64,000 bases of DNA from Asaia siamensis (GTDB lineage Bacteria; Pseudomonadota; Alphaproteobacteria; Acetobacterales; Acetobacteraceae). Each line of letters starts with the position of its first letter. Position 1 is the first letter of the stretch. Below are positions 1 to 64,000 of the stretch, one piece after another. A model generated the notes under the pieces. The model saw only the letters and a program-made list of their open reading frames with translations. It had not been told where the DNA came from and did no database searches. Where the stretch lies: contig NZ_BMCH01000001.1 of NCBI RefSeq assembly GCF_014635085.1, positions 62,001-126,000 of the forward strand, in the 5' to 3' direction. A program made the translations under genes and the position numbers.

Positions 1-1031
1 TTCCTGAACATGAAGTCCTTGAACAGGTCGCGCTCGAGGATGATCTGGCCGAGATCGGTGGTGCTGCGCTCAAAATCGCGATCTTCCAGCCCGAGAACAG
101 TGCTGCGAGGGATTTTCAGCGGCTCATGGGTGATCTTGCTATAGGGCGCGGAATAGTCCGGCATGTCGAAAGAATAGAGATGGTAATAGCCAAGTGTCAG
201 GCGCGTCTTCGTGCCAAGGCCGAAAGCGAGTGAGGGGGAAACGCCCCATCTATGCCCGCCGATCGGCGCACGTCCTGCCGTGTCACCATCGGCCCCCATC
301 GCATTGAGACGAAACGCGGTCGATGAACCGATCTGGCGGTTGATATCGATCGTGCCACGCTTGTAGGCGGCTGTGCCGAAGCCGATCTGGCCAGAGGTCA
401 GATTGCCAAGCTGGGCTTTCTTGCTGGTGATATTGATCTGCCCACCCAGACCGCCGCGACCGCCATAGACTGAGCCCGGTCCCTTGAGCACCTCCATCTC
501 TTCAACGTCGAAGACTTCACGCTGGCTCACGCCACTATCGCGCAGCCCGTCGATAAACATGTTGCTGTATGAGCCAAAGCCGCGAATGACAGGGTAATTG
601 CCGCCCGGAATGGCATAGGCATCGCCGCCACGAAAACTGACCCCTGGCACGGTGCGCATGGCGTCTTCGAATGAGGTCGCATTGACCAGCTTCATCTGCT
701 CTTTGGTCACAACCGAAACCGAGCTGGGTGTGTCGAGCAGCGAGGCCGTGAATTTTCGGTTTGGGGAAGGCCCTGTGAGGAGGGGATGCGATTTCCCGAT
801 GACGGTAAGATGTTCCTGACCGGCTTTTTCTTTCCCGGCCTCGTAATTGGCAGCCTTCGCGCCTTGCGAGGCTTTCGGTACGCCCCCGTCTTTCGTCTCG
901 CTCGCAGGCTGAGAGGTCGTGTCTGCCAATGCGGCCGCGGCATGGACTGACGGCGAAAGCGCCGTCGTGATCAGACAAAGCGCGACGAAGGATCGGGTGG
1001 CGGAAAATATCGGACGGGAAACGGATAGCAT
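1..1031 (-). CDS. TonB-dependent siderophore receptor, 3' part outside the window
   Basis: This is an outer-membrane receptor for energised uptake of a ferric siderophore. The ATG at 1029-1031 opens a reading frame that runs off the left edge, so only about 343 residues are visible. A signal peptide (MLSVSRPIFSATRSFVALCLITTALSPSVHA) is followed by a linker and a plug domain: 'SLLDTPSSVSVVTKEQM', 'PGVSFRGGD', 'VIRGFGSYSNMFIDGLRD' and 'EVFDVEEMEVLKGPGSVYGGRGGLGGQINITSKK'. These are typical of catecholate or hydroxamate siderophore receptors of the Fiu/FhuA type. An in-frame ATG upstream at 1043 is followed at once by TAG, which fixes the start. It is transcribed from the 1032-1356 gap, where the 20-bp element shared with the next receptor lies. 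The barrel is unseen, so the ligand cannot be told. Confidence 0.9.
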   Translation of the reverse strand, partial: MLSVSRPIFSATRSFVALCLITTALSPSVHAAAALADTTSQPASETKDGGVPKASQGAKAANYEAGKEKAGQEHLTVIGKSHPLLTGPSPNRKFTASLLDTPSSVSVVTKEQMKLVNATSFEDAMRTVPGVSFRGGDAYAIPGGNYPVIRGFGSYSNMFIDGLRDSGVSQREVFDVEEMEVLKGPGSVYGGRGGLGGQINITSKKAQLGNLTSGQIGFGTAAYKRGTIDINRQIGSSTAFRLNAMGADGDTAGRAPIGGHRWGVSPSLAFGLGTKTRLTLGYYHLYSFDMPDYSAPYSKITHEPLKIPRSTVLGLEDRDFERSTTDLGQIILERDLFKDFMFR

Positions 1032-1356
1032 GGCAACCTACATGATGAGAACGCGACGCAATTGCTATGTGTCTTTCTGTTTCCGGGTAAATGATTAGGA
1101 CCAAGATTGGGAAAGCTTAATTTGAACTGAAGGAGGAGGAGTGTTTTTGCGCACTCTGCGCGGTAAAAAATCTTGCGCAGGCGAAAGAGAAGAGCATTTT
1201 TCCGGTAGTAGAATCCTGTTTCCGGAAAGCTTCTTATTTGGGAATCGTCCGATACCACGCCTGTATGCTATAGGCATGGCCCCCGGGATTGCGACGGTTC
1301 GATAAGCGTGCCGACTTTCTGCCGTGGTGCGACGCTACAGTTTCGTGAGGATGAGA
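1032..1356. other. Intergenic region upstream of the first receptor
   Basis: About 325 bases without a convincing gene. It holds the presumed promoter of the minus-strand receptor. The conserved element at 1101-1120 lies about 70 bases upstream of the start codon, and an 8-bp palindrome GCAATTGC sits at 1058-1065. Short reading frames here look like chance. Confidence 0.5.
1101..1120 (-). promoter_or_regulatory. 20-bp element shared by two siderophore-receptor promoters, copy 1
   Basis: The plus strand reads CCAAGATTGGGAAAGCTTAA. It matches the copy at 4464-4483 at 19 of 20 positions and contains the dyad CCAA-GA-TTGG. Its place upstream of a receptor of the same class suggests a shared operator or promoter element. 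The regulator is unknown. Confidence 0.5.
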
Positions 1357-2100
1357 TCAGGGATGTCTGGCGCCGCTGTTCTGACTGATGACGCATGAGG
1401 CAGCCTGCTCGGTCCGGTATCCTGTCCAGAGAAGGGCAGAGTCGAAAAGGCAGAGGCCTTGGGGTGAGAGCGCGGTGAAAGTCGCGTTATCGAGAAAGAC
1501 CATGGTTCGTCGCGCTGGCGCGAGGGATTCATAATTCATGGTTGCCCCTTTTTCATAGCCGAAAATCGCGGCTTTTTCAGGCTGTCCATAGACCGTAGCG
1601 ATAATGGTTGCGCCGAGCCCCGGCTTGCCCCAGCTCATCGGGTTCTGCTTTGCATAGACATTCGCAATGCCGGGCGGAAGGCCGCCGCTCATGGGGTGAG
1701 GGGCGTTGACGAGCCAGAGATAGCGTTCTTTTTCCGTTTCGCCGAAATCGACATCATGACGTTTGCCAGTCATGGCAAGGTCATCGAGACTGTCGTTCTC
1801 CCAGGTCAGAAGTGGTTTGGGGGCAAAGCGCCAGGCAGGACTGACGTTCTTGCCCGAAACAGTTGAGGAAAGAACGACCATATCCTCTTTTACCTCTTCC
1901 GGTCGGGTCGCCTCTCCGAGCGTATGGACGCTATAATCAAGGCTGGTGATATGGGCGATGGCGGCATCATCGACCGCGCGATTGGGCCCTTCCAGCTTGC
2001 AGAGATAGGCAATGCTTTTCAATGCCGCTGCCTGGGCAGGCCGTGGCGTCGCGATTGTCAGGAGGCCCAGAGCCAGAGGGAAAACGACTGAAATCTTCAT
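1357..2100 (-). CDS. Secreted protein resembling ThuA/glutamine-amidotransferase-fold domains
   Basis: A 247-residue exported protein with the signal peptide MKISVVFPLALGLLTIATPRPAQA. I recognise a pattern found in extracytoplasmic ThuA-like domains: 'MVVLSSTVSGKNVSPAW', 'KPLLTWENDSLDDLAMTG', 'HPMSGGLPPGIANVY', 'WGKPGLGATIIATVYGQPEKAAIFGYEKGA' and 'LFDSALLWTG'. No catalytic triad can be assigned, and the family call is from memory of such proteins. Its ATG overlaps the stop of the upstream receptor by one base (TGATG), so it is translationally coupled and probably works with that receptor at the cell surface, for example in handling the ferric ligand. That role is inferred. Confidence 0.7.
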   Translation of the reverse strand: MKISVVFPLALGLLTIATPRPAQAAALKSIAYLCKLEGPNRAVDDAAIAHITSLDYSVHTLGEATRPEEVKEDMVVLSSTVSGKNVSPAWRFAPKPLLTWENDSLDDLAMTGKRHDVDFGETEKERYLWLVNAPHPMSGGLPPGIANVYAKQNPMSWGKPGLGATIIATVYGQPEKAAIFGYEKGATMNYESLAPARRTMVFLDNATFTALSPQGLCLFDSALLWTGYRTEQAASCVISQNSGARHP

Positions 2101-4343
2101 CAGAAGGCCACCATGGTGCGCAAGGAGAAGCGTCGTGCTTCGCCAAGTGAGACGAAATAGCTGTTCACGCCAGACGGATAATAGACTGCATTCGAGAGGT
2201 TCTTGATGTTGAACTGGAAGTTGACATCGTGACGCGCGATCACCCTGTCATAGGTGGCAAACAGATCACCGGTAACATATCCGGGCAGGAAAAAGCTGTT
2301 GGCTGAGTCGCCCGCCCTGCGTCCAACATAATGTGCGTCGCCGCCAAAGCGCAGCTTGTCTTCGCCAAAGACCGGGCCGAGATCATAGGCCAGCCCCATA
2401 GAAGCGGTATGGCGCGCTGCATTCCAGAGCTGCTTGCCGGCGTAGAGCGGGTCCTTGGTGGTGGCCCCGTCGAGATAGGCGTAGCTGCCGATCATGCTCA
2501 GGCGCTTCGTGACCCGACCGGCCAGATCGAATTCGATGCCGCGCGAACGTGCGGCGCCGGCCGTACGATAATCGGTCTGCTTGGTGGCGTCGTTATATTG
2601 CGAAACGAGCACATTGCGCTTGTGGATGTCGTAAAAGGCAAGCGTGCCAGTCAGACGATCATGCAGCGCCATTTTTGCACCGAACTCGTAGGAGCGGCCT
2701 TTTTCCGGCTGGAAGCCTGAGCCCAACACAAGGCCGCTGGAGAGAGGGGCGATGGTCGAGGCTGGTTTGAGCGACTGCGTATAGCTGGCATAGAGCGACC
2801 ACGCAGGCGCAGCGCGATAAACCAGCCCGGCCTGGGGAAGAAAGGCGCCGTCGCCGATATCGGTATTCGCTTTGAAGGGGCGTCCGCGACCGGCAATCTG
2901 ACGATAGCTGAGATAACGCACACCACCGACCACGACCCAGCGCTCGCCGAGCTTGAATGTATCGCGCAGAAAACCGGAATAATCATGCAGATTATCGGTC
3001 TGATCGCTGTCGCTTGCCGACACGGTGGATGACGGGTTCTCCAGCCCGTAAACCGGTTTGAGATAGCTGAATGTATATTTGCTCGACTGACGCAGCAGAT
3101 CCTTGCGGTAAATCAGCCGGTATTCGCCATCCATACCGATCTGGATTGTCTGCTTGAAATTGCCGATCCTGATCGGGCCATCGAGATAGGCCGTGCCATA
3201 GGTGTCCGAACTGAAAGCACCATGGGTAGCGTCATTGCTGCGGCTCAACGTGCCCTTGGTCACGTTGACGCCTGTAACCCGCAACTGATTGGCGTCATAG
3301 GTTTCCTGATTATAGCTGAAATTGACATGGGCTGACCAACCGGCGCCGAAGCGATGATCGAGCGATATCTGGCCGAGATGGCTCTGACCGGTCATGCGAT
3401 TGAAGTTTTCGTCCAGACGGCGGGTGGCCGGAATGGCAAGCGGGCTTCCGGTTCGCGGATCGAGCGCAGTGCCGCGATCGAAGGGATAAAGAAAATCGCG
3501 AAACTCGTACCAGGCGGTAATCTGGGTCTTTTTACCGAGCCATGCCAGCGATGGTGCGATGAGTGTTTCCTGATGCATGCCGAAACTGCGCCAGTAATCT
3601 TCGGCAATACGGTCGAGCACCAGACGATAGGCCAGCTTGCCCTTGCCGATTGGTCCGGTTGAGTCGAGCATACCTTCAAAGCCGTCTTTGCCCCGTCCAT
3701 AGGTCGAGCCCATGACCGAAGCGATGGTCCTGGCCTGAAGACGCGGCTTCTTGCTGACGATGTTGATCACCCCGCCCGGATCCATGATGCCGTAGAGCAG
3801 GGAAGACGGGCCTTTAAGCACTTCCACACTATTCGCCGCCGCGTTGAAACCACGACCCTGTACCAGCGGCATGCCGTTATGCATGATCGAGCCGTCACGA
3901 TTGCCGCCAAAGCCACGCTTCATGATGGTGTCCTGCGTGCCGGCCAGCGTATTGCCCTGGGTGATGCCGCTGACATTGATGAGGGCATCGTCGAGATTGC
4001 GCGGTTCCTGATCGCGGATCACCTGCTGCGACACGATATTGACCACCTGAGGAATATTCAGCACCGATGTGGTCGTGCGCAGGGTCGATGCGTCGGGCGT
4101 CGGGAGATAGCGTGTGTCGGTAATTTCCGGCGGGGGTGTCGCACGCCCTGTGACGGTAATCAGCTCATCCGGTTTTTGCTGTGTCGGGACCGGGGAGGCG
4201 TGTGCCGGGGCTGGGGCGCTCTGCTGGCGGACCGGCGCGGCCGAGGCTTTTTCGGCCTTGGGAGGCTCATATGCCAGAGGCGCTGCCACGACGGCAAAAG
4301 GCATGGTGCCCAGAGAGAGTAAAGGAAAATAGTATTTTTTCAT
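2100..4343 (-). CDS. TonB-dependent siderophore receptor
   Basis: A complete receptor of about 747 residues. The signal peptide MKKYYFPLLSLGTMPFAVVAAPLA is followed by a Pro/Ala-rich linker and 'ELITVTGRA', then a plug ('TTSVLNIPQVVNIVSQQVIRDQ', 'LDDALINVSGITQGNT', 'MKRGFGGNRDGSIMHNGMPLVQGRGF', 'VEVLKGPSSLLYGIMDPGGVINIVSKKP'). The 22-strand barrel ends in '...GEARRFSLRTMVAF', with the terminal Phe of outer-membrane proteins. The plug resembles hydroxamate (ferrichrome or ferrioxamine) receptors. The ATG at 4343 is chosen because GGAG lies seven bases upstream; a GTG four codons earlier is in frame but has no ribosome site. It heads a two-gene operon with the secreted protein at 1357-2100. A Fur-like box and the shared 20-bp element lie upstream. 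Confidence 0.93.
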   Translation of the reverse strand: MKKYYFPLLSLGTMPFAVVAAPLAYEPPKAEKASAAPVRQQSAPAPAHASPVPTQQKPDELITVTGRATPPPEITDTRYLPTPDASTLRTTTSVLNIPQVVNIVSQQVIRDQEPRNLDDALINVSGITQGNTLAGTQDTIMKRGFGGNRDGSIMHNGMPLVQGRGFNAAANSVEVLKGPSSLLYGIMDPGGVINIVSKKPRLQARTIASVMGSTYGRGKDGFEGMLDSTGPIGKGKLAYRLVLDRIAEDYWRSFGMHQETLIAPSLAWLGKKTQITAWYEFRDFLYPFDRGTALDPRTGSPLAIPATRRLDENFNRMTGQSHLGQISLDHRFGAGWSAHVNFSYNQETYDANQLRVTGVNVTKGTLSRSNDATHGAFSSDTYGTAYLDGPIRIGNFKQTIQIGMDGEYRLIYRKDLLRQSSKYTFSYLKPVYGLENPSSTVSASDSDQTDNLHDYSGFLRDTFKLGERWVVVGGVRYLSYRQIAGRGRPFKANTDIGDGAFLPQAGLVYRAAPAWSLYASYTQSLKPASTIAPLSSGLVLGSGFQPEKGRSYEFGAKMALHDRLTGTLAFYDIHKRNVLVSQYNDATKQTDYRTAGAARSRGIEFDLAGRVTKRLSMIGSYAYLDGATTKDPLYAGKQLWNAARHTASMGLAYDLGPVFGEDKLRFGGDAHYVGRRAGDSANSFFLPGYVTGDLFATYDRVIARHDVNFQFNIKNLSNAVYYPSGVNSYFVSLGEARRFSLRTMVAF

Positions 4344-4433
4344 GACACTCCGCACGAGACGCCGTGCGGCCTTTACGCCTCTTGTGCGAAGGGTGAAGGC
4401 AAGGCCGCAGCGTCAATTCGCGGCGTCACTACA

Positions 4434-4448
4434 TGCAAATCATTCGCA
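4434..4448. promoter_or_regulatory. Fur-like box upstream of the receptor
   Basis: TGCAAATCATTCGCA is a 7-1-7 inverted repeat (TGCRAAT-N-ATTCGCA) with one mismatch, similar in layout to Fur operators. It lies about 90 bases upstream of a siderophore receptor, where iron repression is expected. A close relative occurs at 31894-31908. Confidence 0.55.
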
Positions 4449-4463
4449 AAAACACGGATAAGT

Positions 4464-4483
4464 GCCAAGATTGGGAAAGTTTA
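4464..4483 (-). promoter_or_regulatory. 20-bp element shared by two siderophore-receptor promoters, copy 2
   Basis: CCAAGATTGGGAAAGTTTAA on the plus strand differs at one base from the copy at 1101-1120. It lies about 120 bases upstream of the receptor start and 15 bases from the Fur-like box. Confidence 0.5.
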
Positions 4484-4826
4484 AGGCTGCGCCTGGATCT
4501 CGTGATTTCAAATGACTCTTGCAGCGATTGGGTGGTCTAAAAAAACAACATTCGAGCATCTGCTGAGGCGTATCGTGATTCTTGACCGGTCTTTGCGCGT
4601 TCCACCTTCGATCCGGAATGACTACAGCAGCTATGTGCACAACGATCTGTTCCGCCGTCACAGGAAGCTGAGTTGTCGTCGGGTCCAGCCTGTTACGGAA
4701 CACAGGCTGTCTCTTTGGGGGGCAGTATCCCTCTACCCTCAGGCCTGTAACCGCACGGCGGTCTTTGAGGAGGCTCAGTCCGACGTTTCAAAAAATCAAA
4801 AAACACAATCATATGCAATGAGATAG

Positions 4827-4912
4827 TGGTGCGAACTATGGGACTCGAACCCATACGCCCCGAAGGACTCGAGATTTTAAGTCTCGTGCGTCTACCATTC
4901 CGCCAAGTTCGC
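4827..4912 (-). tRNA. tRNA-Leu(UAA)
   Basis: On the minus strand the acceptor arms GCGAACT and AGTTCGC pair, followed by discriminator A and an encoded CCA (4827-4829). The anticodon stem CGAGA/TCTCG encloses the loop CTTAAAA, giving anticodon UAA. A long variable arm (GTCCTTCGGGGC region) and the T-arm GGGTTCGAGTCCC complete an 86-nt class II leucine tRNA. Confidence 0.95.
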
Positions 4913-4965
4913 ACAGCACGGGCTTGCCTCTAGCACGGGGGAGGGGGTGTGCAAATCCCCAATGG

Positions 4966-5640
4966 TCAGCCGAGGGCGAGCAGTCCTGCACCGTGCTTCT
5001 TGAGCCAGTTCTGTGCGTCGCGCCTCTCGGGATAAAAACGCTCTACATGTCGCCAGAATGCAAGGCTGTGGTCGAAATGCGTAAGATGGGCGAGTTCATG
5101 AATCATGACGTAGTCGCGCACGTTTCGGGGCATCAGGGCGAGGCGCCAATTGAGCATGATCCGGCCCGTGCGGGCGCAGCTTCCCCAGCGTGTCCGGGCA
5201 TTGCTGCACACGACACTGGTGGGGTGACATCCCATTGTAACGGCATGCTGGCTGAGTTGCGGGGGCAGGCTAATGGCTGACTGATGTTTCATGAAAAACA
5301 GGACGCGCGTCTCGAAGCGGTCGATCGCACCGCCTATCGTCAGGCGTGACGCTTCCAGTAACGCCGGCCGGCGCTGATCCGGGTCGTGATGCAGGGTGAT
5401 TTCATGGTCATTAAGTGTGACCGTCTGCAAAGGGACAAGCCTCGGCGCTGCAGGCAGTGCAGCGAGTTTCTCGTCTATCCAGACCGAATGTGCAGAAACA
5501 AACTCCTCGGCGCGTTTGAGCGAGAGCGAGAGGGGGCAGGTAACCACGGCTTGTCGCAGCACAGGGTCTATGCGCAGCGAGAGGCGGCGCGCTCGCGCAG
5601 AGCGACGCCAGAGGATGGGACGGTCTCCCGTATTTACCAC
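4966..5640 (-). CDS. YgjP-type (DUF45) metal-dependent hydrolase
   Basis: A 224-residue soluble protein of the M48-related DUF45/YgjP family. The zinc-binding signature 'MIHELAHLTHFDHSLAFW' lies near residue 184. It is followed by the family's usual C-terminal block 'VERFYPERRDAQNWLKKHG' and preceded by 'ARTRWGSCARTGRIMLNWRLALMP'. Family members are putative intracellular metallopeptidases of uncertain substrate. The start overlaps the end of the YcgN-type gene by a few bases, so the two are probably co-transcribed. Confidence 0.88.
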   Translation of the reverse strand: MVNTGDRPILWRRSARARRLSLRIDPVLRQAVVTCPLSLSLKRAEEFVSAHSVWIDEKLAALPAAPRLVPLQTVTLNDHEITLHHDPDQRRPALLEASRLTIGGAIDRFETRVLFFMKHQSAISLPPQLSQHAVTMGCHPTSVVCSNARTRWGSCARTGRIMLNWRLALMPRNVRDYVMIHELAHLTHFDHSLAFWRHVERFYPERRDAQNWLKKHGAGLLALG

Positions 5641-6137
5641 GGGGTCTTGCGCGGCTTGCGCCTGCGTTTTTTGCGCGCAACGCCTGCGGGGATCTCCGCG
5701 GGCCAGTCGACAAGATGATCTTCGAGCAAACCAGCTTCACGTTCGCTGATCATCTTGCCGCGTCCGGAAATACCCGCTTCATGGATGGATTCTGCAGAGC
5801 CGGATCGCAACGGATGCCATTCAGGCAGATCCTGACCATCGCGTATCAGAATATAGGCGCAGCTTGGCGGCAACCAGTCGATATCGGCCAGAATGTCCGG
5901 GGTAAGCGAGACGCAGTCCGGCACCTTGCGAAAACGGGTCTCATAGCTGGAGCAGCGGCAGGATTCGAGGTCGAGCAGGCGGCATGCGACATTTGTAAAA
6001 TAGATCGCATCGGTTTCCTCATCGCGCAGCTTGTGCAGGCAGCATTTGCCGCAGCCATCGCAGAGTGATTCCCACTGCTCTTTGCTCATGTCTGAAAGAG
6101 AGGTGGTCTGCCAGAAGGGGAGCGCAGAGTCAGCCAT
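5634..6137 (-). CDS. YcgN/UPF0260 cysteine-cluster protein
   Basis: A 167-residue protein of the UPF0260 (YcgN) branch of the YkgJ Cys-cluster family. It shows 'WESLCDGCGKCCLHKLRD', 'NVACRLLD', 'CRCSSYETRF', 'VPDCVSLTP', 'WLPPSCAYILI' and 'LPEWHPL', all hallmarks of the family. The cysteines probably bind metal or an iron-sulfur cluster; the biochemical role is unknown. The ATG at 6137 is preferred over an upstream TTG because it gives the usual N-terminus (MADSALPFWQ) and overlaps the preceding gene by eight bases. The C-terminal tail is very basic (RKKRRRKPRK). Confidence 0.88.
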   Translation of the reverse strand: MADSALPFWQTTSLSDMSKEQWESLCDGCGKCCLHKLRDEETDAIYFTNVACRLLDLESCRCSSYETRFRKVPDCVSLTPDILADIDWLPPSCAYILIRDGQDLPEWHPLRSGSAESIHEAGISGRGKMISEREAGLLEDHLVDWPAEIPAGVARKKRRRKPRKTPW

Positions 6138-6543
6138 GGGTGAAGCTCGCAAGAAACAGGCAAAGCGTCAGACAGAAGGCAAAGCAAAGGCCGGACAGGG
6201 CTACTGGCAGACGCAACAGCGGCAGCCATAAATGGCGTATCCTGGCTGAACGCCCCATCCCCAACCCCGCTGCGGCGCGGGAAAGCCCCTCGATTTTGCC
6301 TGAAAGACGCAGGGTGACGGGTAACAGACAGAAGGGAACAATCAGAAAGCCCGCGCCAAACAGCGCGCCCTTATGCACAGCCCCTGTCCGGATGACGCTC
6401 AGCCAGCATGCGCCGACCAACCCGCCGGAGGCACTTGCAACGAGAAGGCGTGGCAAGGCCCCTGGTGCGATCACCCGTAACAGGGCAAGAACAACAAGAC
6501 AGAAGGCCGCTCCTGCAACAAGGAGCGCAAGCGCGACCATCAT
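6130..6543 (-). CDS. Short ABC-permease-like membrane protein, half normal length
   Basis: A 137-residue, very hydrophobic protein with about four membrane segments. Near residue 88 it carries 'GLSRAAAGLGMGRSARIRHLWLPLL', a recognisable but degraded version of the permease EAA loop (EAA-x3-G-x9-I-x-LP; Glu replaced by Ala). Binding-protein-dependent permeases are normally 260-550 residues, so this is about half a domain. It overlaps the solute-binding-like gene upstream by four bases (ATGA) and forms an operon with it and the degenerate ATPase. It may be decayed, or a conserved membrane partner of a non-transport complex. Confidence 0.6.
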   Translation of the reverse strand: MMVALALLVAGAAFCLVVLALLRVIAPGALPRLLVASASGGLVGACWLSVIRTGAVHKGALFGAGFLIVPFCLLPVTLRLSGKIEGLSRAAAGLGMGRSARIRHLWLPLLRLPVALSGLCFAFCLTLCLFLASFTHG

Positions 6544-7685
6544 GGCGTCGCGGTCAGCCAGGTCTGAAAACGTTTTTGCAGGGCGTCGAAGTTGATGGCC
6601 CAGAAACTGTCGCTCATCGCTAGACTGCCCAGATCGCGTCCATCCTGAGGGGCATCCTGCGTGTCGTCATGCAGCGGCGTCTGATCGCGCAGCATCTTGA
6701 TGATTGCGTCTGTCTGATCGGAGGGCACATTGCGAGGGATCGCCCAAGACAGCTTCTGGCGAAGTGACTGACGCCACTGGGCCGCAAACGAGACTTTCGG
6801 ACCCAGATCGGCCAGTCGGTCGAACGGGGTCGAGAGCATGAGGGCTGCACCGCTGTTCATGATGCGGCTTGCTTCTTCGGCGGTGCGCCACCACACGAGA
6901 TAGGGTTTGAGCTGGTCGAGCTTGCGAAAGGCACGTTCAACCCCTGAAGGGGAGGAAAGAACGCTATAGACGTCGCGCGGTGCGACCCCGTCCGCCATGA
7001 GCGCGATCTCCAGCGTGCCACGCGGGTCAAGGCGCAGGGCGCGCTTGCCCGGATGGCGGGCAATATCCCAGAAATCGCTCCAGTCCGGTGCCGTATCCCC
7101 CAGACGCCCGCGATCCCAGGCCAGAACGATGCTTTCTTCCCCAGCCTGAATACCGCAGGGAGACGTGGCGGCCATATGTGAGGCAGGCGATGGGCTCGGC
7201 GCAGGCAGGGTCTGCACCACGCCATCACGGCAGGCAGCATAAAGCGTGGTGTTGTCGATCATGGCGGCCAGCCAGGGGGCCGTACGCGCCTGAGCGGTCG
7301 CACGCAATGTGGCGAGACTGCCATCCCACTCGCGCAGCGGATAGGGCTGGTCGGGCATCAGAAGCGAATGCGCGTCGATACTGCCCGATATGACGGCTAG
7401 AACGGGCCGGGCTGTGGCGGCTGTGCGGCTGGCTTTCTTTGCCTTGGCATGACGCACGACATGATGCGCGGCGTGATGCGGCGTCGCCAGGGCAGAGAGG
7501 GGCAGGCACAATGTCAGCGCCATCACCCAGCCTACGCGTCGCAGCAAAGCAGGGCGCAGGCGGCCATGTCTGGAAGAGGGTGAAGACGCGTGCAGGAAAC
7601 ACCCTTTCCGGGCTGAAGGTGAAAGCAGGACTGCCCTTATAGATCGTCTTTCATGGGAAAGGCCACAGCCTGACTGGCCTGCCAT
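6540..7685 (-). CDS. Extracellular solute-binding-like protein of the degenerate ABC operon
   Basis: A 381-residue frame encoding a periplasmic-binding-protein-like domain: 'GEESIVLAWDRGRLGDTAPDWSDFWDIARHPGKRALRLDPRGTLEIALMADGV' and 'WWRTAEEASRIMNSGAALMLSTPFDRLADLGP', which resembles the polyamine/thiamine/iron type II binding proteins. The true start is uncertain. The first ATG (7685) lies inside the ATPase gene and gives a long N-terminus before the signal-like stretch 'RRVGWVMALTLCLPLSALA'. A GTG at 7526 or ATG at 7523 would start at that stretch, but none has a clear ribosome site. The ligand cannot be predicted. Confidence 0.7.
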   Translation of the reverse strand: MAGQSGCGLSHERRSIRAVLLSPSARKGCFLHASSPSSRHGRLRPALLRRVGWVMALTLCLPLSALATPHHAAHHVVRHAKAKKASRTAATARPVLAVISGSIDAHSLLMPDQPYPLREWDGSLATLRATAQARTAPWLAAMIDNTTLYAACRDGVVQTLPAPSPSPASHMAATSPCGIQAGEESIVLAWDRGRLGDTAPDWSDFWDIARHPGKRALRLDPRGTLEIALMADGVAPRDVYSVLSSPSGVERAFRKLDQLKPYLVWWRTAEEASRIMNSGAALMLSTPFDRLADLGPKVSFAAQWRQSLRQKLSWAIPRNVPSDQTDAIIKMLRDQTPLHDDTQDAPQDGRDLGSLAMSDSFWAINFDALQKRFQTWLTATP

Positions 7686-8746
7686 GCAAGTTGCAGCGAG
7701 GCACCCTGGGTGACGCCGCGCATCGACTGAAGAAGCGGGCGGCGCATCTCGATTTCACCGCCATCGGCCAGACGCAATCTGAAGCGGATATGTTCACCCG
7801 TATGCAGAACCGACTGGATGCTTGCCAGCAACGGGGCGGGCTCGTCGTCGCCTGCCATGGGGGCGCCGAAAAGAGGGGTCATGCGGTCAGGACGTATGCA
7901 GAGAATACACAGCGCATCCTCGGCAAGTTCGGCATCGGCCATGGCCTCGACCACACCGCCACAGGCGAGGTGAATGCGGGCGATATCATCCTCGATCTCA
8001 AGAACTCGCCCGGTAAGGAGATTGGCCTCGCCGAACAGGCTGGCACTGCGGGCGTCACTGGGGCGTTCCATCAATGTGGTTGCGTCGGCACATTGAACCA
8101 GCGCGTGCCGGTCAAACAGGGCGATGCGTCCGCCAAGCCAGAGCGCATCCTCGCGACTGCGGGCAGCATGAACAAGAGTCAGCCCAAGCGCTCGTTGCAG
8201 TCTGGCGACCAGATCGCGCGTCTTGCCGGCCGCGCGCAGGTCGAGCTCGCTCAACAATCCGTCGAGAACAAGCACTGAAGGCGCCCCGGCCAGAGCCCGG
8301 GCGAGCTTGAGTCTGACGGCTTGCTCCGGCGTCAGCAGATCCGCACGCTGGTTGCTCTGGGCATCAAGGCCGACAAGGGCCAGCATTTTCTTGACGGTCG
8401 TATCGACAAGCTGTGCCACAGCGCCTTTGGCGCGCAGAGCCAGGGCGATATTGTCGGCAACGTCGAGATGGCCAAAAACCGGGTCTCTCGGTGAGACCAG
8501 CACAATGCCCCGCTGCTCCGGAGGAATACTGGTAATGTCCTGCCCGTCGAGGAAAATGCTTCCGCCTTCTGGTATCGCAAAACCCGCAAGCACATCGCAG
8601 AACAGGCTGAGACCCTGAGGGTCATTGCTCAGAAGGCTGAGCGCTTCTCCCTGACCGAGGCGCAGGGAGAACGGCTCCGCAGCCTTTGCAAGGGCAAGCG
8701 CCTCGATCACGAGAGGAAATTTGCGATCACGTGATGACGCAGACAT
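7637..8746 (-). CDS. ABC-transporter ATPase homologue lacking all catalytic motifs
   Basis: About 369 residues aligning end to end with PotA/FbpC-type ATPases, including a C-terminal TOBE-like region. Landmarks such as 'VLAGFAIPEGGSIFLDGQDITSIPPEQRGIVLVSPRDPVFGHLDVADNIALALR' are clear. The catalytic motifs are not: the Walker A region reads LSNDPQGLS (residues 39-47, Lys replaced by Leu), the signature reads LTPEQ for LSGGQ (138-142), Walker B reads LVLDGLLSELD (Glu to Gly), and the H-loop histidine is absent (VHAARSRED). The frame is intact, so this looks like a maintained pseudo-ATPase rather than a pseudogene. The ATG at 8746 follows AGGCGAGG; the frame also continues upstream without a better start. 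Confidence 0.82.
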   Translation of the reverse strand: MSASSRDRKFPLVIEALALAKAAEPFSLRLGQGEALSLLSNDPQGLSLFCDVLAGFAIPEGGSIFLDGQDITSIPPEQRGIVLVSPRDPVFGHLDVADNIALALRAKGAVAQLVDTTVKKMLALVGLDAQSNQRADLLTPEQAVRLKLARALAGAPSVLVLDGLLSELDLRAAGKTRDLVARLQRALGLTLVHAARSREDALWLGGRIALFDRHALVQCADATTLMERPSDARSASLFGEANLLTGRVLEIEDDIARIHLACGGVVEAMADAELAEDALCILCIRPDRMTPLFGAPMAGDDEPAPLLASIQSVLHTGEHIRFRLRLADGGEIEMRRPLLQSMRGVTQGASLQLAWQASQAVAFPMKDDL

Positions 8747-8820
8747 GAAACCTCGCCTCTCTTCAGAGCGTTTGAGCCTCAACCAGTAGACGCGGTTCTC
8801 GCCGCGCAAGGAGTTGTGAC

Positions 8821-9099
8821 ATGAGCAAGACAGACGTCAAGCACACCGCCGATGCCGCTGCCAAGTCGGCGCAGGAGCAGATCGACAGCCTCAAGAGCCA
8901 GCTTGAACAGCTTCTGAAGGACCGTATCAACCCGGCCCTGCTCGATGTTGCCGACCGTGCCGATCAGGCAGTTGCCAATGCACGCGAGATCACCGATGTT
9001 CAGCTGCACAATGCTGAAGCACGCGTTCGGGCCCGCCCGATCGCTGCTGTTTTGATTTCTGCCGTCATTGGCTTTATTGCAGGACGTGTCTCCAAATAG
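8821..9099 (+). CDS. DUF883/YqjD-ElaB-type small membrane-anchored protein
   Basis: A 92-residue protein with an amphipathic, coiled-coil-like N-terminal two thirds (AAAKSAQEQIDSLKSQLEQLLKDR...) and one C-terminal membrane segment (PIAAVLISAVIGFIAGRVSK), the layout of the YqjD/ElaB (DUF883) family. Relatives in Escherichia coli tether to the inner membrane and associate with stationary-phase ribosomes. AAGGAG lies eight bases before the ATG. It is divergent from the degenerate ABC operon and followed by a YqjE-like gene, the usual pairing. Confidence 0.82.
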   Translation: MSKTDVKHTADAAAKSAQEQIDSLKSQLEQLLKDRINPALLDVADRADQAVANAREITDVQLHNAEARVRARPIAAVLISAVIGFIAGRVSK

Positions 9100-9234
9100 G
9101 CTGTCCTCTCGGAGACAGGGCGGCCTCTCGTTCCAACCCGTATACGGGGCGGGCAAGGGGGTCTGTCCTGTTTCAGACCCGATCTTGTGGCTTCGCCCCT
9201 GATACGATCACACGATAAAGGCTAGCGAATCTCC

Positions 9235-9666
9235 ATGAAGGTCATCGATGTCGGGCAGGAAGCCCTCAAGGCACAGGGTGAGGTGATGCAGCGCGTGGCC
9301 ATGCGCATCGGTCGCCGTGCTGCCTATTTCATCATTGCCGCCATCTTCGGCCTGTTCGCCCTGGTCTCGTTCCATGCGGTACTCTGGGCCTTCGCCTATA
9401 GCGTACTGCATTTCTCAGCCTTCGCCGCTGCCTGTTCGGTGCTCGGGATCGATCTGCTTTTCGTGATCATCTTCGCGCTTCTGGGTACGCGCAACATCGC
9501 CGACCCGGTTGAGTTCGAAGCCCGTCTGCGCCGCGACCGCAAGATGATTGAGTTCAAGCAGACACTTGCGCTTTCGACCCTGATGGGTCTGCTCGTTGGT
9601 CCGGTGGGGCGTTTTACCGGCAAGCAGATCTTCGTTGCTTTGCGAAATATCTTCGCTCGACGGTAG
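9235..9666 (+). CDS. YqjE/Holin-X-like membrane protein
   Basis: A 143-residue protein with two long membrane segments (YFIIAAIFGLFALVSFHAVLWAFAY and FAAACSVLGIDLLFVIIFALLG) and a charged C-terminal region ending in FARR. Length and layout fit the Actinobacterial-Holin-X/YqjE group often encoded after YqjD homologues. Despite the family name there is no phage context, and a lysis role is unlikely. Confidence 0.7.
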   Translation: MKVIDVGQEALKAQGEVMQRVAMRIGRRAAYFIIAAIFGLFALVSFHAVLWAFAYSVLHFSAFAAACSVLGIDLLFVIIFALLGTRNIADPVEFEARLRRDRKMIEFKQTLALSTLMGLLVGPVGRFTGKQIFVALRNIFARR

Positions 9667-9934
9667 GTGCCATAAAGCGCTTGTGACTATTCTTGCCGGA
9701 AATCTAATGCAAAATTCAGGTTTGCCTTCTGGCAGGAGCGTTCTGTTTCTTCTATGACCTGTCGGCAGGTGCTTCAGATCGGTTGTCCGAAGCGCCCCGG
9801 GTTCGGTCAGGTCGTATCATCTGGTGTCCGCATCCTGGCGAGATGATGAAGAACTGCGCTTTTCCATCAAGCCGGGCCATGCTCTCCTCTTTCTGATCCC
9901 GAAAGGTCGATGCTGAAAGGGAAGAGGGAGGCAG

Positions 9935-10129
9935 ATGCTCGCAGAATTCAATCTTTTCGGCGTATTGATCTCTCCCATCGCCGTCTATTCGCTTGCCGCG
10001 ATCCCCGTGACCCTGTTCATCCGTTTCCTGCTCTGGCGCACCGGCGCCATCGAGTGGTTCTGGCATGTCGCCCTTTTCGAGGTGGCGCTTTATGTGTGCG
10101 TGTTGTGCCTGATGGTGCTGTATGTCTGA
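9935..10129 (+). CDS. DUF1656 small inner-membrane protein of an efflux operon
   Basis: A 64-residue, two-helix membrane protein starting 'MLAEFNLFGVLISPIAVYSLAAIPVTLFIRFLLWRTG', typical of DUF1656 (AaeX-like). GGGAGG precedes the ATG. DUF1656 proteins normally sit between a fusaric-acid-resistance-type (FUSC/AaeB) pump gene and a HlyD adaptor gene. Here the adaptor and an outer-membrane factor follow, but no FUSC gene precedes it. Confidence 0.88.
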   Translation: MLAEFNLFGVLISPIAVYSLAAIPVTLFIRFLLWRTGAIEWFWHVALFEVALYVCVLCLMVLYV

Positions 10130-10201
10130 ACAGCCAGAGCCTCTTACGGGTTCCCATGTAAACCGATCCACCCCCTCACATCATGGCAAGGAACCTCCTT
10201 C

Positions 10202-11113
10202 GTGCTGCTCGCCCGTACGCTGATCCGTGTTTTCCTGACATTAGCAGTGCTCGGGGTGACGCTCCTTCTGGGCTACACGCTGTGGGAAACCTACATGATT
10301 GCCCCCTGGACGCGTGACGGGCGCGTGCGTGTCTATGTTGTGGACGCAGCACCTGAAGTCTCGGGTACGGTTGTCAGCGTGCCGGTGCATGACAATGATT
10401 TCGTCCATCGTGGCGATCCGCTTTTCGTCATCGATCCGGTTAGGTTCCGCCTCGCCATCAGAGAGGCTGAAGCCCATCTCGCCAGTGCGGAAGAAGACCT
10501 GAAACTGCGGCGTAATGACGCCAAGCGTCGCATGGGGCTGAACGGTATCGTCTCTGCCGAAGAGCAGGAAATCTACAATTCGAATGTCGAGACGCAGGAG
10601 GACGCGGTCAATGCGGCTCGGGCGACGCTCGATGTGGCGCGTCTGAACCTCCAGCGTTCGATCGTCTATTCACCTGTCGAAGGCTATGTGACCAACCTCA
10701 ACCTGCGTGTGGGCGATTACGCGCATGAGGGCCAGTCGCGCATGGCGGTGATCGATGCCGATAGCTTCTGGATCAACGCCTATTTCGAAGAGACGAAGAT
10801 GTGGGGCGTGCATGTAGGTGACGTCGCCCGCGTCAAGCTCATGGGGTATCGCGAGATCGTGCCTGCGCATGTGGTCTCCATTGCCCGCGGCATCAATGAC
10901 CAGAACGGCTCGCCTGACAAGCTCGGCCTGCAGGATGTCAACCCGATCTTCACCTGGGTGCGCCTGGCGCAGCGCATTCCGGTGCGTATCCACCTCGATC
11001 GTGTCCCGCCTGAGGTCATTCTTGCGGCAGGCATGACCTGCACCGTCACGGTCGGCACGCCTCCCCAGGGTCAGCGCGGGCGACTGACCACCTGGCTCCA
11101 GAATCATCTCTGA
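10202..11113 (+). CDS. HlyD-family periplasmic adaptor of an AaeA/EmrA-type efflux system
   Basis: A 303-residue membrane-fusion protein. One N-terminal membrane anchor (IRVFLTLAVLGVTLLLGYTLWETY) is followed by a barrel-sandwich lipoyl half ('APEVSGTVVSVPVHDNDFVHRGDPLFVIDPVRF'), an alpha-hairpin, the second half ('QRSIVYSPVEGYVTNLNLRVGDYAHEGQSRMAVIDADSFWINAYFEET') and a beta-barrel domain. The start is GTG with AAGGA about nine bases upstream. It is expected to bridge an inner-membrane pump to the NodT-type channel encoded two bases downstream. The closest relatives work with FUSC pumps in efflux of aromatic acids. Confidence 0.9.
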   Translation: MLLARTLIRVFLTLAVLGVTLLLGYTLWETYMIAPWTRDGRVRVYVVDAAPEVSGTVVSVPVHDNDFVHRGDPLFVIDPVRFRLAIREAEAHLASAEEDLKLRRNDAKRRMGLNGIVSAEEQEIYNSNVETQEDAVNAARATLDVARLNLQRSIVYSPVEGYVTNLNLRVGDYAHEGQSRMAVIDADSFWINAYFEETKMWGVHVGDVARVKLMGYREIVPAHVVSIARGINDQNGSPDKLGLQDVNPIFTWVRLAQRIPVRIHLDRVPPEVILAAGMTCTVTVGTPPQGQRGRLTTWLQNHL

Positions 11114-11115
11114 TC

Positions 11116-12639
11116 ATGGTTCCTCTCCCACGCAGGCTCGCCGCCGTCGCCCTCGCAGCCTCTCTCCTTGCCGGCTGCACGGTTGGTCCGAACTACACCC
11201 CTGACCGCATGAAGCTGCCGGACGGGTTTGTCGAGGCCGATCACGCCGCCACCCCTGAGGAAATCGCGCGCACGGAAGCGGAGATGAAGGAGTGGTGGGG
11301 GCAATATAACGACTCTCTGCTCAACAGGCTGGTCGCGCAGGCCATTAAGGGCAATTACGATCTGCTCATTGCCGATCAGCGCATCATCGCCGGGCGCGCA
11401 ATGCGTGAAGAGGCGGCTTCAGCCTGGTATCCGCAGCTTGATGCCAATGCAGGTGGTGGTTCGAGCCGTTACTCGATCAACATCGATAACTGGCCGATCC
11501 GCCCGGGCAATCCCCAGAACCGCCCCGAGGCGTCAGTGCTCACCTATGGCGCTCAGGCCAGCTGGGAGATCGACGCATTCGGTCGCATCCGTCGTGAGGT
11601 TGAGGCCAGCGAGCGCGCCATCGATGTCAGTATCGAAGATCGACGCGCCACGCTCATGACGCTGCTTTCCGATCTGGTGCGGGCTTATATCTCGCTCAGA
11701 GGGGCGCAGCTGCGTCTGGCGATCGCGCAGGCCAATGTGAAGAATGCCCAGAGCGAGGTCGATCTCACCAAGCGACTCTATCTCGAGGGTATCGGCAATA
11801 CGCTGCAGACGGCGCAGGCGCAGAGCGAACTCGACAGCGAACTGGCGTCGCTCGAGCCGCTGAAATCCCAGGTCGATACGTTGAGCCACGGGGTGAGCGT
11901 GCTGCTTGGTGACATGCCGGGCGACCTCAAGGCAGAGCTTGAGGCCTTGCCAAACGGCACGGCCTCGCTGCCGGTCATGCCGCAATTCCCGGCTACGCTG
12001 CCATCTATCGTCGTGGCCAACCGTCCCGATATCCGCGCGGCCGAGCGTGGCTACGCCGAGGCGACGGCACGTATCGGCGTGGCTGTTGCCCAGCTCTATC
12101 CGAAATTCTCGATCCCGCTGACATTCAACCCGAATGCCTCGGCCATGTATCAGGCGTTTCAGGTCAACGCGATGAGCTGGTCCTTCATGATGCTGGCGAC
12201 CCTGCCGGTCATGCATGGCGGGCGTTTCACCTCGCAGGTTGTCGAGGCGCGTGCCCGGGCGGAGGCGAGCAGGCTTACCTACCGCAAGACAGTACTCAAT
12301 GCCTTCCGCGAGGTAGAGGACGCCATGACGTCATGGCTGCATAATGATCATTACGTTGCCCAATTGCATCAGGCATCCATCGATAGTGGGCTTGCTGCAG
12401 ACCGTGCGCGGCGTCTCTATGCGGCAGGTCTGACAGATTACATCAATGTGCTGACCACCCAGCGTACACTTCTGGGCGCACAGGACCGCGAAGCCGTTGC
12501 CCGCACTGCCCGTCTGCACGATACGGTGGCTCTTTATACCGCCATGGGGGCGGGGTGGCAGGGTCTGGCCCTGCGTGACACGGCCTTGCCAATCGATGCC
12601 GCCAAGCAGAGTATTCTGGCCAAGGCGTTTTCCCGCTAG
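11116..12639 (+). CDS. NodT-family outer-membrane efflux lipoprotein
   Basis: A 507-residue TolC-like channel. The lipoprotein signal peptide ends in the lipobox LLAGC ('LAAVALAASLLAGCTVGPNYTPD'). The family blocks 'WWGQYNDSLLNRLVAQAIKGNYDLLIADQRI', 'SWEIDAFGRIRREVEASERAID', 'LPSIVVANRPDIRAAERGYAEATARIGVAVAQLYPKFS' and the C-terminal repeat half are all present. It forms the outer-membrane exit of the DUF1656-HlyD-NodT set and follows the adaptor gene by two bases. Confidence 0.93.
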   Translation: MVPLPRRLAAVALAASLLAGCTVGPNYTPDRMKLPDGFVEADHAATPEEIARTEAEMKEWWGQYNDSLLNRLVAQAIKGNYDLLIADQRIIAGRAMREEAASAWYPQLDANAGGGSSRYSINIDNWPIRPGNPQNRPEASVLTYGAQASWEIDAFGRIRREVEASERAIDVSIEDRRATLMTLLSDLVRAYISLRGAQLRLAIAQANVKNAQSEVDLTKRLYLEGIGNTLQTAQAQSELDSELASLEPLKSQVDTLSHGVSVLLGDMPGDLKAELEALPNGTASLPVMPQFPATLPSIVVANRPDIRAAERGYAEATARIGVAVAQLYPKFSIPLTFNPNASAMYQAFQVNAMSWSFMMLATLPVMHGGRFTSQVVEARARAEASRLTYRKTVLNAFREVEDAMTSWLHNDHYVAQLHQASIDSGLAADRARRLYAAGLTDYINVLTTQRTLLGAQDREAVARTARLHDTVALYTAMGAGWQGLALRDTALPIDAAKQSILAKAFSR

Positions 12640-12756
12640 GGCCGGTCTCGATAGCTTGTGGTGCCGGGATGAGGGACGCTCTTGAATTGTTTCGCGCCGG
12701 ACCGATATAAAACGTATGAAATCTGTAGTATTCACGAATAATGAGGAGAAACAGGC

Positions 12757-13686
12757 GTGAAAGATCCTTATGCAGCGCTTGGCCTGACGCGCGGCGCCAC
12801 GGATAAGGAGATCCGCAGCGCCTATCGCAAGCTCGCCAAGGAGCATCATCCAGACCACAACCCGAACAACAAAAAGGCCGAAGAGGCCTTCAAGGCCGTC
12901 GGTGCTGCCTATGGCATTCTGGGCGACAAGGAAAAGCGGGCGCGTTTCGACCGCGGTGAGATCGATGCCGAGGGCAATGAGCGTGGTCCGTTCGGCCCGG
13001 GCGGTGGCGGCGGTTTCCGCGGTGGTCAGGGTTTCCCTGGCGGCGGTGGCGGTCAGTTCAACCAGGAAGATCTGGGTGCATTCTTTTCCGACATGTTCAG
13101 CGGTGGCGGCACCGGGGCCGATTTCGGAGGCGGACCTTTCGGCGGTGGTGGCCGTCGTCGCAGCCGTCGCGGTGCCGATCGCTCCTATACGCTGACTGTC
13201 TCGTTCGAGGATTCCGTGCTGGGTACGACCAGCCGTGTGACCTTGCCGGAAGCCGGAACGGTCGAGGTCAAGATCCCTGCCGGTATCGAAGATGGTCAGA
13301 CCCTGCGCCTGAGTGGCAAGGGCGCTGCGGGAATGGGTGAGGGCGCTCCGGCCGGTGATGCGCTCATCACCATCTCGGTGACGCCAAGCACCGTCTATAC
13401 GCGAGAGGGGCGCGATCTGCGGGCAAGTGTGCCAGTCGATCTCAGCACGGCCATTCTGGGTGGAAAGATCGTGGTACCGACGCCCAAAGGTCAGGTGACC
13501 ATGAAAGTGCCGCCCCATTCCGATACAGGCACGGTACTGCGCCTCGGTGGGCGCGGTGTCGCCGAGCATGGCGGACACAAGGCGGGTAACCTCTATGTTA
13601 CGTTGCAGGTCCGGATCGGCAAGGTCGATCCGGCACTTGAGGAGTTTCTGGCCAAGCAGCAGGCGCTTCAGGGCGAACAGGCCTGA
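12757..13686 (+). CDS. J-domain co-chaperone, DnaJ class II (CbpA-like)
   Basis: A 309-residue Hsp40. The J domain (residues 1-70) carries HPD ('KEHHPDHNPNNKKAEEAFKAVGAAYGILGDKEKRARFDRGE'), followed by a Gly/Phe-rich linker (roughly 77-135). Two C-terminal substrate-binding beta-domains follow ('YTLTVSFEDSVLGTTSRVTLPEAGTVEVKIPAGIEDGQTLRLSGKG' and 'RDLRASVPVDLSTAILGGKIVVPTPKGQVTMKVPPHSDTGTVLRLGGRGV'). The zinc-finger cysteines of DnaJ are absent, so it is class II. It should stimulate DnaK ATPase. The start is GTG with GAGGAG about nine bases upstream. Confidence 0.92.
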   Translation: MKDPYAALGLTRGATDKEIRSAYRKLAKEHHPDHNPNNKKAEEAFKAVGAAYGILGDKEKRARFDRGEIDAEGNERGPFGPGGGGGFRGGQGFPGGGGGQFNQEDLGAFFSDMFSGGGTGADFGGGPFGGGGRRRSRRGADRSYTLTVSFEDSVLGTTSRVTLPEAGTVEVKIPAGIEDGQTLRLSGKGAAGMGEGAPAGDALITISVTPSTVYTREGRDLRASVPVDLSTAILGGKIVVPTPKGQVTMKVPPHSDTGTVLRLGGRGVAEHGGHKAGNLYVTLQVRIGKVDPALEEFLAKQQALQGEQA

Positions 13687-13689
13687 TCC

Positions 13690-13836
13690 ATGCCCGTGAA
13701 GAGCAGCTTTTTCGACTGGAAACTGGTCTTTACCCGCGAAGTGATGGGAGCGGTTGTGGCGCTTCTCGCCACGGCGCTTCTGGTCCTGCTCTGCTATGGC
13801 GGGATGCGTATCTCGGGTGTCTGGGCGGGACTTTAG
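13690..13836 (+). CDS. 48-residue single-pass membrane protein
   Basis: An ATG three bases after the J-domain gene stop opens a 48-codon frame: MPVKSSFFDWKLVFTREVMG, then a clear membrane helix (AVVALLATALLVLLCYGGMRI) and a short tail. Codon use looks like that of the neighbours. There is no strong ribosome site, so translation would probably be coupled to the upstream gene. The family is not recognised. Confidence 0.5.
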   Translation: MPVKSSFFDWKLVFTREVMGAVVALLATALLVLLCYGGMRISGVWAGL

Positions 13837-13901
13837 ACTTTCGCTCCCTCATGAGTGTGATATCTCCGGGCAACTGATTTTCATTTGTCCGGACATTCCT
13901 C

Positions 13902-15434
13902 ATGAGTTCACTCCCCTCATCCGCGCTGCCGACACGACGACAATCCTTTTCGGTCGTGTTTGCCATCGAGCTGTGGGAACGCTTCGGCTATTACGGCATG
14001 CAGGCCGTTCTCACGCTCTATCTGGTGCAGCGTCTTGGGCTGAGCGATGTGGCTGCGAACGTCATGATCGCAGCCTTTGTCGGACTGACCTACATCACGC
14101 CAGTACTCGGTGGCTATGCGGGGGATCGTATTCTCGGGCCGCGCCGCACCATGCTCATGGGGGCCTTTGCGCTGATCTTCGGCTATGCTGCGCTCGCTCT
14201 GGCTGACCAGCATCGCCCCTTGCTCTTCTTCGCGATGGCCCTGATTTCGGCTGGCAACGGGTTGTTCAAGCCTAACGCCGCCAATCTGGTGCGACGGATC
14301 TATGAGGGCGACGATGCGGCGCTCGATGCCGCCTTCACCATCTATTACATGTCGGTCAATGTGGGCTCGACGGTTTCGATGCTCATTACGCCGCTGCTTC
14401 AGGATCGCTATGGCCCGGCCAGTGCGTTTCTGACCTGCTCCGGCGGTCTGGTTGTAGGGCTGCTCTATTATTTCTGGCGTCGCCAGTGGATCCACCATGC
14501 AGGGTCTGCTCTGGACCAGGGGCCGTTCCAGATGCGGCCTTTCCTGATCGTTCTTGGCGGCTTCGTGCTGACCGTTCTGGTTCTGACCGGTATCATTGCA
14601 AGCCCTGGCATCGCGCGGCTCTGTGTCTGGGCAGCCAGTATCGCCATCGTCATTCTCTGGGGGCGGCTCTATTTTCGTTCCGGGGCGCAGGCCCGTCCGG
14701 GCCTGCGTCTGACGTTTCTGCTCTGCCTCGAAAGCATGGCCTATCTGATTTTCTATCAGCAGATGATGACCTCGCTCACGCTCTTTGCCCTGCGTGCGGT
14801 CGATGGTGATCTGCGTATCGGCGGTGTGACCCTGGTGCATCTGCGTGCCGGACAGTTTCAGGCGCTCAACCCGATCTGGATCATGCTGGCCAGCCCGGTT
14901 CTGGCAGCGCTCTACAACCGTCTGGCCGCCCAGGGACGCGATCTGTCTCTGGCGCACAAGATGGTGCTGGGTTTCGGACTGGTCACGCTAGGGTTTTTCA
15001 TCTGGTGGATTGCCGCCTCCCATACGCAAGATCTGGTATCGGCCTGGGTCATGGTGCTTGGCTATGGTCTCATTTCCATTGCCGAATTGCTGACCATGGC
15101 GCTCGGCCTCGCCATTATCGCGCGTTATACCGCAGCCGAGAGCAGCGGTTTCATGATGGGGTCGCTCTATCTGGTCTGGGGCATTGCCATGTATGTGGGC
15201 AGCCTCGTGGCCAATTTCGCGGCATCGACGGGCGAGCCCGCCTCTGGCGCTGCTGCCGCAGCCCTCTATGTGCCGCTTTTCCGCGATCTCTTTATCGCCG
15301 GTCTGATACTGACCGGGCTGCTGGTCTGCCTCCTGCCTTTGGCCAAACGCTGGGATCGCGAACATATGGCGGCGACGGGTGGTTCGGCGATACCGGGAGC
15401 CCGTCCAGCCATGCCGCTCGAGGTTGAAGACTGA
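13902..15434 (+). CDS. Proton-dependent oligopeptide transporter (POT/PTR family)
   Basis: A 510-residue inner-membrane protein with 12-14 membrane segments. It carries POT signatures: 'VFAIELWERFGYYGMQAVLTLYLVQRLGLS' (E-x-x-E-R-F-type first helix), 'GGYAGDRILGPRRTMLMGA', 'GNGLFKPNAANLVRRIYE' and 'FTIYYMSVNVGSTVSMLITPLLQDRYG'. It should import di- and tripeptides with protons. A strong intrinsic terminator follows 12 bases after the stop. Confidence 0.92.
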   Translation: MSSLPSSALPTRRQSFSVVFAIELWERFGYYGMQAVLTLYLVQRLGLSDVAANVMIAAFVGLTYITPVLGGYAGDRILGPRRTMLMGAFALIFGYAALALADQHRPLLFFAMALISAGNGLFKPNAANLVRRIYEGDDAALDAAFTIYYMSVNVGSTVSMLITPLLQDRYGPASAFLTCSGGLVVGLLYYFWRRQWIHHAGSALDQGPFQMRPFLIVLGGFVLTVLVLTGIIASPGIARLCVWAASIAIVILWGRLYFRSGAQARPGLRLTFLLCLESMAYLIFYQQMMTSLTLFALRAVDGDLRIGGVTLVHLRAGQFQALNPIWIMLASPVLAALYNRLAAQGRDLSLAHKMVLGFGLVTLGFFIWWIAASHTQDLVSAWVMVLGYGLISIAELLTMALGLAIIARYTAAESSGFMMGSLYLVWGIAMYVGSLVANFAASTGEPASGAAAAALYVPLFRDLFIAGLILTGLLVCLLPLAKRWDREHMAATGGSAIPGARPAMPLEVED

Positions 15435-15446
15435 TCTGTTGCACGG

Positions 15447-15470
15447 CCCTGCCCGTAGGGGCAGGGTTTT
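15447..15470 (+). terminator. Rho-independent terminator after the POT transporter gene
   Basis: A perfect 8-bp stem (CCCTGCCC / GGGCAGGG) closes a GTAG loop and is followed by TTTT. Confidence 0.85.
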
Positions 15471-15537
15471 GCCAATCGGTCGGGAAGATGCCTATCATCC
15501 CTGCGCTCAGAACGAGCCTGTTCAAAAGGACGACATC

Positions 15538-16164
15538 ATGAAGCCGAGCTCACGTTACGCCCTCGCCGGTCTGGCCCTTATTGCCGGAACGGTCGCATCG
15601 CCCTGCCTGCCTGTGATCGGCGCCGCGACGCCTGCCATGGCTGCCAGCGCACCGGCTGCAGACGCACCGCTTACGCTCAAGATTCTCAAGGTCGAAGGCA
15701 ATAATGCCATCACCACCGCCGATATCATGGCGGCTCTTCCCTACCATGTGGGCGACACCGTTACGCGTGAGCAGCTTGATGCCGGGGTGCAGAAAGTGGC
15801 CGACCTCTACAAGGCCAAAAATCTCGGGGCGAAATTCAGCGAGAAAGAGCGCTTCGTAAAGAACACGGTGCAGTTCTATCTCGTGATCGAAGAGCAGGCT
15901 CCGAGTGCGGCTCCGGCCCCAGCCCCGTTCGTTCTCGACAAGGTCGAGTTCGTTGGGAACAAGCAGGTGCCCACGGCTGAACTCGAAGCAGCAACGAAGC
16001 TGCATCCGGGCGCGACCGTCACGGCAGAAGCGGCGACGGCTGACACGGTTGCTATCCAGAAAGTCTATCAGAAGCATAATCTTGGCGTGCAGATCCAGCC
16101 TGTAGCCACGCAGCCCAATCACGACAATCACGTCGTGCTGACCTATCAGATCACCGAGAAGTAA
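15538..16164 (+). CDS. Exported protein of two POTRA-like domains without a barrel
   Basis: A 208-residue protein with a signal peptide (MKPSSRYALAGLALIAGTVASPCLPVIGAATPAMA). Two repeats of the POTRA pattern follow: 'LKILKVEGNNAITTADIMAALPYHVGDTVTREQLDAGVQKVADLYKAKNLGA' and 'LDKVEFVGNKQVPTAELEAATKLHPGATVTAEAATADTVAIQKVYQKHNLGVQ', each ending in a beta-strand pair. They are separated by an Ala/Pro linker. POTRA domains usually precede an Omp85/TpsB barrel, which is absent here. The protein is probably periplasmic and binds polypeptide or an outer-membrane complex. AAAAGGA precedes the ATG at 15538. Confidence 0.8.
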   Translation: MKPSSRYALAGLALIAGTVASPCLPVIGAATPAMAASAPAADAPLTLKILKVEGNNAITTADIMAALPYHVGDTVTREQLDAGVQKVADLYKAKNLGAKFSEKERFVKNTVQFYLVIEEQAPSAAPAPAPFVLDKVEFVGNKQVPTAELEAATKLHPGATVTAEAATADTVAIQKVYQKHNLGVQIQPVATQPNHDNHVVLTYQITEK

Positions 16165-16248
16165 AAAGGCGGGCCCCTCAGGGGGCTCATCTCGCCTTAC
16201 GACGCATTGTCTTCAGACTGTTCGCGTCGACCGCGTATGAGCGGTATC

Positions 16249-16272
16249 GCCACGCTCTGCAAAGAGCGTGGC
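16249..16272. terminator. Bidirectional hairpin between convergent genes
   Basis: A perfect 10-bp stem, GCCACGCTCT / AGAGCGTGGC, closes a stable GCAA tetraloop. It lies between the convergent POTRA and DUF1643 genes. U-tracts are short, so termination efficiency is uncertain. A second, imperfect hairpin (AAGGCG...CGCCTT) spans 16166-16198. Confidence 0.6.
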
Positions 16273-16293
16273 ATTTAGGATCAATCGGATCGT

Positions 16294-16872
16294 CTAATCC
16301 GATGCCAGCATAGAAAAAAACGCATCTTCCAGCAGGGTTGGTTCCAGCGTTCCTGGCAGATAGAGCGGATGTTCCGGGCGTCCACCCTTGCTCAGGCGCA
16401 TCACGTACAGATGGATCCCGGCCTCGTGCAGGGAGAGAGCCACCTTGCTGCCCTGCTTGCGCAGGGTAGGGTGGGTCGGAGAGCCATAGGCGAGAATGAC
16501 CTTGTCGGCTTCCCTTGCCATGGCGAGTAGCGCCTCATTATTTCCGGGCCCTACCGGATCGTCCACGTCGAGCAGACGCTTTTGATCGGTACAGCGATAA
16601 GCGAAACTATTACCCACAAACATCGCGCCATAGCCCCAGCTGCGCGCATAGCGCTGGCATTTGGCAACGGTACGATCATCGCCGTATTCGGTCGCGACAG
16701 ATGGATTCATCATCAGCCACATAATGCTGGGCTTGCGTTCGTCCCAGATGCGGTGAAGTCTGTAACGATAACAATCACGCGGACCGTCATAGACAGCCGT
16801 GCTGACAACATCGTCCTGAAGGCGCAGGGCCTTGGAAGACCCTACGTGATGAGTCGGGGTTTTCTGATCCAT
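16294..16872 (-). CDS. DUF1643 domain protein
   Basis: A 192-residue soluble protein of the DUF1643 family. The family core reads 'YRYRLHRIWDERKPSIMWLMMNPSVATEYGDDRTVAKCQRYARSWGYGAMFVGNSFAYRCTDQKRLLDVDDPVGPGNNEAL' and then 'VILAYGSPTHPTLRKQGSKVALSL...HPLYLP'. Function is unknown. Members occur sporadically in bacteria and phages. It stands alone here, between a bidirectional hairpin and the peroxiredoxin gene. Confidence 0.85.
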   Translation of the reverse strand: MDQKTPTHHVGSSKALRLQDDVVSTAVYDGPRDCYRYRLHRIWDERKPSIMWLMMNPSVATEYGDDRTVAKCQRYARSWGYGAMFVGNSFAYRCTDQKRLLDVDDPVGPGNNEALLAMAREADKVILAYGSPTHPTLRKQGSKVALSLHEAGIHLYVMRLSKGGRPEHPLYLPGTLEPTLLEDAFFSMLASD

Positions 16873-16883
16873 AGGCGGCAGAA

Positions 16884-16910
16884 GCGCTTTCCCATGCCAT
16901 GAGAAAGCGC
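16884..16910 (-). terminator. Hairpin downstream of the peroxiredoxin gene
   Basis: Inverted repeat GCGCTTTC (16884-16891) and GAAAGCGC (16903-16910), with a short loop that itself contains the palindrome CATGCCATG. There is no T-run, so it is a weak terminator call. Confidence 0.4.
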
Positions 16911-16918
16911 CGGAATCC

Positions 16919-17488
16919 TTATTTCTTTCTGTTCTTCATCGTGTCGGCCTTGAACGTCTTCAGCGCTGCGAGAGCTTTCTCGACGTGATTGCCGGGGGAT
17001 TCCGAACTGATCGTCGCGATGATCTGGCCTTCCGGCGCGATCACATAGGTCACGCGCTGGGCGATATCGAGCATCGGCATCTTGGCGTCGTAAAGCCGTG
17101 TGACTTTGCCCTCGCTGTCAGAGGCGACAGGAAACTGGCCCTTGATCTGACTGACCGAAAAATTATCGAGCTTGCTGATCTTGTCCATCGACACGCCGAT
17201 GACGCTGGCACCGAGTGCGGTGAATTGCGGCATGGCGTCGGCAAAACCATGGGCTTCCATGGTGCAGCCCTTGGTGAAGGCCGCCGGATAGAAATAGAGA
17301 ACCACCGGTCCTTTGGCGAGGGCGTCACGCAGGGTGTACTGCATCTCCTTGCCATTCTGGGTGGCTGGCAGGGTAAAATTGGGGGCTTCAGCGCCCTGCT
17401 TGAGTTCCGCCCTTGCAGCAGGTGCTGCAAGTATCAGGGAAAGGCCAAGAAGGGTCTTCAGGGGGACAAAGGCTAGACGACGGGACAT
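16919..17488 (-). CDS. Exported one-cysteine peroxiredoxin (AhpC/TSA-Bcp type)
   Basis: A 189-residue thioredoxin-fold protein with a signal peptide (MSRRLAFVPLKTLLGLSLILAAPAARA). The peroxidatic motif 'PVVLYFYPAAFTKGCTMEAHGF' has Cys75. Bcp/PrxQ enzymes normally carry a resolving Cys five residues later (CTTEAC); here that position is His and no other Cys exists in the mature protein. It is therefore a 1-Cys enzyme that must be reduced by an external thiol, or a changed function. Export suggests defence against periplasmic peroxides, which form in strongly oxidising acetic acid bacteria. The ATG at 17488 is chosen because the signal peptide begins there. Confidence 0.88.
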   Translation of the reverse strand: MSRRLAFVPLKTLLGLSLILAAPAARAELKQGAEAPNFTLPATQNGKEMQYTLRDALAKGPVVLYFYPAAFTKGCTMEAHGFADAMPQFTALGASVIGVSMDKISKLDNFSVSQIKGQFPVASDSEGKVTRLYDAKMPMLDIAQRVTYVIAPEGQIIATISSESPGNHVEKALAALKTFKADTMKNRKK

Positions 17489-17511
17489 GCGATCTCCGCA
17501 CAAGATCAGGG

Positions 17512-18852
17512 TCAGAACGATGATCCCGGAGAGACGACCACGCAGGGCGTGTCGCGGCCCATCTTCCGGCAGGCTGCCACGGCATCGTCATGGGAGAGAT
17601 TGAGCAGACGCGCTCTGTAGAGATGGGCCCGCCCGGACTGCACCGTGGAAACCTGACTACGTGCGCCAGAGAGCGAAGTTCCGGCATGAGTCTGCGCCTG
17701 CGCGACGGCGCGCGTTGCCTGGACGGCAGAATTATAGGCACCGACCTGAATGGCCCAGTTCCCGGGCTGCACGCTGCGCGGTGCTGATTGCGTCCGGGTT
17801 TCGCGCTGCGCAGGTCGTGGTGTCATGACAGCAAGCACGGGCTCAGCCGAAAGGCGGCGTCCGACCGGAATCGGCTGCACGGGCGCACGACCCGCCCATG
17901 CCTGGGCAACGTTGTCGGACGAGGCGCCGTCATCATCCTGCGTGTTCGCGCTTGCCATCTGCACCGGAGCGCTACGTGACGGCGTGGTTGCTACGACACC
18001 ACGGGCAGCCCAGGCAGCACTGACTGACGAACTGCTGGCTGCGGGCGCTTCGGCCACCTGCATTTCCTGCTGGTCGGCACGATAGGTCGCTGTCTGGGCC
18101 TGCTGGCGCCACGCCGCACGGACAGACGCCGTCTCGCTGTCACTCTGCGCCACCATCGTCGCAGCAGAGGGGTCGTGTTGGGACACGAGAAGATCGGCAG
18201 CGGATCGGTTGCGGGGCCAGATGCCAGCGATCTGTGGCCCGACATGGGCGACGTAACGCCGTGTCTCGCGCGGCAGGGAACGACCGCGACGCAGATAGGA
18301 ATCGAGGCTTCCAGGGCCGTCATTATAGGCGGCAAGAAAGCCCGGCGAGCCATAGATGTTGTACATCTGCCGGATATAGGCCGTGCCCGCCATGATGTTG
18401 TCATGCGGGTCATAGGCATCATCGCCCAGATTATACTGCGAGCGCATGTCGTCATAGGTGGGCGGCATGAGCTGCATCAGCCCCATGGCGCCGGGCGCTG
18501 ACGTGGTGAACTGTCCGTTGCGGTCATACAGCCGCCCGCCGGATTCCTGCATCATCACCGAGCGGATCCACGTGCCGGGTACATCGAATCGCGCTGAGGC
18601 TTCCTCGATATACGGGCCCCATGGGTCTTCCGGCGGGCCCGGCGGCGCGTAATACGATTTTGCGTGTTCGCGGTAATCGGCTGCCTCCTGGGCAACAGGA
18701 ATCTGCGGTCTCTGAGGGCCGTTGGCGCAGGCCGACAGCAGGGCCGCAGCGCCCGTAATCATCAGCAGGCGTGAAGATTTCAGCCCCGAAAACAGGAACC
18801 GGCCGGCTTCTTCTTGTCCGACCTTGGCATTCAAACGGCGAAAACGGGTCAT
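17512..18852 (-). CDS. Lytic transglycosylase lipoprotein with a SPOR domain
   Basis: About 446 residues. The lipobox is LLSAC ('LLMITGAAALLSACANGPQ'). A catalytic SLT domain follows: 'GTWIRSVMMQESGGRLYDRNGQFTTSAPGAMGLMQLMPPTYDDM', with the catalytic Glu in MQESGG, then 'DPHDNIMAGTAYIRQMYNIYGSPGFLAAYNDGPGSLDSYL'. A low-complexity linker precedes a C-terminal SPOR domain ('NWAIQVGAYNSAVQATRAVAQA...YRARLLNLSHDDAVAACRKMGRDTPCVVV') that binds denuded septal glycan. It should cut glycan strands at the division site. The ATG at 18852 follows AGGTGAAG; the longer upstream frame is rejected. Confidence 0.92.
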   Translation of the reverse strand: MTRFRRLNAKVGQEEAGRFLFSGLKSSRLLMITGAAALLSACANGPQRPQIPVAQEAADYREHAKSYYAPPGPPEDPWGPYIEEASARFDVPGTWIRSVMMQESGGRLYDRNGQFTTSAPGAMGLMQLMPPTYDDMRSQYNLGDDAYDPHDNIMAGTAYIRQMYNIYGSPGFLAAYNDGPGSLDSYLRRGRSLPRETRRYVAHVGPQIAGIWPRNRSAADLLVSQHDPSAATMVAQSDSETASVRAAWRQQAQTATYRADQQEMQVAEAPAASSSSVSAAWAARGVVATTPSRSAPVQMASANTQDDDGASSDNVAQAWAGRAPVQPIPVGRRLSAEPVLAVMTPRPAQRETRTQSAPRSVQPGNWAIQVGAYNSAVQATRAVAQAQTHAGTSLSGARSQVSTVQSGRAHLYRARLLNLSHDDAVAACRKMGRDTPCVVVSPGSSF

Positions 18853-19081
18853 GATGGGCTTCACCTGATGCGAACCGAGCGTGAACCGCATTCTGCGGCA
18901 GGAATGCGGCAAAACTACGGAGCCCTGTTCGAGAAAGATAGCAATAAATTGACGGGAACTCTTTCGATTTCTGTCAGTGCTGCGCGGCAGGCCTCGATGG
19001 TTGCGGAAACGGGGCTTATCCGGTAGGGCGAAACCCTCGAAACGTCGCAGAATATGAACCCGCAAAATCCCCTGGAGGGAC

Positions 19082-19882
19082 ATGAGCCAGAGTCGATATG
19101 CCCGAGCATGGGATGATCTAGCATCAGGTCTGCGCTCCTGGCGGCTCGCCGCCACCCTCGGCTGGACCGATGTCAGGCTGCGCTATCGCGGCTCCGTGCT
19201 TGGCCCGTTCTGGCTGACGCTCTCTGCACTGGTCATGGTGGTCTCGATGGGCGTGATCTATGCCCGTCTTTTCCACATGAATCTGCGCGAATATCTGCCT
19301 TTCCTGTCTCTTTCCATGGCGCTCTGGCAGGTCGGCTTGTCGAGCCTGCTGCTAGAGTCCTGCACCTGCTTCATTGATGCCGAAGCCAGTATTCATGCGA
19401 TGAAGCTGCCCTTTTCACTTCAGGCGCTGCGTCTTCTGGTGCGTAATGCCATCGTGTTCGCCCATAGCATTGTCGTGCCGATCGGTGTTTTCGTGATCTA
19501 TGGCGTTTCTCCAGGTCTGATCAGTCTTGTATCGCTGCCGGGTCTGGCACTCTGGATGATTGACGGCTTTGCGTCCTGTCTGCTGTTGGGTGCGCTTTGC
19601 GCACGCTTTCGCGACATTCCGCCCATTATGGGGGCGTTTCTCCAGATCGCCTTTTACGTGACGCCGATCATATGGAAGCCATCCCAGCTTTCGCCGCGTC
19701 AAAGCGCTCTTTTGATGCTCAATCCGTTCTACGATCTGCTGGAACTCGTGCGCGCACCGATTTTCGGTACCCTGCCGTCGCTTCCGGTCGTCATGATCTC
19801 GGTCGGCCTGAGTGCGTTCTGGTGCTTCATTGCCTTCCTGTTTTTCGCCAGGACGCGTGCGCGTCTGGCTTTCTGGGTCTGA
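19082..19882 (+). CDS. ABC-2 polysaccharide export permease (Wzm/KpsM type)
   Basis: A 266-residue inner-membrane protein with six predicted membrane segments. The opening is typical of the family: 'LAATLGWTDVRLRYRGSVLGPFWLTLSALVMVVSMGVIYARLFHMNLREYLPFLSLSMALWQ', with later 'AFYVTPIIWKPSQLSPRQSALLMLNPFYDLLELVRAPIFGTLP'. It is the permease half of an exporter for lipopolysaccharide O-chains or capsular polysaccharide. GGAGGG lies just before the ATG. The ATPase gene follows five bases downstream. No glycosyltransferases are nearby. Confidence 0.9.
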   Translation: MSQSRYARAWDDLASGLRSWRLAATLGWTDVRLRYRGSVLGPFWLTLSALVMVVSMGVIYARLFHMNLREYLPFLSLSMALWQVGLSSLLLESCTCFIDAEASIHAMKLPFSLQALRLLVRNAIVFAHSIVVPIGVFVIYGVSPGLISLVSLPGLALWMIDGFASCLLLGALCARFRDIPPIMGAFLQIAFYVTPIIWKPSQLSPRQSALLMLNPFYDLLELVRAPIFGTLPSLPVVMISVGLSAFWCFIAFLFFARTRARLAFWV

Positions 19883-19887
19883 GTTCC

Positions 19888-20664
19888 ATGCCCCTGATCC
19901 GCCTGATCGATTACTCGCTGACCTATCCGATGTTCCACGGCAGCGCTCGCTCGCTGAAGAAAAGTCTCTTCAAGGGGGTCAGGAACAAGGTTGCAGACCG
20001 GAAGAGCGCTGGTGGCAGTATCGTCAGCAACTCGGACACGACAGTGGTTCTGGCGCTGAGCCAGTTGACCCTTTCGATCGAGTCTGGCGAACGTGTCGGG
20101 CTGATCGGGCACAATGGCGCAGGCAAATCGACGCTTCTGCGTGCGCTTGCCGGGATCTATGAATCATCGTTGGGCGTCTTGCATGTCGAGGGCGATCTTC
20201 ATGCGCTTCTGAGCCCGCAGGCCGGTATGAACACCGATCTCACAGGGCGTGAGAATATCCGGCTTTATGCGCGCTATATCGGTCTTAGCGATTCGGCGAC
20301 CGTGGAACTTGAAGCCGACGTCGAGGCCTTTGCAGAGCTTGGCGCGTTTCTTGATCTGCCGGTGCGGCTCTATTCCTCAGGGATGGCAATCCGTCTGGGC
20401 TTTGGCCTTGCGACAGCACCCCGGCCTGAGGTCCTGCTGATGGATGAGTGGTTCATGGCGGGCGACTCCCATTTTCAGGAGAAGGCACGCGAGCGTTTGA
20501 CCCGCCTTATCGAGCATGTGCGTATTCTGGTCATCACCTCGCACTCGCTCCCCATCCTGCGTCAATGGTGCACACGCATCATCTGGATGGAAGGCGGGCG
20601 CATCCGTATGGACGGCCCGCCGGATCTGGTGATTGACGCCTACAAGGCTGTCAATCACGGGTAA
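19888..20664 (+). CDS. ABC polysaccharide export ATPase (Wzt/KpsT type)
   Basis: A 258-residue ATPase with Walker A 'GLIGHNGAGKSTLLRALAGIY', signature region 'LPVRLYSSGMAIRLGFGLA', Walker B 'EVLLMDEWFMAGD' and H-loop 'ITSHSLP'. The SSGM signature and the 'NTDLTGRENIRLYARYIGL' block are diagnostic of polysaccharide exporters. It has no C-terminal carbohydrate-binding extension, so it is KpsT-like in length. It pairs with the permease at 19082-19882 and abuts the convergent aldolase gene. Confidence 0.92.
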   Translation: MPLIRLIDYSLTYPMFHGSARSLKKSLFKGVRNKVADRKSAGGSIVSNSDTTVVLALSQLTLSIESGERVGLIGHNGAGKSTLLRALAGIYESSLGVLHVEGDLHALLSPQAGMNTDLTGRENIRLYARYIGLSDSATVELEADVEAFAELGAFLDLPVRLYSSGMAIRLGFGLATAPRPEVLLMDEWFMAGDSHFQEKARERLTRLIEHVRILVITSHSLPILRQWCTRIIWMEGGRIRMDGPPDLVIDAYKAVNHG

Positions 20665-20666
20665 TC

Positions 20667-21581
20667 TCACCCCTTGAAGATACCAGTGATCGAAGCGAGC
20701 AGCGCAAGGGCTTCCTCGCGAGGGCGCTGGAAGGTGTTGCGGCCGATGATCGATCCAAAACCGCCACCATCATGAATGCCGCGAATGGTGTCGAGCAGCG
20801 CGTCGGTTGTCGCATGTTCGCCACCTGAGAAGATGACGATGCGACGCCCGGCAAAGGTCGATTGCACCACGTGGCGGACACGCGCTTCCATGGTCGAGAT
20901 GTCGATCTTCTGCTCGAGATAGACGGCCTTGGCGGCGGGCAGAGAAAGGGCGTCGGTCGGGGGCTTGACCTTGATGATGTGCGCGCCGCACTCGGCAGCC
21001 ATATGGGCGGCATAAGCGCAGATATCGATGGCCGTCTCGCCCGCCTTGTCGAGCATCGGCCCGCGCGGATAGCTCCATACGATCACGGCCAGGCCAGCAG
21101 CCTTGGCTTCCTGGGCCAGTTCACGCAGCTCGTTCATCTGGTCGAAGCAGTATTCACTGCCCGGATAGATGGTGAAGCCGATGGCCGAGCAGCCGAGACG
21201 CAGCGCGTCGGCGACGGTGCCGGTGACGGCCTGGTTCTTCTCGGTCGCCAGCGAGTTCGAGCTGTTGCATTTCAGGATCAGCGGGATCTGTCCGGCAAAG
21301 GTCGATGCCCCGGCTTCAAGCATGCCGAGCGGCGCCGCAAAGGCATTGAGCCCTGCTTCGATCGCTAGGGAGAAATGATAATGCGGGTCATAGGCCGGGG
21401 GGTTGGCGGCAAAAGACCGCGCAGGCCCGTGTTCGAAACCCTGATCGACCGGCAGGATGACCAGCTTGCCGGTGCCTGCCAGCACGCCCGTATTCATCAG
21501 ACGAACGAGATTGGCCTTTGTGCCGGGGTTATCGGCTTCGTAATTGGCAAGAATGGCTTTGACCTGGGGTGTCAGCGACAT
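20667..21581 (-). CDS. fbaB: Class I fructose-bisphosphate aldolase (DhnA/FbaB type)
   Basis: A 304-residue aldolase that cleaves fructose 1,6-bisphosphate to glyceraldehyde 3-phosphate and dihydroxyacetone phosphate through a lysine Schiff base. 'GKLVILPVDQGFEHGPARSFA', 'AIGFTIYPGSEY', 'VIVWSYPRGP' and the Schiff-base region 'GAHIIKVKPPTD' are clear, with the phosphate-binding 'IFSGGEHA' and 'GFGSIIGRNTFQRP'. CAGGAG precedes the ATG. It is convergent with the export ATPase gene with almost no gap. The symbol reflects family membership. Confidence 0.92.
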   Translation of the reverse strand: MSLTPQVKAILANYEADNPGTKANLVRLMNTGVLAGTGKLVILPVDQGFEHGPARSFAANPPAYDPHYHFSLAIEAGLNAFAAPLGMLEAGASTFAGQIPLILKCNSSNSLATEKNQAVTGTVADALRLGCSAIGFTIYPGSEYCFDQMNELRELAQEAKAAGLAVIVWSYPRGPMLDKAGETAIDICAYAAHMAAECGAHIIKVKPPTDALSLPAAKAVYLEQKIDISTMEARVRHVVQSTFAGRRIVIFSGGEHATTDALLDTIRGIHDGGGFGSIIGRNTFQRPREEALALLASITGIFKG

Positions 21582-21818
21582 GCAGCGCTCCTGTTTTATT
21601 ATTGGCCAGCCCGTGGGAAAGGTGACCGAAGGACTATAACGCTTCTAACTGTCGCCACCCCGATCCGTTTCTTGCGACACCCGAACTAGCCTTCACAGAT
21701 TCGACATCGGTTTTTGAACCAATGCATCCCACGGGGGGCTGTCGCGTTCACGCGGCACCTCCGTCCGCGCCCTGCCGCGCCACTACCAGCCTCTCAGGAG
21801 GGGAGGGAGAAAGGAAAG

Positions 21819-23201
21819 ATGATGCGACATTTCGGCCTGCTCACCTGCCTTGCGGCTGGTACCTGCCTTTTCTCCCCCTCCGTGATGGCCGAGCCGGTTG
21901 CGCTGCTCCATGCCCGACTTGTCGATGGAACCGGAGCCGCCGCAAAACCGGATATGACGATCATCATCGACCACGGGCAGATCGTATCCATCGGCCAGGC
22001 GCCTGAACATGGGGTCAGGACACTCGATCTTCATGGCAAGACGGTCATGCCTGCGCTTATCAGCGACCACAGCCATGTTGGCCTTGTCGACGGGATGACC
22101 ACGGCCTCGCGAAACTATACAAGGGCGACCATTCTTGCGGCACTTGAGCAGTACAGACGCTATGGCGTGCTGACAGTCACAGCCCTGGGGCTGAACAAAT
22201 CGCCGCTCTTCGATCAGTTGCGTCGTGAACAGCATCAGGGCGTCAATCCCGGTGCAGATCTCTTCGGTGTCGATCAGGGCATTGGCGCCCCGGGGGGCAT
22301 GCCGCCAGAAGCAATGGTGGACAAGATGGGTCATGACCAGATCTTCCGGCCTCATACGCCTCAGGAAGCGCGTCAGGCCGTTGACCGCATGGCCGATGAA
22401 GGCACGGATTTCGTCAAGATCTGGCTCGACGATCTGCATCTCACCAATCCTGCCAAACCACCTCTGCCGTTGCTGGGTGCGCCAGTGTGGCAGGCCGCGA
22501 TGGCAGAGGCCCATAAGCGCCATCTGCGGGTCGCCGTGCATATTCATGACCTCGATCTCGCGCATCAGGCTCTGGCGCATGGGGCAGATATCCTCGCCCA
22601 TGGCGTTCGGGACAAACCAGTCGATACGGCTCTGATCACCCAGCTCAGAACAAGCGGGGCCTGGTACATTCCAACCCTGTCGCTGGACGAGTCGACCTAT
22701 TACTTCGCCGAGCATCCTGAAGTTCTGAGTCAGAGCGTTGTTTACGACGCCATGTCGCCCGCTCTCCGCAATACGGTGGCAGATGAGAACTGGCGCAAAT
22801 CCACGCTTGCCAAACCCGCCTCGGCCGCTGCCCACGGGGCTCTGGCGATGAACGAGCGCAACCTTCTCGCCCTTTATCGCAGGGGCGTGCATATCGGTTT
22901 CGGCACGGATTCAGGGGCGACCCCCCTGCGTCTGCCGGGCTTTGCCGAGCACCGCGAACTGGTCCTGCTCGTGCAGGCAGGCCTCACGCCTCTTCAGGCC
23001 ATCAATCTCGCAACCCAGCAGGCAGCAGCGCTTCTGGGGCTGCAGGATCGTGGCGTGTTGGCCGTTGGAAAACGGGCAGATCTGCTGGTTATTGACGGCG
23101 CTCCGGATCGAACCATATCTGATATCGACCTGATTTCTCAGGTCTGGCAGCGCGGTACGCCTGTCTCTGACGGACTCGTTCCTAAAGGAAAGACACCATG
23201 A
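21819..23201 (+). CDS. Exported amidohydrolase (imidazolonepropionase-like superfamily)
   Basis: About 460 residues with a signal peptide (MMRHFGLLTCLAAGTCLFSPSVMA). The metal-dependent amidohydrolase fold is shown by 'GKTVMPALISDHSHVGLVDG' (HxH), 'VKIWLDDLH', 'VAVHIHDLDLAHQALAHGADILAHGVRD' and 'HIGFGTDSGATPL', with the closing 'GVLAVGKRADLLVIDGAPDRTI'. Relatives include exported imidazolonepropionase-like and prolidase-like enzymes; the substrate is not evident. GGGAGGGAGAAAGG just before the ATG at 21819 fixes the start. It overlaps the following proline-rich gene by four bases (ATGA). Confidence 0.9.
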   Translation: MMRHFGLLTCLAAGTCLFSPSVMAEPVALLHARLVDGTGAAAKPDMTIIIDHGQIVSIGQAPEHGVRTLDLHGKTVMPALISDHSHVGLVDGMTTASRNYTRATILAALEQYRRYGVLTVTALGLNKSPLFDQLRREQHQGVNPGADLFGVDQGIGAPGGMPPEAMVDKMGHDQIFRPHTPQEARQAVDRMADEGTDFVKIWLDDLHLTNPAKPPLPLLGAPVWQAAMAEAHKRHLRVAVHIHDLDLAHQALAHGADILAHGVRDKPVDTALITQLRTSGAWYIPTLSLDESTYYFAEHPEVLSQSVVYDAMSPALRNTVADENWRKSTLAKPASAAAHGALAMNERNLLALYRRGVHIGFGTDSGATPLRLPGFAEHRELVLLVQAGLTPLQAINLATQQAAALLGLQDRGVLAVGKRADLLVIDGAPDRTISDIDLISQVWQRGTPVSDGLVPKGKTP

Positions 23202-23512
23202 ACCGTCATCTCGGGGCTTTACTGGGGGCAGTACTTCTTGCCTCTCCCTCACTCGCCCTCGCACAGCAGGCTCCCGGCCGTTACGCCGATGGCACCGGAA
23301 ATAGCGTGATTGACCGCCTGAATTCGTCGCAGCTCAACGATAACTACAAGGGGCCATACTACCATCGAGGGGAGGCACCGCCAGCCTTCAGGCCGGTGCA
23401 ACTCCCGCCGGAGCCGCCGCCACCGCCGCCGCCGCGCCCTCTTCCCCGTCATCGGCATCATCCTCACCCGGTTCATCCCGGCTATGCCCAGCCTGTCCCT
23501 CCGCCGCGCTGA
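23198..23512 (+). CDS. Small exported proline- and histidine-rich protein
   Basis: A 104-residue protein with a cleavable signal peptide (MNRHLGALLGAVLLASPSLALA). A short polar segment ('GRYADGTGNSVIDRLNSSQLNDNYKGPYY') is followed by a Pro/His/Arg-rich tail that includes a run of six prolines and HRHHPHPVHP. It is translationally coupled to the amidohydrolase. The His cluster could bind metal, for instance to load the amidohydrolase, but that is a guess. The family is not recognised. Confidence 0.7.
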   Translation: MNRHLGALLGAVLLASPSLALAQQAPGRYADGTGNSVIDRLNSSQLNDNYKGPYYHRGEAPPAFRPVQLPPEPPPPPPPRPLPRHRHHPHPVHPGYAQPVPPPR

Positions 23513-23524
23513 GTACGTCACGTC

Positions 23525-24112
23525 GTGACCCATGCGGTCATTCTGGCTGGGGGAAGGGGGAGTCGGCTTGGCGGATGCGACAAGCCGCTCCTTCCTCTGG
23601 GGCAAGGCACAGTGCTCGAGGCACTGTTGAAGCGTCTTCGGCCGCAGATATCGAAAACGGCGCTCGCTATAAGGGGCGACCAGACTGTCTATGATTCCTA
23701 CGCCTTGCCGCTTCTGCGTGACGAGTTTGCTGATTGCGGTCCTCTCGCGGGCATCATTTCGGCGCTTGCTTGGGGGCAAAGTGAGGGTGCCTCCAGCGTG
23801 CTGACCCTCCCTGGGGACACGCCTTTCATACCGGAGGATCTGCTGCACAGGCTTTCGCCGGGGCCATCCTTCGCGATGAGTCTGGGCCGAACCCATCCCC
23901 TCGTGGCGCTATGGCCTACCAATTGCCTGCCTCTCTTGCGCGGCCATGTTCAGGCTGCCCTCGCCTCAGGAGATCGGCGCCAGCTGGCCGTACGTTGTTT
24001 TGCAGCCCGGCTCGGCATGCGTCCTGTCTCGTTCAGCGATGAGGGGGGAGATCCGTTTTTCAACGTCAACTATCCCGCCGATGTCGAAGCCCTCGCAACG
24101 CGGGGCAGCTAG
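23525..24112 (+). CDS. mobA: Molybdenum cofactor guanylyltransferase
   Basis: A 195-residue nucleotidyltransferase that attaches GMP to molybdopterin to make the MGD cofactor of DMSO-reductase-family enzymes. 'VILAGGRGSRLGGCDKPLLPLGQGTVLEALL' is the GTP-binding loop, followed by 'ADCGPLAGIISAL', 'VLTLPGDTPFIPEDLL' and the closing 'FFNVNYPADVEAL'. The start is GTG. Its neighbours (NarM-like protein, FdhD, FdhF/YdeP) use or service this cofactor. Its stop and that of the convergent gene share a CTAG. Confidence 0.93.
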   Translation: MTHAVILAGGRGSRLGGCDKPLLPLGQGTVLEALLKRLRPQISKTALAIRGDQTVYDSYALPLLRDEFADCGPLAGIISALAWGQSEGASSVLTLPGDTPFIPEDLLHRLSPGPSFAMSLGRTHPLVALWPTNCLPLLRGHVQAALASGDRRQLAVRCFAARLGMRPVSFSDEGGDPFFNVNYPADVEALATRGS

Positions 24113-24588
24113 GCCGCTGGGAGGAGGTCAAACTCCCTGAGCGCTGGCACGAAATTCTCGTTTTCGTGGCGAGAGCGGGCCAGCTTGACCAGCGCAAAAC
24201 GCTGCAGAGGGTGCAGGGTCTTCCAGATGGCAAGATCGGGGGGGGCAACATCGTCTTGTTCCGCCTGTGCCAGAACGCAGCCAGGAACAGAAGTGGTTTC
24301 GCGCCACAGAGACTCATCATTCGCGCCAAGCGCCTTGGGGGGCTCATCGCAATGCGCTTCGATAAAGGCGATCAGCTTGTCACGATAAACAATCTGTTCC
24401 GAGGGAGTCTCGCAGGCAAGATGCATGAGGTCGCGACGGATTTCCGCTGGCAGCTGACTCCATTGTCTCAGGCTCAGCTTGATACCGCAGCAATCGAGCT
24501 TGAGGCGTACGCGCATCGGGATGCAGCGTAATGTTCCGGCAAAATCCTGTTCGAAGGCAAAAAAATCAGCGTTTGGGTCAAAACTCAT
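24109..24588 (-). CDS. NarM-like nitrate-reductase-associated protein
   Basis: A 159-residue soluble protein: 'FFAFEQDFAGTLRCIPMRVRLKLDCCGIKLSLRQWSQLPAEIRRDLMHLACETPSEQIVYRDKLIAFIEAH' followed by 'PPDLAIWKTLHPLQRFALVKLARSRHENENFVPALREF'. I recognise this as the nitrate-reductase-associated (NarM) family, first known next to narB in cyanobacteria, where it is needed for nitrate reductase activity. No nitrate reductase is in this window. It lies directly downstream of fdhD and the FdhF/YdeP gene, so it may assist maturation of that enzyme. Confidence 0.75.
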   Translation of the reverse strand: MSFDPNADFFAFEQDFAGTLRCIPMRVRLKLDCCGIKLSLRQWSQLPAEIRRDLMHLACETPSEQIVYRDKLIAFIEAHCDEPPKALGANDESLWRETTSVPGCVLAQAEQDDVAPPDLAIWKTLHPLQRFALVKLARSRHENENFVPALREFDLLPAA

Positions 24589-25436
24589 CAGGCGCTCATC
24601 TCGACAGCTTCCGGTTTGATCAGACGATGCGCCCCGCAGAAAATGGCGAGGCGATCGGGGCGGGCATTGCCAATAAGGGTCATGTCAGCCTTGCGCGCGA
24701 CCTGAATGGCGCGATCCGTGGGCGAGGAAATCGCGACCAGCGTGGAAATACCGAGCGTCAGCGCCTTTTCGACCATGTCATAGGAGCAACGGCTCGTCAC
24801 AAGGCAGAAGCCGCGACCAGGATCGCGTGGTGACTGGCTGAGGATTCCGATGAGCTTGTCTAGGGCATTATGGCGCCCGACATCCTCACGCACATAATGG
24901 ATCACCCCGTCAGGCGCTGCCCAGGCTGCGGCGTGGACCATATGAACCTTCTGGTTCAGCACCTGCAACTCAGGCAGGGCGGCGAGCGCCTTTCGAATGG
25001 CGGGCACCAGAATGCTATGGGCGGAAAGGCTCGCTCCGGGGGTTGCGATCTCGTTGAGATCGGTCACGCCACACAGGCCGCAACTGCTGCTGCCCGTCAG
25101 AAGTCGTTGCCCTCTGCGGATCAGTCGGCTGAAATCGACGCCAGGAATGCGGATATGTGCCGAGAGCTGGTCTTCGTGCCGTTCGATATGACAGGAGATC
25201 AGATCCGCCGGTGTGGCGATGATCTTTTCGGTCAGAACAAAACCAAGCACGAAATCATGAAGATCGAGCGGTGTGACCATCATCACCGCATAGACATGGA
25301 ATTCGTTGAAAATCAGCGTCAGCGGCGTTTCTTCCGCGATGCCGAGCTCGATGCGTTCCTGAACGCCGTCAGACCCGATCGCGACGGCATGGCGCAGCAG
25401 ATGCGCGGCGGCAAGGCTGTCAGGTCGTATCGTCAT
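24588..25436 (-). CDS. fdhD: Formate dehydrogenase accessory sulfurtransferase
   Basis: A 282-residue FdhD protein, which transfers sulfur from IscS to the bis-MGD cofactor before insertion into formate-dehydrogenase-type enzymes. The essential CxxC loop is present as 'LLTGSSSCGLCGV' (Cys119 and Cys122), with 'EETPLTLIFNEFHVYAVMMVTPLDLHDFVLGFVLTEKII' and 'YVREDVGRHNALDKLIG'. It overlaps the oxidoreductase gene by four bases (ATGA) and the NarM-like gene by one base, so the three are an operon. Confidence 0.95.
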   Translation of the reverse strand: MTIRPDSLAAAHLLRHAVAIGSDGVQERIELGIAEETPLTLIFNEFHVYAVMMVTPLDLHDFVLGFVLTEKIIATPADLISCHIERHEDQLSAHIRIPGVDFSRLIRRGQRLLTGSSSCGLCGVTDLNEIATPGASLSAHSILVPAIRKALAALPELQVLNQKVHMVHAAAWAAPDGVIHYVREDVGRHNALDKLIGILSQSPRDPGRGFCLVTSRCSYDMVEKALTLGISTLVAISSPTDRAIQVARKADMTLIGNARPDRLAIFCGAHRLIKPEAVEMSA

Positions 25437-27712
25437 GGCGTCCTCGCCGACGGGATCACGCGCACAGGAATCGATTTGGCAGCCGGTGTGCCGCTGATTT
25501 CATCATAGTGATTGAGTGGCAGAAGGGGGTTGAGTTCGGGATAATAACCGGCGATTGCCCCACGTGGCATCGGGTAGGCGATAGCCACCAGATCATCCAC
25601 GCGCCGGGAAATACCGTCCGTCGAAAGCGTTTCGAGGCTTACCACCATCTCCTGCTCGAGACCGCGCTCTGCCATGTCTTCATCATTCATGAATACGACC
25701 ATGCGGGTGTTGTAGATGCCGCGATAGCGATCATTCATGCTGTAGATCGTGGTGTTGAACTGGTCATGCGAACGTATGGTCGACAGGCGCAGCATGGCGT
25801 CATCCTCGATCGCATCATCAACGGCCAACCCCGGAAAGAGCAGGAAGCGGGCCTTGCCACTCGGGGTTTTCCAGACCCGACGACGGGGCGGTATATCGAG
25901 GTGAAAGCCCTGCTTGTTGCGGATGCGTGCATTGAAATCGGCGTAGATCTCCGGATAGACGGCAGCAATCCGGTCTCGGATCAGACTGTAATCATCCGCG
26001 AAAAGGGCCCAGGGGATGGGGCTTTCCGGCAGGGTCGCCTGTGCCATGCCACAGACGATAGCCACCTCCGAAAGCAGGTCAGGGCTCGCCGGTTCCAGCA
26101 CGCCGCGCGATGCCGTCACAGTCGACATGGCATCTTCGATGGTGATGAATTGCTCGCCCGTTGCCTGACGATCGATTTCCGAGCGGGCGATCACAGGCAG
26201 GATGAGCGCATCGCGCCCATGCACGATATGGCCACGATTGAGTTTGGTCGCGATCCCCACGGTCAGGTTGAGGCGACGCATCGCCTCATAGGCGCGCGGG
26301 GTGTCGGGAATGGCATGAATGAAATTACCGCCCATTCCGATAAAGACTTTCGCCGTGCCTGCCAGCATGGCCTCTACCGACTCAACCGCGTGGTGGCCAT
26401 GCGCCCGTGGGGGCTCAAAACCGAAGACGTCACGCAGACGGTCGAGATAGGCCTGGGTCGGTTTTTCGTCGATCCCTACCGTACGGTCGCCCTGCACATT
26501 CGAATGGCCGCGAATAGGGGCGATCCCGGCGCCTTTCTTGCCGAAATTCCCGCGCAGCATCAGGAAGGCAGCAATCTGCTGGATCATGCGCGCGCCCTGC
26601 TGATGCTGGGTAATGCCCATGCCAAAGCAGATGATCGTCGCGTTGGAGCGCGCATAGATTGCTGCAGCGCGCCTGATCTGGGTTTTTTCTATGCCTGAAA
26701 CCCGTTCGATTTCAGCCCAGTCCAGCTGCATGATTTCTTCGCGCCAGGGGGCAAAGCCTTCTGTATGCGTCTCGATGAAAGCATGATCGAGAACGGCTTT
26801 ACCCGCTGCGTCGCTCTCGAAAAGCGCTTTTGTCATGCCCTTGAAGAAGGCGAGATCGCCCCCGATGCGGATATGCACGAATTCCGTCGCGATGGCGGTC
26901 GAGCCGCCAGTCGCCATGGGCACAGGATCCTGCGGTTCGGTAAAGCGGATGAGCGCGCGTTCCGGCATCGGGTTGACCACGACGATCGGCACATTGCGTT
27001 TGCGGGCATGGGCAAGCAGACCCATCATGCGCGGCGAGTTCGTGCCCGTATTCTGACCGACAATGAAGATGGCCTCGGTATGCTCGAAATCATCCATCAC
27101 CACGGTGCCCTTGCCGATGCCTATGGCACCGGGTAGCCCGCGGCTGGTGGGCTCGTGGCACATGTTCGAGCAATCGGGAAAGTTGTTGGTGCCGAAGCTG
27201 CGCACGAAAACGGAGTAGAGAAAAGCCGCCTCATTCGATGTGCGGCCCGACGTATAGAACTCTGCCTCATCGGGGGAATTGAGCTGACGCAGATGGCAGC
27301 CGATCAGGTCGAAAGCCTCCTGCCAGCTGCAGGGAACGTAATGATCCGTCGTCGGATCGTAACGCATGGGCTCGGTGAGGCGGCCCTGCTCCTCCAGCCA
27401 GTAATCGCTTTGGTCAGCGAGCGCCGATACGCTGTGTTCGGCGAAAAACGCCCGTGTGACACGCCTCTTGGTCGCCTCGACCGCAAGTGCCTTCACACCG
27501 TTTTCGCAGAACTCGATCTTCTTGTGATGTGTCGGATCGGGGAAGGCGCAGCTGGGGCATTTGAAGCCCCCCGGCTGGTTCATGGAGAGCAAAGCGCGCG
27601 AACCCTTGCCGACAACGCTCTGTTCCAGAAGGGCTTTTGCTGTTGCCCTGACAGCACCCCACCCACCTGCCGGATGATGATACGGCTTGTAGATGGTCTT
27701 GCGATCGGGCAT
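25433..27712 (-). CDS. FdhF/YdeP-family molybdopterin oxidoreductase
   Basis: A 759-residue bis-MGD enzyme of the YdeP branch of the DMSO-reductase superfamily. An N-terminal Cys cluster reads 'GGFKCPSCAFPDPTHHKKIEFCENGVKALAVEAT'. The molybdopterin domains follow: 'EAFDLIGCHLRQLNSPDEAEFYTSGRTSNEAAFLYSVFVRSFGTNNFPDCSNMCHEPTS', 'GNFGKKGAGIAPIRGHSNVQGDRTVGI', and the C-terminal 'LSTIRSHDQFNTTIYSMNDRYRGIYNTRMVVFMNDEDMAERGL'. There is no in-frame TGA, so no selenocysteine. YdeP of Escherichia coli is linked to acid resistance; formate oxidation is often annotated but unproven. fdhD and the NarM-like gene follow in the same operon. Confidence 0.93.
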   Translation of the reverse strand: MPDRKTIYKPYHHPAGGWGAVRATAKALLEQSVVGKGSRALLSMNQPGGFKCPSCAFPDPTHHKKIEFCENGVKALAVEATKRRVTRAFFAEHSVSALADQSDYWLEEQGRLTEPMRYDPTTDHYVPCSWQEAFDLIGCHLRQLNSPDEAEFYTSGRTSNEAAFLYSVFVRSFGTNNFPDCSNMCHEPTSRGLPGAIGIGKGTVVMDDFEHTEAIFIVGQNTGTNSPRMMGLLAHARKRNVPIVVVNPMPERALIRFTEPQDPVPMATGGSTAIATEFVHIRIGGDLAFFKGMTKALFESDAAGKAVLDHAFIETHTEGFAPWREEIMQLDWAEIERVSGIEKTQIRRAAAIYARSNATIICFGMGITQHQQGARMIQQIAAFLMLRGNFGKKGAGIAPIRGHSNVQGDRTVGIDEKPTQAYLDRLRDVFGFEPPRAHGHHAVESVEAMLAGTAKVFIGMGGNFIHAIPDTPRAYEAMRRLNLTVGIATKLNRGHIVHGRDALILPVIARSEIDRQATGEQFITIEDAMSTVTASRGVLEPASPDLLSEVAIVCGMAQATLPESPIPWALFADDYSLIRDRIAAVYPEIYADFNARIRNKQGFHLDIPPRRRVWKTPSGKARFLLFPGLAVDDAIEDDAMLRLSTIRSHDQFNTTIYSMNDRYRGIYNTRMVVFMNDEDMAERGLEQEMVVSLETLSTDGISRRVDDLVAIAYPMPRGAIAGYYPELNPLLPLNHYDEISGTPAAKSIPVRVIPSARTP

Positions 27713-27807
27713 CGGGCGGTTCTCCGTTCAGGGGGCGGCGCCTGCCACCATATACGTATGAACCTTTCCAGCGTCGGAATCGCTCCCTCATATCTGCGTG
27801 AAGCCGA

Positions 27808-30168
27808 TCAGAAGCTGCTCACCACCGAGAAGAATGTGCCGCGCCTCTGCCCATACTGTGCCTGCGTCACTCCTACGCCGCTCCCGTCGCGAATCTGGTA
27901 GCGATGGTCGAAAAGATTGACGACATCAGCGCGTAGCTTGAGGCTGTGCCCCATCGGGACGTGGGTGAAGGTATGAGCGTAGCCGATATTGAAAACAGCA
28001 TAGGAGGGCTGCTTCTCCAGATTGGCGAAGCCGCTTCGCAGCCCGTAGCCATAGAGAAAGTCGAGATAGGCCATGTCATGCTTGTTGCTGTAGGACACGC
28101 CCGCCGATGAGGTGAATTCGCCCTGGTGATCGAGCTGGATGCCGTGACGCCTGATATAGTCCAGCTCGGCAACCTCGAACTGGTATTGAGCCGAGTTGAT
28201 GTCCTTCGCCCAGGTCTTGACGAAGGAGAAATTGCCATAGATCGACCAGCCACCATGGCGCCATGAATTGCCGATTTCGGCGCCATAAACGCGGCCACGT
28301 CTATAGCTGAAGGGCGCCAGAATGACGGCACGGCCGAACTGACCCAAATCACCCTGATCGCGCGCCCATTTGCCATAGGCGTCAAGCGTGATCTGATAAT
28401 CGCGCGTCACATGGTGCAGGATGCCAACATCGACATAATGGGATTTTTCCACCCTCGTTGGCGTGTTCAGCATGGTCTGGGGGGCGTTTGTCGTGCCGGC
28501 AAACTTGGCGAGGGTCGCATCTGAAATATATTGCGGCGAAGGCGGCGCGAAATAGCGCGAATAGCCAAAATGGATTGTTGTTGCGTTCGTCGCCTTCCAG
28601 ACCATGTTGGCCCGTGGGCTGAGCTGCCCCTCACTATGGAAGGAGGAGGCAAAACGGTCATAACGCAAGCCGTAATTGAAGGTCAGGCGAGGCGTGATAT
28701 GAAACTCGTCCTGAACATAGGCCCCGCCCTCGACGGCCCAGTTGCCACTATTGTCGACGATCCTTCTCGGGGTGGTCGAGGTCTGCTCGCCAGCGTCATC
28801 GACCGGGAAAGCCAGCGTGTTGGTATCGAGACGTTCGGCCGTATATTGCCCCAGCAGACCGAAACGCAGAACATGATGGGGCGCAATGTCGTAAGAGGTA
28901 TCGACCTGCAGCCCGCCCGTGGTGAAGTCGTTTACCTCATGCTGCGAGATACCTGAAAAAGCGAGATCGCGGTTCGGGTCATTGCGGTAATCGATGCGGC
29001 CATAGCGAAAATAGGGAGAGATCTGCAGGTTCATCCTGTCGGTGCTGCGCTGATAGGACAACACGGCATAATAGTTCTGTTCGGTCTGTCCGTTATCCAG
29101 CAGACGCGACTGGATGCTCTGATCATCGGGCGCGATGGTGGAGGACTGATAGAGCACCGGCAGCCCGGTCGTGTTCGGAAGCTCGAAATCCGAATAGGAG
29201 GCACTGGTCAGGAGGCTGATACGGCTTTCGTCATCGAGCTGATAAGCCACATAGCCGAAGCCTTTCTCCTGCTGCGTGAAGTCATGGGTCGCACGGAAGG
29301 AATTCGTCGGGTTCTCGATGCCGATATCGTTGCGGTTATAGGAAGCCGTGACGAAATAATCCCAGCGGTCTTTCGAGCCACCAAGCTGAAGGGACGGAAT
29401 GAAGGTGTTGTAGCTGCCTCCGTAAAGCGAGACCTGATTGTTTTTCAGGCTGTCACCTGTCTTGGTTTTGACATCCACAACCCCTGATGTGCGAAAACCG
29501 AACTGGGCGGGCAGTGTCCCTGTCAGCAGATCGACTGACTGGATGATGCGGCTATCCAGTTCCTGACCAAAGCCATTGAGCCCCTCGGGCAGCAGCACAC
29601 CATTGACGCGATAGGTAAGCCCGCCATGCTCGCCACGCACATGGATTTCGCCATAGGAATCCATCACCACCCCGGGCAGACGAAGCAGGATCTGGCTGAA
29701 GGCTGCGTTTTCGCCGCCCGGCGTCACCTGGATCTGTCTCTGGTCAATCCCGTATGAGACGGCCCCCAGACCCGGGGCGATACGTCCGCGTGCCTGATCA
29801 AGATGCGCTGTCACGGTGATGTCTTCGCGACCGGGCGGTGTTTGTGCGACGGTTTTCTCGCCGGCCGCAGATAGACGGGGTGCCGTGCTTTTCTTTGGTG
29901 ATCCCGAGGGCGTGCTGACTGCTGTCTCTACGGGAACGGATGAATGCGGCGTAGCTGTTGCAGGATGCGGTATTCCTCGCCTGGGTCCGGTCTTGACCCG
30001 CTGCGTGTCCTGCAATGCGGCTGATGTCAGCACGCTGCCATCCTGCGTCTTCCCCTCGGCTGCCAGGGCTTGTGTTGCGGCAAGGCATAGAAGGCATGGC
30101 CCTGTCAGAACTGAGCGCTTCAGAACCGGCTCCAGAAAAGCCGGAGCACGCTTGGGGATGGTGCGCAA
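27808..30168 (-). CDS. TonB-dependent receptor next to mntH, candidate manganese receptor
   Basis: About 786 residues. The plug includes 'AAFSQILLRLPGVVMDSYGEIHVRGEHGGLTYRVNGVLLPEGLNGFGQELDSRIIQSVDLLTGTLPAQFGFRTSGVVDVKTKTG', followed by a full barrel ending '...RRGTFFSVVSSF'. A possible signal peptide begins at a TTG (30168): LRTIPKRAPAFLEPVLKRSV, then LTGPCLLCLAATQALA. Starts at 30243 (ATG) and 30258 (GTG) would put 25-30 residues before it and would enclose the MntR-like box, so TTG is preferred despite lacking a clear ribosome site. It lies directly downstream of mntH on the same strand. An outer-membrane manganese-uptake role is inferred from this operator and neighbour. Confidence 0.85.
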   Translation of the reverse strand: MRTIPKRAPAFLEPVLKRSVLTGPCLLCLAATQALAAEGKTQDGSVLTSAALQDTQRVKTGPRRGIPHPATATPHSSVPVETAVSTPSGSPKKSTAPRLSAAGEKTVAQTPPGREDITVTAHLDQARGRIAPGLGAVSYGIDQRQIQVTPGGENAAFSQILLRLPGVVMDSYGEIHVRGEHGGLTYRVNGVLLPEGLNGFGQELDSRIIQSVDLLTGTLPAQFGFRTSGVVDVKTKTGDSLKNNQVSLYGGSYNTFIPSLQLGGSKDRWDYFVTASYNRNDIGIENPTNSFRATHDFTQQEKGFGYVAYQLDDESRISLLTSASYSDFELPNTTGLPVLYQSSTIAPDDQSIQSRLLDNGQTEQNYYAVLSYQRSTDRMNLQISPYFRYGRIDYRNDPNRDLAFSGISQHEVNDFTTGGLQVDTSYDIAPHHVLRFGLLGQYTAERLDTNTLAFPVDDAGEQTSTTPRRIVDNSGNWAVEGGAYVQDEFHITPRLTFNYGLRYDRFASSFHSEGQLSPRANMVWKATNATTIHFGYSRYFAPPSPQYISDATLAKFAGTTNAPQTMLNTPTRVEKSHYVDVGILHHVTRDYQITLDAYGKWARDQGDLGQFGRAVILAPFSYRRGRVYGAEIGNSWRHGGWSIYGNFSFVKTWAKDINSAQYQFEVAELDYIRRHGIQLDHQGEFTSSAGVSYSNKHDMAYLDFLYGYGLRSGFANLEKQPSYAVFNIGYAHTFTHVPMGHSLKLRADVVNLFDHRYQIRDGSGVGVTQAQYGQRRGTFFSVVSSF

Positions 30169-30204
30169 ATAAGTATATGTTTCAAGGAATCCCTTGAGCT
30201 TTCT

Positions 30205-30224
30205 TAGATAGCAAATGCTATATT
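30205..30224. promoter_or_regulatory. MntR-like operator upstream of the TonB receptor
   Basis: TAGATAGCAAATGCTATATT contains ATAGCAAATGCTAT, a perfect 14-bp dyad. It is nearly the core of the enterobacterial MntR site (AACATAGC-N4-GCTATGTT). It lies between mntH and the receptor. Confidence 0.65.
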
Positions 30225-30292
30225 GTGAAGCGGAAGGGGGCATGGATCGGTCTTTCACAGCATTTCGGTGGAAAAGGAGAGAGGGCCTCGCC

Positions 30293-31708
30293 TCAGGCGG
30301 CGAGGGTGTCGTAGAGAAGTTTGAAATTGAGGAGCAGAATGATCGCCGCCACGGCCCAGGAGAGGGTTTTCATGCCGGGCGAGATCGTGAAACGCCCCAT
30401 CTTACGTCTGTCAGAGACGAACATCACCAGCGGGATGACCGCGAAGGGCAGCTGCAGCGAGAGCACGACCTGGCTGAAGATCAGCAGTTTGCCCACACCA
30501 TGGTCTCCATAGAGCGCTGTCACGACCACGACCGGCAGAATGGCCAGACCTCGTGTGACAAGACGGCGCGCCCAGTGCGGGATGGTCAGGTGCAGAAACC
30601 CTTCCATCACGATCTGCCCGGCCAGCGTGCCGGTGACGGTGGAATTGGTGCCTGCGGCAAGAAGGGCGACAGCAAAAAGGGTCGAGGCCAGGCCCATGCC
30701 AAGCACGGGCGAGAGCAGGCGATACGCATCCTCGATCTCGGCCACATCCTGATGGCCTGTCCCATGAAAGGCTGCTGCAGACACGATCAGAATGGCAGCA
30801 TTGATAAACAGCGCCAGCATGAGCGCGACCGTACTGTCGAGAGTCGCCCAGCGTAGCGCATCCTTGCGCCCCTCATCGTCACGCCTGTAGTCGCGCGTCT
30901 GTACGATAGACGAGTGCAGATAAAGGTTATGGGGCATGACCGTTGCGCCGATGATGCCAATGGCAATGTAGAGCATGGCAGGGTTGGTCACCACGCTTGC
31001 GCGTGGCAGGAACCCGGCCATCACAGCGGCTACCGGCGGGGCGGCTGCGACAATCTGCACGCCAAAACATACGGCGATGATGCTCAGAAGCGCGATGATG
31101 AATGCCTCGAGATAGCGGAAGCCGCGATTCATCAGAAACAGGACGATCAGCGCGTCGAAGGCCGAGATAAGCGCGCCAAAAAGCAGTGGGATATGAAACA
31201 GCAATTGCAGCGCAACAGCCGTGCCGATGACTTCAGCCAGATCGCACGCGATGATCGCCAGTTCACAGGTGAACCAGAGCACGAAGGAGATGGCGGGTGG
31301 AAAATGGTCGCGACAGGCCTGTGCCAGATCGCGCCCGGTCACGATACCCAGACGGGCTGCCAGCGCCTGAAGCAGAATAGCCATCAGATTCGAGATCATG
31401 ATGACCGAAAGCAGGGTGTAGCCGAATTGTGCTCCGCCCTGCAGGTCGGTCGCCCAGTTGCCGGGGTCCATATATCCCACGGCCACCATATAGCCCGGCC
31501 CCACGAATGACAGGAAACGCCTGAGCCAGCCTGCGCCTTCGGGCGCCACACGCACGGAAGAGAAGACCTCGGGCAGACTATGCCCGTCGGCCCCGAGCGC
31601 ACGTGTAAACCGCCACGGCGTGCGTTTCACATCGGGCTGGTGGGCGCCGATGGGATCGGTTCCGGTCTGGCTGGAGCAGGTTCCCTGTGCGGGCGGAGGG
31701 CAGGACAT
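30293..31708 (-). CDS. mntH: Proton-coupled manganese transporter, Nramp family
   Basis: A 471-residue inner-membrane Nramp transporter that imports Mn2+ (and to a lesser extent Fe2+) with protons. The metal-binding helix-1 motif '[28 protein letters not shown]' and the helix-6 '[19 protein letters not shown]' are both present, with about eleven membrane segments. A 60-residue hydrophilic N-terminus precedes the first helix. An MntR-like box lies 30-50 bases upstream of the ATG. mntR is encoded 1.1 kb away and a TonB receptor directly downstream. Confidence 0.95.
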
Positions 31709-31736
31709 GGGGCGTTACTCAAACCTAAGGCTTATC

Positions 31737-31756
31737 AATATGCAATATGCTATATT
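31737..31756. promoter_or_regulatory. MntR-like operator upstream of mntH
   Basis: AATATGCAATATGCTATATT shares the half-site TGCTATATT with the box at 30205-30224. The other half is imperfect (AATATGCA against AATATAGCA). It sits at promoter distance from mntH. Confidence 0.55.
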
Positions 31757-31893
31757 TAGCAGAAGCATACATTCTGGACTGATAACGTCCTGTTGATCAG
31801 GTGGTTGGTTTTGGTGCGCTGTCAATGGCAGGGACGGTGCCGCCATCGGCTCGGCAGGTCTGGCCTTTCCACTGCGAAGACGATAGCGTCAGA

Positions 31894-31908
31894 TGCGAAC
31901 GATTCGCA
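31894..31908. promoter_or_regulatory. Fur-like box upstream of the methyltransferase gene
   Basis: TGCGAACGATTCGCA is a near-perfect 7-1-7 inverted repeat of the same type as the box at 4434-4448. It lies 40 bases before the methyltransferase ATG on the plus strand. Confidence 0.5.
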
Positions 31909-31948
31909 TAATGGCTTCATGCGGCGCCGCAGCAAGGAGTGTTCTGCC

Positions 31949-32809
31949 ATGTTATGCAACGCCCCTCTTCCTGAAATGTCACTGGCAAGGCTGCGCGGAG
32001 TGACGGAAACCATGCTGATCACGCTGGCGGCGCGCGTGCTTGCCCCAGAGCAGGCGACCGATCTCGGGTTTCGCGACCGTACGGCAGAGGCGATCGCGGC
32101 GCGGCTGGGTTTTGATCCGGCGCGTTTCGCTGCTGACCGTAAATCGATGCGTGGGACCATTCTGCGGGCCAGATGGTTCGACCGGGTCATCGAGGCCTGG
32201 CTCATGCGTTACCCGGCCACACTCTGCCTGAGCTTTGGTTCAGGGCTCGATATGCGCCAGAACCGGCTGAACAACATCGATGCGGCGCTGTGGTATGACA
32301 TTGAGCTGCCCGAGATCCTGACCCTGCCTGAGCATGTTCGTCCGCCGGGAATGATCGGCACCGGGTTGGTAAGCGATGAACTGGGGGCGGGGTCATGGCT
32401 TGATGCCCTGCCGCATAGCCAGGGTCAGCCCATACTGTTTTTTGCCGAGGGTGTGCTGATGTATTTGCCGCCCGAAATCGTATGGCGCCTGTTTGCCCGG
32501 CTCAGGGATTTTGCGGCTGCAAGAAAAGCCCCGCTTGGTATCGTGTTCGACTATGTCTCGCCCTTCGTTTCACGGCATGCCCATAGCAATCCCAGTGTGC
32601 GTCAGACTGGGGCCCGTTTCGACTGGAGCCTGCGCCAGCTGCATGAGGTATCATCTCGTGTTCCCGGTCTGGTTCTGCGTGAGGACTACGATCTGGCACG
32701 TGATATCAGTTGGGGCGCAAGCTGCGTCGCCCGTCTTCATGCGCTGCTCACGCACGGGTCGCTGCTCTGTGGGGCGGCCTTGTTCGAGGCTGGCGCTGAT
32801 ACCGTCTGA
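31949..32809 (+). CDS. Class I SAM-dependent methyltransferase, LCM/TcmP-like
   Basis: A 286-residue methyltransferase of the leucine-carboxyl-methyltransferase-like group that includes polyketide O-methyltransferases such as TcmP. Supporting blocks are 'VIEAWLMRYPATLCLSFGSGLDMRQNRLNNIDAALWYDIELPEI' (SAM-binding glycines and the acidic strand end) and 'PILFFAEGVLMYLPPEIVWRLFARL'. The ATG at 31949 follows AAGGAG; the frame upstream to 31793 has no such site and would contain the Fur-like box. It is divergent from mntH and ends back-to-back with mntR. The substrate is unknown; iron or manganese limitation may induce it. Confidence 0.85.
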   Translation: MLCNAPLPEMSLARLRGVTETMLITLAARVLAPEQATDLGFRDRTAEAIAARLGFDPARFAADRKSMRGTILRARWFDRVIEAWLMRYPATLCLSFGSGLDMRQNRLNNIDAALWYDIELPEILTLPEHVRPPGMIGTGLVSDELGAGSWLDALPHSQGQPILFFAEGVLMYLPPEIVWRLFARLRDFAAARKAPLGIVFDYVSPFVSRHAHSNPSVRQTGARFDWSLRQLHEVSSRVPGLVLREDYDLARDISWGASCVARLHALLTHGSLLCGAALFEAGADTV

Positions 32810-33322
32810 TCAGTTCGTGTCGGATGGACCAATCAGGGAGCCGAGCCCATTGGCAAGGGCGCGGTCGAAGGCAGCGAGTGTCTCGTCACTCACATAATGT
32901 TCGATCCCTTCCGCATCGACGCGCAGTGTCTCTTCACTGATGCCAAGGGCGCGCAGAAAGCTCTCGACGATGCGATGGCGGTTTTTCGCCTCATCGGCCA
33001 CGCTCTGGCCTTTGCCGGTCAGAAAGACACCGCGATAGGGTCGGCGATGCACATAGCCCTCATTGGAGAGGCGGGTCAGCATCTTGGCGACGGTGGGTTG
33101 CGAGACGCCAAGCCGGGTCGCGATATCGACCTGCCTCGCTTCACGCCCTTCGGCCAGGAGATCGGCAATGAGCTCGACATAATCCTCGATCAGCGCATTG
33201 CGTCGTGCCGCGCGATTGAGGCGAAACCCTTCAGATTGCGTATCGACGTCAGGAAGCGTGACCTCTGGCATGCCAGTCGGGTCGTCGTGCTGCTCGCCGG
33301 GTTTCATGATGCCACCAGTCAT
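32810..33322 (-). CDS. mntR: Manganese-responsive DtxR-family repressor
   Basis: A DtxR/MntR regulator that senses Mn2+ and represses uptake genes. 'ARRNALIEDYVELIADLLAEGREARQVDIATRLGVSQPTVAKMLTRLSNEGYVHRRPYRGVFLTGKG' is the winged helix, and 'HRIVESFLRALGISEETLRVDAEGIEHYVSDETLAAFDRAL' is the metal-binding dimerisation region with the conserved E-x-x-H. The SH3 domain of DtxR is absent, as in MntR. The ATG at 33322 follows GAGGG; an in-frame ATG at 33400 adds 26 residues without a ribosome site. Its likely targets are the two boxes at mntH and the adjacent receptor. Confidence 0.92.
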   Translation of the reverse strand: MTGGIMKPGEQHDDPTGMPEVTLPDVDTQSEGFRLNRAARRNALIEDYVELIADLLAEGREARQVDIATRLGVSQPTVAKMLTRLSNEGYVHRRPYRGVFLTGKGQSVADEAKNRHRIVESFLRALGISEETLRVDAEGIEHYVSDETLAAFDRALANGLGSLIGPSDTN

Positions 33323-33447
33323 GAAGCCCTCATCGCAGATTAGCCCGCCGATCTCAACTGCGCTCATGAAGCGGGGGCGTTGTGCGGTCTGCGTCGCCAT
33401 GTCATGTCTGTGCCACCCGATCAGGCACCCAGCAGGAAGGACAGGAT

Positions 33448-34407
33448 ATGGCCGATCTCGACAGCATCGTTGCCGAAATCGCGCATGACATGCGAGGGAT
33501 CACCGAGCGTGGCCACGTGGCCGACTATATTCCTCCTCTTGCCTGCGTTGACCCGGGGAAGTTCGGCATTGCCGTGATCGATGCCGGGGGCGGCGCCCAT
33601 GTGGCGGGCGATGCCGATGAGGCTTTTTCGATCCAGAGCCTGTCGAAAGTATTTGGCCTGACCCTGGCCCTGACACTTGAGGGCAGCGCGCTCTGGAGCC
33701 GCGTCCGGCAGGAGCCCTCTGGCAGTGCCTTCAACTCGATCGTGCAACTCGAGAGCGAGCACGGCATTCCCCGCAATCCGTTCATCAATGCGGGGGCCAT
33801 CGTCATTTCAGATATCCTGGTTTCGCATCTGGGTCGGATGGGCGCCCGTCAGGCACTGCTCGATTTTGCCAGGGCGCAGTCGGGCGCGCCTGAGGGGCTG
33901 TATATCGACGAGAACATGGCGCAGCAGGAGCGTGAGACGGGGTTTCGCAACGCGGCTCTTGCCAATTACATGCGCACTTTCGGCAATATCCGAAACCCCA
34001 TCGACGACACACTCGACCTCTATTTTCATCAATGCGCGCTGACCATGTCATGCCGCCAGCTTGCGGGTATCGGAGGATATCTCATGACGGGCGGGGTGGA
34101 CCTTCATACCGGTCGCATGGTGACCTCGGTGCCCAATACGCGTACCATCATGGCCCTGATGATGATGTGTGGCCATTATGATGGCTCTGGCGCTTTCGCT
34201 ATCCGGGTGGGGCTTCCCGGCAAATCGGGGGTAGGTGGCGGTATTCTGGCCATTGCGCCTGGTCTGGCCTCCGTTGCTGTCTGGTCGCCCGGGCTGAATG
34301 CTCAGGGCAACTCGCTGCTTGGCACATTGGCCCTTGAGAAACTGGTGCAGAAAACGGGCTGGTCTGTCTTCAACCCGTTTCCGCTCTCGGTTCAGAAAAT
34401 TACCTGA
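33448..34407 (+). CDS. glsA: Glutaminase
   Basis: A 319-residue serine-dependent beta-lactamase-fold glutaminase that converts glutamine to glutamate and ammonia. The active-site block '[17 protein letters not shown]' contains the S-x-x-K motif, with '[14 protein letters not shown]', '[35 protein letters not shown]' and '[18 protein letters not shown]'. AGGAAGGACAGG precedes the ATG at 33448. Acetolactate decarboxylase follows after 21 bases, and both reactions raise pH. Confidence 0.95.
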
Positions 34408-34428
34408 TCAGCCAGAAAGAGAGATCGC

Positions 34429-35130
34429 ATGAGCAAGATCACCCAGTTCTCGACCATTGGTGCGCTGATGGCCGGGCATTTTCGAGGCGAGGCGCCTCTC
34501 TCGGCTTTCTGCTCGCATCGGGCTTTTGGCCTAGGCTGCTCGGCCGAGATCAGCGGCGAACTGACCATCCAGGACGGTAAGGTGCATGAGGCGACGGCAG
34601 GTGAAGCGCTGCACTGCCTCTCGGCAGAAACGGAAATTCCCTTTGTGCAGGTGACGGAGTTCACCCCTCAGCAGGAGCGGGCAGTTTCGTCTGTCACTCA
34701 TGAGAATGCACAGGAGCAACTCAGCCGCTTCATTCGCCCCGACAATATCTTTCTGGCTGTCTCGATAAGCGGCAAGTTCGAACATCTCGTGTTGCGTCGC
34801 CCGCATCGTGCCGATGACGGCAGTCGCAGCGTCGATCAGGTTGCATCAGCGCAGCAGGTCGATAGGCACGAGGCAATCGAAGGGCGTCTGATAGGCTTCT
34901 GGACGCCGGAACTGTTCGGACGCATCTCCGTGCCGGGTTTCCACTTTCATTTTCTCGACGTCAAATCGACGATCAGCGGCCACGTGCTCGAGTTTTCGGC
35001 GCAGAATGCCGTTCTGAGTTTCGAAGAGAAAACCACGATCGAGATCGTGAACCCATCCAGCATGTCTTTCAAGGCGCTCGATATCGACGTCGATGCGCTT
35101 GATGAGATGATTTATCGGATAGAAAAGTAA
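34429..35130 (+). CDS. budA: Acetolactate decarboxylase
   Basis: A 233-residue enzyme that converts (S)-2-acetolactate to (R)-acetoin and CO2. 'ITQFSTIGALMAGHFRGEAPLS', 'GELTIQDGKVHEATAGEA', 'EGRLIGFWTPELFGRISVPGFHFHFLDVKSTISGHVLEF' supply the family fold, including the zinc ligands in HFHFLD and the GHV histidine. Acetoin is a common neutral product of acetic acid bacteria. No acetolactate synthase is nearby, so substrate must come from elsewhere. An AT-rich stretch follows. Confidence 0.94.
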   Translation: MSKITQFSTIGALMAGHFRGEAPLSAFCSHRAFGLGCSAEISGELTIQDGKVHEATAGEALHCLSAETEIPFVQVTEFTPQQERAVSSVTHENAQEQLSRFIRPDNIFLAVSISGKFEHLVLRRPHRADDGSRSVDQVASAQQVDRHEAIEGRLIGFWTPELFGRISVPGFHFHFLDVKSTISGHVLEFSAQNAVLSFEEKTTIEIVNPSSMSFKALDIDVDALDEMIYRIEK

Positions 35131-35472
35131 TTATAATATAATTAATATATATCACTAGAAATTTTTGCAATTACCGCAATCATTTTATAAAATTGTAAAT
35201 AACAATGATCGTATCAAAAATACCGAGGGCAGTTTTGTGTGTTTTCGTATTCTACGCTGGTTTTTAGATAATCAGCCGCAATTCGACGGGCGGAGTGATA
35301 AGGTTGTTTTGCGGCGACGGCTCCGGGTTTTTCCCTTTGCAACAGGTGCCTTGGCCTTTCTATCCAGCCAATCCGCCCACTAGGAAGATCCTCGTGTCAG
35401 GACACTCTGTCTGTTGCCGCAACGATATGCATATGCGACTTTCGGTTTGCAGATATAGGGCGCGTTAAGAAA
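35131..35472. other. AT-rich intergenic region
   Basis: About 340 bases beginning with a strongly AT-rich stretch (35130-35220), unlike the surrounding coding DNA. One 72-codon frame (35165-35383) shows no protein features. It probably holds the end of the budA transcript and the promoter of the DUF5694 gene. No clear terminator hairpin was found. Confidence 0.4.
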
Positions 35473-36552
35473 ATGAAGCGGATAGTCAAAGCCTTCATCC
35501 TCGTTGCGATCATGGGACTTCACCCGGTTCGAGCGCAGCCCTATCATCCCTCATTTCATCCAGAAGCTCTCAATGACTCTCCGGCTGGGCGTCATAATGA
35601 CGTTCTGGTGCTTGGCAGCCCTCATCTTTCCGGCCTGACCGCGCCATTTTCGGCCAAAGATCTCGACCCCGTAATGGGAAAACTGGCGGCATGGCACCCC
35701 GATGTGATCGTGACCGAGAGCAGCTCCGGCTTGCTATGCGAGTGGATGCGTCATCGGGGAGATGGGCTGGCCGCGTCGGTAGAGCGCTATTGCGCTGACC
35801 CGAGCCCCGCCGGAAAGGCGGCGGGTCTGACCGTCGTTCAGGCCAATGAAGAGGCCGATCGTCTTCTGGCCGATTGGCCGCAAAAGCCGAGCCCGGCCCA
35901 GCGCCGTCGACTGGCGCTGATCTTTCTGGCGGCGGGCGAGCCGAATTCTGCCGTCGTTCAGTGGCTGCGTCTTCCATCGGCAGAACGCCGGAATGCCGAT
36001 GGATTGACGATTGAATTGGTCGACTGGCTCACTCTCCAGACAACACGCAGGAATGAGAGTATTCTGATCGGGGCGCAACTGGCGGCACGGCTTGGTCTGG
36101 AGCGCGTCTGGGGCATGGATGATCAGAATTCTGCCGGGATGGCGCAGGACGAGAAAGCCTATGGTGCCGCCCTGCAGCAGGCATGGAACAACCCGGCCAC
36201 CAAAGCGCGTCTGACGCAGGACAAAAGACTTGATGCCCAGCTTGGCACAGTTGACGGCTGGCTCACGCTCTACAGAGCCTATAACGCGCCTGGCTACGCA
36301 ATGGAGGCTTATCGATCTGACTGGGGGGCGGCTCTGAGGGAGCCCTCAAGGCAGGGATATGGGCGTCAATATGTCGGATATTGGGAAACAAGAAATCTGC
36401 GCATGGTCGCCAATATCCGCGAGTTGCTTACCCGCGCACCGGGCAGCCGTTTGCTCGTGATCGTCGGGGCGTCGCACAAGGCCTATTGTGAGGCCTATCT
36501 CGATCAGATGCGTGATGTTGATCTCGTCGATGCAGAGGCAGTGCTTCACTGA
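35473..36552 (+). CDS. Exported DUF5694 protein
   Basis: A 359-residue protein with a signal peptide (MKRIVKAFILVAIMGLHPVRAQ). 'DVLVLGSPHLSGLTAPFSAKDLDPVMGKLAAWHPDVIVTES', 'YWETRNLRMVANIRELLTRAPGSRLLVIVGASHKAYCEAYLDQM' mark the DUF5694 family, whose fold looks related to TraB/GumN/ChaN (GSPHL and GASHK motifs carry the likely metal-binding residues). Function is unknown. It precedes the murein-recycling genes by about 110 bases, but co-transcription is not shown. Confidence 0.78.
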   Translation: MKRIVKAFILVAIMGLHPVRAQPYHPSFHPEALNDSPAGRHNDVLVLGSPHLSGLTAPFSAKDLDPVMGKLAAWHPDVIVTESSSGLLCEWMRHRGDGLAASVERYCADPSPAGKAAGLTVVQANEEADRLLADWPQKPSPAQRRRLALIFLAAGEPNSAVVQWLRLPSAERRNADGLTIELVDWLTLQTTRRNESILIGAQLAARLGLERVWGMDDQNSAGMAQDEKAYGAALQQAWNNPATKARLTQDKRLDAQLGTVDGWLTLYRAYNAPGYAMEAYRSDWGAALREPSRQGYGRQYVGYWETRNLRMVANIRELLTRAPGSRLLVIVGASHKAYCEAYLDQMRDVDLVDAEAVLH

Positions 36553-36664
36553 AAGGGGCCTTCTTCAGGTCGGCGCGCCGGGATTTCTGACGATGAGCCC
36601 TTGCCTCGTCGTCACGTCGTGACATGATGACGACCTCTCCCGACATCGTGCCTGACAAGGTGAC

Positions 36665-38164
36665 ATGAAGCCGCTCGATCTGACTGTTATCCTGATCTAT
36701 TTCATTGCGCTCTCGTTTCTGATCTGGCGTGTCAGTCGCAGGGCAGGGAGATCGTTCGACGATTTTCTGTCAGGTCATCATGATCTGCCCTGGTGGGCGC
36801 TCTGCCTGTCTCTGGTCGCGACGGAAACATCGACGCTGACTTTCATTAGTATTCCCGGGGTCGGATATACACAGGGGCTCGTCTTTCTCGGTATTGCCGC
36901 CGGATATTGTGTCGGACGAGGCGCAGTCGCGCTGTGGTTTCTGCCACGCTATCGCGAGGGCGCGCTCACGAGTGCCTATACCCTGCTTGGGCAGCGCTAC
37001 GGTGCCTCCATGCAGCGTCTGGCCTCGGGGGCGTTTCTGCTCACGCGCTTTCTGGCCGAGAGCATCCGCCTTCTGGCGGGCGCGCTGCCTGTCGTCTGGC
37101 TTTTTACACATGCAGGGCTGCCCGTCGGTCGGTGGACGGTTCTGGGCGCCATACTGGCTTTCACACTCCTCTACACCATGCTCGGCGGATTGCGTGCAGT
37201 CGTCTGGTCTGATGCGATCCAGCTGGGGCTTTATGGTTTTGGCGCGGTGTTCTGTGTCGTCTTTGTCGGGCACACCGTCACCATGGCGGGCTGGCATGAA
37301 GCCTGGCAGGCCGGGCGCCTGCAGGTCTTTCATCCGATGACGGCCACAAACTGGTGGCATGATCCGTTCACCCTTGCTTCTGCCGTTATTGGCGGGGCAG
37401 TGCTTTCCGTCGCGTCTCATGGCACCGATCAGCTTATGGTGCAGCGCCTGCTGGCCGCGCGCTCTCTGCTTGAGGCGCGCCTGGCTCTGATAGGCAGCGC
37501 AATCGTGGTGGCTCTGCTTTTCGGTCTGCTTTCGGTGCTGGGGGTGCAGCTCTGGATCCGGGAGGCAGGAAAGAACCTTGCAGGGCTGGGGCTCAACTCC
37601 CCTGATGCGCTCTTTCCGCATTTCATCGTCAACGCACTTCCGGCGGGGATATCGGGGCTGCTGATTGCAGGTGTGCTGAGTGCGACGATGGGGTCTTTGT
37701 CTTCCACCCTCAATGCGATGGCGGGCGCGAGCCTGACCGATTTCGGCCCTGCGCCACAGCGTCTGATCGAGCGCGCCATGCGGGCGCTGGGCTATCAGCC
37801 GCGTGCCCTGTCTGCCCCGCGACTCATGACGCTTTTCTGGGGCGTGGTTCTTCTGACAGGGGCTGCCCTGTTCACCATGGGGACCAAATCGGCGGTGATA
37901 CTTGGCCTGACCATAGCAGGCTGGTCTTACGGGCCGACGCTCGGCGCCTTCCTCTGCGCGCTTTTTCTGCCGGGTCTTGGCGGGCGGGCCGTCAGGACAG
38001 GGTTTGTGGTGTCACTTGCTGCCATGGCACTCGTCCTGATCGGCGGGCAGATGGCGGGCGTTTCGATCGCCTTTCCGTGGCTTGTCCCGCTGGGTATCCT
38101 GTTTCACCTTGGCGCTGCCGGGCTCGTGAAGGCCTTTGGGCCAAAAAGCCGGGCGAGGCCGTAA
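36665..38164 (+). CDS. Sodium:solute symporter (SSS family), candidate muropeptide-sugar importer
   Basis: A 499-residue membrane protein with 13 or so segments. 'SFDDFLSGHHDLPWWALCLSLVATETSTLTFISIPGVGYTQGLVFLGIAAGYCVGRGAVALWFLPRYREG', 'GGLRAVVWSDAIQ' and 'ASHGTDQLMVQRLLAARSLLEAR' are SSS family blocks. AAGGTG precedes the ATG. murQ follows ten bases downstream and anmK next, which suggests import of MurNAc or anhydroMurNAc with sodium in place of the MurP phosphotransferase system. Confidence 0.9.
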   Translation: MKPLDLTVILIYFIALSFLIWRVSRRAGRSFDDFLSGHHDLPWWALCLSLVATETSTLTFISIPGVGYTQGLVFLGIAAGYCVGRGAVALWFLPRYREGALTSAYTLLGQRYGASMQRLASGAFLLTRFLAESIRLLAGALPVVWLFTHAGLPVGRWTVLGAILAFTLLYTMLGGLRAVVWSDAIQLGLYGFGAVFCVVFVGHTVTMAGWHEAWQAGRLQVFHPMTATNWWHDPFTLASAVIGGAVLSVASHGTDQLMVQRLLAARSLLEARLALIGSAIVVALLFGLLSVLGVQLWIREAGKNLAGLGLNSPDALFPHFIVNALPAGISGLLIAGVLSATMGSLSSTLNAMAGASLTDFGPAPQRLIERAMRALGYQPRALSAPRLMTLFWGVVLLTGAALFTMGTKSAVILGLTIAGWSYGPTLGAFLCALFLPGLGGRAVRTGFVVSLAAMALVLIGGQMAGVSIAFPWLVPLGILFHLGAAGLVKAFGPKSRARP

Positions 38165-38173
38165 AGGAGCATC

Positions 38174-39070
38174 ATGACCAACAACTCGTCTTTTCCCCAG
38201 ACCGAGGTGCATGATCCGCGCTACGCGACGATCGAACTCTGGCCCACCGCCACCATTCTCGACGCGCTGGCCGAAGCCCAGATGGCGGCAACCGCATTGG
38301 TGCGCGCCGCCGTACCCGCGCTGGAGGCGGTGATCGAGGCTGCTCTGCCACGGCTGCGCGAGGGGGGGCGTCTGTTTTATGTGGGGGCTGGCACTGCCGG
38401 GCGCGTCGGCATGCAGGATGGTGTGGAGCTGACGCCAACCTATGGCTGGCCCTCAGAGCGTCTGGTGCTGATGCTTGCCGGTGGCAGCAATGCGCAATCC
38501 CAGGCGGTCGAGGGGGCTGAAGACGACGAAGACGCGGCCATGGCTGAAATGGCGGCGCATCATGTCGGCCCGCATGACGTGGTGTTTGGCATCGCTGCGA
38601 GCGGGAACACGCCCTATAGCTGCGCAGCCCTGAACGCGGCGCGCAAGGCTGGCGCCCTGACCATTGGTATCAGCTGCGTGGCGGAGACGCGCCTTCTGCG
38701 TGAGGCAGAGCTAAGCATTCTGCTGCCGACCGGGCCGGAAGCCGTGGCCGGATCGACCCGGCTTAAGGCAGGGACAGCCCAGAAAGCAGCGCTGAACCTG
38801 CTTTCGACAACGCTCATGATCCGTCTTGGCCATGTCTATCGCGGGTTGATGGTCGATATGCGTGTCACCAATGCCAAGCTCGGTCGCAGGGCCGTCACGA
38901 TGGTGCGTAGCCTCGCCGGGGGGAGTGATGCTGAAATCAACGAGGCGCTCAGGCTCAGCAAAGGCAATGTCAAACGCGCCGTTCTCCTGCGTCACGGCAT
39001 GACACTTGACGAAGCCAACGCCGCCCTGGCCGCCAATGGCAATAACCTTCACGCCATTCTCAAAGCGTGA
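38174..39070 (+). CDS. murQ: N-acetylmuramic acid 6-phosphate etherase
   Basis: A 298-residue SIS-domain lyase that splits MurNAc 6-phosphate into GlcNAc 6-phosphate and D-lactate. 'RLFYVGAGTAGRVGMQDGVELTPTYGWP', 'GAEDDEDAAMAEMAAHHVGPHDVVFGIAASGNTPYSCAALNAAR' and 'VAGSTRLKAGTAQKAALNLLSTTLMIRLGHVYRGLMVDMRVTNAKL' are diagnostic. AAAGGAG precedes the ATG. It is sandwiched between the SSS transporter and AnmK, which makes its substrate. Confidence 0.96.
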   Translation: MTNNSSFPQTEVHDPRYATIELWPTATILDALAEAQMAATALVRAAVPALEAVIEAALPRLREGGRLFYVGAGTAGRVGMQDGVELTPTYGWPSERLVLMLAGGSNAQSQAVEGAEDDEDAAMAEMAAHHVGPHDVVFGIAASGNTPYSCAALNAARKAGALTIGISCVAETRLLREAELSILLPTGPEAVAGSTRLKAGTAQKAALNLLSTTLMIRLGHVYRGLMVDMRVTNAKLGRRAVTMVRSLAGGSDAEINEALRLSKGNVKRAVLLRHGMTLDEANAALAANGNNLHAILKA

Positions 39071-39077
39071 GGCCTTC

Positions 39078-40244
39078 ATGATGATACGCCCTGCGGAACC
39101 GGGATTTCTGCGTGTTATCGGTCTTATGAGCGGGACGTCGCTTGATGGGGTCGATGCGGCGCTTATCGAGACCGATGGTGTAACGGTCGGGCGCCGGGGG
39201 GCGTCGCTCAGTCTGGGTTATGACGCTGCCTTGCGTCAGGCGCTCTATGCCCTGTTCGATCGCGCTTCGGAGCTCAGGGGTGATGAGCCTGAGTTGCTTT
39301 CGGCCGAGCGCGCCCTGACCGATATCCATGCAGAGGCTGTTCGTCAGGTTCTGGCGATAGAGGGCGAGGCCGATCTTATCGGTTTTCATGGCCAGACCCT
39401 GTTTCACGCGCCACAATCGGGTCGTACCTGGCAGATTGGCGACGCGCTGCGCCTTTCGGGTGCAACGGGCCTTCCGGTCATTCATGACTTCCGGAGTGAC
39501 GATGTGCGGGCCGGAGGGGAAGGGGCTCCTCTGGCCCCCTGGTATCACGCCGCCTGTCTGGCGGGGCAGGTAGGGCCGGTGGCCATTCTCAATATCGGCG
39601 GGGTGGCGAACGTCACCTATGTCGGTCGTGACGGGACTATTCTCGCCTGCGATACAGGGCCCGGGAATGCCCTGCTGGATGATTGGGCCTTGCGTCATAC
39701 AGGGGTCGCCTGCGATCGCGATGGCGTCCTTGCCCGTGCGGGGCAGGTCGATCAGGCACGGCTTACAGCTTTGCTCGCGGCACCGTTCTTTCATCGTCTC
39801 CCGCCCAAATCGCTGGACCGTCAGGCCTTCATCGCGGCCCTTGATCTACTGGTACCGCTTTCGGCTGAAGACGGGGCGGCAACGCTTGTGGCCTTTACGG
39901 TGCAGGCTGTCGCGACCACCATTCTGCCGGAGGCGCCGCGCGCGTGGTTTGTCTGTGGTGGCGGGCGCCATAATCCGGCGCTGATGCAGGCCCTCGCAGA
40001 GACGCTTGCGGGTCGTGTGGCCCCGGTAGAAACGCTGGGATGGAATGGTGACATGGTCGAGGCAGAGTGTTTTGCCTATCTCGCCATGAGGTCGTTACGC
40101 GGACTGCCTCTTTCCGCACCGGGTATTACCGGCGCACCCGGTCTGTTTACCGGCGGGCGGTTGAGTGTGGCGGCTATTCGTCCGGCCCTGGGATTCTGGC
40201 CATTGCCATTACGCGATGCAGCTCTGTCGTGTGATCCTCATTGA
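39078..40244 (+). CDS. anmK: Anhydro-N-acetylmuramic acid kinase
   Basis: About 388 residues. It phosphorylates and opens 1,6-anhydroMurNAc to MurNAc 6-phosphate for MurQ. 'RVIGLMSGTSLDGVDAALIETDG', 'ADLIGFHGQTLFHAPQSGRTWQIGDA', 'VIHDFRSDDVRAGGEGAPLAPWYH', 'AILNIGGVANVTYVG' and 'DTGPGNALLDDW' are the ATP- and sugar-binding blocks. The ATG at 39078 (next to a second ATG at 39081) is used; the frame extends upstream inside murQ without a ribosome site. Confidence 0.95.
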   Translation: MMIRPAEPGFLRVIGLMSGTSLDGVDAALIETDGVTVGRRGASLSLGYDAALRQALYALFDRASELRGDEPELLSAERALTDIHAEAVRQVLAIEGEADLIGFHGQTLFHAPQSGRTWQIGDALRLSGATGLPVIHDFRSDDVRAGGEGAPLAPWYHAACLAGQVGPVAILNIGGVANVTYVGRDGTILACDTGPGNALLDDWALRHTGVACDRDGVLARAGQVDQARLTALLAAPFFHRLPPKSLDRQAFIAALDLLVPLSAEDGAATLVAFTVQAVATTILPEAPRAWFVCGGGRHNPALMQALAETLAGRVAPVETLGWNGDMVEAECFAYLAMRSLRGLPLSAPGITGAPGLFTGGRLSVAAIRPALGFWPLPLRDAALSCDPH

Positions 40245-40327
40245 TTGATCTGTCCTTTTTGCGCGCTCGATTGACAGTTTCCATGTGCTGATGCGTTGAT
40301 GAAGCGAAACAAGGAATGGACGATATC

Positions 40328-40471
40328 ATGGGTAAAATTCTGGCAATTCTGGTGGGCGCACTGACCTTATCCGCCTGTAACGGCATCGAGCATGCGGCCT
40401 GCAGCAATGATCCGACGGCGAGTTCCTACCCGGTCAACAGCCCCAAGGCCGTGCTGCATACCTGCAATTAA
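40328..40471 (+). CDS. 47-residue lipoprotein, entericidin-like in size
   Basis: MGKILAILVGALTLSACNGI gives a very short lipoprotein signal with lipobox LSAC, followed by a mature peptide of about 31 residues with two more Cys (EHAACSNDP...VLHTCN). Size and architecture recall entericidin-type peptides, but the paired Cys are unusual and no antidote partner is adjacent. It stands alone between anmK and the MFS gene. Confidence 0.6.
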   Translation: MGKILAILVGALTLSACNGIEHAACSNDPTASSYPVNSPKAVLHTCN

Positions 40472-40649
40472 GGCGGTAACACATCCGTGACTTATTCGCA
40501 GATGACGGATGGGTCATGTTTGCGTAAGGTTTTTGACAGGTTAAACAGGTTGGTGCAACGGGTCCTTTCCCCATGCTCCTTCTGGCGCGCCATAGCAGCG
40601 TCGGAGGGGTGTTCGGAAAAGCCCTTCATCGATCGGGAGAACACCGTCG

Positions 40650-41927
40650 ATGAGCCCTCTGCGCTGGCAGATGATCGCCTTGTGCTTCGTCGCCAATATC
40701 ATCAATTTCCTCGACCGATCCAATCTCGCCATTGCGGTGCCGCGCATCGAGGCTGAACTTCACCTGTCATCTTTCCAGACTGGCCTTGCCCTGAGTGCCT
40801 TTTTCTGGACCTACGCCCTCATGCAGCTTCCGGTCGGCTGGTTGATTGACCGGTTTGGTGTCCGGCGTTGTCTGGCGGGATCGGTGCTGTGGTGGTCCTT
40901 CTTCACTGCGGCAACGGCATTTGTCTCAAGCCTGTCGAGCCTGATCGGGGCCCGGCTTCTGCTTGGCATGGGAGAAGCGGGGGCGCTTCCGGGTTTTGCC
41001 AAGGTGGCATTCAACTGGTTTCCACGCACCGAAAGAGGGTTTGCAAGCAGCATTTTCGATAGCGGCTCCCGCGTGGGTTCCGCTCTGGCGCTGCCACTCG
41101 TGGCGTGGCTCGTCGCCTGTGTCGGATGGCGCCATTCCTTCATCTGGACAGGGGCCTTGGGCTTCATCTGGGTGGCGGTCTGGTTGTATCTCTACCGCGA
41201 TCCTAAAGATCATCCACGGGTTACGGATGAAGAGCGTGCGCTTCTGAGCCAGGGTCAGAGCGATGGCGCTGATTCTGACGGAGCCGTGCCTGTTTCTCTT
41301 CTCTACCTGCTGAAACAGCGCACGATCTGGGGGATGATGATCGGGTTTTTCTGTCTCAACTTCGCTATTTATTTCTTTATTACCTGGTTTCCGACCTTCC
41401 TGATCAATGCGCGGCATTTCTCGCTTGCCGATGTGCGTTATTACGGGCTCTTTCCGGCCCTGTTCGCCATCCCTTTCGGCTGGATTGGCGGCGGCGTTTC
41501 AGATGCGCTGCTGCGTCATGGCTGGAGCGCGACACGGGCCCGAAAGACCTGCCTCGTGGGGGGAATGCTCGTTTCCTGCGTGATCGCTTTTGCCCCGATC
41601 GTTGAAAGCTCGGCGATGGCGCTGGTTCTCATGGGGATCTCCTATGCGGCTTTGGCCTTTACCGCAGCCAATATCTGGACCTTGCCCGGTGAGGTGGCCC
41701 CGAGTGCGGCCAATGTCGCGCTTATCGGGGCCTTGCAGAATGGTGCGGCCAATCTCGCCGGTATCGGTATCTCGACCTTCACAGGCCTTCTGCTGATGCT
41801 GACGGGAGGCTCTTTCGTGCTGCCTCTGGCCGTGGCAGGCGTGCTCTGTCTCGTCGGAGCTTTCGCCTATCTCGTGATCATGGGCCCCGTCGAGCGTCTT
41901 GCCCTGCCGCAAGACACGCGGAAGTGA
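40650..41927 (+). CDS. MFS transporter of the anion:cation symporter (ACS) family
   Basis: A 425-residue, 12-segment transporter. 'NFLDRSNLAIAVPRIEAELHLSSFQTGLALSAFFWTYALMQLPVGWLIDRFGVRRCLAG' and 'LLLGMGEAGALPGFAKVAFNWFPRTERGFASSIFDSGSRVGSALALPLVAWLVACVGWRHSFIWTGALGFIW' are typical of ACS porters for hexonates, glucarate and galactonate. The L-idonate-type dehydrogenase gene follows after 73 bases, so a sugar acid is the likely substrate. GGGAG precedes the ATG. Confidence 0.88.
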   Translation: MSPLRWQMIALCFVANIINFLDRSNLAIAVPRIEAELHLSSFQTGLALSAFFWTYALMQLPVGWLIDRFGVRRCLAGSVLWWSFFTAATAFVSSLSSLIGARLLLGMGEAGALPGFAKVAFNWFPRTERGFASSIFDSGSRVGSALALPLVAWLVACVGWRHSFIWTGALGFIWVAVWLYLYRDPKDHPRVTDEERALLSQGQSDGADSDGAVPVSLLYLLKQRTIWGMMIGFFCLNFAIYFFITWFPTFLINARHFSLADVRYYGLFPALFAIPFGWIGGGVSDALLRHGWSATRARKTCLVGGMLVSCVIAFAPIVESSAMALVLMGISYAALAFTAANIWTLPGEVAPSAANVALIGALQNGAANLAGIGISTFTGLLLMLTGGSFVLPLAVAGVLCLVGAFAYLVIMGPVERLALPQDTRK

Positions 41928-42000
41928 GACGCTCTTTGCGCAACGTCGATCGTGTTTTCAGGCTTTTATGCCCGTCTCTTCAGCCAGCAGGAATTTCGTC

Positions 42001-43023
42001 ATGACCCAGGCTCTTGTCATCCACGCGCCGCACAACCTTCAGGTCGAGCAGCGTGACGTGCCGGCCCTGCAAGCAGGAGAAGTAAGGGTGCGTGTGGATG
42101 CGGGCGGGATCTGCGGCTCGGATCTGCATTATTATCATCACGGTGGTTTCGGCGCCGTCCGCATCAAGCATCCTATGATTCTCGGTCATGAAATCGCGGG
42201 GCGCATTGCCGAGAAGGCGCCCGATGTGAGCGATCTCGCCATCGGGGATGTGGTGGCCGTCAATCCGGGCCTCGCCTGTGGTCATTGCAGCCAGTGTCTC
42301 GCCGGTCGGGCCAATCACTGCACCGATATGCGTTTCTACGGCAGTGCCATGCGCGACCCTCATATTGACGGGGCTTTCAGGCAGGATCTGGTCTGCAAGG
42401 CGCTTCAATGCGTGAAGGCTGTGCATAAGACGCCGGCTGAACTGGCGCTTTCAGAACCATTTGCTGTGGCGCTGCACGCTGTCAGTCGTGCGGGTGCCCT
42501 GATGGGCAAACGCATTCTGGTGACTGGCGCCGGGCCCATTGGAACGTTGGCGGCAGTTGCAGCGAGACTTAATGGCGCCAGAGAGGTGATTGTCACGGAT
42601 ATCCTTGCCGAGCCGCTCGCGATCGCTCTCAAGGCAGGCGCCGACCGCGTGATCAATTCGCGCGAATTTCCCGAGGCATTGGTGGGGCTGGGGCGCAGTA
42701 TCGATGTCCTGATCGAATGCTCGGGGAATGAGCAGGCCCTGCGTGGCGCGCTCGATCTGATGGCGCCTTGTGGCACCATCGTGCAACTGGGGCTGGGCGA
42801 TGATGTGACCCTGCCGCAAAGCCGGATTGTCACCGGGGAACTGAGCTGGGTCGGTTCGTTCCGCTTCCGCGAGGAGTTCGCCCTGGCCGTCGATCTCATT
42901 GACTCTGGAAAGGCCGATCTAGGCGCGCTCGTCACGCAGCGCTTCGCATTGAGCGACGCAGGCAAGGCATTTGACCTCGCTTCAAACCGTCGGGAAGCGA
43001 TGAAAGTCCTGCTCGAATTCTGA
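42001..43023 (+). CDS. Zinc-dependent dehydrogenase, L-idonate 5-dehydrogenase type
   Basis: A 340-residue medium-chain dehydrogenase. Catalytic zinc site: 'GGICGSDLHYYHHGG' and 'GHEIAGRI'. Structural zinc cysteines: 'LACGHCSQCLAGRANHCTDMRFYGSAMRDPHIDGAF'. The Rossmann motif is 'GAGPIGTLAAVAA'. The 'CTDMRF(Y/F)GSAM' block is characteristic of IdnD, which interconverts L-idonate and 5-ketogluconate. 5-Ketogluconate is a major metabolite of acetic acid bacteria. The ATG at 42001 follows AGGAA; the frame upstream is ignored. Alternative: another polyol dehydrogenase. Confidence 0.87.
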   Translation: MTQALVIHAPHNLQVEQRDVPALQAGEVRVRVDAGGICGSDLHYYHHGGFGAVRIKHPMILGHEIAGRIAEKAPDVSDLAIGDVVAVNPGLACGHCSQCLAGRANHCTDMRFYGSAMRDPHIDGAFRQDLVCKALQCVKAVHKTPAELALSEPFAVALHAVSRAGALMGKRILVTGAGPIGTLAAVAARLNGAREVIVTDILAEPLAIALKAGADRVINSREFPEALVGLGRSIDVLIECSGNEQALRGALDLMAPCGTIVQLGLGDDVTLPQSRIVTGELSWVGSFRFREEFALAVDLIDSGKADLGALVTQRFALSDAGKAFDLASNRREAMKVLLEF

Positions 43024-43174
43024 GGCCCTCTCTCCCGTGATCTGAACGAGAGGGGCCCGCCCCGCGTTCCTGCCGGGCGGTCATAGCCGAAATCTGCCTT
43101 CGACATCCTGTATCACCACAGGGCACGCAACCCCGGCAAATACCCCCCAGCAGCCCGGCGACATGCGCAGTCGC

Positions 43175-44701
43175 TCAGGGGAAAGCCACCATGTCCACAG
43201 ATGCGTGAGAGCGGTCGCTCTGGGTGTCACGCGTTGTCGTCCTGAAGCGGGAGACGGCGCGGGTCAGCGTATCTGCGGTTGAAACCAGATTGCCTACCGC
43301 TTCAGCACTTTCTTCTGCGGCTCCGGCATTCTGCATTGTCGTGCGCTCCAGTCCTGACATGGCACTATTCAACTCTGTGATGCTCTGCGACTGTTCCTGT
43401 GTGGCTGTGGCAATTGTCGAGACCGCATTATTGATTGCCTCGACCTGCTCCATGACTTTTTGCAGGGCGTCTCCCGTCTCACGCACTTTGGCCGCCCCGG
43501 TTTGTACCTGCTGATCCGACTGGCTGATGAGGGCGCCAATCGCTTCGGCAGCCTCGCGCGAGCGCTGGGAAAGGCTCCTGACCTCATTGGCGACAACTGC
43601 GAAGCCTTTGCCGACATCTCCCGCACGCGCCGCCTCGACACTGGCATTCAGGGCAAGAAGATTTGTCTGAAACGCGATTTCATTGATGATCGTGATGATG
43701 CCGCCAATCTCGCGAGATGAGCCCTCTATGGCTGACATGGCCGCTATCGTGTCGTTTTTGACCTTTTCGGCATGTTTGGCTTCGTGCCATGCGACAGACA
43801 CCATCTTGTCTGTCCTGAGCGTCTGCTGGGCGGTCTGGCGTATCCGCTCGGTGATCTGCCCCAGGGCAGCGGACATCTCTTCGCCCGCAGCTGCCTGCTG
43901 CTCGGTGCGGCTTGAAAGCTGCTCGGCCCCCTGGCGGATGTCATGAGCATTCGTAAGGATATGGTCCGCCTCGGACGATATGTCGTTCATCGTTCGGGAG
44001 AGGGTGGCAGCTGTCTGGTTGAAATGCTGCCTGAGCGCCTCAAGTCTTTCAGGAATGTCGTTTTCGCCAATCCTGCGCGTGAGATCGCCATTAGCCAGGG
44101 CGCTCAAGGCATCGCCAAGAACCTGCACGGCGGCCTTGTCTTCTTCCGCACGGCGGGTCTGCTCGGCCTGCATGGCGACGCGCGCCTTGTCTATATCGTT
44201 CATATAGGTCGAGATCGTCAGATCTATCTCGAGAAGAACAGCCTTGCTGAGACTGACGAGCCGCTCCGTCAGGGCATCCTTGCTATGGGGCGAGAGACGG
44301 GTGAGCATGTTGCCGGTCGAGGTGTCGTGGATGATCGCCTTGAAGAGATGCTCCATCACACGGCCATAAGCGCCGATATAGAGGGTGGGCTCAAGGCCGA
44401 TACGGGCATGAGCAGCACCAATCCGCTCGACATTAGTCACATAGCTCTGATCGAATCTGGCTTCGGCAATGCTGTGCCAATGGGCGATCTGAGCCCGTCT
44501 GGCGTGTTCCATATGCGCAGGGTTGGAGAAAAAGCCACCTGCCTCTGGCACCGCGCTGATCTTGCGGTAAAGCCCGTCGAGAGCTGCCGGTATTTCCCGG
44601 TCGATCAGATCCGTCATTGAGCGAAGAGCGCGGAGATCCGTCTCCTCCATGCCCATGAAATCCCGTCTGCGATTGAAATCTGTCAGCGTGGTTTCAGTCA
44701 T
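43175..44701 (-). CDS. Globin-coupled methyl-accepting chemoreceptor (HemAT-like)
   Basis: A 508-residue soluble receptor. Residues 1-180 are a protoglobin sensor with a likely proximal heme His98 in 'GAAHARIGLEPTLYIGAYGRVMEHLF'. A HAMP-like linker follows, then an MCP signalling domain whose hairpin tip reads 'INEIAFQTNLLALNASVEAARAGDVGKGFAVVANEVRSLSQRS'. There is no membrane segment. It should sense oxygen and steer the flagellar motor through CheA/CheW, none of which is in the window. Motility is consistent with Asaia-like bacteria. Confidence 0.94.
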   Translation of the reverse strand: MTETTLTDFNRRRDFMGMEETDLRALRSMTDLIDREIPAALDGLYRKISAVPEAGGFFSNPAHMEHARRAQIAHWHSIAEARFDQSYVTNVERIGAAHARIGLEPTLYIGAYGRVMEHLFKAIIHDTSTGNMLTRLSPHSKDALTERLVSLSKAVLLEIDLTISTYMNDIDKARVAMQAEQTRRAEEDKAAVQVLGDALSALANGDLTRRIGENDIPERLEALRQHFNQTAATLSRTMNDISSEADHILTNAHDIRQGAEQLSSRTEQQAAAGEEMSAALGQITERIRQTAQQTLRTDKMVSVAWHEAKHAEKVKNDTIAAMSAIEGSSREIGGIITIINEIAFQTNLLALNASVEAARAGDVGKGFAVVANEVRSLSQRSREAAEAIGALISQSDQQVQTGAAKVRETGDALQKVMEQVEAINNAVSTIATATQEQSQSITELNSAMSGLERTTMQNAGAAEESAEAVGNLVSTADTLTRAVSRFRTTTRDTQSDRSHASVDMVAFP

Positions 44702-44824
44702 GAAAGATCCGGTCCCTTACGTTAATCGCCGTCAGTATGCATGAAAGCCCCTGTATCGACCCGGTAACGTTACACTGTAAAGGCCCAATCCGGATGTAAT
44801 TATAAAAGGTGAGTCGCCCCCCAA

Positions 44825-44840
44825 GCCTCTCGGGAGAGGC
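44825..44840 (-). terminator. Hairpin downstream of the TonB receptor gene
   Basis: GCCTCTCGGGAGAGGC is a short perfect inverted repeat 48 bases past the receptor stop. It lacks a good U-tract, so terminator function is tentative. A GAGACGTCTC palindrome lies at the stop (44875-44884). Confidence 0.35.
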
Positions 44841-44887
44841 ACTGGCTTAATGCTGACACTGGCGCGCTGCTTCTGAGACGTCTCATT

Positions 44888-47362
44888 TCAGAACTGGGCA
44901 TTGATCGTGCCGATGAACTGACGCGGTGAACCGACGAACAGATTGCTGTTATTGTCGCCAGACAGCGAGGCTGCACCATAGACGCCACCGATATAGTTCG
45001 TGTCGAACAGATTGGTAATGCCGAAACTGGCCTTGAAATGCTCAGCAAAGCCGATGCGGCCGAAATCATGAGCGATTGTTGCGTTGGCCAGCCAGTAGGG
45101 GGGCAATCTGATATCGTTCAGGAAGGTCATCGGGCGCGAGGCGATGTAATTGACGTTGAAATTGAACCGCGTGCCGCGCCAGAGATAGGCCAGATTGGCT
45201 TTGTACATATAGGCCGGGTAATAGACCTGACTTTTCCCTTTCAGGCTATAGAGTTTGCCGCCGTAATTGATGCCCGTGCCCTGATAGCGGGCGTCGTTCC
45301 AGCTGAAGCTGTTGGTGATCTCAAGCCCCTTGACCGGGCGAATGGCGCCAAGAATATCGACGCCATCCATTGTCTCGCGCCCGACATTCATATAGGCGTT
45401 GCGCGTATTATTGGCCGTGCCTTCGGTGATGGAGGCGAGGCGGTTATAGTAATCCGTATGGTAATAATCGATTGTGCCAGTAAAGAATTTCGCGTCGTAG
45501 CGATAGCCGACGACATAATTCCAGGTGCGCTCAGGCCGAAGCGTTTTCTTGCTGGCGTCGAAGACCTGTTGGGCCGGTTGCGCGGCATTGCCCAGGCCGC
45601 CCCATGCCGTACCTGACGTTGTCTGTGAGTAGTAATCATAGGCCCGCAGATTTTCGGCGATATCCCAATAGACCTCGTGATGATCGAGGAAATGATAATC
45701 AAAACTGAAATGTGGCAGGAAGGCCCCTGAAGCTGTCAGTGAGCCACGGGCCGGTCGCCTGTAATAGGCATTCCAGCCTTCATCCTTGAGTTGCTGCGTA
45801 TAGTCGTTCTTCGTGCCGCCATGGGTGGTCTGGGTGAGGGATTTGAACCCGGCGAGGAGGGTCATCCCCTTGATGATCGTCCAGCGATCCTGAAGGAAAA
45901 ACTGGAAGGTATTCGTGTTATAGGTGTTTTCGAACCAGGTATGTCCCGTGCCCTTTCTGAGGTCCGACATCATGTTATGGGCGGCTTCGGGCGTGTCCTC
46001 ATACAGGCGGGCATCATAGACCCAGCGGTTATTCTCGTACCACAAACCGCCCTCGATCAGATTGTGATGAGGGGCCTCATAGGACAGCTTCTGTGTGAAG
46101 CCGAGACGGCGCATATCGGCATGGGCACGCTGCAGCGCCATGGGAACGCCACTTACGGTGCCGTCCGCCAGCAATTGAGGCACGCCATAGCTTGGGGAGG
46201 TGACGAAATTATTGGTCCCGCCGTAGACACCGCTTGAGATGTTGCCATAGGCGATGGTGTCGGAATGCAGATGTTCCGACAGATCGAAATGCCCGGTGAC
46301 GGATGAGAGATAGCTGCGCTGTATCTGTGAGCCATCCCAGGCATAATTGCCGATTTCGTCATTCGACAGGATGCCTTCATAGCCTGGCGGTACATCAGAG
46401 GTGTATTGCGCGTAATAGGCCCAGAGCTTGGCCTTTTCGTAATCCGGTTTGAGATAGGTCGTGTCGCGGCCCATGCGCTCCCACATGTTTTTGGTGAGGG
46501 AGAGGTAATTGGCCTGTGTGAAATTACCGAAGCCGAAAAAGCCTGTCAGCTTGCCATGTCGGCCAACAGGCTGAATCAGCTTGGCGTCAGCCTGCAATTC
46601 GCGCTGATAGCCTTCGCCTTTCCAGAGCTTGCTCTCGGTTCTGGCGAAGGACGTGTAGAACTTCGTGCCGCTTGGATTGAGCGTGCCGCTATCAGCCCGC
46701 ACATAGGTGCGAAACGCATTATAACTGCCAAAGCTTTGCGAGACGCGCCCACCGGCCTTGTCTGACGGGTCTGACGAGACATAGCTCATCGCCGCGCCCA
46801 GAAGCTGTGCTGAAAACGTGTCCAGAGAGCCCGCGCCCTGCGAGAGCGTCATTCCCTGCAAATCGTCCTGGATCATCGCCTGGGTGATCGAAACGCCGTT
46901 CTGGTTGGTAAAGCCCTGCGTACCAAGCGGCATACCGTCGAGTGAGGCACCGATCTGCGTCTGGGTAAAGCCGCGCACGTAAAAGGTATTGGCTGCCGTA
47001 TCAAGGCCGAAAGCGTCAGATGAGGTAAAATTGGCTCCCGGCAGGCTTTGCGCCAGAATCTGCATCGGATTCGTGCCAGGGATGAAACGTTCCATGACGG
47101 CACGCGTGACAGCAACCTCTGCCCCATGATTACGCAGGCGTTTGCCGCTGACGGAGATCGACTCCTTGCCTTCGATTGCAGGCAGTGGGTGCGCCGGGCG
47201 GGGGGCCTTCTTCTTTGGGCGCCCCCGCTCCTTTTCGGAAACTGCCGAGGGAGACGTAGCAGCAAGCGGGGGTGTTGCCGCCAATGAACTCTGGGGACAG
47301 ATCGGCATGACCACGCCAAGGGTCAGCAGAGAAAGGGACCATCTCCGGTAACGACGCGTCAT
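44888..47362 (-). CDS. TonB-dependent receptor, ligand unknown
   Basis: An 824-residue receptor. Signal peptide, a basic Pro/Lys linker ('RGRPKKKAPRPAHP'), then 'KESISVSGKRLRN' and a plug ('NPMQILAQSLPGANFTSSDAFGLDTAANTFYVRGFTQTQIGASLDGMPLGTQGFTNQNGVSI'). A large Tyr/Trp-rich barrel ends '...FVGSPRQFIGTINAQF'. AGGAAA precedes the ATG. It is not next to transporter or siderophore genes. Its sequence style, with 'FNFNVNYIASRPMTFLND' and 'FGITNLFDTNYIGGVYG', resembles the receptor fragment at 62471-64000 more than the siderophore receptors at the left edge. Confidence 0.92.
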   Translation of the reverse strand: MTRRYRRWSLSLLTLGVVMPICPQSSLAATPPLAATSPSAVSEKERGRPKKKAPRPAHPLPAIEGKESISVSGKRLRNHGAEVAVTRAVMERFIPGTNPMQILAQSLPGANFTSSDAFGLDTAANTFYVRGFTQTQIGASLDGMPLGTQGFTNQNGVSITQAMIQDDLQGMTLSQGAGSLDTFSAQLLGAAMSYVSSDPSDKAGGRVSQSFGSYNAFRTYVRADSGTLNPSGTKFYTSFARTESKLWKGEGYQRELQADAKLIQPVGRHGKLTGFFGFGNFTQANYLSLTKNMWERMGRDTTYLKPDYEKAKLWAYYAQYTSDVPPGYEGILSNDEIGNYAWDGSQIQRSYLSSVTGHFDLSEHLHSDTIAYGNISSGVYGGTNNFVTSPSYGVPQLLADGTVSGVPMALQRAHADMRRLGFTQKLSYEAPHHNLIEGGLWYENNRWVYDARLYEDTPEAAHNMMSDLRKGTGHTWFENTYNTNTFQFFLQDRWTIIKGMTLLAGFKSLTQTTHGGTKNDYTQQLKDEGWNAYYRRPARGSLTASGAFLPHFSFDYHFLDHHEVYWDIAENLRAYDYYSQTTSGTAWGGLGNAAQPAQQVFDASKKTLRPERTWNYVVGYRYDAKFFTGTIDYYHTDYYNRLASITEGTANNTRNAYMNVGRETMDGVDILGAIRPVKGLEITNSFSWNDARYQGTGINYGGKLYSLKGKSQVYYPAYMYKANLAYLWRGTRFNFNVNYIASRPMTFLNDIRLPPYWLANATIAHDFGRIGFAEHFKASFGITNLFDTNYIGGVYGAASLSGDNNSNLFVGSPRQFIGTINAQF

Positions 47363-47395
47363 TGAGATTTCCTGTTTTTATTACCTATAACATTG

Positions 47396-47408
47396 CGTTA
47401 CAATAACG
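47396..47408. promoter_or_regulatory. Dyad upstream of the TonB receptor, possible operator
   Basis: CGTTACAATAACG is an inverted repeat (CGTTA-N3-TAACG) 34 bases before the receptor ATG, overlapping an AT-rich promoter-like region. A half-related GTTATAGGTAATA lies between it and the gene. Zur-type sites have similar GTTAT/ATAAC arms, but the match is loose. Confidence 0.3.
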
Positions 47409-47535
47409 ATATATTCATGGCAATATTATTTTGTAATCGTATTGTTTCCGGTTTTTCGGTTCTCAGGAAGCTAAGGGCAAGACGCGGGCAGTTTCCACCC
47501 TTTGCGGACAGCCCATGCAAGGGAGTTCCGTGAGA

Positions 47536-48606
47536 CTAGAGAAGCGTGCTGCGCCCGAGCAACGCACCCTGCCTGTCGAATATGACCACATCGAGCTGGC
47601 ATTCAGGATCGGCGAGGGTGTCTCTTGCCCTCTCGGCCGCACGCTGAGCGATCAGGGAGCCAAGCCTGTCATCACCCAGAGCAGTATAGCCCTGCGCGAT
47701 CGTCTGGGCCTTTTCCAGCCTGTAGAGCTGAGCGTCCGTCAGGCCAAGCGGCGCGGCAATAAGGGCCAGGGCCTGCGGGTCGGCCAGTGTCCGGCTTGAA
47801 TGCAGGTCGAGATGGCCCTGGGCCAGTTTTGTCATTTTGGCGAGACCGCCTGCAATGGTGAGGCGCGGCACGGGGTGGCGATGCAGATATTTCAGAAACC
47901 CGCCCGCGAAATCTCCCATCTCGATCAGGGCCGGGTCTGGCAGAGTGTAGAGAGAGCGGACGGATTTTTCAGAGGTCGATCCCGTACTGCCTGCGATATG
48001 GGGCAGGTTGAGCGCCCTTGCTACATCCACACCACGATGAATCGAATGAATCCATGCCGAGCAGGAATAAGGAATCACAATTCCGGTGGTCCCAAGCACT
48101 GACAAGCCTCCGAGAATGCCGAGCCGTGCATTCAATGTGCGTTTGGCCAGTTCTTCGCCATCGGCAATGGATATCGTGACGATAGCGTCTGCGGCACCGG
48201 GGGTGATCTGCTCCAGAGCGGTGCGGATCATCTTGCGTGGCACAGGGTTGATCGCGGGCTCGCCGGGGGGGAGGGGAAGGCCTGGCTGGGTGATGGTCCC
48301 GACACCGCTGCCGGCACGAAAAACGATACCGCTGCCTGTCGATGCGCGCGCCACGGTGACGGTAATCAGCGCCCCATGGGTAACATCAGGGTCATCTCCG
48401 GCATCCTTGACGACACGAGCCCAAACTGTGTCGCCGTTGCGTCCTGATCCATCCAGCGAAAACGCCGCCTCTCCGCCGCCGGGAAGGGTAATGGTGACAG
48501 GGTCCGGGCAGTCACCGATCACGAGCAGGGCCCAGGCCGCTTTGGCGGCGGCTGTTGCGCAGCTGCCTGTCGTCCATCCCCGACGCAGGGCCGTGGCTTG
48601 CGTCAT
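47536..48606 (-). CDS. cbiD: Cobalt-precorrin-5B C1-methyltransferase
   Basis: A 356-residue CbiD enzyme of the anaerobic-type cobalamin pathway, which methylates C1 of cobalt-precorrin-5B. 'RRGWTTGSCATAAAKAAWALL' and 'GTTGIVIPYSCSAWIHSIHRGVDVARALNLPHIAGSTGSTSEKSV' are diagnostic, with 'IEMGDFAGGFLKYLHRHPVPRLTIAGGLAKMTKLAQGHLDLHS'. GGGAGG precedes the ATG. No other cobalamin gene is in view and no B12 riboswitch was recognised in 48607-48839. Confidence 0.94.
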   Translation of the reverse strand: MTQATALRRGWTTGSCATAAAKAAWALLVIGDCPDPVTITLPGGGEAAFSLDGSGRNGDTVWARVVKDAGDDPDVTHGALITVTVARASTGSGIVFRAGSGVGTITQPGLPLPPGEPAINPVPRKMIRTALEQITPGAADAIVTISIADGEELAKRTLNARLGILGGLSVLGTTGIVIPYSCSAWIHSIHRGVDVARALNLPHIAGSTGSTSEKSVRSLYTLPDPALIEMGDFAGGFLKYLHRHPVPRLTIAGGLAKMTKLAQGHLDLHSSRTLADPQALALIAAPLGLTDAQLYRLEKAQTIAQGYTALGDDRLGSLIAQRAAERARDTLADPECQLDVVIFDRQGALLGRSTLL

Positions 48607-48839
48607 CTCGGCTCTGCCTCCCTGATATCCGGGCGGCTCGGGGCCGCATCACTTTGCCTGGACGCTCTACATCGCATCTCGCGCCGGATATCACCAGAGC
48701 CTGCTTGGAGTGCGTGGTTCTGCGGCTCCTGCGGCGAAAACTCACAATGCGGGCATTTGAGGCATTTTCATTGTGAAGTTTAGTCGGGCGTCTGGTAAAT
48801 CCTGACACGATATCGAAAAGAAAAAAGGAGGCCCTGACC

Positions 48840-49751
48840 ATTCCCGAGCCCGTACTTGCGATACTTGTTATCGCTGTTGCCGCCTTTCTTGTCGTGTTTT
48901 TCCTTCTTGGGGGCGTGATGATCGTCCCGGGGCGGATGGTCTACGTCACCGAATTTCTGGGCAAGCCGCAGCGCAAATTGCTCGAGAGCGGCCTGCACTT
49001 CCGTATTCCGATCCTCACGCGTGTTTCATACAAGGTGTCGCTGCAGCAGATGCAGGTCGAGACGTCATCAGAGGTTAAGACGCTGGATGACGTCTTCATC
49101 GAGATCCGCTGGGTGCTGCTCTACAGCGTCCGAGATGATAGCGAGGCTGTATTCAATTACGCCTACAAGGTATCGCAGCCTGTCAAACGGCTCGTTTTTC
49201 GCGTCGAAAACGAGATCAGGCAGATCGCCTCGACCATGACGCTGGCGGAACTCTATTCGCAGCGCAACGAGATCGCCCGACGGGTGATCGATGATCAGGT
49301 GGCGGACGCGCTTGAATCAGGCCTCGATATCCATGGTGTTACCATCGAGCAGCCTATGCCGCCGCGCGAGATACAGGAAGCGATGAACAACAAGCTGGCA
49401 GCGATTGCCCGCAAGGATGCCGCTCAGGCAGAAGCCGAGGCCGAGATGGTGCGGCGTGTGGGCATTGCCAAAGCCGAGGCGGAGAGCAAGAAGCTGCAGG
49501 GTGAGGGGATCGCCAATGAGCGCAAGGCTATCGCTGCCGGTTTTGCCGAGGCGGCGGAGCTGTTTCGCAAGAGCATTCCCGATGTCAGCGAAGACGCTAT
49601 TCTCACCTTGATGCAGAATGTAAATCAGGCCGATATGGTCGTGACCGCCAGCCGCTCAGGCAAGGCGACGGTGATTTTCGTACCGATCGACATGAATAGC
49701 GGCCAGATTGCCGCCGCGGCTTCTGGCCAGTTCATACCGACCGCCGTGTGA
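48840..49751 (+). CDS. Slipin/stomatin-like SPFH membrane protein with an apparent ATT start
   Basis: About 303 residues. An N-terminal membrane helix ('VLAILVIAVAAFLVVFFLLGGVMIVPG') precedes an SPFH (Band 7) domain ('GRMVYVTEFLGKPQRKLLESGLHFRIPILTRVSYKVSLQQMQVETSSEVKTLDDVFIEIRWVLLY'). The coiled-coil region ('AIARKDAAQAEAEAEMVRRVGIAKAEAESKKLQGEGIANERKAIAAGF') drives oligomerisation. No ATG, GTG or TTG lies upstream of the helix in frame. A perfect AGGAGG (48826-48831) is followed after eight bases by ATT (48840), giving (M)PEPVLAIL. The alternative GTG at 48894 would cut through the helix. It probably organises membrane microdomains. Confidence 0.88.
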   Translation: MPEPVLAILVIAVAAFLVVFFLLGGVMIVPGRMVYVTEFLGKPQRKLLESGLHFRIPILTRVSYKVSLQQMQVETSSEVKTLDDVFIEIRWVLLYSVRDDSEAVFNYAYKVSQPVKRLVFRVENEIRQIASTMTLAELYSQRNEIARRVIDDQVADALESGLDIHGVTIEQPMPPREIQEAMNNKLAAIARKDAAQAEAEAEMVRRVGIAKAEAESKKLQGEGIANERKAIAAGFAEAAELFRKSIPDVSEDAILTLMQNVNQADMVVTASRSGKATVIFVPIDMNSGQIAAAASGQFIPTAV

Positions 49752-49806
49752 CTTTTGCCTGACCCTGTCTTCGTGTCGCCTGTTAGGCGACGCAAAGGCA
49801 CCAAAA

Positions 49807-49857
49807 TTCCTATGACTTTCCTATAAAGCTTCGGGCTGCGCCTTCTGTCATTCCTAT
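49807..49857 (+). promoter_or_regulatory. Three phased TTCCTAT repeats upstream of kdp, candidate KdpE site
   Basis: TTCCTAT occurs at 49807-49813, 49818-49824 and 49851-49857. The spacings of 11 and 33 bases are whole helical turns. OmpR-family regulators such as KdpE bind tandem direct repeats with this spacing, and kdpE is the last gene of the operon that follows. Confidence 0.45.
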
Positions 49858-49876
49858 GGCGTGCGGATCGATAATC

Positions 49877-49901
49877 GGGCTCTCTTCAGGGAGCCTTTTT
49901 T
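49877..49901 (+). terminator. Attenuator-like hairpin in the kdp leader overlapping a ribosome site
   Basis: GGGCTCTC and GGGAGCCT pair (8 bp with G-U pairs) around a TTCA loop and are followed by six T residues, the form of an intrinsic terminator. The 3' arm contains AGGGAG, which also serves as ribosome-binding site for the ATG at 49903. Confidence 0.6.
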
Positions 49902-49902
49902 C

Positions 49903-49986
49903 ATGTTTGATGCTCTTTACGGCGCACTCGGCCTTTTCGGCTTCGTGCTCTGTCTCGGCTTCATTTCGATCTGCCAGAGGATCTAA
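49903..49986 (+). CDS. 27-residue membrane peptide preceding kdpF
   Basis: MFDALYGALGLFGFVLCLGF plus ISICQRI forms a single hydrophobic helix with a short Cys-Gln-Arg tail. It uses AGGGAG nine bases upstream, inside the leader hairpin. kdpF follows one base after its stop. From memory, small ORFs with a similar x-L-Y-x-A-L-G...C-x-R pattern occur before kdpF in other proteobacteria, which would support a real gene; that needs checking. A role as a KdpFABC accessory subunit or as a leader peptide is possible. Confidence 0.6.
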   Translation: MFDALYGALGLFGFVLCLGFISICQRI

Positions 49987-49987
49987 A

Positions 49988-50077
49988 ATGACGCCTGATC
50001 TTGTTCTTGGCGGTATCGTGACGCTTGGCCTGCTGGCCTATGTCACCGCCGTGCTTCTTCGTCCCGAGAGGTTCTGA
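49988..50077 (+). CDS. kdpF: Potassium-transporting ATPase small subunit KdpF
   Basis: [20 protein letters not shown] plus AVLLRPERF: 29 residues, one membrane helix and the 'LLxPERF'-type ending of KdpF. The peptide stabilises the KdpABC complex in the inner membrane. kdpA begins two bases after its stop. Confidence 0.92.
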
Positions 50078-50079
50078 TC

Positions 50080-51786
50080 ATGAGCCTTTCAGGATGGATC
50101 ACCATTGCGGTGTTCTTTCTCTGCGTGGTCGCGCTGACACGACCGCTCGGAGGTTTTCTCAAACGCGTGCTCGAAGGCGAGCGCCATCTTCCGGGGCGTA
50201 TGCTCGGCCCACTGGAGCGCGGGATCTATCGCCTTGCGGGCGTCGAGCCGACGCGCGAGCAATCATGGTCGCAATATGCGCTGGCCGTGATCCTTTTCAA
50301 GGTGTTCTGCTTCATCGCCGTTTATGCGCTGCTGCGTCTGCAGGGTGTGCTGCCGTTCAACCCCGGCGGCCTGGGGGCGGTAGCGCCGGATCTTGCCTAT
50401 AATACGGCCATCAGCTTTCTGACCAATACAAACTGGCAGAGCTATAGTGGTGAGACCACGCTCAGCCCGCTTAGCCAGATGCTGGCCCTGACTGTGCAGA
50501 ATTTCGTTTCTGCCGCTGCGGGCATCGCCATTGCCGCGGCCATCATGCGTGGTTTCGTGCGTCGTAGCGCCACGACCATTGGCAATTTCTGGGCCGATCT
50601 GGTGCGCGTGACCCTTTATGTGCTGCTGCCAGCCTGTGTGCTGCTGACCCTGTTTTTCGTGCTCGAAGGCGTGCCTCAGACCCTTTGGAGCAGCGTGTCA
50701 GCATTTACGCTGGAAGGCCGTCACCAGACTATCGCTCTCGGCCCAGTTGCCTCTCAGGAAGCAATCAAGATGCTGGGGACGAATGGCGGCGGGTTTTTTA
50801 ACACCAACTCGGCCCATCCGTTCGAAAACCCCAATGCGCTGACAAATTTCGTGCAGATGCTGTGCATCTTTGCGCTGGGCGCAGGGCTGACGAACATGTT
50901 CGGTCGCATGATCGGGCAGGAAAAGCAGGGTTGGGCCATCTTCTCGGCCATGGCCGCGCTGTTCCTGATCGGGGCAGGGGTGCTCTACTGGTCCGAAGCC
51001 CATGCCAACCCGCTTTTCGCCTCGCTCGGCCTCGATGGCACGCTCGGCAATATGGAAGGCAAGGAGACGCGCTTCGGTGTGGCTGCGTCGGCGCTTTTTG
51101 CCACCGTCACTACCGATGCGTCATGCGGCGCGGTAAATGCGATGCATGAGAGCTTCCTGCCGCTGGGTGGCATGGTGCCGCTGATTAACATGATGCTTGG
51201 TGAGGTGATTTTCGGTGGCGTCGGCTCCGGGCTTTACGGGTTTCTTCTTTTTGCCCTGATTGCGGTTTTCATGGCCGGTCTCATGGTCGGGCGTACGCCG
51301 GAATATCTGGGCAAGAAGATCGAAGCCCGCGAGATCAAGATGACCATGCTGGCCGTGCTCTGTCTGCCGCTTGTCATGCTTGGCTTCACGGCACTCGCCG
51401 TTGTCATTCCTGCTGGAACCTCCGCCTTGTCGGCTACCGGGCCGCATGGCTTCACCGAGGCGCTTTATGCCTATACCTCTGCCGCCGCCAATAATGGCAG
51501 CGCCTTTGCGGGGCTGACCGCCAACAGCTTCTGGAATGTGACCCTGGGCATCGGCATGATGATCGGCCGGTTCTTTGTGATCATACCGGCGCTTGCCATT
51601 GCGGGGTCCATGGCCGCCAAGAAGGTTGCCGCCCCGACGCCTGGCACGTTTCCGACCGATAACGGGCTGTTCATCGCGCTTGTGGCCGGTGTGATCGTGA
51701 TTGTCGGCGGTCTGACCTTTCTTCCCGCTCTCGCTCTCGGTCCGATTGTCGAGCATCTCGCGATGCTTCACGGCACCACCTATTAA
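50080..51786 (+). CDS. kdpA: Potassium-transporting ATPase subunit A
   Basis: A 568-residue channel-like subunit that binds and translocates K+. The four selectivity-filter-like loops are visible: '[23 protein letters not shown]', '[25 protein letters not shown]', '[26 protein letters not shown]' and '[23 protein letters not shown]'. GAGAGG precedes the ATG. The operon order F-A-B-C-D-E is standard. Confidence 0.97.
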
Positions 51787-51800
51787 GAGGCGCCTGTCTC

Positions 51801-53906
<2,106 letters not shown>

Positions 53907-53916
53907 GGAAATACTC

Positions 53917-54537
53917 ATGGTCCTCTCTCAACTGCGCCCGGCGCTTGTTCTCTTCCTCCTGCTCTCTGCCCTGACCGGTCTGGCCTACCCCTTGGGCATG
54001 ACGGCGCTTGCAAACCTGCTCCTGCCGGAAAAGGCGACTGGCAGCCTTATCAACGCCAAAGGCCGGGTGATCGGTTCGAGCCTGATTGGGCAGGATTTTA
54101 CGGCGCCACGCTATTTCCGCGGGCGCCCTTCTGCCACGATGGGGCCTGACCCCAGGGATGCCTCCAAAACGATCGCCATGCCCTACAACGCGGCTGCTTC
54201 TCTCGCCTCGAATGCCGGGCCGACCTCGAAGGCGCTGCTCGATCAGGTAACGGCGCGCACGGCTCAGCTCCGTGCTGAAAACCCCGATGCGATGGCGCAG
54301 GGCTGGCGTATTCCGGTCGAGCTTGTGACCAGCTCTGCCAGCGGGCTCGACCCCGATATCTCGCCCGATGCCGCGCTCTTTCAAATTGCGCGTGTCGCGA
54401 AGGCACGGGGATTGTCGCCTGACCGGGTGCGTCATCTCGTGCAGAGCCAGACAGAAGCGCCGATCCTCGGTTTTCTGGGGGAGCCGCATGTCAATGTGCT
54501 GGCGCTCAATCAGGCGCTCGATAGACTGGGCCAATGA
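53917..54537 (+). CDS. kdpC: Potassium-transporting ATPase subunit C
   Basis: A 206-residue subunit with one N-terminal membrane helix ('LRPALVLFLLLSALTGLAYPLGMTALANLLLP') and a periplasmic domain ('GQDFTAPRYFRGRPSAT', 'YNAAASLASNAGPTSKALLDQV', 'VELVTSSASGLDPDISPDAALFQIARVAKARG', 'GEPHVNVLALNQAL'). GAGGAA precedes the ATG at 53917; a longer frame from 53872 lies inside kdpB. The stop overlaps the kdpD start by four bases. Confidence 0.96.
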   Translation: MVLSQLRPALVLFLLLSALTGLAYPLGMTALANLLLPEKATGSLINAKGRVIGSSLIGQDFTAPRYFRGRPSATMGPDPRDASKTIAMPYNAAASLASNAGPTSKALLDQVTARTAQLRAENPDAMAQGWRIPVELVTSSASGLDPDISPDAALFQIARVAKARGLSPDRVRHLVQSQTEAPILGFLGEPHVNVLALNQALDRLGQ

Positions 54538-57206
54538 CACCACGCGATTACGACCGCCCGGACCCTGACGCGCTGCTTCGCCAGAATGGCGGCTCGTCGC
54601 GCCGGGGAAGGCTGAAGATCTTTCTCGGTGCAGCACCCGGTGTCGGCAAGACATTTGAGATGCTCACTGCGGCCCATCAGCTGCAGCGCGAAGGCGTGGC
54701 CGTGCTGATCGGCGTGGTCGAGACCCATGGCAGGAGCGAGACCGCTTCCCTCGTTGAAGGGCTGGCTGCGCAGGCGACGCGCCCTGTCGCCTATCGCGGG
54801 CAAATACTGCAGGAGATGGATCTCGATGCCCTGCTGGAAAGTCGCCCCGCGCTCGCCCTTGTTGACGAACTGGCCCATAGCAACGCGCCCGGCTCGCGCC
54901 ACCCCAAGCGCTGGATGGATGTCGAAGACCTGCTCGCCGCCGGTATAGACGTCTATACCACGGTCAATATCCAGCATCTCGAAAGCCTGAACGACGTCAT
55001 CGCCTCCATTACCCGCGTGCGCGTGCGTGAGACCGTGCCGGACCGGGTGGTGGAGCAGGCCGATGAGGTGGAGCTGATCGACCTGACCCCGAACGATCTG
55101 TTGCAGCGTATGCGCGATGGCAAGATCTACGGCCCGCACACGGCGGGTCGCGCCATGCTGCATTATTTCTCGCCGGGTAATCTGACGGCCCTGCGCGAAC
55201 TGGCCCTGCGCCAGACGGCGCAGCAGGTCGATGCGCAGCTTGTCGACCACATGAAGGCCAATGCCATAGCTGGCCCCTGGGCGGCGGGCGAACGCGTGAT
55301 GGTATGCCTGACCCTGCAGGATGGCGATGCCAGCCTACTGCGCTATGGCAAGCGCCTGGCTGACAGGCTGCACGCGCCATGGATCGTACTGCATGTCGAG
55401 ACCAGCCGCGATCTGACAGATGATGCGCGCGCCCGCATGGCGTCGCAGATGCATCTGGCACAATCGCTCGGGGCCGAGACCGTGACCATTCCCGGTCATG
55501 ATGTTGTGCTCGATGCGCTCTCTTTTGCCCGCGCCCAGAACGTGACGCAGATCGTGGCGGCGCATCCTGCCGGGTCGGGCTGGATCGGGCGGTTGCGGCA
55601 GATTCTGGGGCGCAGCACGACCGAGCGGCTGATCCAGCGCTCCGACGGCTTTCCGGTGCATGTCGTGCCGCGCTCCGGCGAGGCGGTAACGGGGCGTCTG
55701 CGCGAGAAAATCAGACCAAGCCTGAGCCCTTATCTCGGCAGCACGGCCATCGTTCTGGCAGCGCTGGGTCTGGCGCTGCTGCTGCGTCAGGGCTTTGAAG
55801 TGAGCAATGTCTCGCTCGCCTTTCTGACCGCCATTCTGGGCGTGGCGGTGGCCTATGGACTCTGGCCGTCTCTCTGGGCCTCTCTGCTCGGGATGCTCTG
55901 CTTCAATTTCTTCTTTCTGCCACCGCTTTATACCCTGACCATCGCGGCGCCCGATAATGTGGTGGCGCTGTTCTTCTTTTTCGCCACGGCCCTGATTGCG
56001 AGCAATCTGGGCGCGCGTGTGCGCAGTCAGGCCGTGGTGGCGCGGCATAGGGCCGAAGTCACGCAATCGCTCTATCATTTCAGCCGCACCATCACCGGCA
56101 TGATCAAGCTGGATGATCTGCTCTGGTCGGTCAGCCATCAGATGGCGACCCTGCTCAATTGTCGCGTCGTACTGCTGATGCCCGAAAACGGGGTGCTGCG
56201 CGTGCAGACCTCCTATGATTCCGGCCATCCGATTGGCGAAGACGGTTTTGCCGCAGCAAGCTGGGCCTGGAAAAACAACCGTGTGGCCGGGCGCGGCTCC
56301 GATAATCTGCCTGGCGTGCGCTGGCTCTTCATGCCGCTGCGCACGGGGCGCGGGCCAGTGGCCCTGCTCGGGATCGACCGCGACCGCAGTGGCGCCTTGC
56401 TGGATGCCGAGCAGCAGGGCCTGCTTGACGCGCTAGGCGAGCAGACAGCGACCGCTATCGAAAGCATTCTGCTGGCGCGCGATCTCGACCGTGTGCGCCT
56501 TGATGCCGAAACCGACCGACTGCGCGGGGCGCTCCTAACATCCATCTCCCATGATCTTCGCACGCCGCTCGCCTCGATCTTGGGCGCAGCTTCCAGCCTG
56601 CGCGACTACGGTGAGGCTTTGGGGGAGGAGGGGCGTCACGAGCTGCTCACTACACTGACCGACGAGGCCGAGCGCCTGAACCGCTTTGTCGGCAATCTGC
56701 TCGACATGACGCGGCTTGAGGCTGGCGCCCTACCGCTGCGTTTTGAGCCGGTCGATTGCGCCGAGGTGGCGGCCTCTGCTCTCTCACGCGCCGCGAACCT
56801 GCTGGATGCACATCCTGTAGCCCTAGAAGTCGCGCCCGATCTGCCGATCGTACCGCTTGATGACGTGCTGCTTGAGCAGGCTCTGTTCAATATTCTCGAT
56901 AATGCCGCCAAATACACCGCGCCCGGCACACCCATTAAGATCAGGCTGTCGGCAGAGGCCGCGCATCTCGTCATTACCATTCTGGATGAGGGGCCGGGCT
57001 TTGGCGCGCGCGACCCGGCGGTGCTTTTTGCCAAATTCACTCGCTTCGCCGCTGCCGACACGGCGCGGGCGGGCACCGGGCTGGGGCTTGCCATCGCGCG
57101 CGGTTTCGTTGAAGCGATGGGGGGAGAGATAACGGCGGCAAACCGCCCCGACCGGCAGGGGGCGATATTCACCCTGCGCTTTCCTCTGGCAGAAAAGGCA
57201 GCCTGA
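54534..57206 (+). CDS. kdpD: Potassium-responsive sensor histidine kinase
   Basis: An 890-residue KdpD with all domains in order. The cytoplasmic KdpD domain has Walker A 'GAAPGVGKTFEMLTAAH' and Walker B-like 'LALVDELAHSNAPGSRHPKRW'. A universal-stress-protein-like region follows, then four membrane helices, a GAF-like region, the phosphoacceptor His673 in 'LTSISHDLRTPLASILG', and a catalytic ATP-binding domain ('NILDNAAKYT', 'DEGPGFG', 'GTGLGLAIARG'). It senses low K+ and phosphorylates KdpE. Confidence 0.97.
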   Translation: MTPRDYDRPDPDALLRQNGGSSRRGRLKIFLGAAPGVGKTFEMLTAAHQLQREGVAVLIGVVETHGRSETASLVEGLAAQATRPVAYRGQILQEMDLDALLESRPALALVDELAHSNAPGSRHPKRWMDVEDLLAAGIDVYTTVNIQHLESLNDVIASITRVRVRETVPDRVVEQADEVELIDLTPNDLLQRMRDGKIYGPHTAGRAMLHYFSPGNLTALRELALRQTAQQVDAQLVDHMKANAIAGPWAAGERVMVCLTLQDGDASLLRYGKRLADRLHAPWIVLHVETSRDLTDDARARMASQMHLAQSLGAETVTIPGHDVVLDALSFARAQNVTQIVAAHPAGSGWIGRLRQILGRSTTERLIQRSDGFPVHVVPRSGEAVTGRLREKIRPSLSPYLGSTAIVLAALGLALLLRQGFEVSNVSLAFLTAILGVAVAYGLWPSLWASLLGMLCFNFFFLPPLYTLTIAAPDNVVALFFFFATALIASNLGARVRSQAVVARHRAEVTQSLYHFSRTITGMIKLDDLLWSVSHQMATLLNCRVVLLMPENGVLRVQTSYDSGHPIGEDGFAAASWAWKNNRVAGRGSDNLPGVRWLFMPLRTGRGPVALLGIDRDRSGALLDAEQQGLLDALGEQTATAIESILLARDLDRVRLDAETDRLRGALLTSISHDLRTPLASILGAASSLRDYGEALGEEGRHELLTTLTDEAERLNRFVGNLLDMTRLEAGALPLRFEPVDCAEVAASALSRAANLLDAHPVALEVAPDLPIVPLDDVLLEQALFNILDNAAKYTAPGTPIKIRLSAEAAHLVITILDEGPGFGARDPAVLFAKFTRFAAADTARAGTGLGLAIARGFVEAMGGEITAANRPDRQGAIFTLRFPLAEKAA

Positions 57207-57907
57207 TGAGCGACCCGACCCTTCTGGTTGTCGATGACGAACCCGCCATCAGGCGCTTGCTGCGCACCACGCTTGCGAGCCAGTCATGGCGCATTCTCGA
57301 AGCCGGATCGGGCGAGCAGGCCCTGCAACGCGCCAGTGAAACCCCGCCCGATCTCGTTCTGCTCGATCTGGGCCTGCCGGATATGGACGGGGTAGAGGTG
57401 CTGCGCCAGCTCCGCCGAGAGCGGCCCAATCTGCCTGTGGTCATTCTGTCGGTGCGTGACGACGAGCGCGGCAAGGTCGCGGCCCTTGAGGCCGGGGCGG
57501 ATGACTACGTGACCAAACCCTTCAGCATGGCCGAACTCATCGCCCGCCTGCGCAACGCCCTGCGCCACGGCCTGCAACAGGAAGGCACGGTGCCGCTTTT
57601 TACCTCGGGCGATCTGACCATAGACCTCGTCCGCCGCCAGATTTTTCGCAGTGGCGAAGAACTTCGCCTCTCCCCCCGCGAATGGGATATCCTTCGCATG
57701 TTGGTTCGATATGCAGGCCGCGTACTGACCCATCAGACCATCATGAAACAACTCTGGGGCCCGACTGGCGATGTGCAGCAGCTAAGGGTCTATATCCGCC
57801 AGATCAGACAGAAGATCGAGCCAGACCCGGAGAGGCCGCGGCATATTCTGACGGAGACCGGGGTGGGGTATCGGCTGGCTCATTGCTCAACGGGACGAGT
57901 TGGGTGA
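57206..57907 (+). CDS. kdpE: Kdp operon response regulator (OmpR family)
   Basis: A 233-residue regulator. The receiver domain has the acidic pair in 'LLVVDDEPAIRRLL', phosphoacceptor Asp54 in 'LVLLDLGLPDMDG' and Lys in 'DYVTKPFSMAEL'. The winged-helix effector reads 'LRLSPREWDILRMLVRYAGRVLTHQTIMKQLWGPTGDVQQLRVYIRQIRQKIEPDP'. Its ATG overlaps the kdpD stop by one base. Its likely target is the phased repeat upstream of the operon. Confidence 0.97.
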   Translation: MSDPTLLVVDDEPAIRRLLRTTLASQSWRILEAGSGEQALQRASETPPDLVLLDLGLPDMDGVEVLRQLRRERPNLPVVILSVRDDERGKVAALEAGADDYVTKPFSMAELIARLRNALRHGLQQEGTVPLFTSGDLTIDLVRRQIFRSGEELRLSPREWDILRMLVRYAGRVLTHQTIMKQLWGPTGDVQQLRVYIRQIRQKIEPDPERPRHILTETGVGYRLAHCSTGRVG

Positions 57908-57977
57908 GCCAGCTGGAGGGGGCTATCTGCCTTATGAAAATGCCAACTTCGGAGTAGAATAGTTAGTCAATCAATGT

Positions 57978-58688
57978 CTATGTAGTCGAAATCACAAGGC
58001 TCTGATCTATTTGCGCTGAGGATAGAAAATTTGCAAATGCTGTTTTGTTGATCGCATTCAGCTTATGATCTCCGATTTTGCATACCATAAAAAGTCGGAT
58101 AATTTTTGACAAAGGTATAGCATCGTTCGATTTGAAACTATGCCAATTTTGATCAGTTGTCTTTGAAGAATCAAAAAAATAGAATCCATCAGCATGATAA
58201 ACCACAGCATAGGCGCTACTTGTAAAACGCTGCATTTTTTGACATTGTTCTTTAATTTCTGCAGTTCCAAGACTCCTAAATCGGCCATTTCCTGTGTGCC
58301 TTTTTGCTTGAAAGAGGAAGCCCTTGTGGGCCTCGATTCCTGGAAGTCCAGATTCAAGCACAATCATAGCGTCCGCTCCGCTGATGGACTCTTCAGAATT
58401 CATCCCTTTTGCGACAGTGGATCTACCCATAAAACGAGGTGCTTTAATTATCTCAGTTTGCAGAGTAACTTTTTTTTGTGTGTCATTCGATCCTCTCACA
58501 CCAAAGGGCTGTGAGATAGAGTTGCAAGAGAGCACAAATCCGTTAATAGCAGTTTCCAGCATCTGAATAAGACGTTCGGTGATCGCTTCTTCTCCGACTA
58601 TAGTTCCTTCTGAAATCCTTTTCGCAAAGTGTCTTTCCACATTCCTGATTTTTTCCTCAAGTTTGTCTAAGCTATAATCTGTAAACAT
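57978..58688 (-). CDS. Protein with a probable PD-(D/E)XK nuclease-like core in AT-rich DNA
   Basis: A 236-residue protein of no recognised family. The pattern fits a restriction-endonuclease-like fold of the Mrr-type variant: an early helix with acidic residues ('GEEAITERLIQMLETAING'), then 'SGADAMIVLE' with Asp106, a short loop, and 'KGFLFQAKR' with Gln127-x-Lys129. A helix 'EIKEQCQKMQRFTSSAYAVVYHADGFYFF' follows. Its base composition is much lower in GC than the kdp genes or the peroxidase gene on either side, which suggests recent transfer. It is convergent with kdpE. Possible roles are defence or DNA repair; the function is unknown. Confidence 0.65.
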   Translation of the reverse strand: MFTDYSLDKLEEKIRNVERHFAKRISEGTIVGEEAITERLIQMLETAINGFVLSCNSISQPFGVRGSNDTQKKVTLQTEIIKAPRFMGRSTVAKGMNSEESISGADAMIVLESGLPGIEAHKGFLFQAKRHTGNGRFRSLGTAEIKEQCQKMQRFTSSAYAVVYHADGFYFFDSSKTTDQNWHSFKSNDAIPLSKIIRLFMVCKIGDHKLNAINKTAFANFLSSAQIDQSLVISTT

Positions 58689-58995
58689 ATATACTTACCC
58701 TTTAAGATAAAGCAGGATTGTGAGGGGGTATTTTTCGTTATTTAAAAACAAAGCCTATATTGGATGCATTACAGTGCTCCGGATGCAAAGTACGTTCGCC
58801 GTACAAATGTCAGCTTTCGCGCTACAAAATAAACCGTACAGTAAATGACTAAGGTCCATCATCGCATTCTAAGCATTATGTACGCTCAAGGGAAGATAGC
58901 AGCGCAATTTAATATTAGAGAAGGGGTGAAAGCGCACACGTTTAGAGGCGAGCGTTGGTGTTATGCTTATGCGGATCCGTTTCGGCAGGGATATT
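58689..58995. other. AT-rich gap beside the nuclease-like gene
   Basis: About 300 bases of low GC that continue the atypical patch. It would contain the promoter of the minus-strand nuclease-like gene. A 61-codon plus-strand frame (58845-59030) runs into the end of the peroxidase gene and shows no features. No flanking repeats, integrase or insertion-sequence ends were found. Confidence 0.4.
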
Positions 58996-60348
58996 TTATG
59001 GATCCGTCAAAGCATGAAGGAAAATTATGACTTTCTCGCGCTCGACAGGCGTGAGTGCCGGGCTCGCATGTTTCTCGAACGGGGCATCAGTGTTGTCTAT
59101 GTTGTTTTCATACCGAACCGGCAGGTCATCATGCGGCCTTACTGACCCATCTCGTCGACGCGAATAGAATCGCTCCGGCTCGATATCTCGCAGTACATAA
59201 AAATCCATCACCTGACGCAGCGTGGTGAAGACGCCGTTATGAAAGAACACCTTCCTTGTGGCGCTGTTGCGCAGCGATGGGGTGCGGAAGAAGCCGCAAT
59301 AGGCATCATTGTGGCCGATATCCGCACGTCCCGCGGCGCAGAGGCCGAGATCGTAGGTGCCTTTGGGGGCAAGGGGGTTACGCGGGGCGGCGAGGGCTTC
59401 GTATTGATGGTCGGTGAAGAGCGGCGGTCGGCCTTCCTCATCCACCGCGCTCAGATGGCAGGCGGCGCAATTGCCTTTCGCCGGGTCGTTGAAAAGTCGC
59501 AGCCCTTCGGCTTCGTCTCGTGTCAGGCGGGTTTTCCCCTCCAGCCAGGCATCATAGCGGCTCGAGTAAGGGTGAAATGACGGCGCCTCGATCTGGTAGC
59601 GCGCCAGCGCAAAAAGCGCCTCGGCAATCAGCATATCGTCAGAAGCATGGGCGCCGATCAGGCGAAACAGATCGGCGCTATACGGCGCATGGCGCAGGCG
59701 GGCCGCGACACCGGCGTGGGTCGCCGCCATCTCGCGCGCGTCGAAAAGCGGCCCGGCGGCCTGGCTTTGCAGCGTGTCGGCCCGACCGTCCCAGAACAAA
59801 CCGCCCTGCGGCACCATGGCCTGCGCCGAAGCGCCGGTATTACTGGCCGATTTGACGCCTTTAATGCCGGGTGGTGGTGGGGGAGGCGGCGCCGTTTCGC
59901 TGGTGGCATTATCGGGGCCAACGCTGAAAGGCGGTTGGCGCTCGCGATAGGTGAGCGAAGGCACGGCGCGCACGCCGAACTTGTCCATCGCCACACCGCC
60001 CTTGGCGAAAGCCAGCGCATTGTCTGGCGCGTAATGTGCGCTCGGCACATGGCACGAGGCGCAGGAAAGCTGACCAGACCCGGAGAGCGCCTTGTCAAAA
60101 AATAGCGCCTTGCCCAGTTTCGCCATGGCAGAAAGCGGGGCAACAGGGGGGCGCACCAGCGTGACAGGGCAGGGGTTGCTGCCATCGCTGGCAGGGGAAC
60201 AATCCTTGGCCAGTGCGGCTGGAGCGTTCGCTGTCAGCGTTCCAAGCAGAAACGCCTTCGTCAGAAAGCTGCGGAAGCTGGCGCTCTGCCTGCCAGCATT
60301 TCCCGAACGTTCTCCCCTTTCGACGGAATCAGAAAACCTTTGGCGCAT
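58996..60348 (-). CDS. Exported di-heme cytochrome c peroxidase (MauG/CcpA family)
   Basis: About 450 residues with a signal peptide ('FRSFLTKAFLLGTLTANAPAALA'). Two heme c sites: 'SGSGQLSCASCHVPSAHYAPDNALAFAKG' and 'DPAKGNCAACHLSAVDEEGRPPLFTDHQYEAL'. The C-terminal block 'FFRTPSLRNSATRKVFFHNGVFTTLRQVMDFY' and 'LTPVEREKVIIFLHALTDP' match MauG/peroxidase relatives. A Pro-rich insertion ('PPPPPPPGIKG') lies between the hemes. The chosen ATG (60348) overlaps the upstream phosphoesterase gene by 20 bases, so the two are coupled. Role: periplasmic peroxide reduction or oxidative protein modification. Confidence 0.92.
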   Translation of the reverse strand: MRQRFSDSVERGERSGNAGRQSASFRSFLTKAFLLGTLTANAPAALAKDCSPASDGSNPCPVTLVRPPVAPLSAMAKLGKALFFDKALSGSGQLSCASCHVPSAHYAPDNALAFAKGGVAMDKFGVRAVPSLTYRERQPPFSVGPDNATSETAPPPPPPPGIKGVKSASNTGASAQAMVPQGGLFWDGRADTLQSQAAGPLFDAREMAATHAGVAARLRHAPYSADLFRLIGAHASDDMLIAEALFALARYQIEAPSFHPYSSRYDAWLEGKTRLTRDEAEGLRLFNDPAKGNCAACHLSAVDEEGRPPLFTDHQYEALAAPRNPLAPKGTYDLGLCAAGRADIGHNDAYCGFFRTPSLRNSATRKVFFHNGVFTTLRQVMDFYVLRDIEPERFYSRRRDGSVRPHDDLPVRYENNIDNTDAPFEKHASPALTPVEREKVIIFLHALTDP

Positions 60349-61978
60349 CACGCAGCACCGATCCGTCTTTCGGCGCGAGATAGAGCGGTGTGGTGTCGGG
60401 CTGGCTCTTGAAGTCGAACAGCCCGTCCATATCCTGCGCGTCCTTATCGAAAGACCCGCCGCCAAGACGAGCGCCCTCAAGGAAGTTGTTTTCGATAAAG
60501 CGCAGAACCGAGCTTTGCGTCAGCAGGGTATGATCGATCGCATTCCGGCGCGCCCAGGGCGAAAGAACCAGAAGCGGTGTGCGCGTACCGGGGCCGCAGC
60601 GTCCGTTCACGGGGGCGCCCTTCACCCCAGGGGCCGGGGCTCCCTTGCCGCACTGGCCGGGGCCGTTGAGCTGGTCGGCCTGCATGTCATGCGAGCTGTG
60701 CTGCACAGGGGTAAAGGCGTGGTCATACCAGCCATCGGAATCATCATAGGCGATGATGATGGCCGTATCCTTCCATTCCGGTCGCGACTGGATGAAATTG
60801 ACCAGACGCACCATGCCTTCCTGTTCGTCCAGCGGGTCGGAATAACCAGCATGGGCATCCTGAAACGCCGGGAGCTTCAGGAATGACACCGCAGGCATAT
60901 GGCCCGCATTGGTGGCGGTGATGAAATCATCCAGATCATATTCATGGTTGGCAGGGTCTTTTGTCTTGCCATCCACACCGATGGTCTGACCGATGGCCGC
61001 TACACCCGAGGGGCGCAGATGCTTCGGGTTGGAGGTGCTAGGGTAGTATTGAAACCAGTTGTGATGCGGGATGTAGTCAACCACCGTCTGCGCCACGACT
61101 GTTGAGTAGGTGGCGCGCTGGCAGCCGCTCGTGCCATTGCGGTTATGCTGCGAGAGATCGAACCCCGCCATGAACCCGCCCCAGCTCACGTTTTTCGCCG
61201 TCAGCAGATCGCCGATATTGCGGCCTTCCATCCAGACCTGCTCACCCGGCACCGAACAGACATCGCCCGTCGGGTCGATATCGTTGATCATGGTCATGCC
61301 GCCTTGCCCGTCATTGATGAAAGGCGAGACCGCATTACGCGTCGAGGGCTTTTGCGAAGAGGCCGTGATATGCAGCCCGTTGGTCTGGCCTGAAACGATT
61401 TCGAGCGCACCGGGCGTCGAGGGGCCATAAGTGTCGGTATAGGCGTTGTCGCTCATGGCAAAACGCTGCGCGTAGCGCCAGAGCGCAGTCACAGTGTTGC
61501 CGTCGAAATATCCCATCACCTGCCCGCGCGTGGCAAAAGCCCCGACGCCACCGGGCGAGCCCCGGCCTGTATGCAACGGAAAGAGGTCGGCCTTGCCGTT
61601 GTGATAGGCCATCTGCTCGGCTGTGTAGCCGTGATTCTGGTCTGCCGTGCTGGCCTGTGTCCGGTCGAGGCGGAAAGGAAGCGCCGCATCGGCCCCATTG
61701 GCCGGATTGGTATTGGGGTTGGTGACCAGAAGGTTTGATCGCAGCAGCGTATTGGCTGGCGGCGTGCCAAGTCTGGGCAGAAACACCGGCTCGCCTTCGG
61801 GATTGGCGGCCTGCGGATAGGTGGCAAAGTAGTGATCGAACGAGACGTTCTCGTCAAAGATCACCACCACATGCTTGATCGGCGTTTTCGTCTGTATCTC
61901 GGCCCGGGCCTGAAGGGGGGCGCTGAGGCTGGTGAGGGCGAGAAGGGCGGAGGCGAAAGAACGGATCGGAAAACTCAT
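60329..61978 (-). CDS. Exported phosphoesterase (phospholipase C/acid phosphatase family)
   Basis: About 549 residues with a signal peptide (MSFPIRSFASALLALTSLSAPLQARA). The alkaline-phosphatase-superfamily active site reads 'IKHVVVIFDENVSFDHYFATYPQA', with later metal-site blocks 'ADQNHGYTAEQMAYHNGK', 'TAIIIAYDDSDGWYDHAF' and 'GPGTRTPLLVLSPWARRNAIDHTLLTQSSVLRFIENNF'. These belong to the PF04185 family, which includes phospholipase C and AcpA acid phosphatases. The ATG at 61978 starts at the signal peptide; an ATG at 62029 is also in frame. It may release phosphate from lipids or extracellular esters. Confidence 0.92.
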   Translation of the reverse strand: MSFPIRSFASALLALTSLSAPLQARAEIQTKTPIKHVVVIFDENVSFDHYFATYPQAANPEGEPVFLPRLGTPPANTLLRSNLLVTNPNTNPANGADAALPFRLDRTQASTADQNHGYTAEQMAYHNGKADLFPLHTGRGSPGGVGAFATRGQVMGYFDGNTVTALWRYAQRFAMSDNAYTDTYGPSTPGALEIVSGQTNGLHITASSQKPSTRNAVSPFINDGQGGMTMINDIDPTGDVCSVPGEQVWMEGRNIGDLLTAKNVSWGGFMAGFDLSQHNRNGTSGCQRATYSTVVAQTVVDYIPHHNWFQYYPSTSNPKHLRPSGVAAIGQTIGVDGKTKDPANHEYDLDDFITATNAGHMPAVSFLKLPAFQDAHAGYSDPLDEQEGMVRLVNFIQSRPEWKDTAIIIAYDDSDGWYDHAFTPVQHSSHDMQADQLNGPGQCGKGAPAPGVKGAPVNGRCGPGTRTPLLVLSPWARRNAIDHTLLTQSSVLRFIENNFLEGARLGGGSFDKDAQDMDGLFDFKSQPDTTPLYLAPKDGSVLRDAPKVF

Positions 61979-62076
61979 GGGAAAATACGACAACACCTGT
62001 TCAGAAAAGAGAAAGCACCGGTCTCTCAAGGCACCGAAAGGGGCACCGGATAGGTGAGAGACCAGCCGCTTGTGGC

Positions 62077-62247
62077 TCAGGTGCGATCATCGTCGCGCAG
62101 CGTCTCTTCGTCCAGAGCCATCAGCGCGCCACGACGCGATTGCAGCGAAATGGCAGTCAGACGATGCTCGCGCCACGCAGCGACGAGCGTCTGACGCCAG
62201 CGATCCGAGGGAGCCGTAGGGGTTTGATGCTGAAGCTGATAGTCCAT
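62077..62247 (-). CDS. DUF1127-like mini-protein
   Basis: A 56-residue protein: MDYQLQHQTPTAPSDRWRQT then LVAAWREHRLTAISLQSRRG and ALMALDEETLRDDDRT. The W-x-x-x-R-x-x-R and final 'aLxaLDexTLRDdd' layout matches the small Arg-rich DUF1127 proteins. These are common in alphaproteobacteria and linked in some species to phosphate and RNA metabolism. AAGGAGCAGG lies just before the ATG, which supports translation. It sits upstream of the phosphoesterase gene on the same strand. Confidence 0.7.
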   Translation of the reverse strand: MDYQLQHQTPTAPSDRWRQTLVAAWREHRLTAISLQSRRGALMALDEETLRDDDRT

Positions 62248-62470
62248 TGACCTGCTCCTTTTCCAGAAGGCCGTCGGGTTACGGCGCCTCGATAGAGGAT
62301 TCGCTGGCGATGGTGTGTGACCATTCCATGAATTTGCCCGGCCAAAGCGTTTGAGCGAACAATGCGTTGCATTGGCACAGACGAAAACCGGGCGTTTGGA
62401 GGGACAGGTCTGCGATGCAGGCAATCCTGACGGGCGCGCCTCCATGTGAAACGCGCCACGTTGTTGGGGT

Positions 62471-64000
62471 TCAGTTAAACCCTGCCGAGACCCCGGCGAA
62501 CACGCCAAAGCCGTCGCCCGGCTGGAAGGCGGCTAGCTGCTTGCCCGCTGCGATATAGCCCGGCACGACGATGGAGGCGTAATGGGTGTTGGCGAGATTG
62601 TTGAACGACAGGAAAACCTGACGGTGCTTATGCGGCCAGTCATAGCCTATGGTCGTGTTGAAGATATGATAGGACGGCGCAAAATACGTGTCGTCATATG
62701 AGCCTGAGACCTTCGACGATACCTGCGTATTGAAATTGGCATAGAGCCCGTTCTTCAGATCGAGGCGTATCTCGCCCTGATAGAAATGGGCCGGAATGCC
62801 CGGCAGCGCGTTGCGGCCAAAGACGGCGTCGTGTTTGAAATGGAAGTCCTGCCACGTATAGGACTGACGCAGGCCCAGCTTGCCGCCTGACCACTTGATG
62901 AGATCGGTCTCGAGCGAGGCCTCGACGCCCTGATGCGTCGTCGGGCTGGCGTTGGAGTAGGTAGTCGCGCCGTAAAGCTGCGAGAGCGGTGTCATGACCG
63001 TCAGCAGCTCATTGCGCACGTCGGAGTAGTAATAGGAGACGCTCCAGCGGTTGTTCTTCCACTCGCCGCGCGTGCCTGCCTCATAGGTCGTGGCTGTCTG
63101 GTTGTCCAGCTTGACGCCTGAGGCATTGAGCCCCTGCGCCGGGCCGGAGGTGTAAAGCGCGCCAGAGAGAAGCTGCCAGTCATTGGGTGGCTGAAAGCTG
63201 CGGCTTACATTGCCGTAGATCGATACATGCGGCGAAATGACATAGCGAAAGCCACCACGCGGAGTAAAGCCAAGCCCGGATGTGCTGACCGAACTCGTCG
63301 TCGGATAGGCAACATCCATCGAGCGCTGAACGAAATCGAGCGCACCCGCAGCGGCAAGCCAAAAATTATGGAAGAGCTCGAAATTGTTCCGGATGTGGAA
63401 GTAATTATCGGTGCCGCCGTAATCCGAATGGCGCAGAACAGTGCCGAAGGGGATCTTGGCATAAATGCCGGTTGTGGTGCGTGAGCGGTTGGTCTGCCAG
63501 GCTTCGAGATCGGTATAGGTGTCGACGCCGAAAAGCGTCTCGCTCTTATGACCCCAAAGCTTGTCGTTACGGCTGTAGCGCACCACGCCTGCAACGGTCT
63601 TGTAGCCCCAGCGCTGGGCGGTTGCCGTGTTCTGGATATCGATTGGCGCATCCTGATAGTCGAAACCGAGTTCGAGCTTCGATTTGTCATCGATGCGTAT
63701 GGTGGTCATATCACCATAGAATTTGCTGCCTGGCTGAATGCGATGGCCATGCAGCGTGGCGTAGAGCGCCTGTGCCTGTTTGGGATTGGTTTCGATCTGG
63801 TCACGCGTCAGATAGCCGGGATAGCCGTTCTGCGTCTGGCGATAACGAAAGAACAGTCGTGTCGAGACATTGTCGTTGAAGCGATAGCCATAATTGGCGT
63901 TCACGCCAAAGCTGCTCGCCGCTGTCTGGGCCTGATAGCCGCCACGATAGGATTTGGTGATGCTGATATAATAATCGGATTTGCCAATGACCGCGCCAGA
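62471..64000 (-). CDS. TonB-dependent receptor, N-terminal part outside the window
   Basis: The frame is open to the right edge and ends at 62471. It covers about 509 barrel residues: 'SGAVIGKSDYYISITKSYRGGYQAQTAASSFGVNANYGYRFNDNVSTRLFFRYRQTQNGYPGYLTR', 'KLELGFDYQDAPIDIQNTATAQRWGYKTVAGVVRYSRNDK', 'YGNVSRSFQPPNDWQLLSGALYTSGPAQGLNASGVKLDNQTATTYEAGTRGEWKNNRWSVSYYYSDVRNELLT', 'YANFNTQVSSKVSGSYDDTYFAPSYHIFNTTIGYDWPHKHRQVFLSFNNLANTHYASIVVPG'. The last residues are GFN rather than a terminal Phe. Plug and signal peptide are not visible, so the ligand cannot be guessed. About 220 bases without a gene separate it from the DUF1127-like gene. Confidence 0.9.
   Translation of the reverse strand, partial: SGAVIGKSDYYISITKSYRGGYQAQTAASSFGVNANYGYRFNDNVSTRLFFRYRQTQNGYPGYLTRDQIETNPKQAQALYATLHGHRIQPGSKFYGDMTTIRIDDKSKLELGFDYQDAPIDIQNTATAQRWGYKTVAGVVRYSRNDKLWGHKSETLFGVDTYTDLEAWQTNRSRTTTGIYAKIPFGTVLRHSDYGGTDNYFHIRNNFELFHNFWLAAAGALDFVQRSMDVAYPTTSSVSTSGLGFTPRGGFRYVISPHVSIYGNVSRSFQPPNDWQLLSGALYTSGPAQGLNASGVKLDNQTATTYEAGTRGEWKNNRWSVSYYYSDVRNELLTVMTPLSQLYGATTYSNASPTTHQGVEASLETDLIKWSGGKLGLRQSYTWQDFHFKHDAVFGRNALPGIPAHFYQGEIRLDLKNGLYANFNTQVSSKVSGSYDDTYFAPSYHIFNTTIGYDWPHKHRQVFLSFNNLANTHYASIVVPGYIAAGKQLAAFQPGDGFGVFAGVSAGFN

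Follow-up and report, generated by a model that had tools for sequence, protein, structure and literature searches.

A TonB-dependent receptor with a conserved MntR-type dyad beside mntH in Asaia siamensis, a candidate for manganese uptake

What does a TonB-dependent receptor import when its gene lies next to that of a manganese importer, and which metal sensor controls it? Both questions are raised by a window of 64,000 nucleotides from Asaia siamensis (the whole stretch of DNA analysed; contig NZ_BMCH01000001.1), in which a receptor gene directly follows mntH on the same strand and mntR lies 1.1 kb from mntH, as an earlier note on this DNA had described and as profile matches now bear out (Table 1). 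The regulation and neighbourhood deduced from the sequence point to manganese, and the receptor is a promising candidate for a class of manganese receptors about which little is known.

Table 1. Coordinates of genes and sites around mntH and the receptor gene, as positions of the window
Feature	Position	Strand	Remarks
Molybdopterin oxidoreductase, after receptor	25433..27712	-	PF00384
TonB-dependent receptor, 811 aa counted from conserved ATG	27808..30243	-	PF00593, 4.8e-26
Predicted MntR-type operator, ATAGCA-AA-TGCTAT = ATAGCAAATGCTAT	30208..30221	.	6-bp arms, AA spacer
Codons 8-12, TAT AGC ATT TGC TAT (Y-S-I-C-Y)	30208..30222	-	dyad read in receptor frame
Probable start codon ATG	30241..30243	-	22 nt before dyad; gaaag upstream
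Gap of 49 nt, mntH stop to receptor ATG	30244..30292	-	
mntH, NRAMP Mn(2+) importer	30293..31708	-	NF001923, 640 bits (cut-off 430)
mntH-type box, asymmetric, AATATGCAATATGCTATATT; minus strand AATATAGCATATTGCATATT	31737..31756	.	28 nt before mntH start
LCM-type methyltransferase, between mntR and mntH	31793..32809	+	PF04072
mntR, DtxR-family manganese repressor	32810..33400	-	NF008273, 222 bits (cut-off 153)

The barrel domain of the receptor (PF00593) reaches 93 bits against a cut-off of 27, and the plug domain PF07715 gave no match for the window receptor; in a relative (L103) it scored 22.2 bits, just below the cut-off of 23.9. Receptor orthologues were found at 18 further loci, with best segments 54-92% identical, duplicate loci being counted once (L044/L041, L045/L036, L047/L038 and L057/L040) and L019 as well as L039, L042 and L055, which have broken receptor frames, being left out of the receptor tree. 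The order of mntH and receptor, the conservation of which the earlier note had named as a check, is kept at 16 of the 19 loci with mntH either whole or a remnant. Three genomes lack an intact mntH at the locus (a remnant in G025 and G037, none in G009) and retain the receptor together with both boxes. The methyltransferase gene, found in three other Asaia/Swaminathania genomes among the compared loci, is probably a mere neighbour outside the manganese system. Likewise, the molybdopterin oxidoreductase gene follows the receptor in Asaia/Swaminathania loci and not in the other compared loci. A single consensus scan for promoters over positions 30100-32000 returned none.

A perfect dyad before the signal-peptide region of the receptor was found where the earlier note had placed it. 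Its exact form, ATAGCANNTGCTAT, occurs once in the organism's own 3.3-Mb genome, with about 0.075 occurrences expected from the composition of the window. It was found in 10 of 200 genomes of the family, one copy each, and lies at this receptor gene in eight of the ten; the remaining two, named by eye, are situated in a nuoA-like stretch (G040) and near an amino-acid-type binding protein (G185). Because of the single copy against this expectation and the placement in the family genomes, the dyad is not attributed to chance. Conservation in relatives, which the note had also proposed to examine, extends to 15 of the 19 receptor orthologues (12 exact dyads, three with one mismatch). All 15 are accompanied by MntR, in 11 genomes with scores over the cut-off and at four named Asaia loci by tblastn. 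The genomes of the four orthologue loci that lack the dyad are without MntR over the cut-off and also without the mntH-type box, a co-absence that the tree reduces from four cases to about two events. Among the loci supported by tblastn, the MntR frames are broken in the A. astilbis draft. A dyad with one mismatch is present elsewhere in the organism's own genome (G000:C3:482650); by estimate, chance should produce a few sites of this kind. In the MntR-less G061, a dyad with two mismatches lies 1.3 kb ahead of the receptor and was put down to chance.

Over 138 aa, the window MntR shares 58% identity with its E. coli counterpart, and LGVSQPTVAKML is identical in both. A site matrix was built from the 15 receptor dyads, so that independent tests of it are limited to the mntH-type sites and those of E. 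coli. The E. coli sites at mntH and mntS/mntR, which we take to be MntR operators, stand out in this matrix: the mntH site (25.8) ranks first in 8.0 kb, and the two mntS/mntR sites (22.2 and 20.8) rank first and second in 7.0 kb. The mntH site of E. coli K-12 (NC_000913.3) has the same form as the window dyad and likewise lies in frame within a short annotated ORF, ypeD, which overlaps mntH; the controlled gene is mntH itself in E. coli, whereas the window dyad would control a TonB receptor. MntR control, as claimed in the earlier note, is thus strongly supported on the sequence evidence, though short of proof, since both window sites resemble MntR sites, are conserved in relatives and are missing at four orthologue loci of genomes without MntR over the cut-off, and since the matrix from the receptor dyads puts the E. 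coli sites on top.

The related imperfect box before mntH was confirmed as well. With one mismatch allowed, it occurs at 31 places in 26 of the 200 family genomes, and by a comparison of coordinates 26 of the 31 stand immediately before mntH, a remnant of mntH or this receptor. At a matrix score of 17.6 it is the second best site in the window. A third window site, at 58026 (16.5), lies inside an ORF of unassigned kind, and in G030 an mntH-type box stands before a small ORF and a gene that looks by eye Fe/Mn-SOD-like. In other bacteria, mntH can be regulated by more than one metal sensor, and the box differs from the dyad in its spacing and is asymmetric and imperfect; it might be read by another regulator, e.g., Fur or Mur, leaving only the receptor dyad to MntR. 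This division of labour is rather improbable, as neither box is present in any of the four MntR-less genomes, and in G048, G025 and G135 the mntH-type box occurs together with an imperfect receptor-type dyad in the one intergenic region between mntR and mntH.

The position of the dyad relative to the start of translation had been judged differently in the earlier note, which took the presence of the box inside the extended frame as an argument for a TTG start at 30168. This start was rejected in favour of the ATG at 30243. The receptor probably starts at this ATG because 14 of the 15 box-bearing loci have an in-frame ATG exactly 22 nt (eight loci) or 16 nt (six loci) ahead of the dyad; the predicted operator would then lie within the coding sequence. 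The case for translation from this codon rests on the position of the ATG, the open frame that runs across the dyad and on to the signal peptide, and the scarcity of alternative starts: A. lannensis has no ATG, GTG or TTG between the dyad and the signal peptide, and A. prunellae has a single one, located after the hydrophobic stretch. Nevertheless, several loci do carry a TTG, GTG or ATG after the dyad, and in G079 the dyad is out of the ATG frame. A reservation further arises from the leader after the dyad, where differences by codon position in two Asaia pairs ([10,8,9] and [12,7,10]) reveal no third-position excess, and G048/G037 ([6,9,15]) is the sole pair of three leaning to the third position. 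Translation from TTG 30168 or a similar codon downstream, with the dyad serving as a conventional operator that lies in the promoter or in untranslated sequence, is therefore an unlikely alternative that nonetheless deserves weight.

The in-frame placement at 14 of 15 loci could also mean that the sequence is kept for the peptide Y-S-x-C-Y, or for an RNA hairpin, in which the C-to-T arm change of G022 and G009 would preserve a G-U pair. Still, the dyad arms are nearly invariant at every codon position, with third positions alike in 12-14 of 14, although the central spacer codon is free and encodes N, I or K; such near-frozen synonymous sites speak against these readings, and G079 keeps the dyad in a different frame. 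The A and T beside the two-base spacer, which would sit in a hairpin loop, are invariant. Peptide motif, hairpin and chance dyad were all rejected on the genome count against expectation, the codon pattern and the match in form to the sites at E. coli mntH and mntS/mntR, and it is scarcely credible that any of them explains the dyad.

Sister receptors of this clade were compared at 24 loci of the family, which form part of the sister matches (16 taken by rank, six picked, and two picked as adjoining mntR), and at five loci outside it. A Zur-type (zinc) site scoring at least 11 of 13 is present at 19 of the 24, and at 20 of 29 with the outside loci added, where the sites are weaker (one of five at this level). 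No MntR box was detected at any of the 24, and the MntR score remains at or below 15.2 in all 29; for L156 and L160, less than 600 nt of upstream sequence was covered. Conversely, the 19 loci of the box-bearing clade show no Zur-type site, as none of them scores above 9 of 13 and the window itself reaches 8 of 13. Among 300 background segments from the window, none reached 11 and nine scored 10 for Zur; second backgrounds, the tails of which are inflated as they were drawn from loci holding true sites, gave 7 of 600 at 11 or more for Zur and 22 of 600 at 16 or more for MntR. This distribution suggests that the box-bearing clade probably came from receptors with Zur-type sites by a change of metal sensor, the direction of which we infer. 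In G024 and G112, a different receptor clade stands divergent from mntR with variant dyad-like sequences and no Zur-type site. Two of its relatives, L026 and L033, carry neither Zur-type site nor variant dyad, so that a count of two sensor changes is less secure. It may be, as a tentative reading to which we give slightly less than even weight, that within the Acetobacteraceae the receptor family exchanged Zur for MntR as its sensor on two or more occasions, and that in one line the operator became part of the receptor coding start, giving an mntH-receptor operon for manganese import across the outer membrane a second switch that lies inside a gene.

Regulation by MntR does not by itself fix the cargo. 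Most TonB-dependent receptors serve iron, and the weak family and structure-sequence matches of the window receptor are to receptors for heme, siderophores, colicin I and PQQ. Moreover, many of its sister receptors carry Zur-type sites. A further hint comes from Stenotrophomonas, where a fusion to an MntR-controlled receptor was active only at low manganese combined with low iron (PMC13217887). Import of another cargo, zinc or a ferric chelate for instance, in a general low-metal response under MntR is accordingly a minority prospect, against which stand the lack of a Zur-type site throughout the box-bearing clade and the retention of both MntR-type boxes at the receptor even where mntH has decayed or is absent. 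Manganese remains the favoured cargo. Twenty-nine positions separate the clade from the sister loci, and among them no clear metal site and no residue set marking manganese was found.

The earlier note had called outer-membrane manganese receptors little known, which is fair as long as it is not taken as unknown, for two are in print. MnoT of Burkholderia thailandensis (Si et al., 2017, via PMC8602904 and PMC13217887) is described in those sources as a manganese transporter of the outer membrane that depends on TonB and is induced when manganese is low, and works with TseM, a secreted manganese-binding protein of a type VI system; it is likened to the window receptor by description only. MntR-controlled TonB receptors as such are already known from Stenotrophomonas maltophilia, where orf2357-2358 encode a CQNC-type receptor and a thioredoxin-fold protein in a 2026 report (PMC13217887). 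The likeness comprises a TonB receptor beside mntR and mntH, an MntR box in front and candidate manganese uptake through the outer membrane. The operator there lies 75 bp upstream (PMC13217887), whereas the window dyad is probably situated within the coding sequence. The cysteines of the window receptor are confined to residues 11, 50 and 53, i.e., to the leader and signal peptide, hence the mature protein has no cysteine and no CQNC; the two receptors are set apart by this and by the published description, not by an alignment. Moreover, no adjacent thioredoxin-fold gene was recognised in the window, where molybdopterin oxidoreductase and mntH form the flanks; at eight other loci, downstream ORFs of at least 150 aa were judged by eye for such a neighbour. 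The Caulobacter receptors ZnuK and ZnuL are Zur-controlled zinc receptors, and many sister receptors carry a site of their type, GTTA-5N-TAAC, the likeness drawn here being that of the site (PMC4176598, in part). Unlike these, the box-bearing clade has MntR-type sites. For a Xanthomonas MntR-like gene, no link to a receptor is drawn in the part of the source used (PMC6776340). Titles and abstract openings of the open-licence papers found by literature searches yielded no further MntR-controlled TonB receptor beyond Stenotrophomonas.

On balance, it is fairly likely that mntH and the receptor form a short, MntR-repressed manganese-uptake unit with a second dyad inside receptor codons 8-12. At sufficient manganese, metal-loaded MntR would sit at the mntH promoter, on the asymmetric box, and also on the near-perfect dyad within the receptor codons. 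The second site might block initiation nearby or act as a roadblock to transcripts arriving from the mntH promoter, leaving the receptor the most tightly shut off. When manganese is scarce, both genes would be expressed; the TonB-driven receptor would carry Mn2+ or a manganese complex through the outer membrane, and MntH would then move the metal into the cytoplasm. MntR binding and repression, the roadblock and manganese as the substrate are what we infer from the arrangement of genes and sites.

The passage of manganese across the Gram-negative outer membrane is poorly known, and this receptor clade offers a compact and testable case in acetic-acid bacteria. The sister clade with its zinc-sensor sites provides a natural comparison, by which residues linked to the sensor become testable for metal choice. 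Moreover, an operator inside the coding start, kept across genera, would be an unusual mode of shutting off a gene.

The dyad at the receptor gene to which the earlier note had drawn attention was borne out, its exact form ATAGCANNTGCTAT occurring only once in the own genome (3.3 Mb, about 0.075 expected), and the imperfect box preceding mntH is present as described there. The LCM-type methyltransferase gene between mntR and mntH is shared by the window, A. krungthepensis, A. prunellae and A. platycodi, and was undetected by tblastn in the loci of A. astilbis, W19, A. lannensis, G149 and Swaminathania. By eye, a possible short hairpin without a T run covers the mntH stop codon (30286-30305, CCTCGCC-GCCTGA-GGCGAGG on the minus strand).

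Coordinates of the locus features in the window
Feature	Position	Strand
mntR	32810-33400	minus
methyltransferase gene, LCM-type, between mntR and mntH	31793-32809	opposite to mntR/mntH
mntH-type box (imperfect)	31737-31756	
mntH	30293-31708	minus
TonB-dependent receptor	27808-30243	minus
dyad ATAGCAAATGCTAT	30208-30221	

Matches to the receptor at E 1e-30 or better were found in 79 of the 200 Acetobacteraceae genomes and fall into two classes, namely close orthologues with 54-85% identity and sisters with mostly 37-43%. In a class sample of 289 genomes, no receptor match at E 1e-100 or better exceeded 42% identity except in the own genome. The orthologue set comprised 19 distinct loci including the window, taken from family genomes and named Asaia and Swaminathania records. 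The conservation in relatives which the earlier note had made a check of its proposal was found for the gene order, with mntH, whole or as a remnant, adjoining the receptor in 16 of these loci (exceptions G009, G136, and G061), as well as for the dyad, present in 15 (12 exact, three with one mismatch). In 14 of the 19, mntR occurs together with both genes. The four genomes lacking the dyad (G046, G126, G136, and G061) feature neither an MntR over the family cut-off nor an mntH-type box, and these absences represent about two events on the tree, which was built without G126. In the latter genome, mntH and receptor are each split into two or three frames, reflecting decay or assembly errors.

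The assignment to MntR was approached with a weight matrix whose training set was limited to the 15 receptor dyads. Within 8.0 kb of E. coli K-12 sequence around mntH, its top site lies just upstream of this gene (25.8), and ranks 1 and 2 within 7.0 kb around mntR are the two mntS-mntR sites (22.2 and 20.8), all of which we take to be MntR operators. The MntR of the window is 58% identical to that of E. coli, with LGVSQPTVAKML being exactly common to both. Within the window, the dyad, itself a training site, ranks first (32.4), followed by the mntH box (17.6) and a site at 58026 (16.5). With one mismatch allowed, the mntH-type box occurs at 31 places in 26 of the 200 family genomes, and at 26 of these it directly precedes mntH, a remnant of mntH or this receptor. 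One of the remaining five is an exact site in G030 (contig C21, 29999), followed, by eye, by a small ORF and then by a gene resembling Fe/Mn superoxide dismutases, which is possibly a further MntR target.

From the position of the dyad, a TTG start at 30168 had been argued, which the relatives speak against: an ATG precedes the dyad at one of two fixed distances, exactly 22 nt in eight Asaia loci and exactly 16 nt in Swaminathania and five other genomes. All but one of the 15 loci with a dyad read it in the receptor frame, as Y-S-x-C-Y, the first Y being replaced by I in one locus and by H in another, and most of these 14 feature a purine-rich tract upstream of the conserved ATG. With the signal peptides assigned by eye, the stretch from the dyad to the signal peptide is free of ATG, GTG and TTG in A. 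lannensis, and the single alternative start of A. prunellae is located after the hydrophobic stretch. Among the 14 in-frame loci, conservation drops at the dyad edges, the arms agree at their third codon positions in 12-14, and the central codon varies (N, I or K); given the codon usage pooled over these genes, the probability of finding the arm codons TAT, AGY, TGC, and TAT together is 0.085 per gene. Frozen arm positions, variable center and codon-usage chance therefore indicate selection on the DNA, and the in-frame ATG and dyad pattern with its codon-level conservation suggests that the dyad is probably translated as well. Two observations count against this: in two Asaia pairs, the leader has no excess of differences at third codon positions, such a lean being present only in G048/G037 among the three pairs compared, and the dyad of G079 lies in a different frame and itself contains an ATG. 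Altogether, translation of the receptor quite likely starts at the conserved ATG. Outside the dyad, 8-9 nt past it (30199-30200, minus strand), every one of the 14 in-frame loci has a G, and in 13 of them the base before it is A. As the Asaia dyad probably does, the E. coli K-12 mntH site sits in frame in a coding sequence, the short annotated ORF ypeD (3688-3777 of the extracted locus L153), where it encodes K-H-S-K-G-Y-V; no report on ypeD and mntH together emerged from a literature search.

Of 13 loci, 10 have 41-81 nt and three have 124-226 nt from the mntH stop to the receptor ATG, and a promoter scan revealed no promoter. In G009, where mntH is absent from the locus, an mntH-type box precedes the receptor ATG by about 75-80 nt and the dyad follows this ATG. 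Likewise, receptor and both boxes are kept in G025, where mntH is a frameshifted remnant without about 316 codons, and in G037, where only about its last 58 codons were found; all three genomes possess mntH elsewhere. Since both boxes are kept without an intact mntH at the locus, the receptor's predicted boxes do not merely accompany mntH.

The 16 sequences of the receptor's clade included in the tree form a separate group with full support. Of the 24 family sister loci, 19 match the Zur-type motif upstream at 11 or more of 13 positions, as does one of five loci outside the family, and three more of these 29 score 10; the score stayed below 11 in all 300 random segments of the window. No MntR score above 15.2 was obtained among the 29 sister loci and no Zur score above 9 among the 19 clade loci. 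The motif agrees with both the GTTA-5N-TAAC motif of proteobacterial Zur and the site at znuK, as given in PMC4176598, and scores 12 of 13 between znuA and znuC of E. coli. Such a site also occurs in the own genome, flanked by a Zur-like gene (119 bits to its best family, NF008646, whose cut-off is 167) on one side and by a zinc/manganese-type binding protein with an ATPase on the other. A Zur-type site is likewise present at C3:286805, the genome's second receptor of this family. G024 and G112, belonging to one genus, harbor another clade of the receptor family divergent from mntR (contigs C23 and C4). It lacks a Zur-type site and has dyad-like sequences of a variant GTAGCC type, such as TTTGTAGCCAAAGCTACAC in G024; its two nearest tree rows, L026 and L033, feature neither. 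The simplest reading would be a metal-receptor family whose sensor changed from Zur to MntR, and we infer from sequence both this direction and that the change perhaps happened twice.

For S. maltophilia, PMC13217887 describes a TonB receptor under MntR control that neighbors mntR and mntH, contains a CQNC motif and has a partner with a thioredoxin fold, and Burkholderia MnoT is described in PMC8602904 as a manganese-specific TonB transporter, so that this kind of receptor is already known. In contrast to the S. maltophilia receptor with its CQNC, the mature Asaia receptor is cysteine-free, and no thioredoxin-fold partner was found here either, the downstream neighbors differing among loci by eye. 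Manganese would be the substrate of the receptor. What is added here is the lineage, the apparent split between Zur and MntR, and a putative operator inside the gene.
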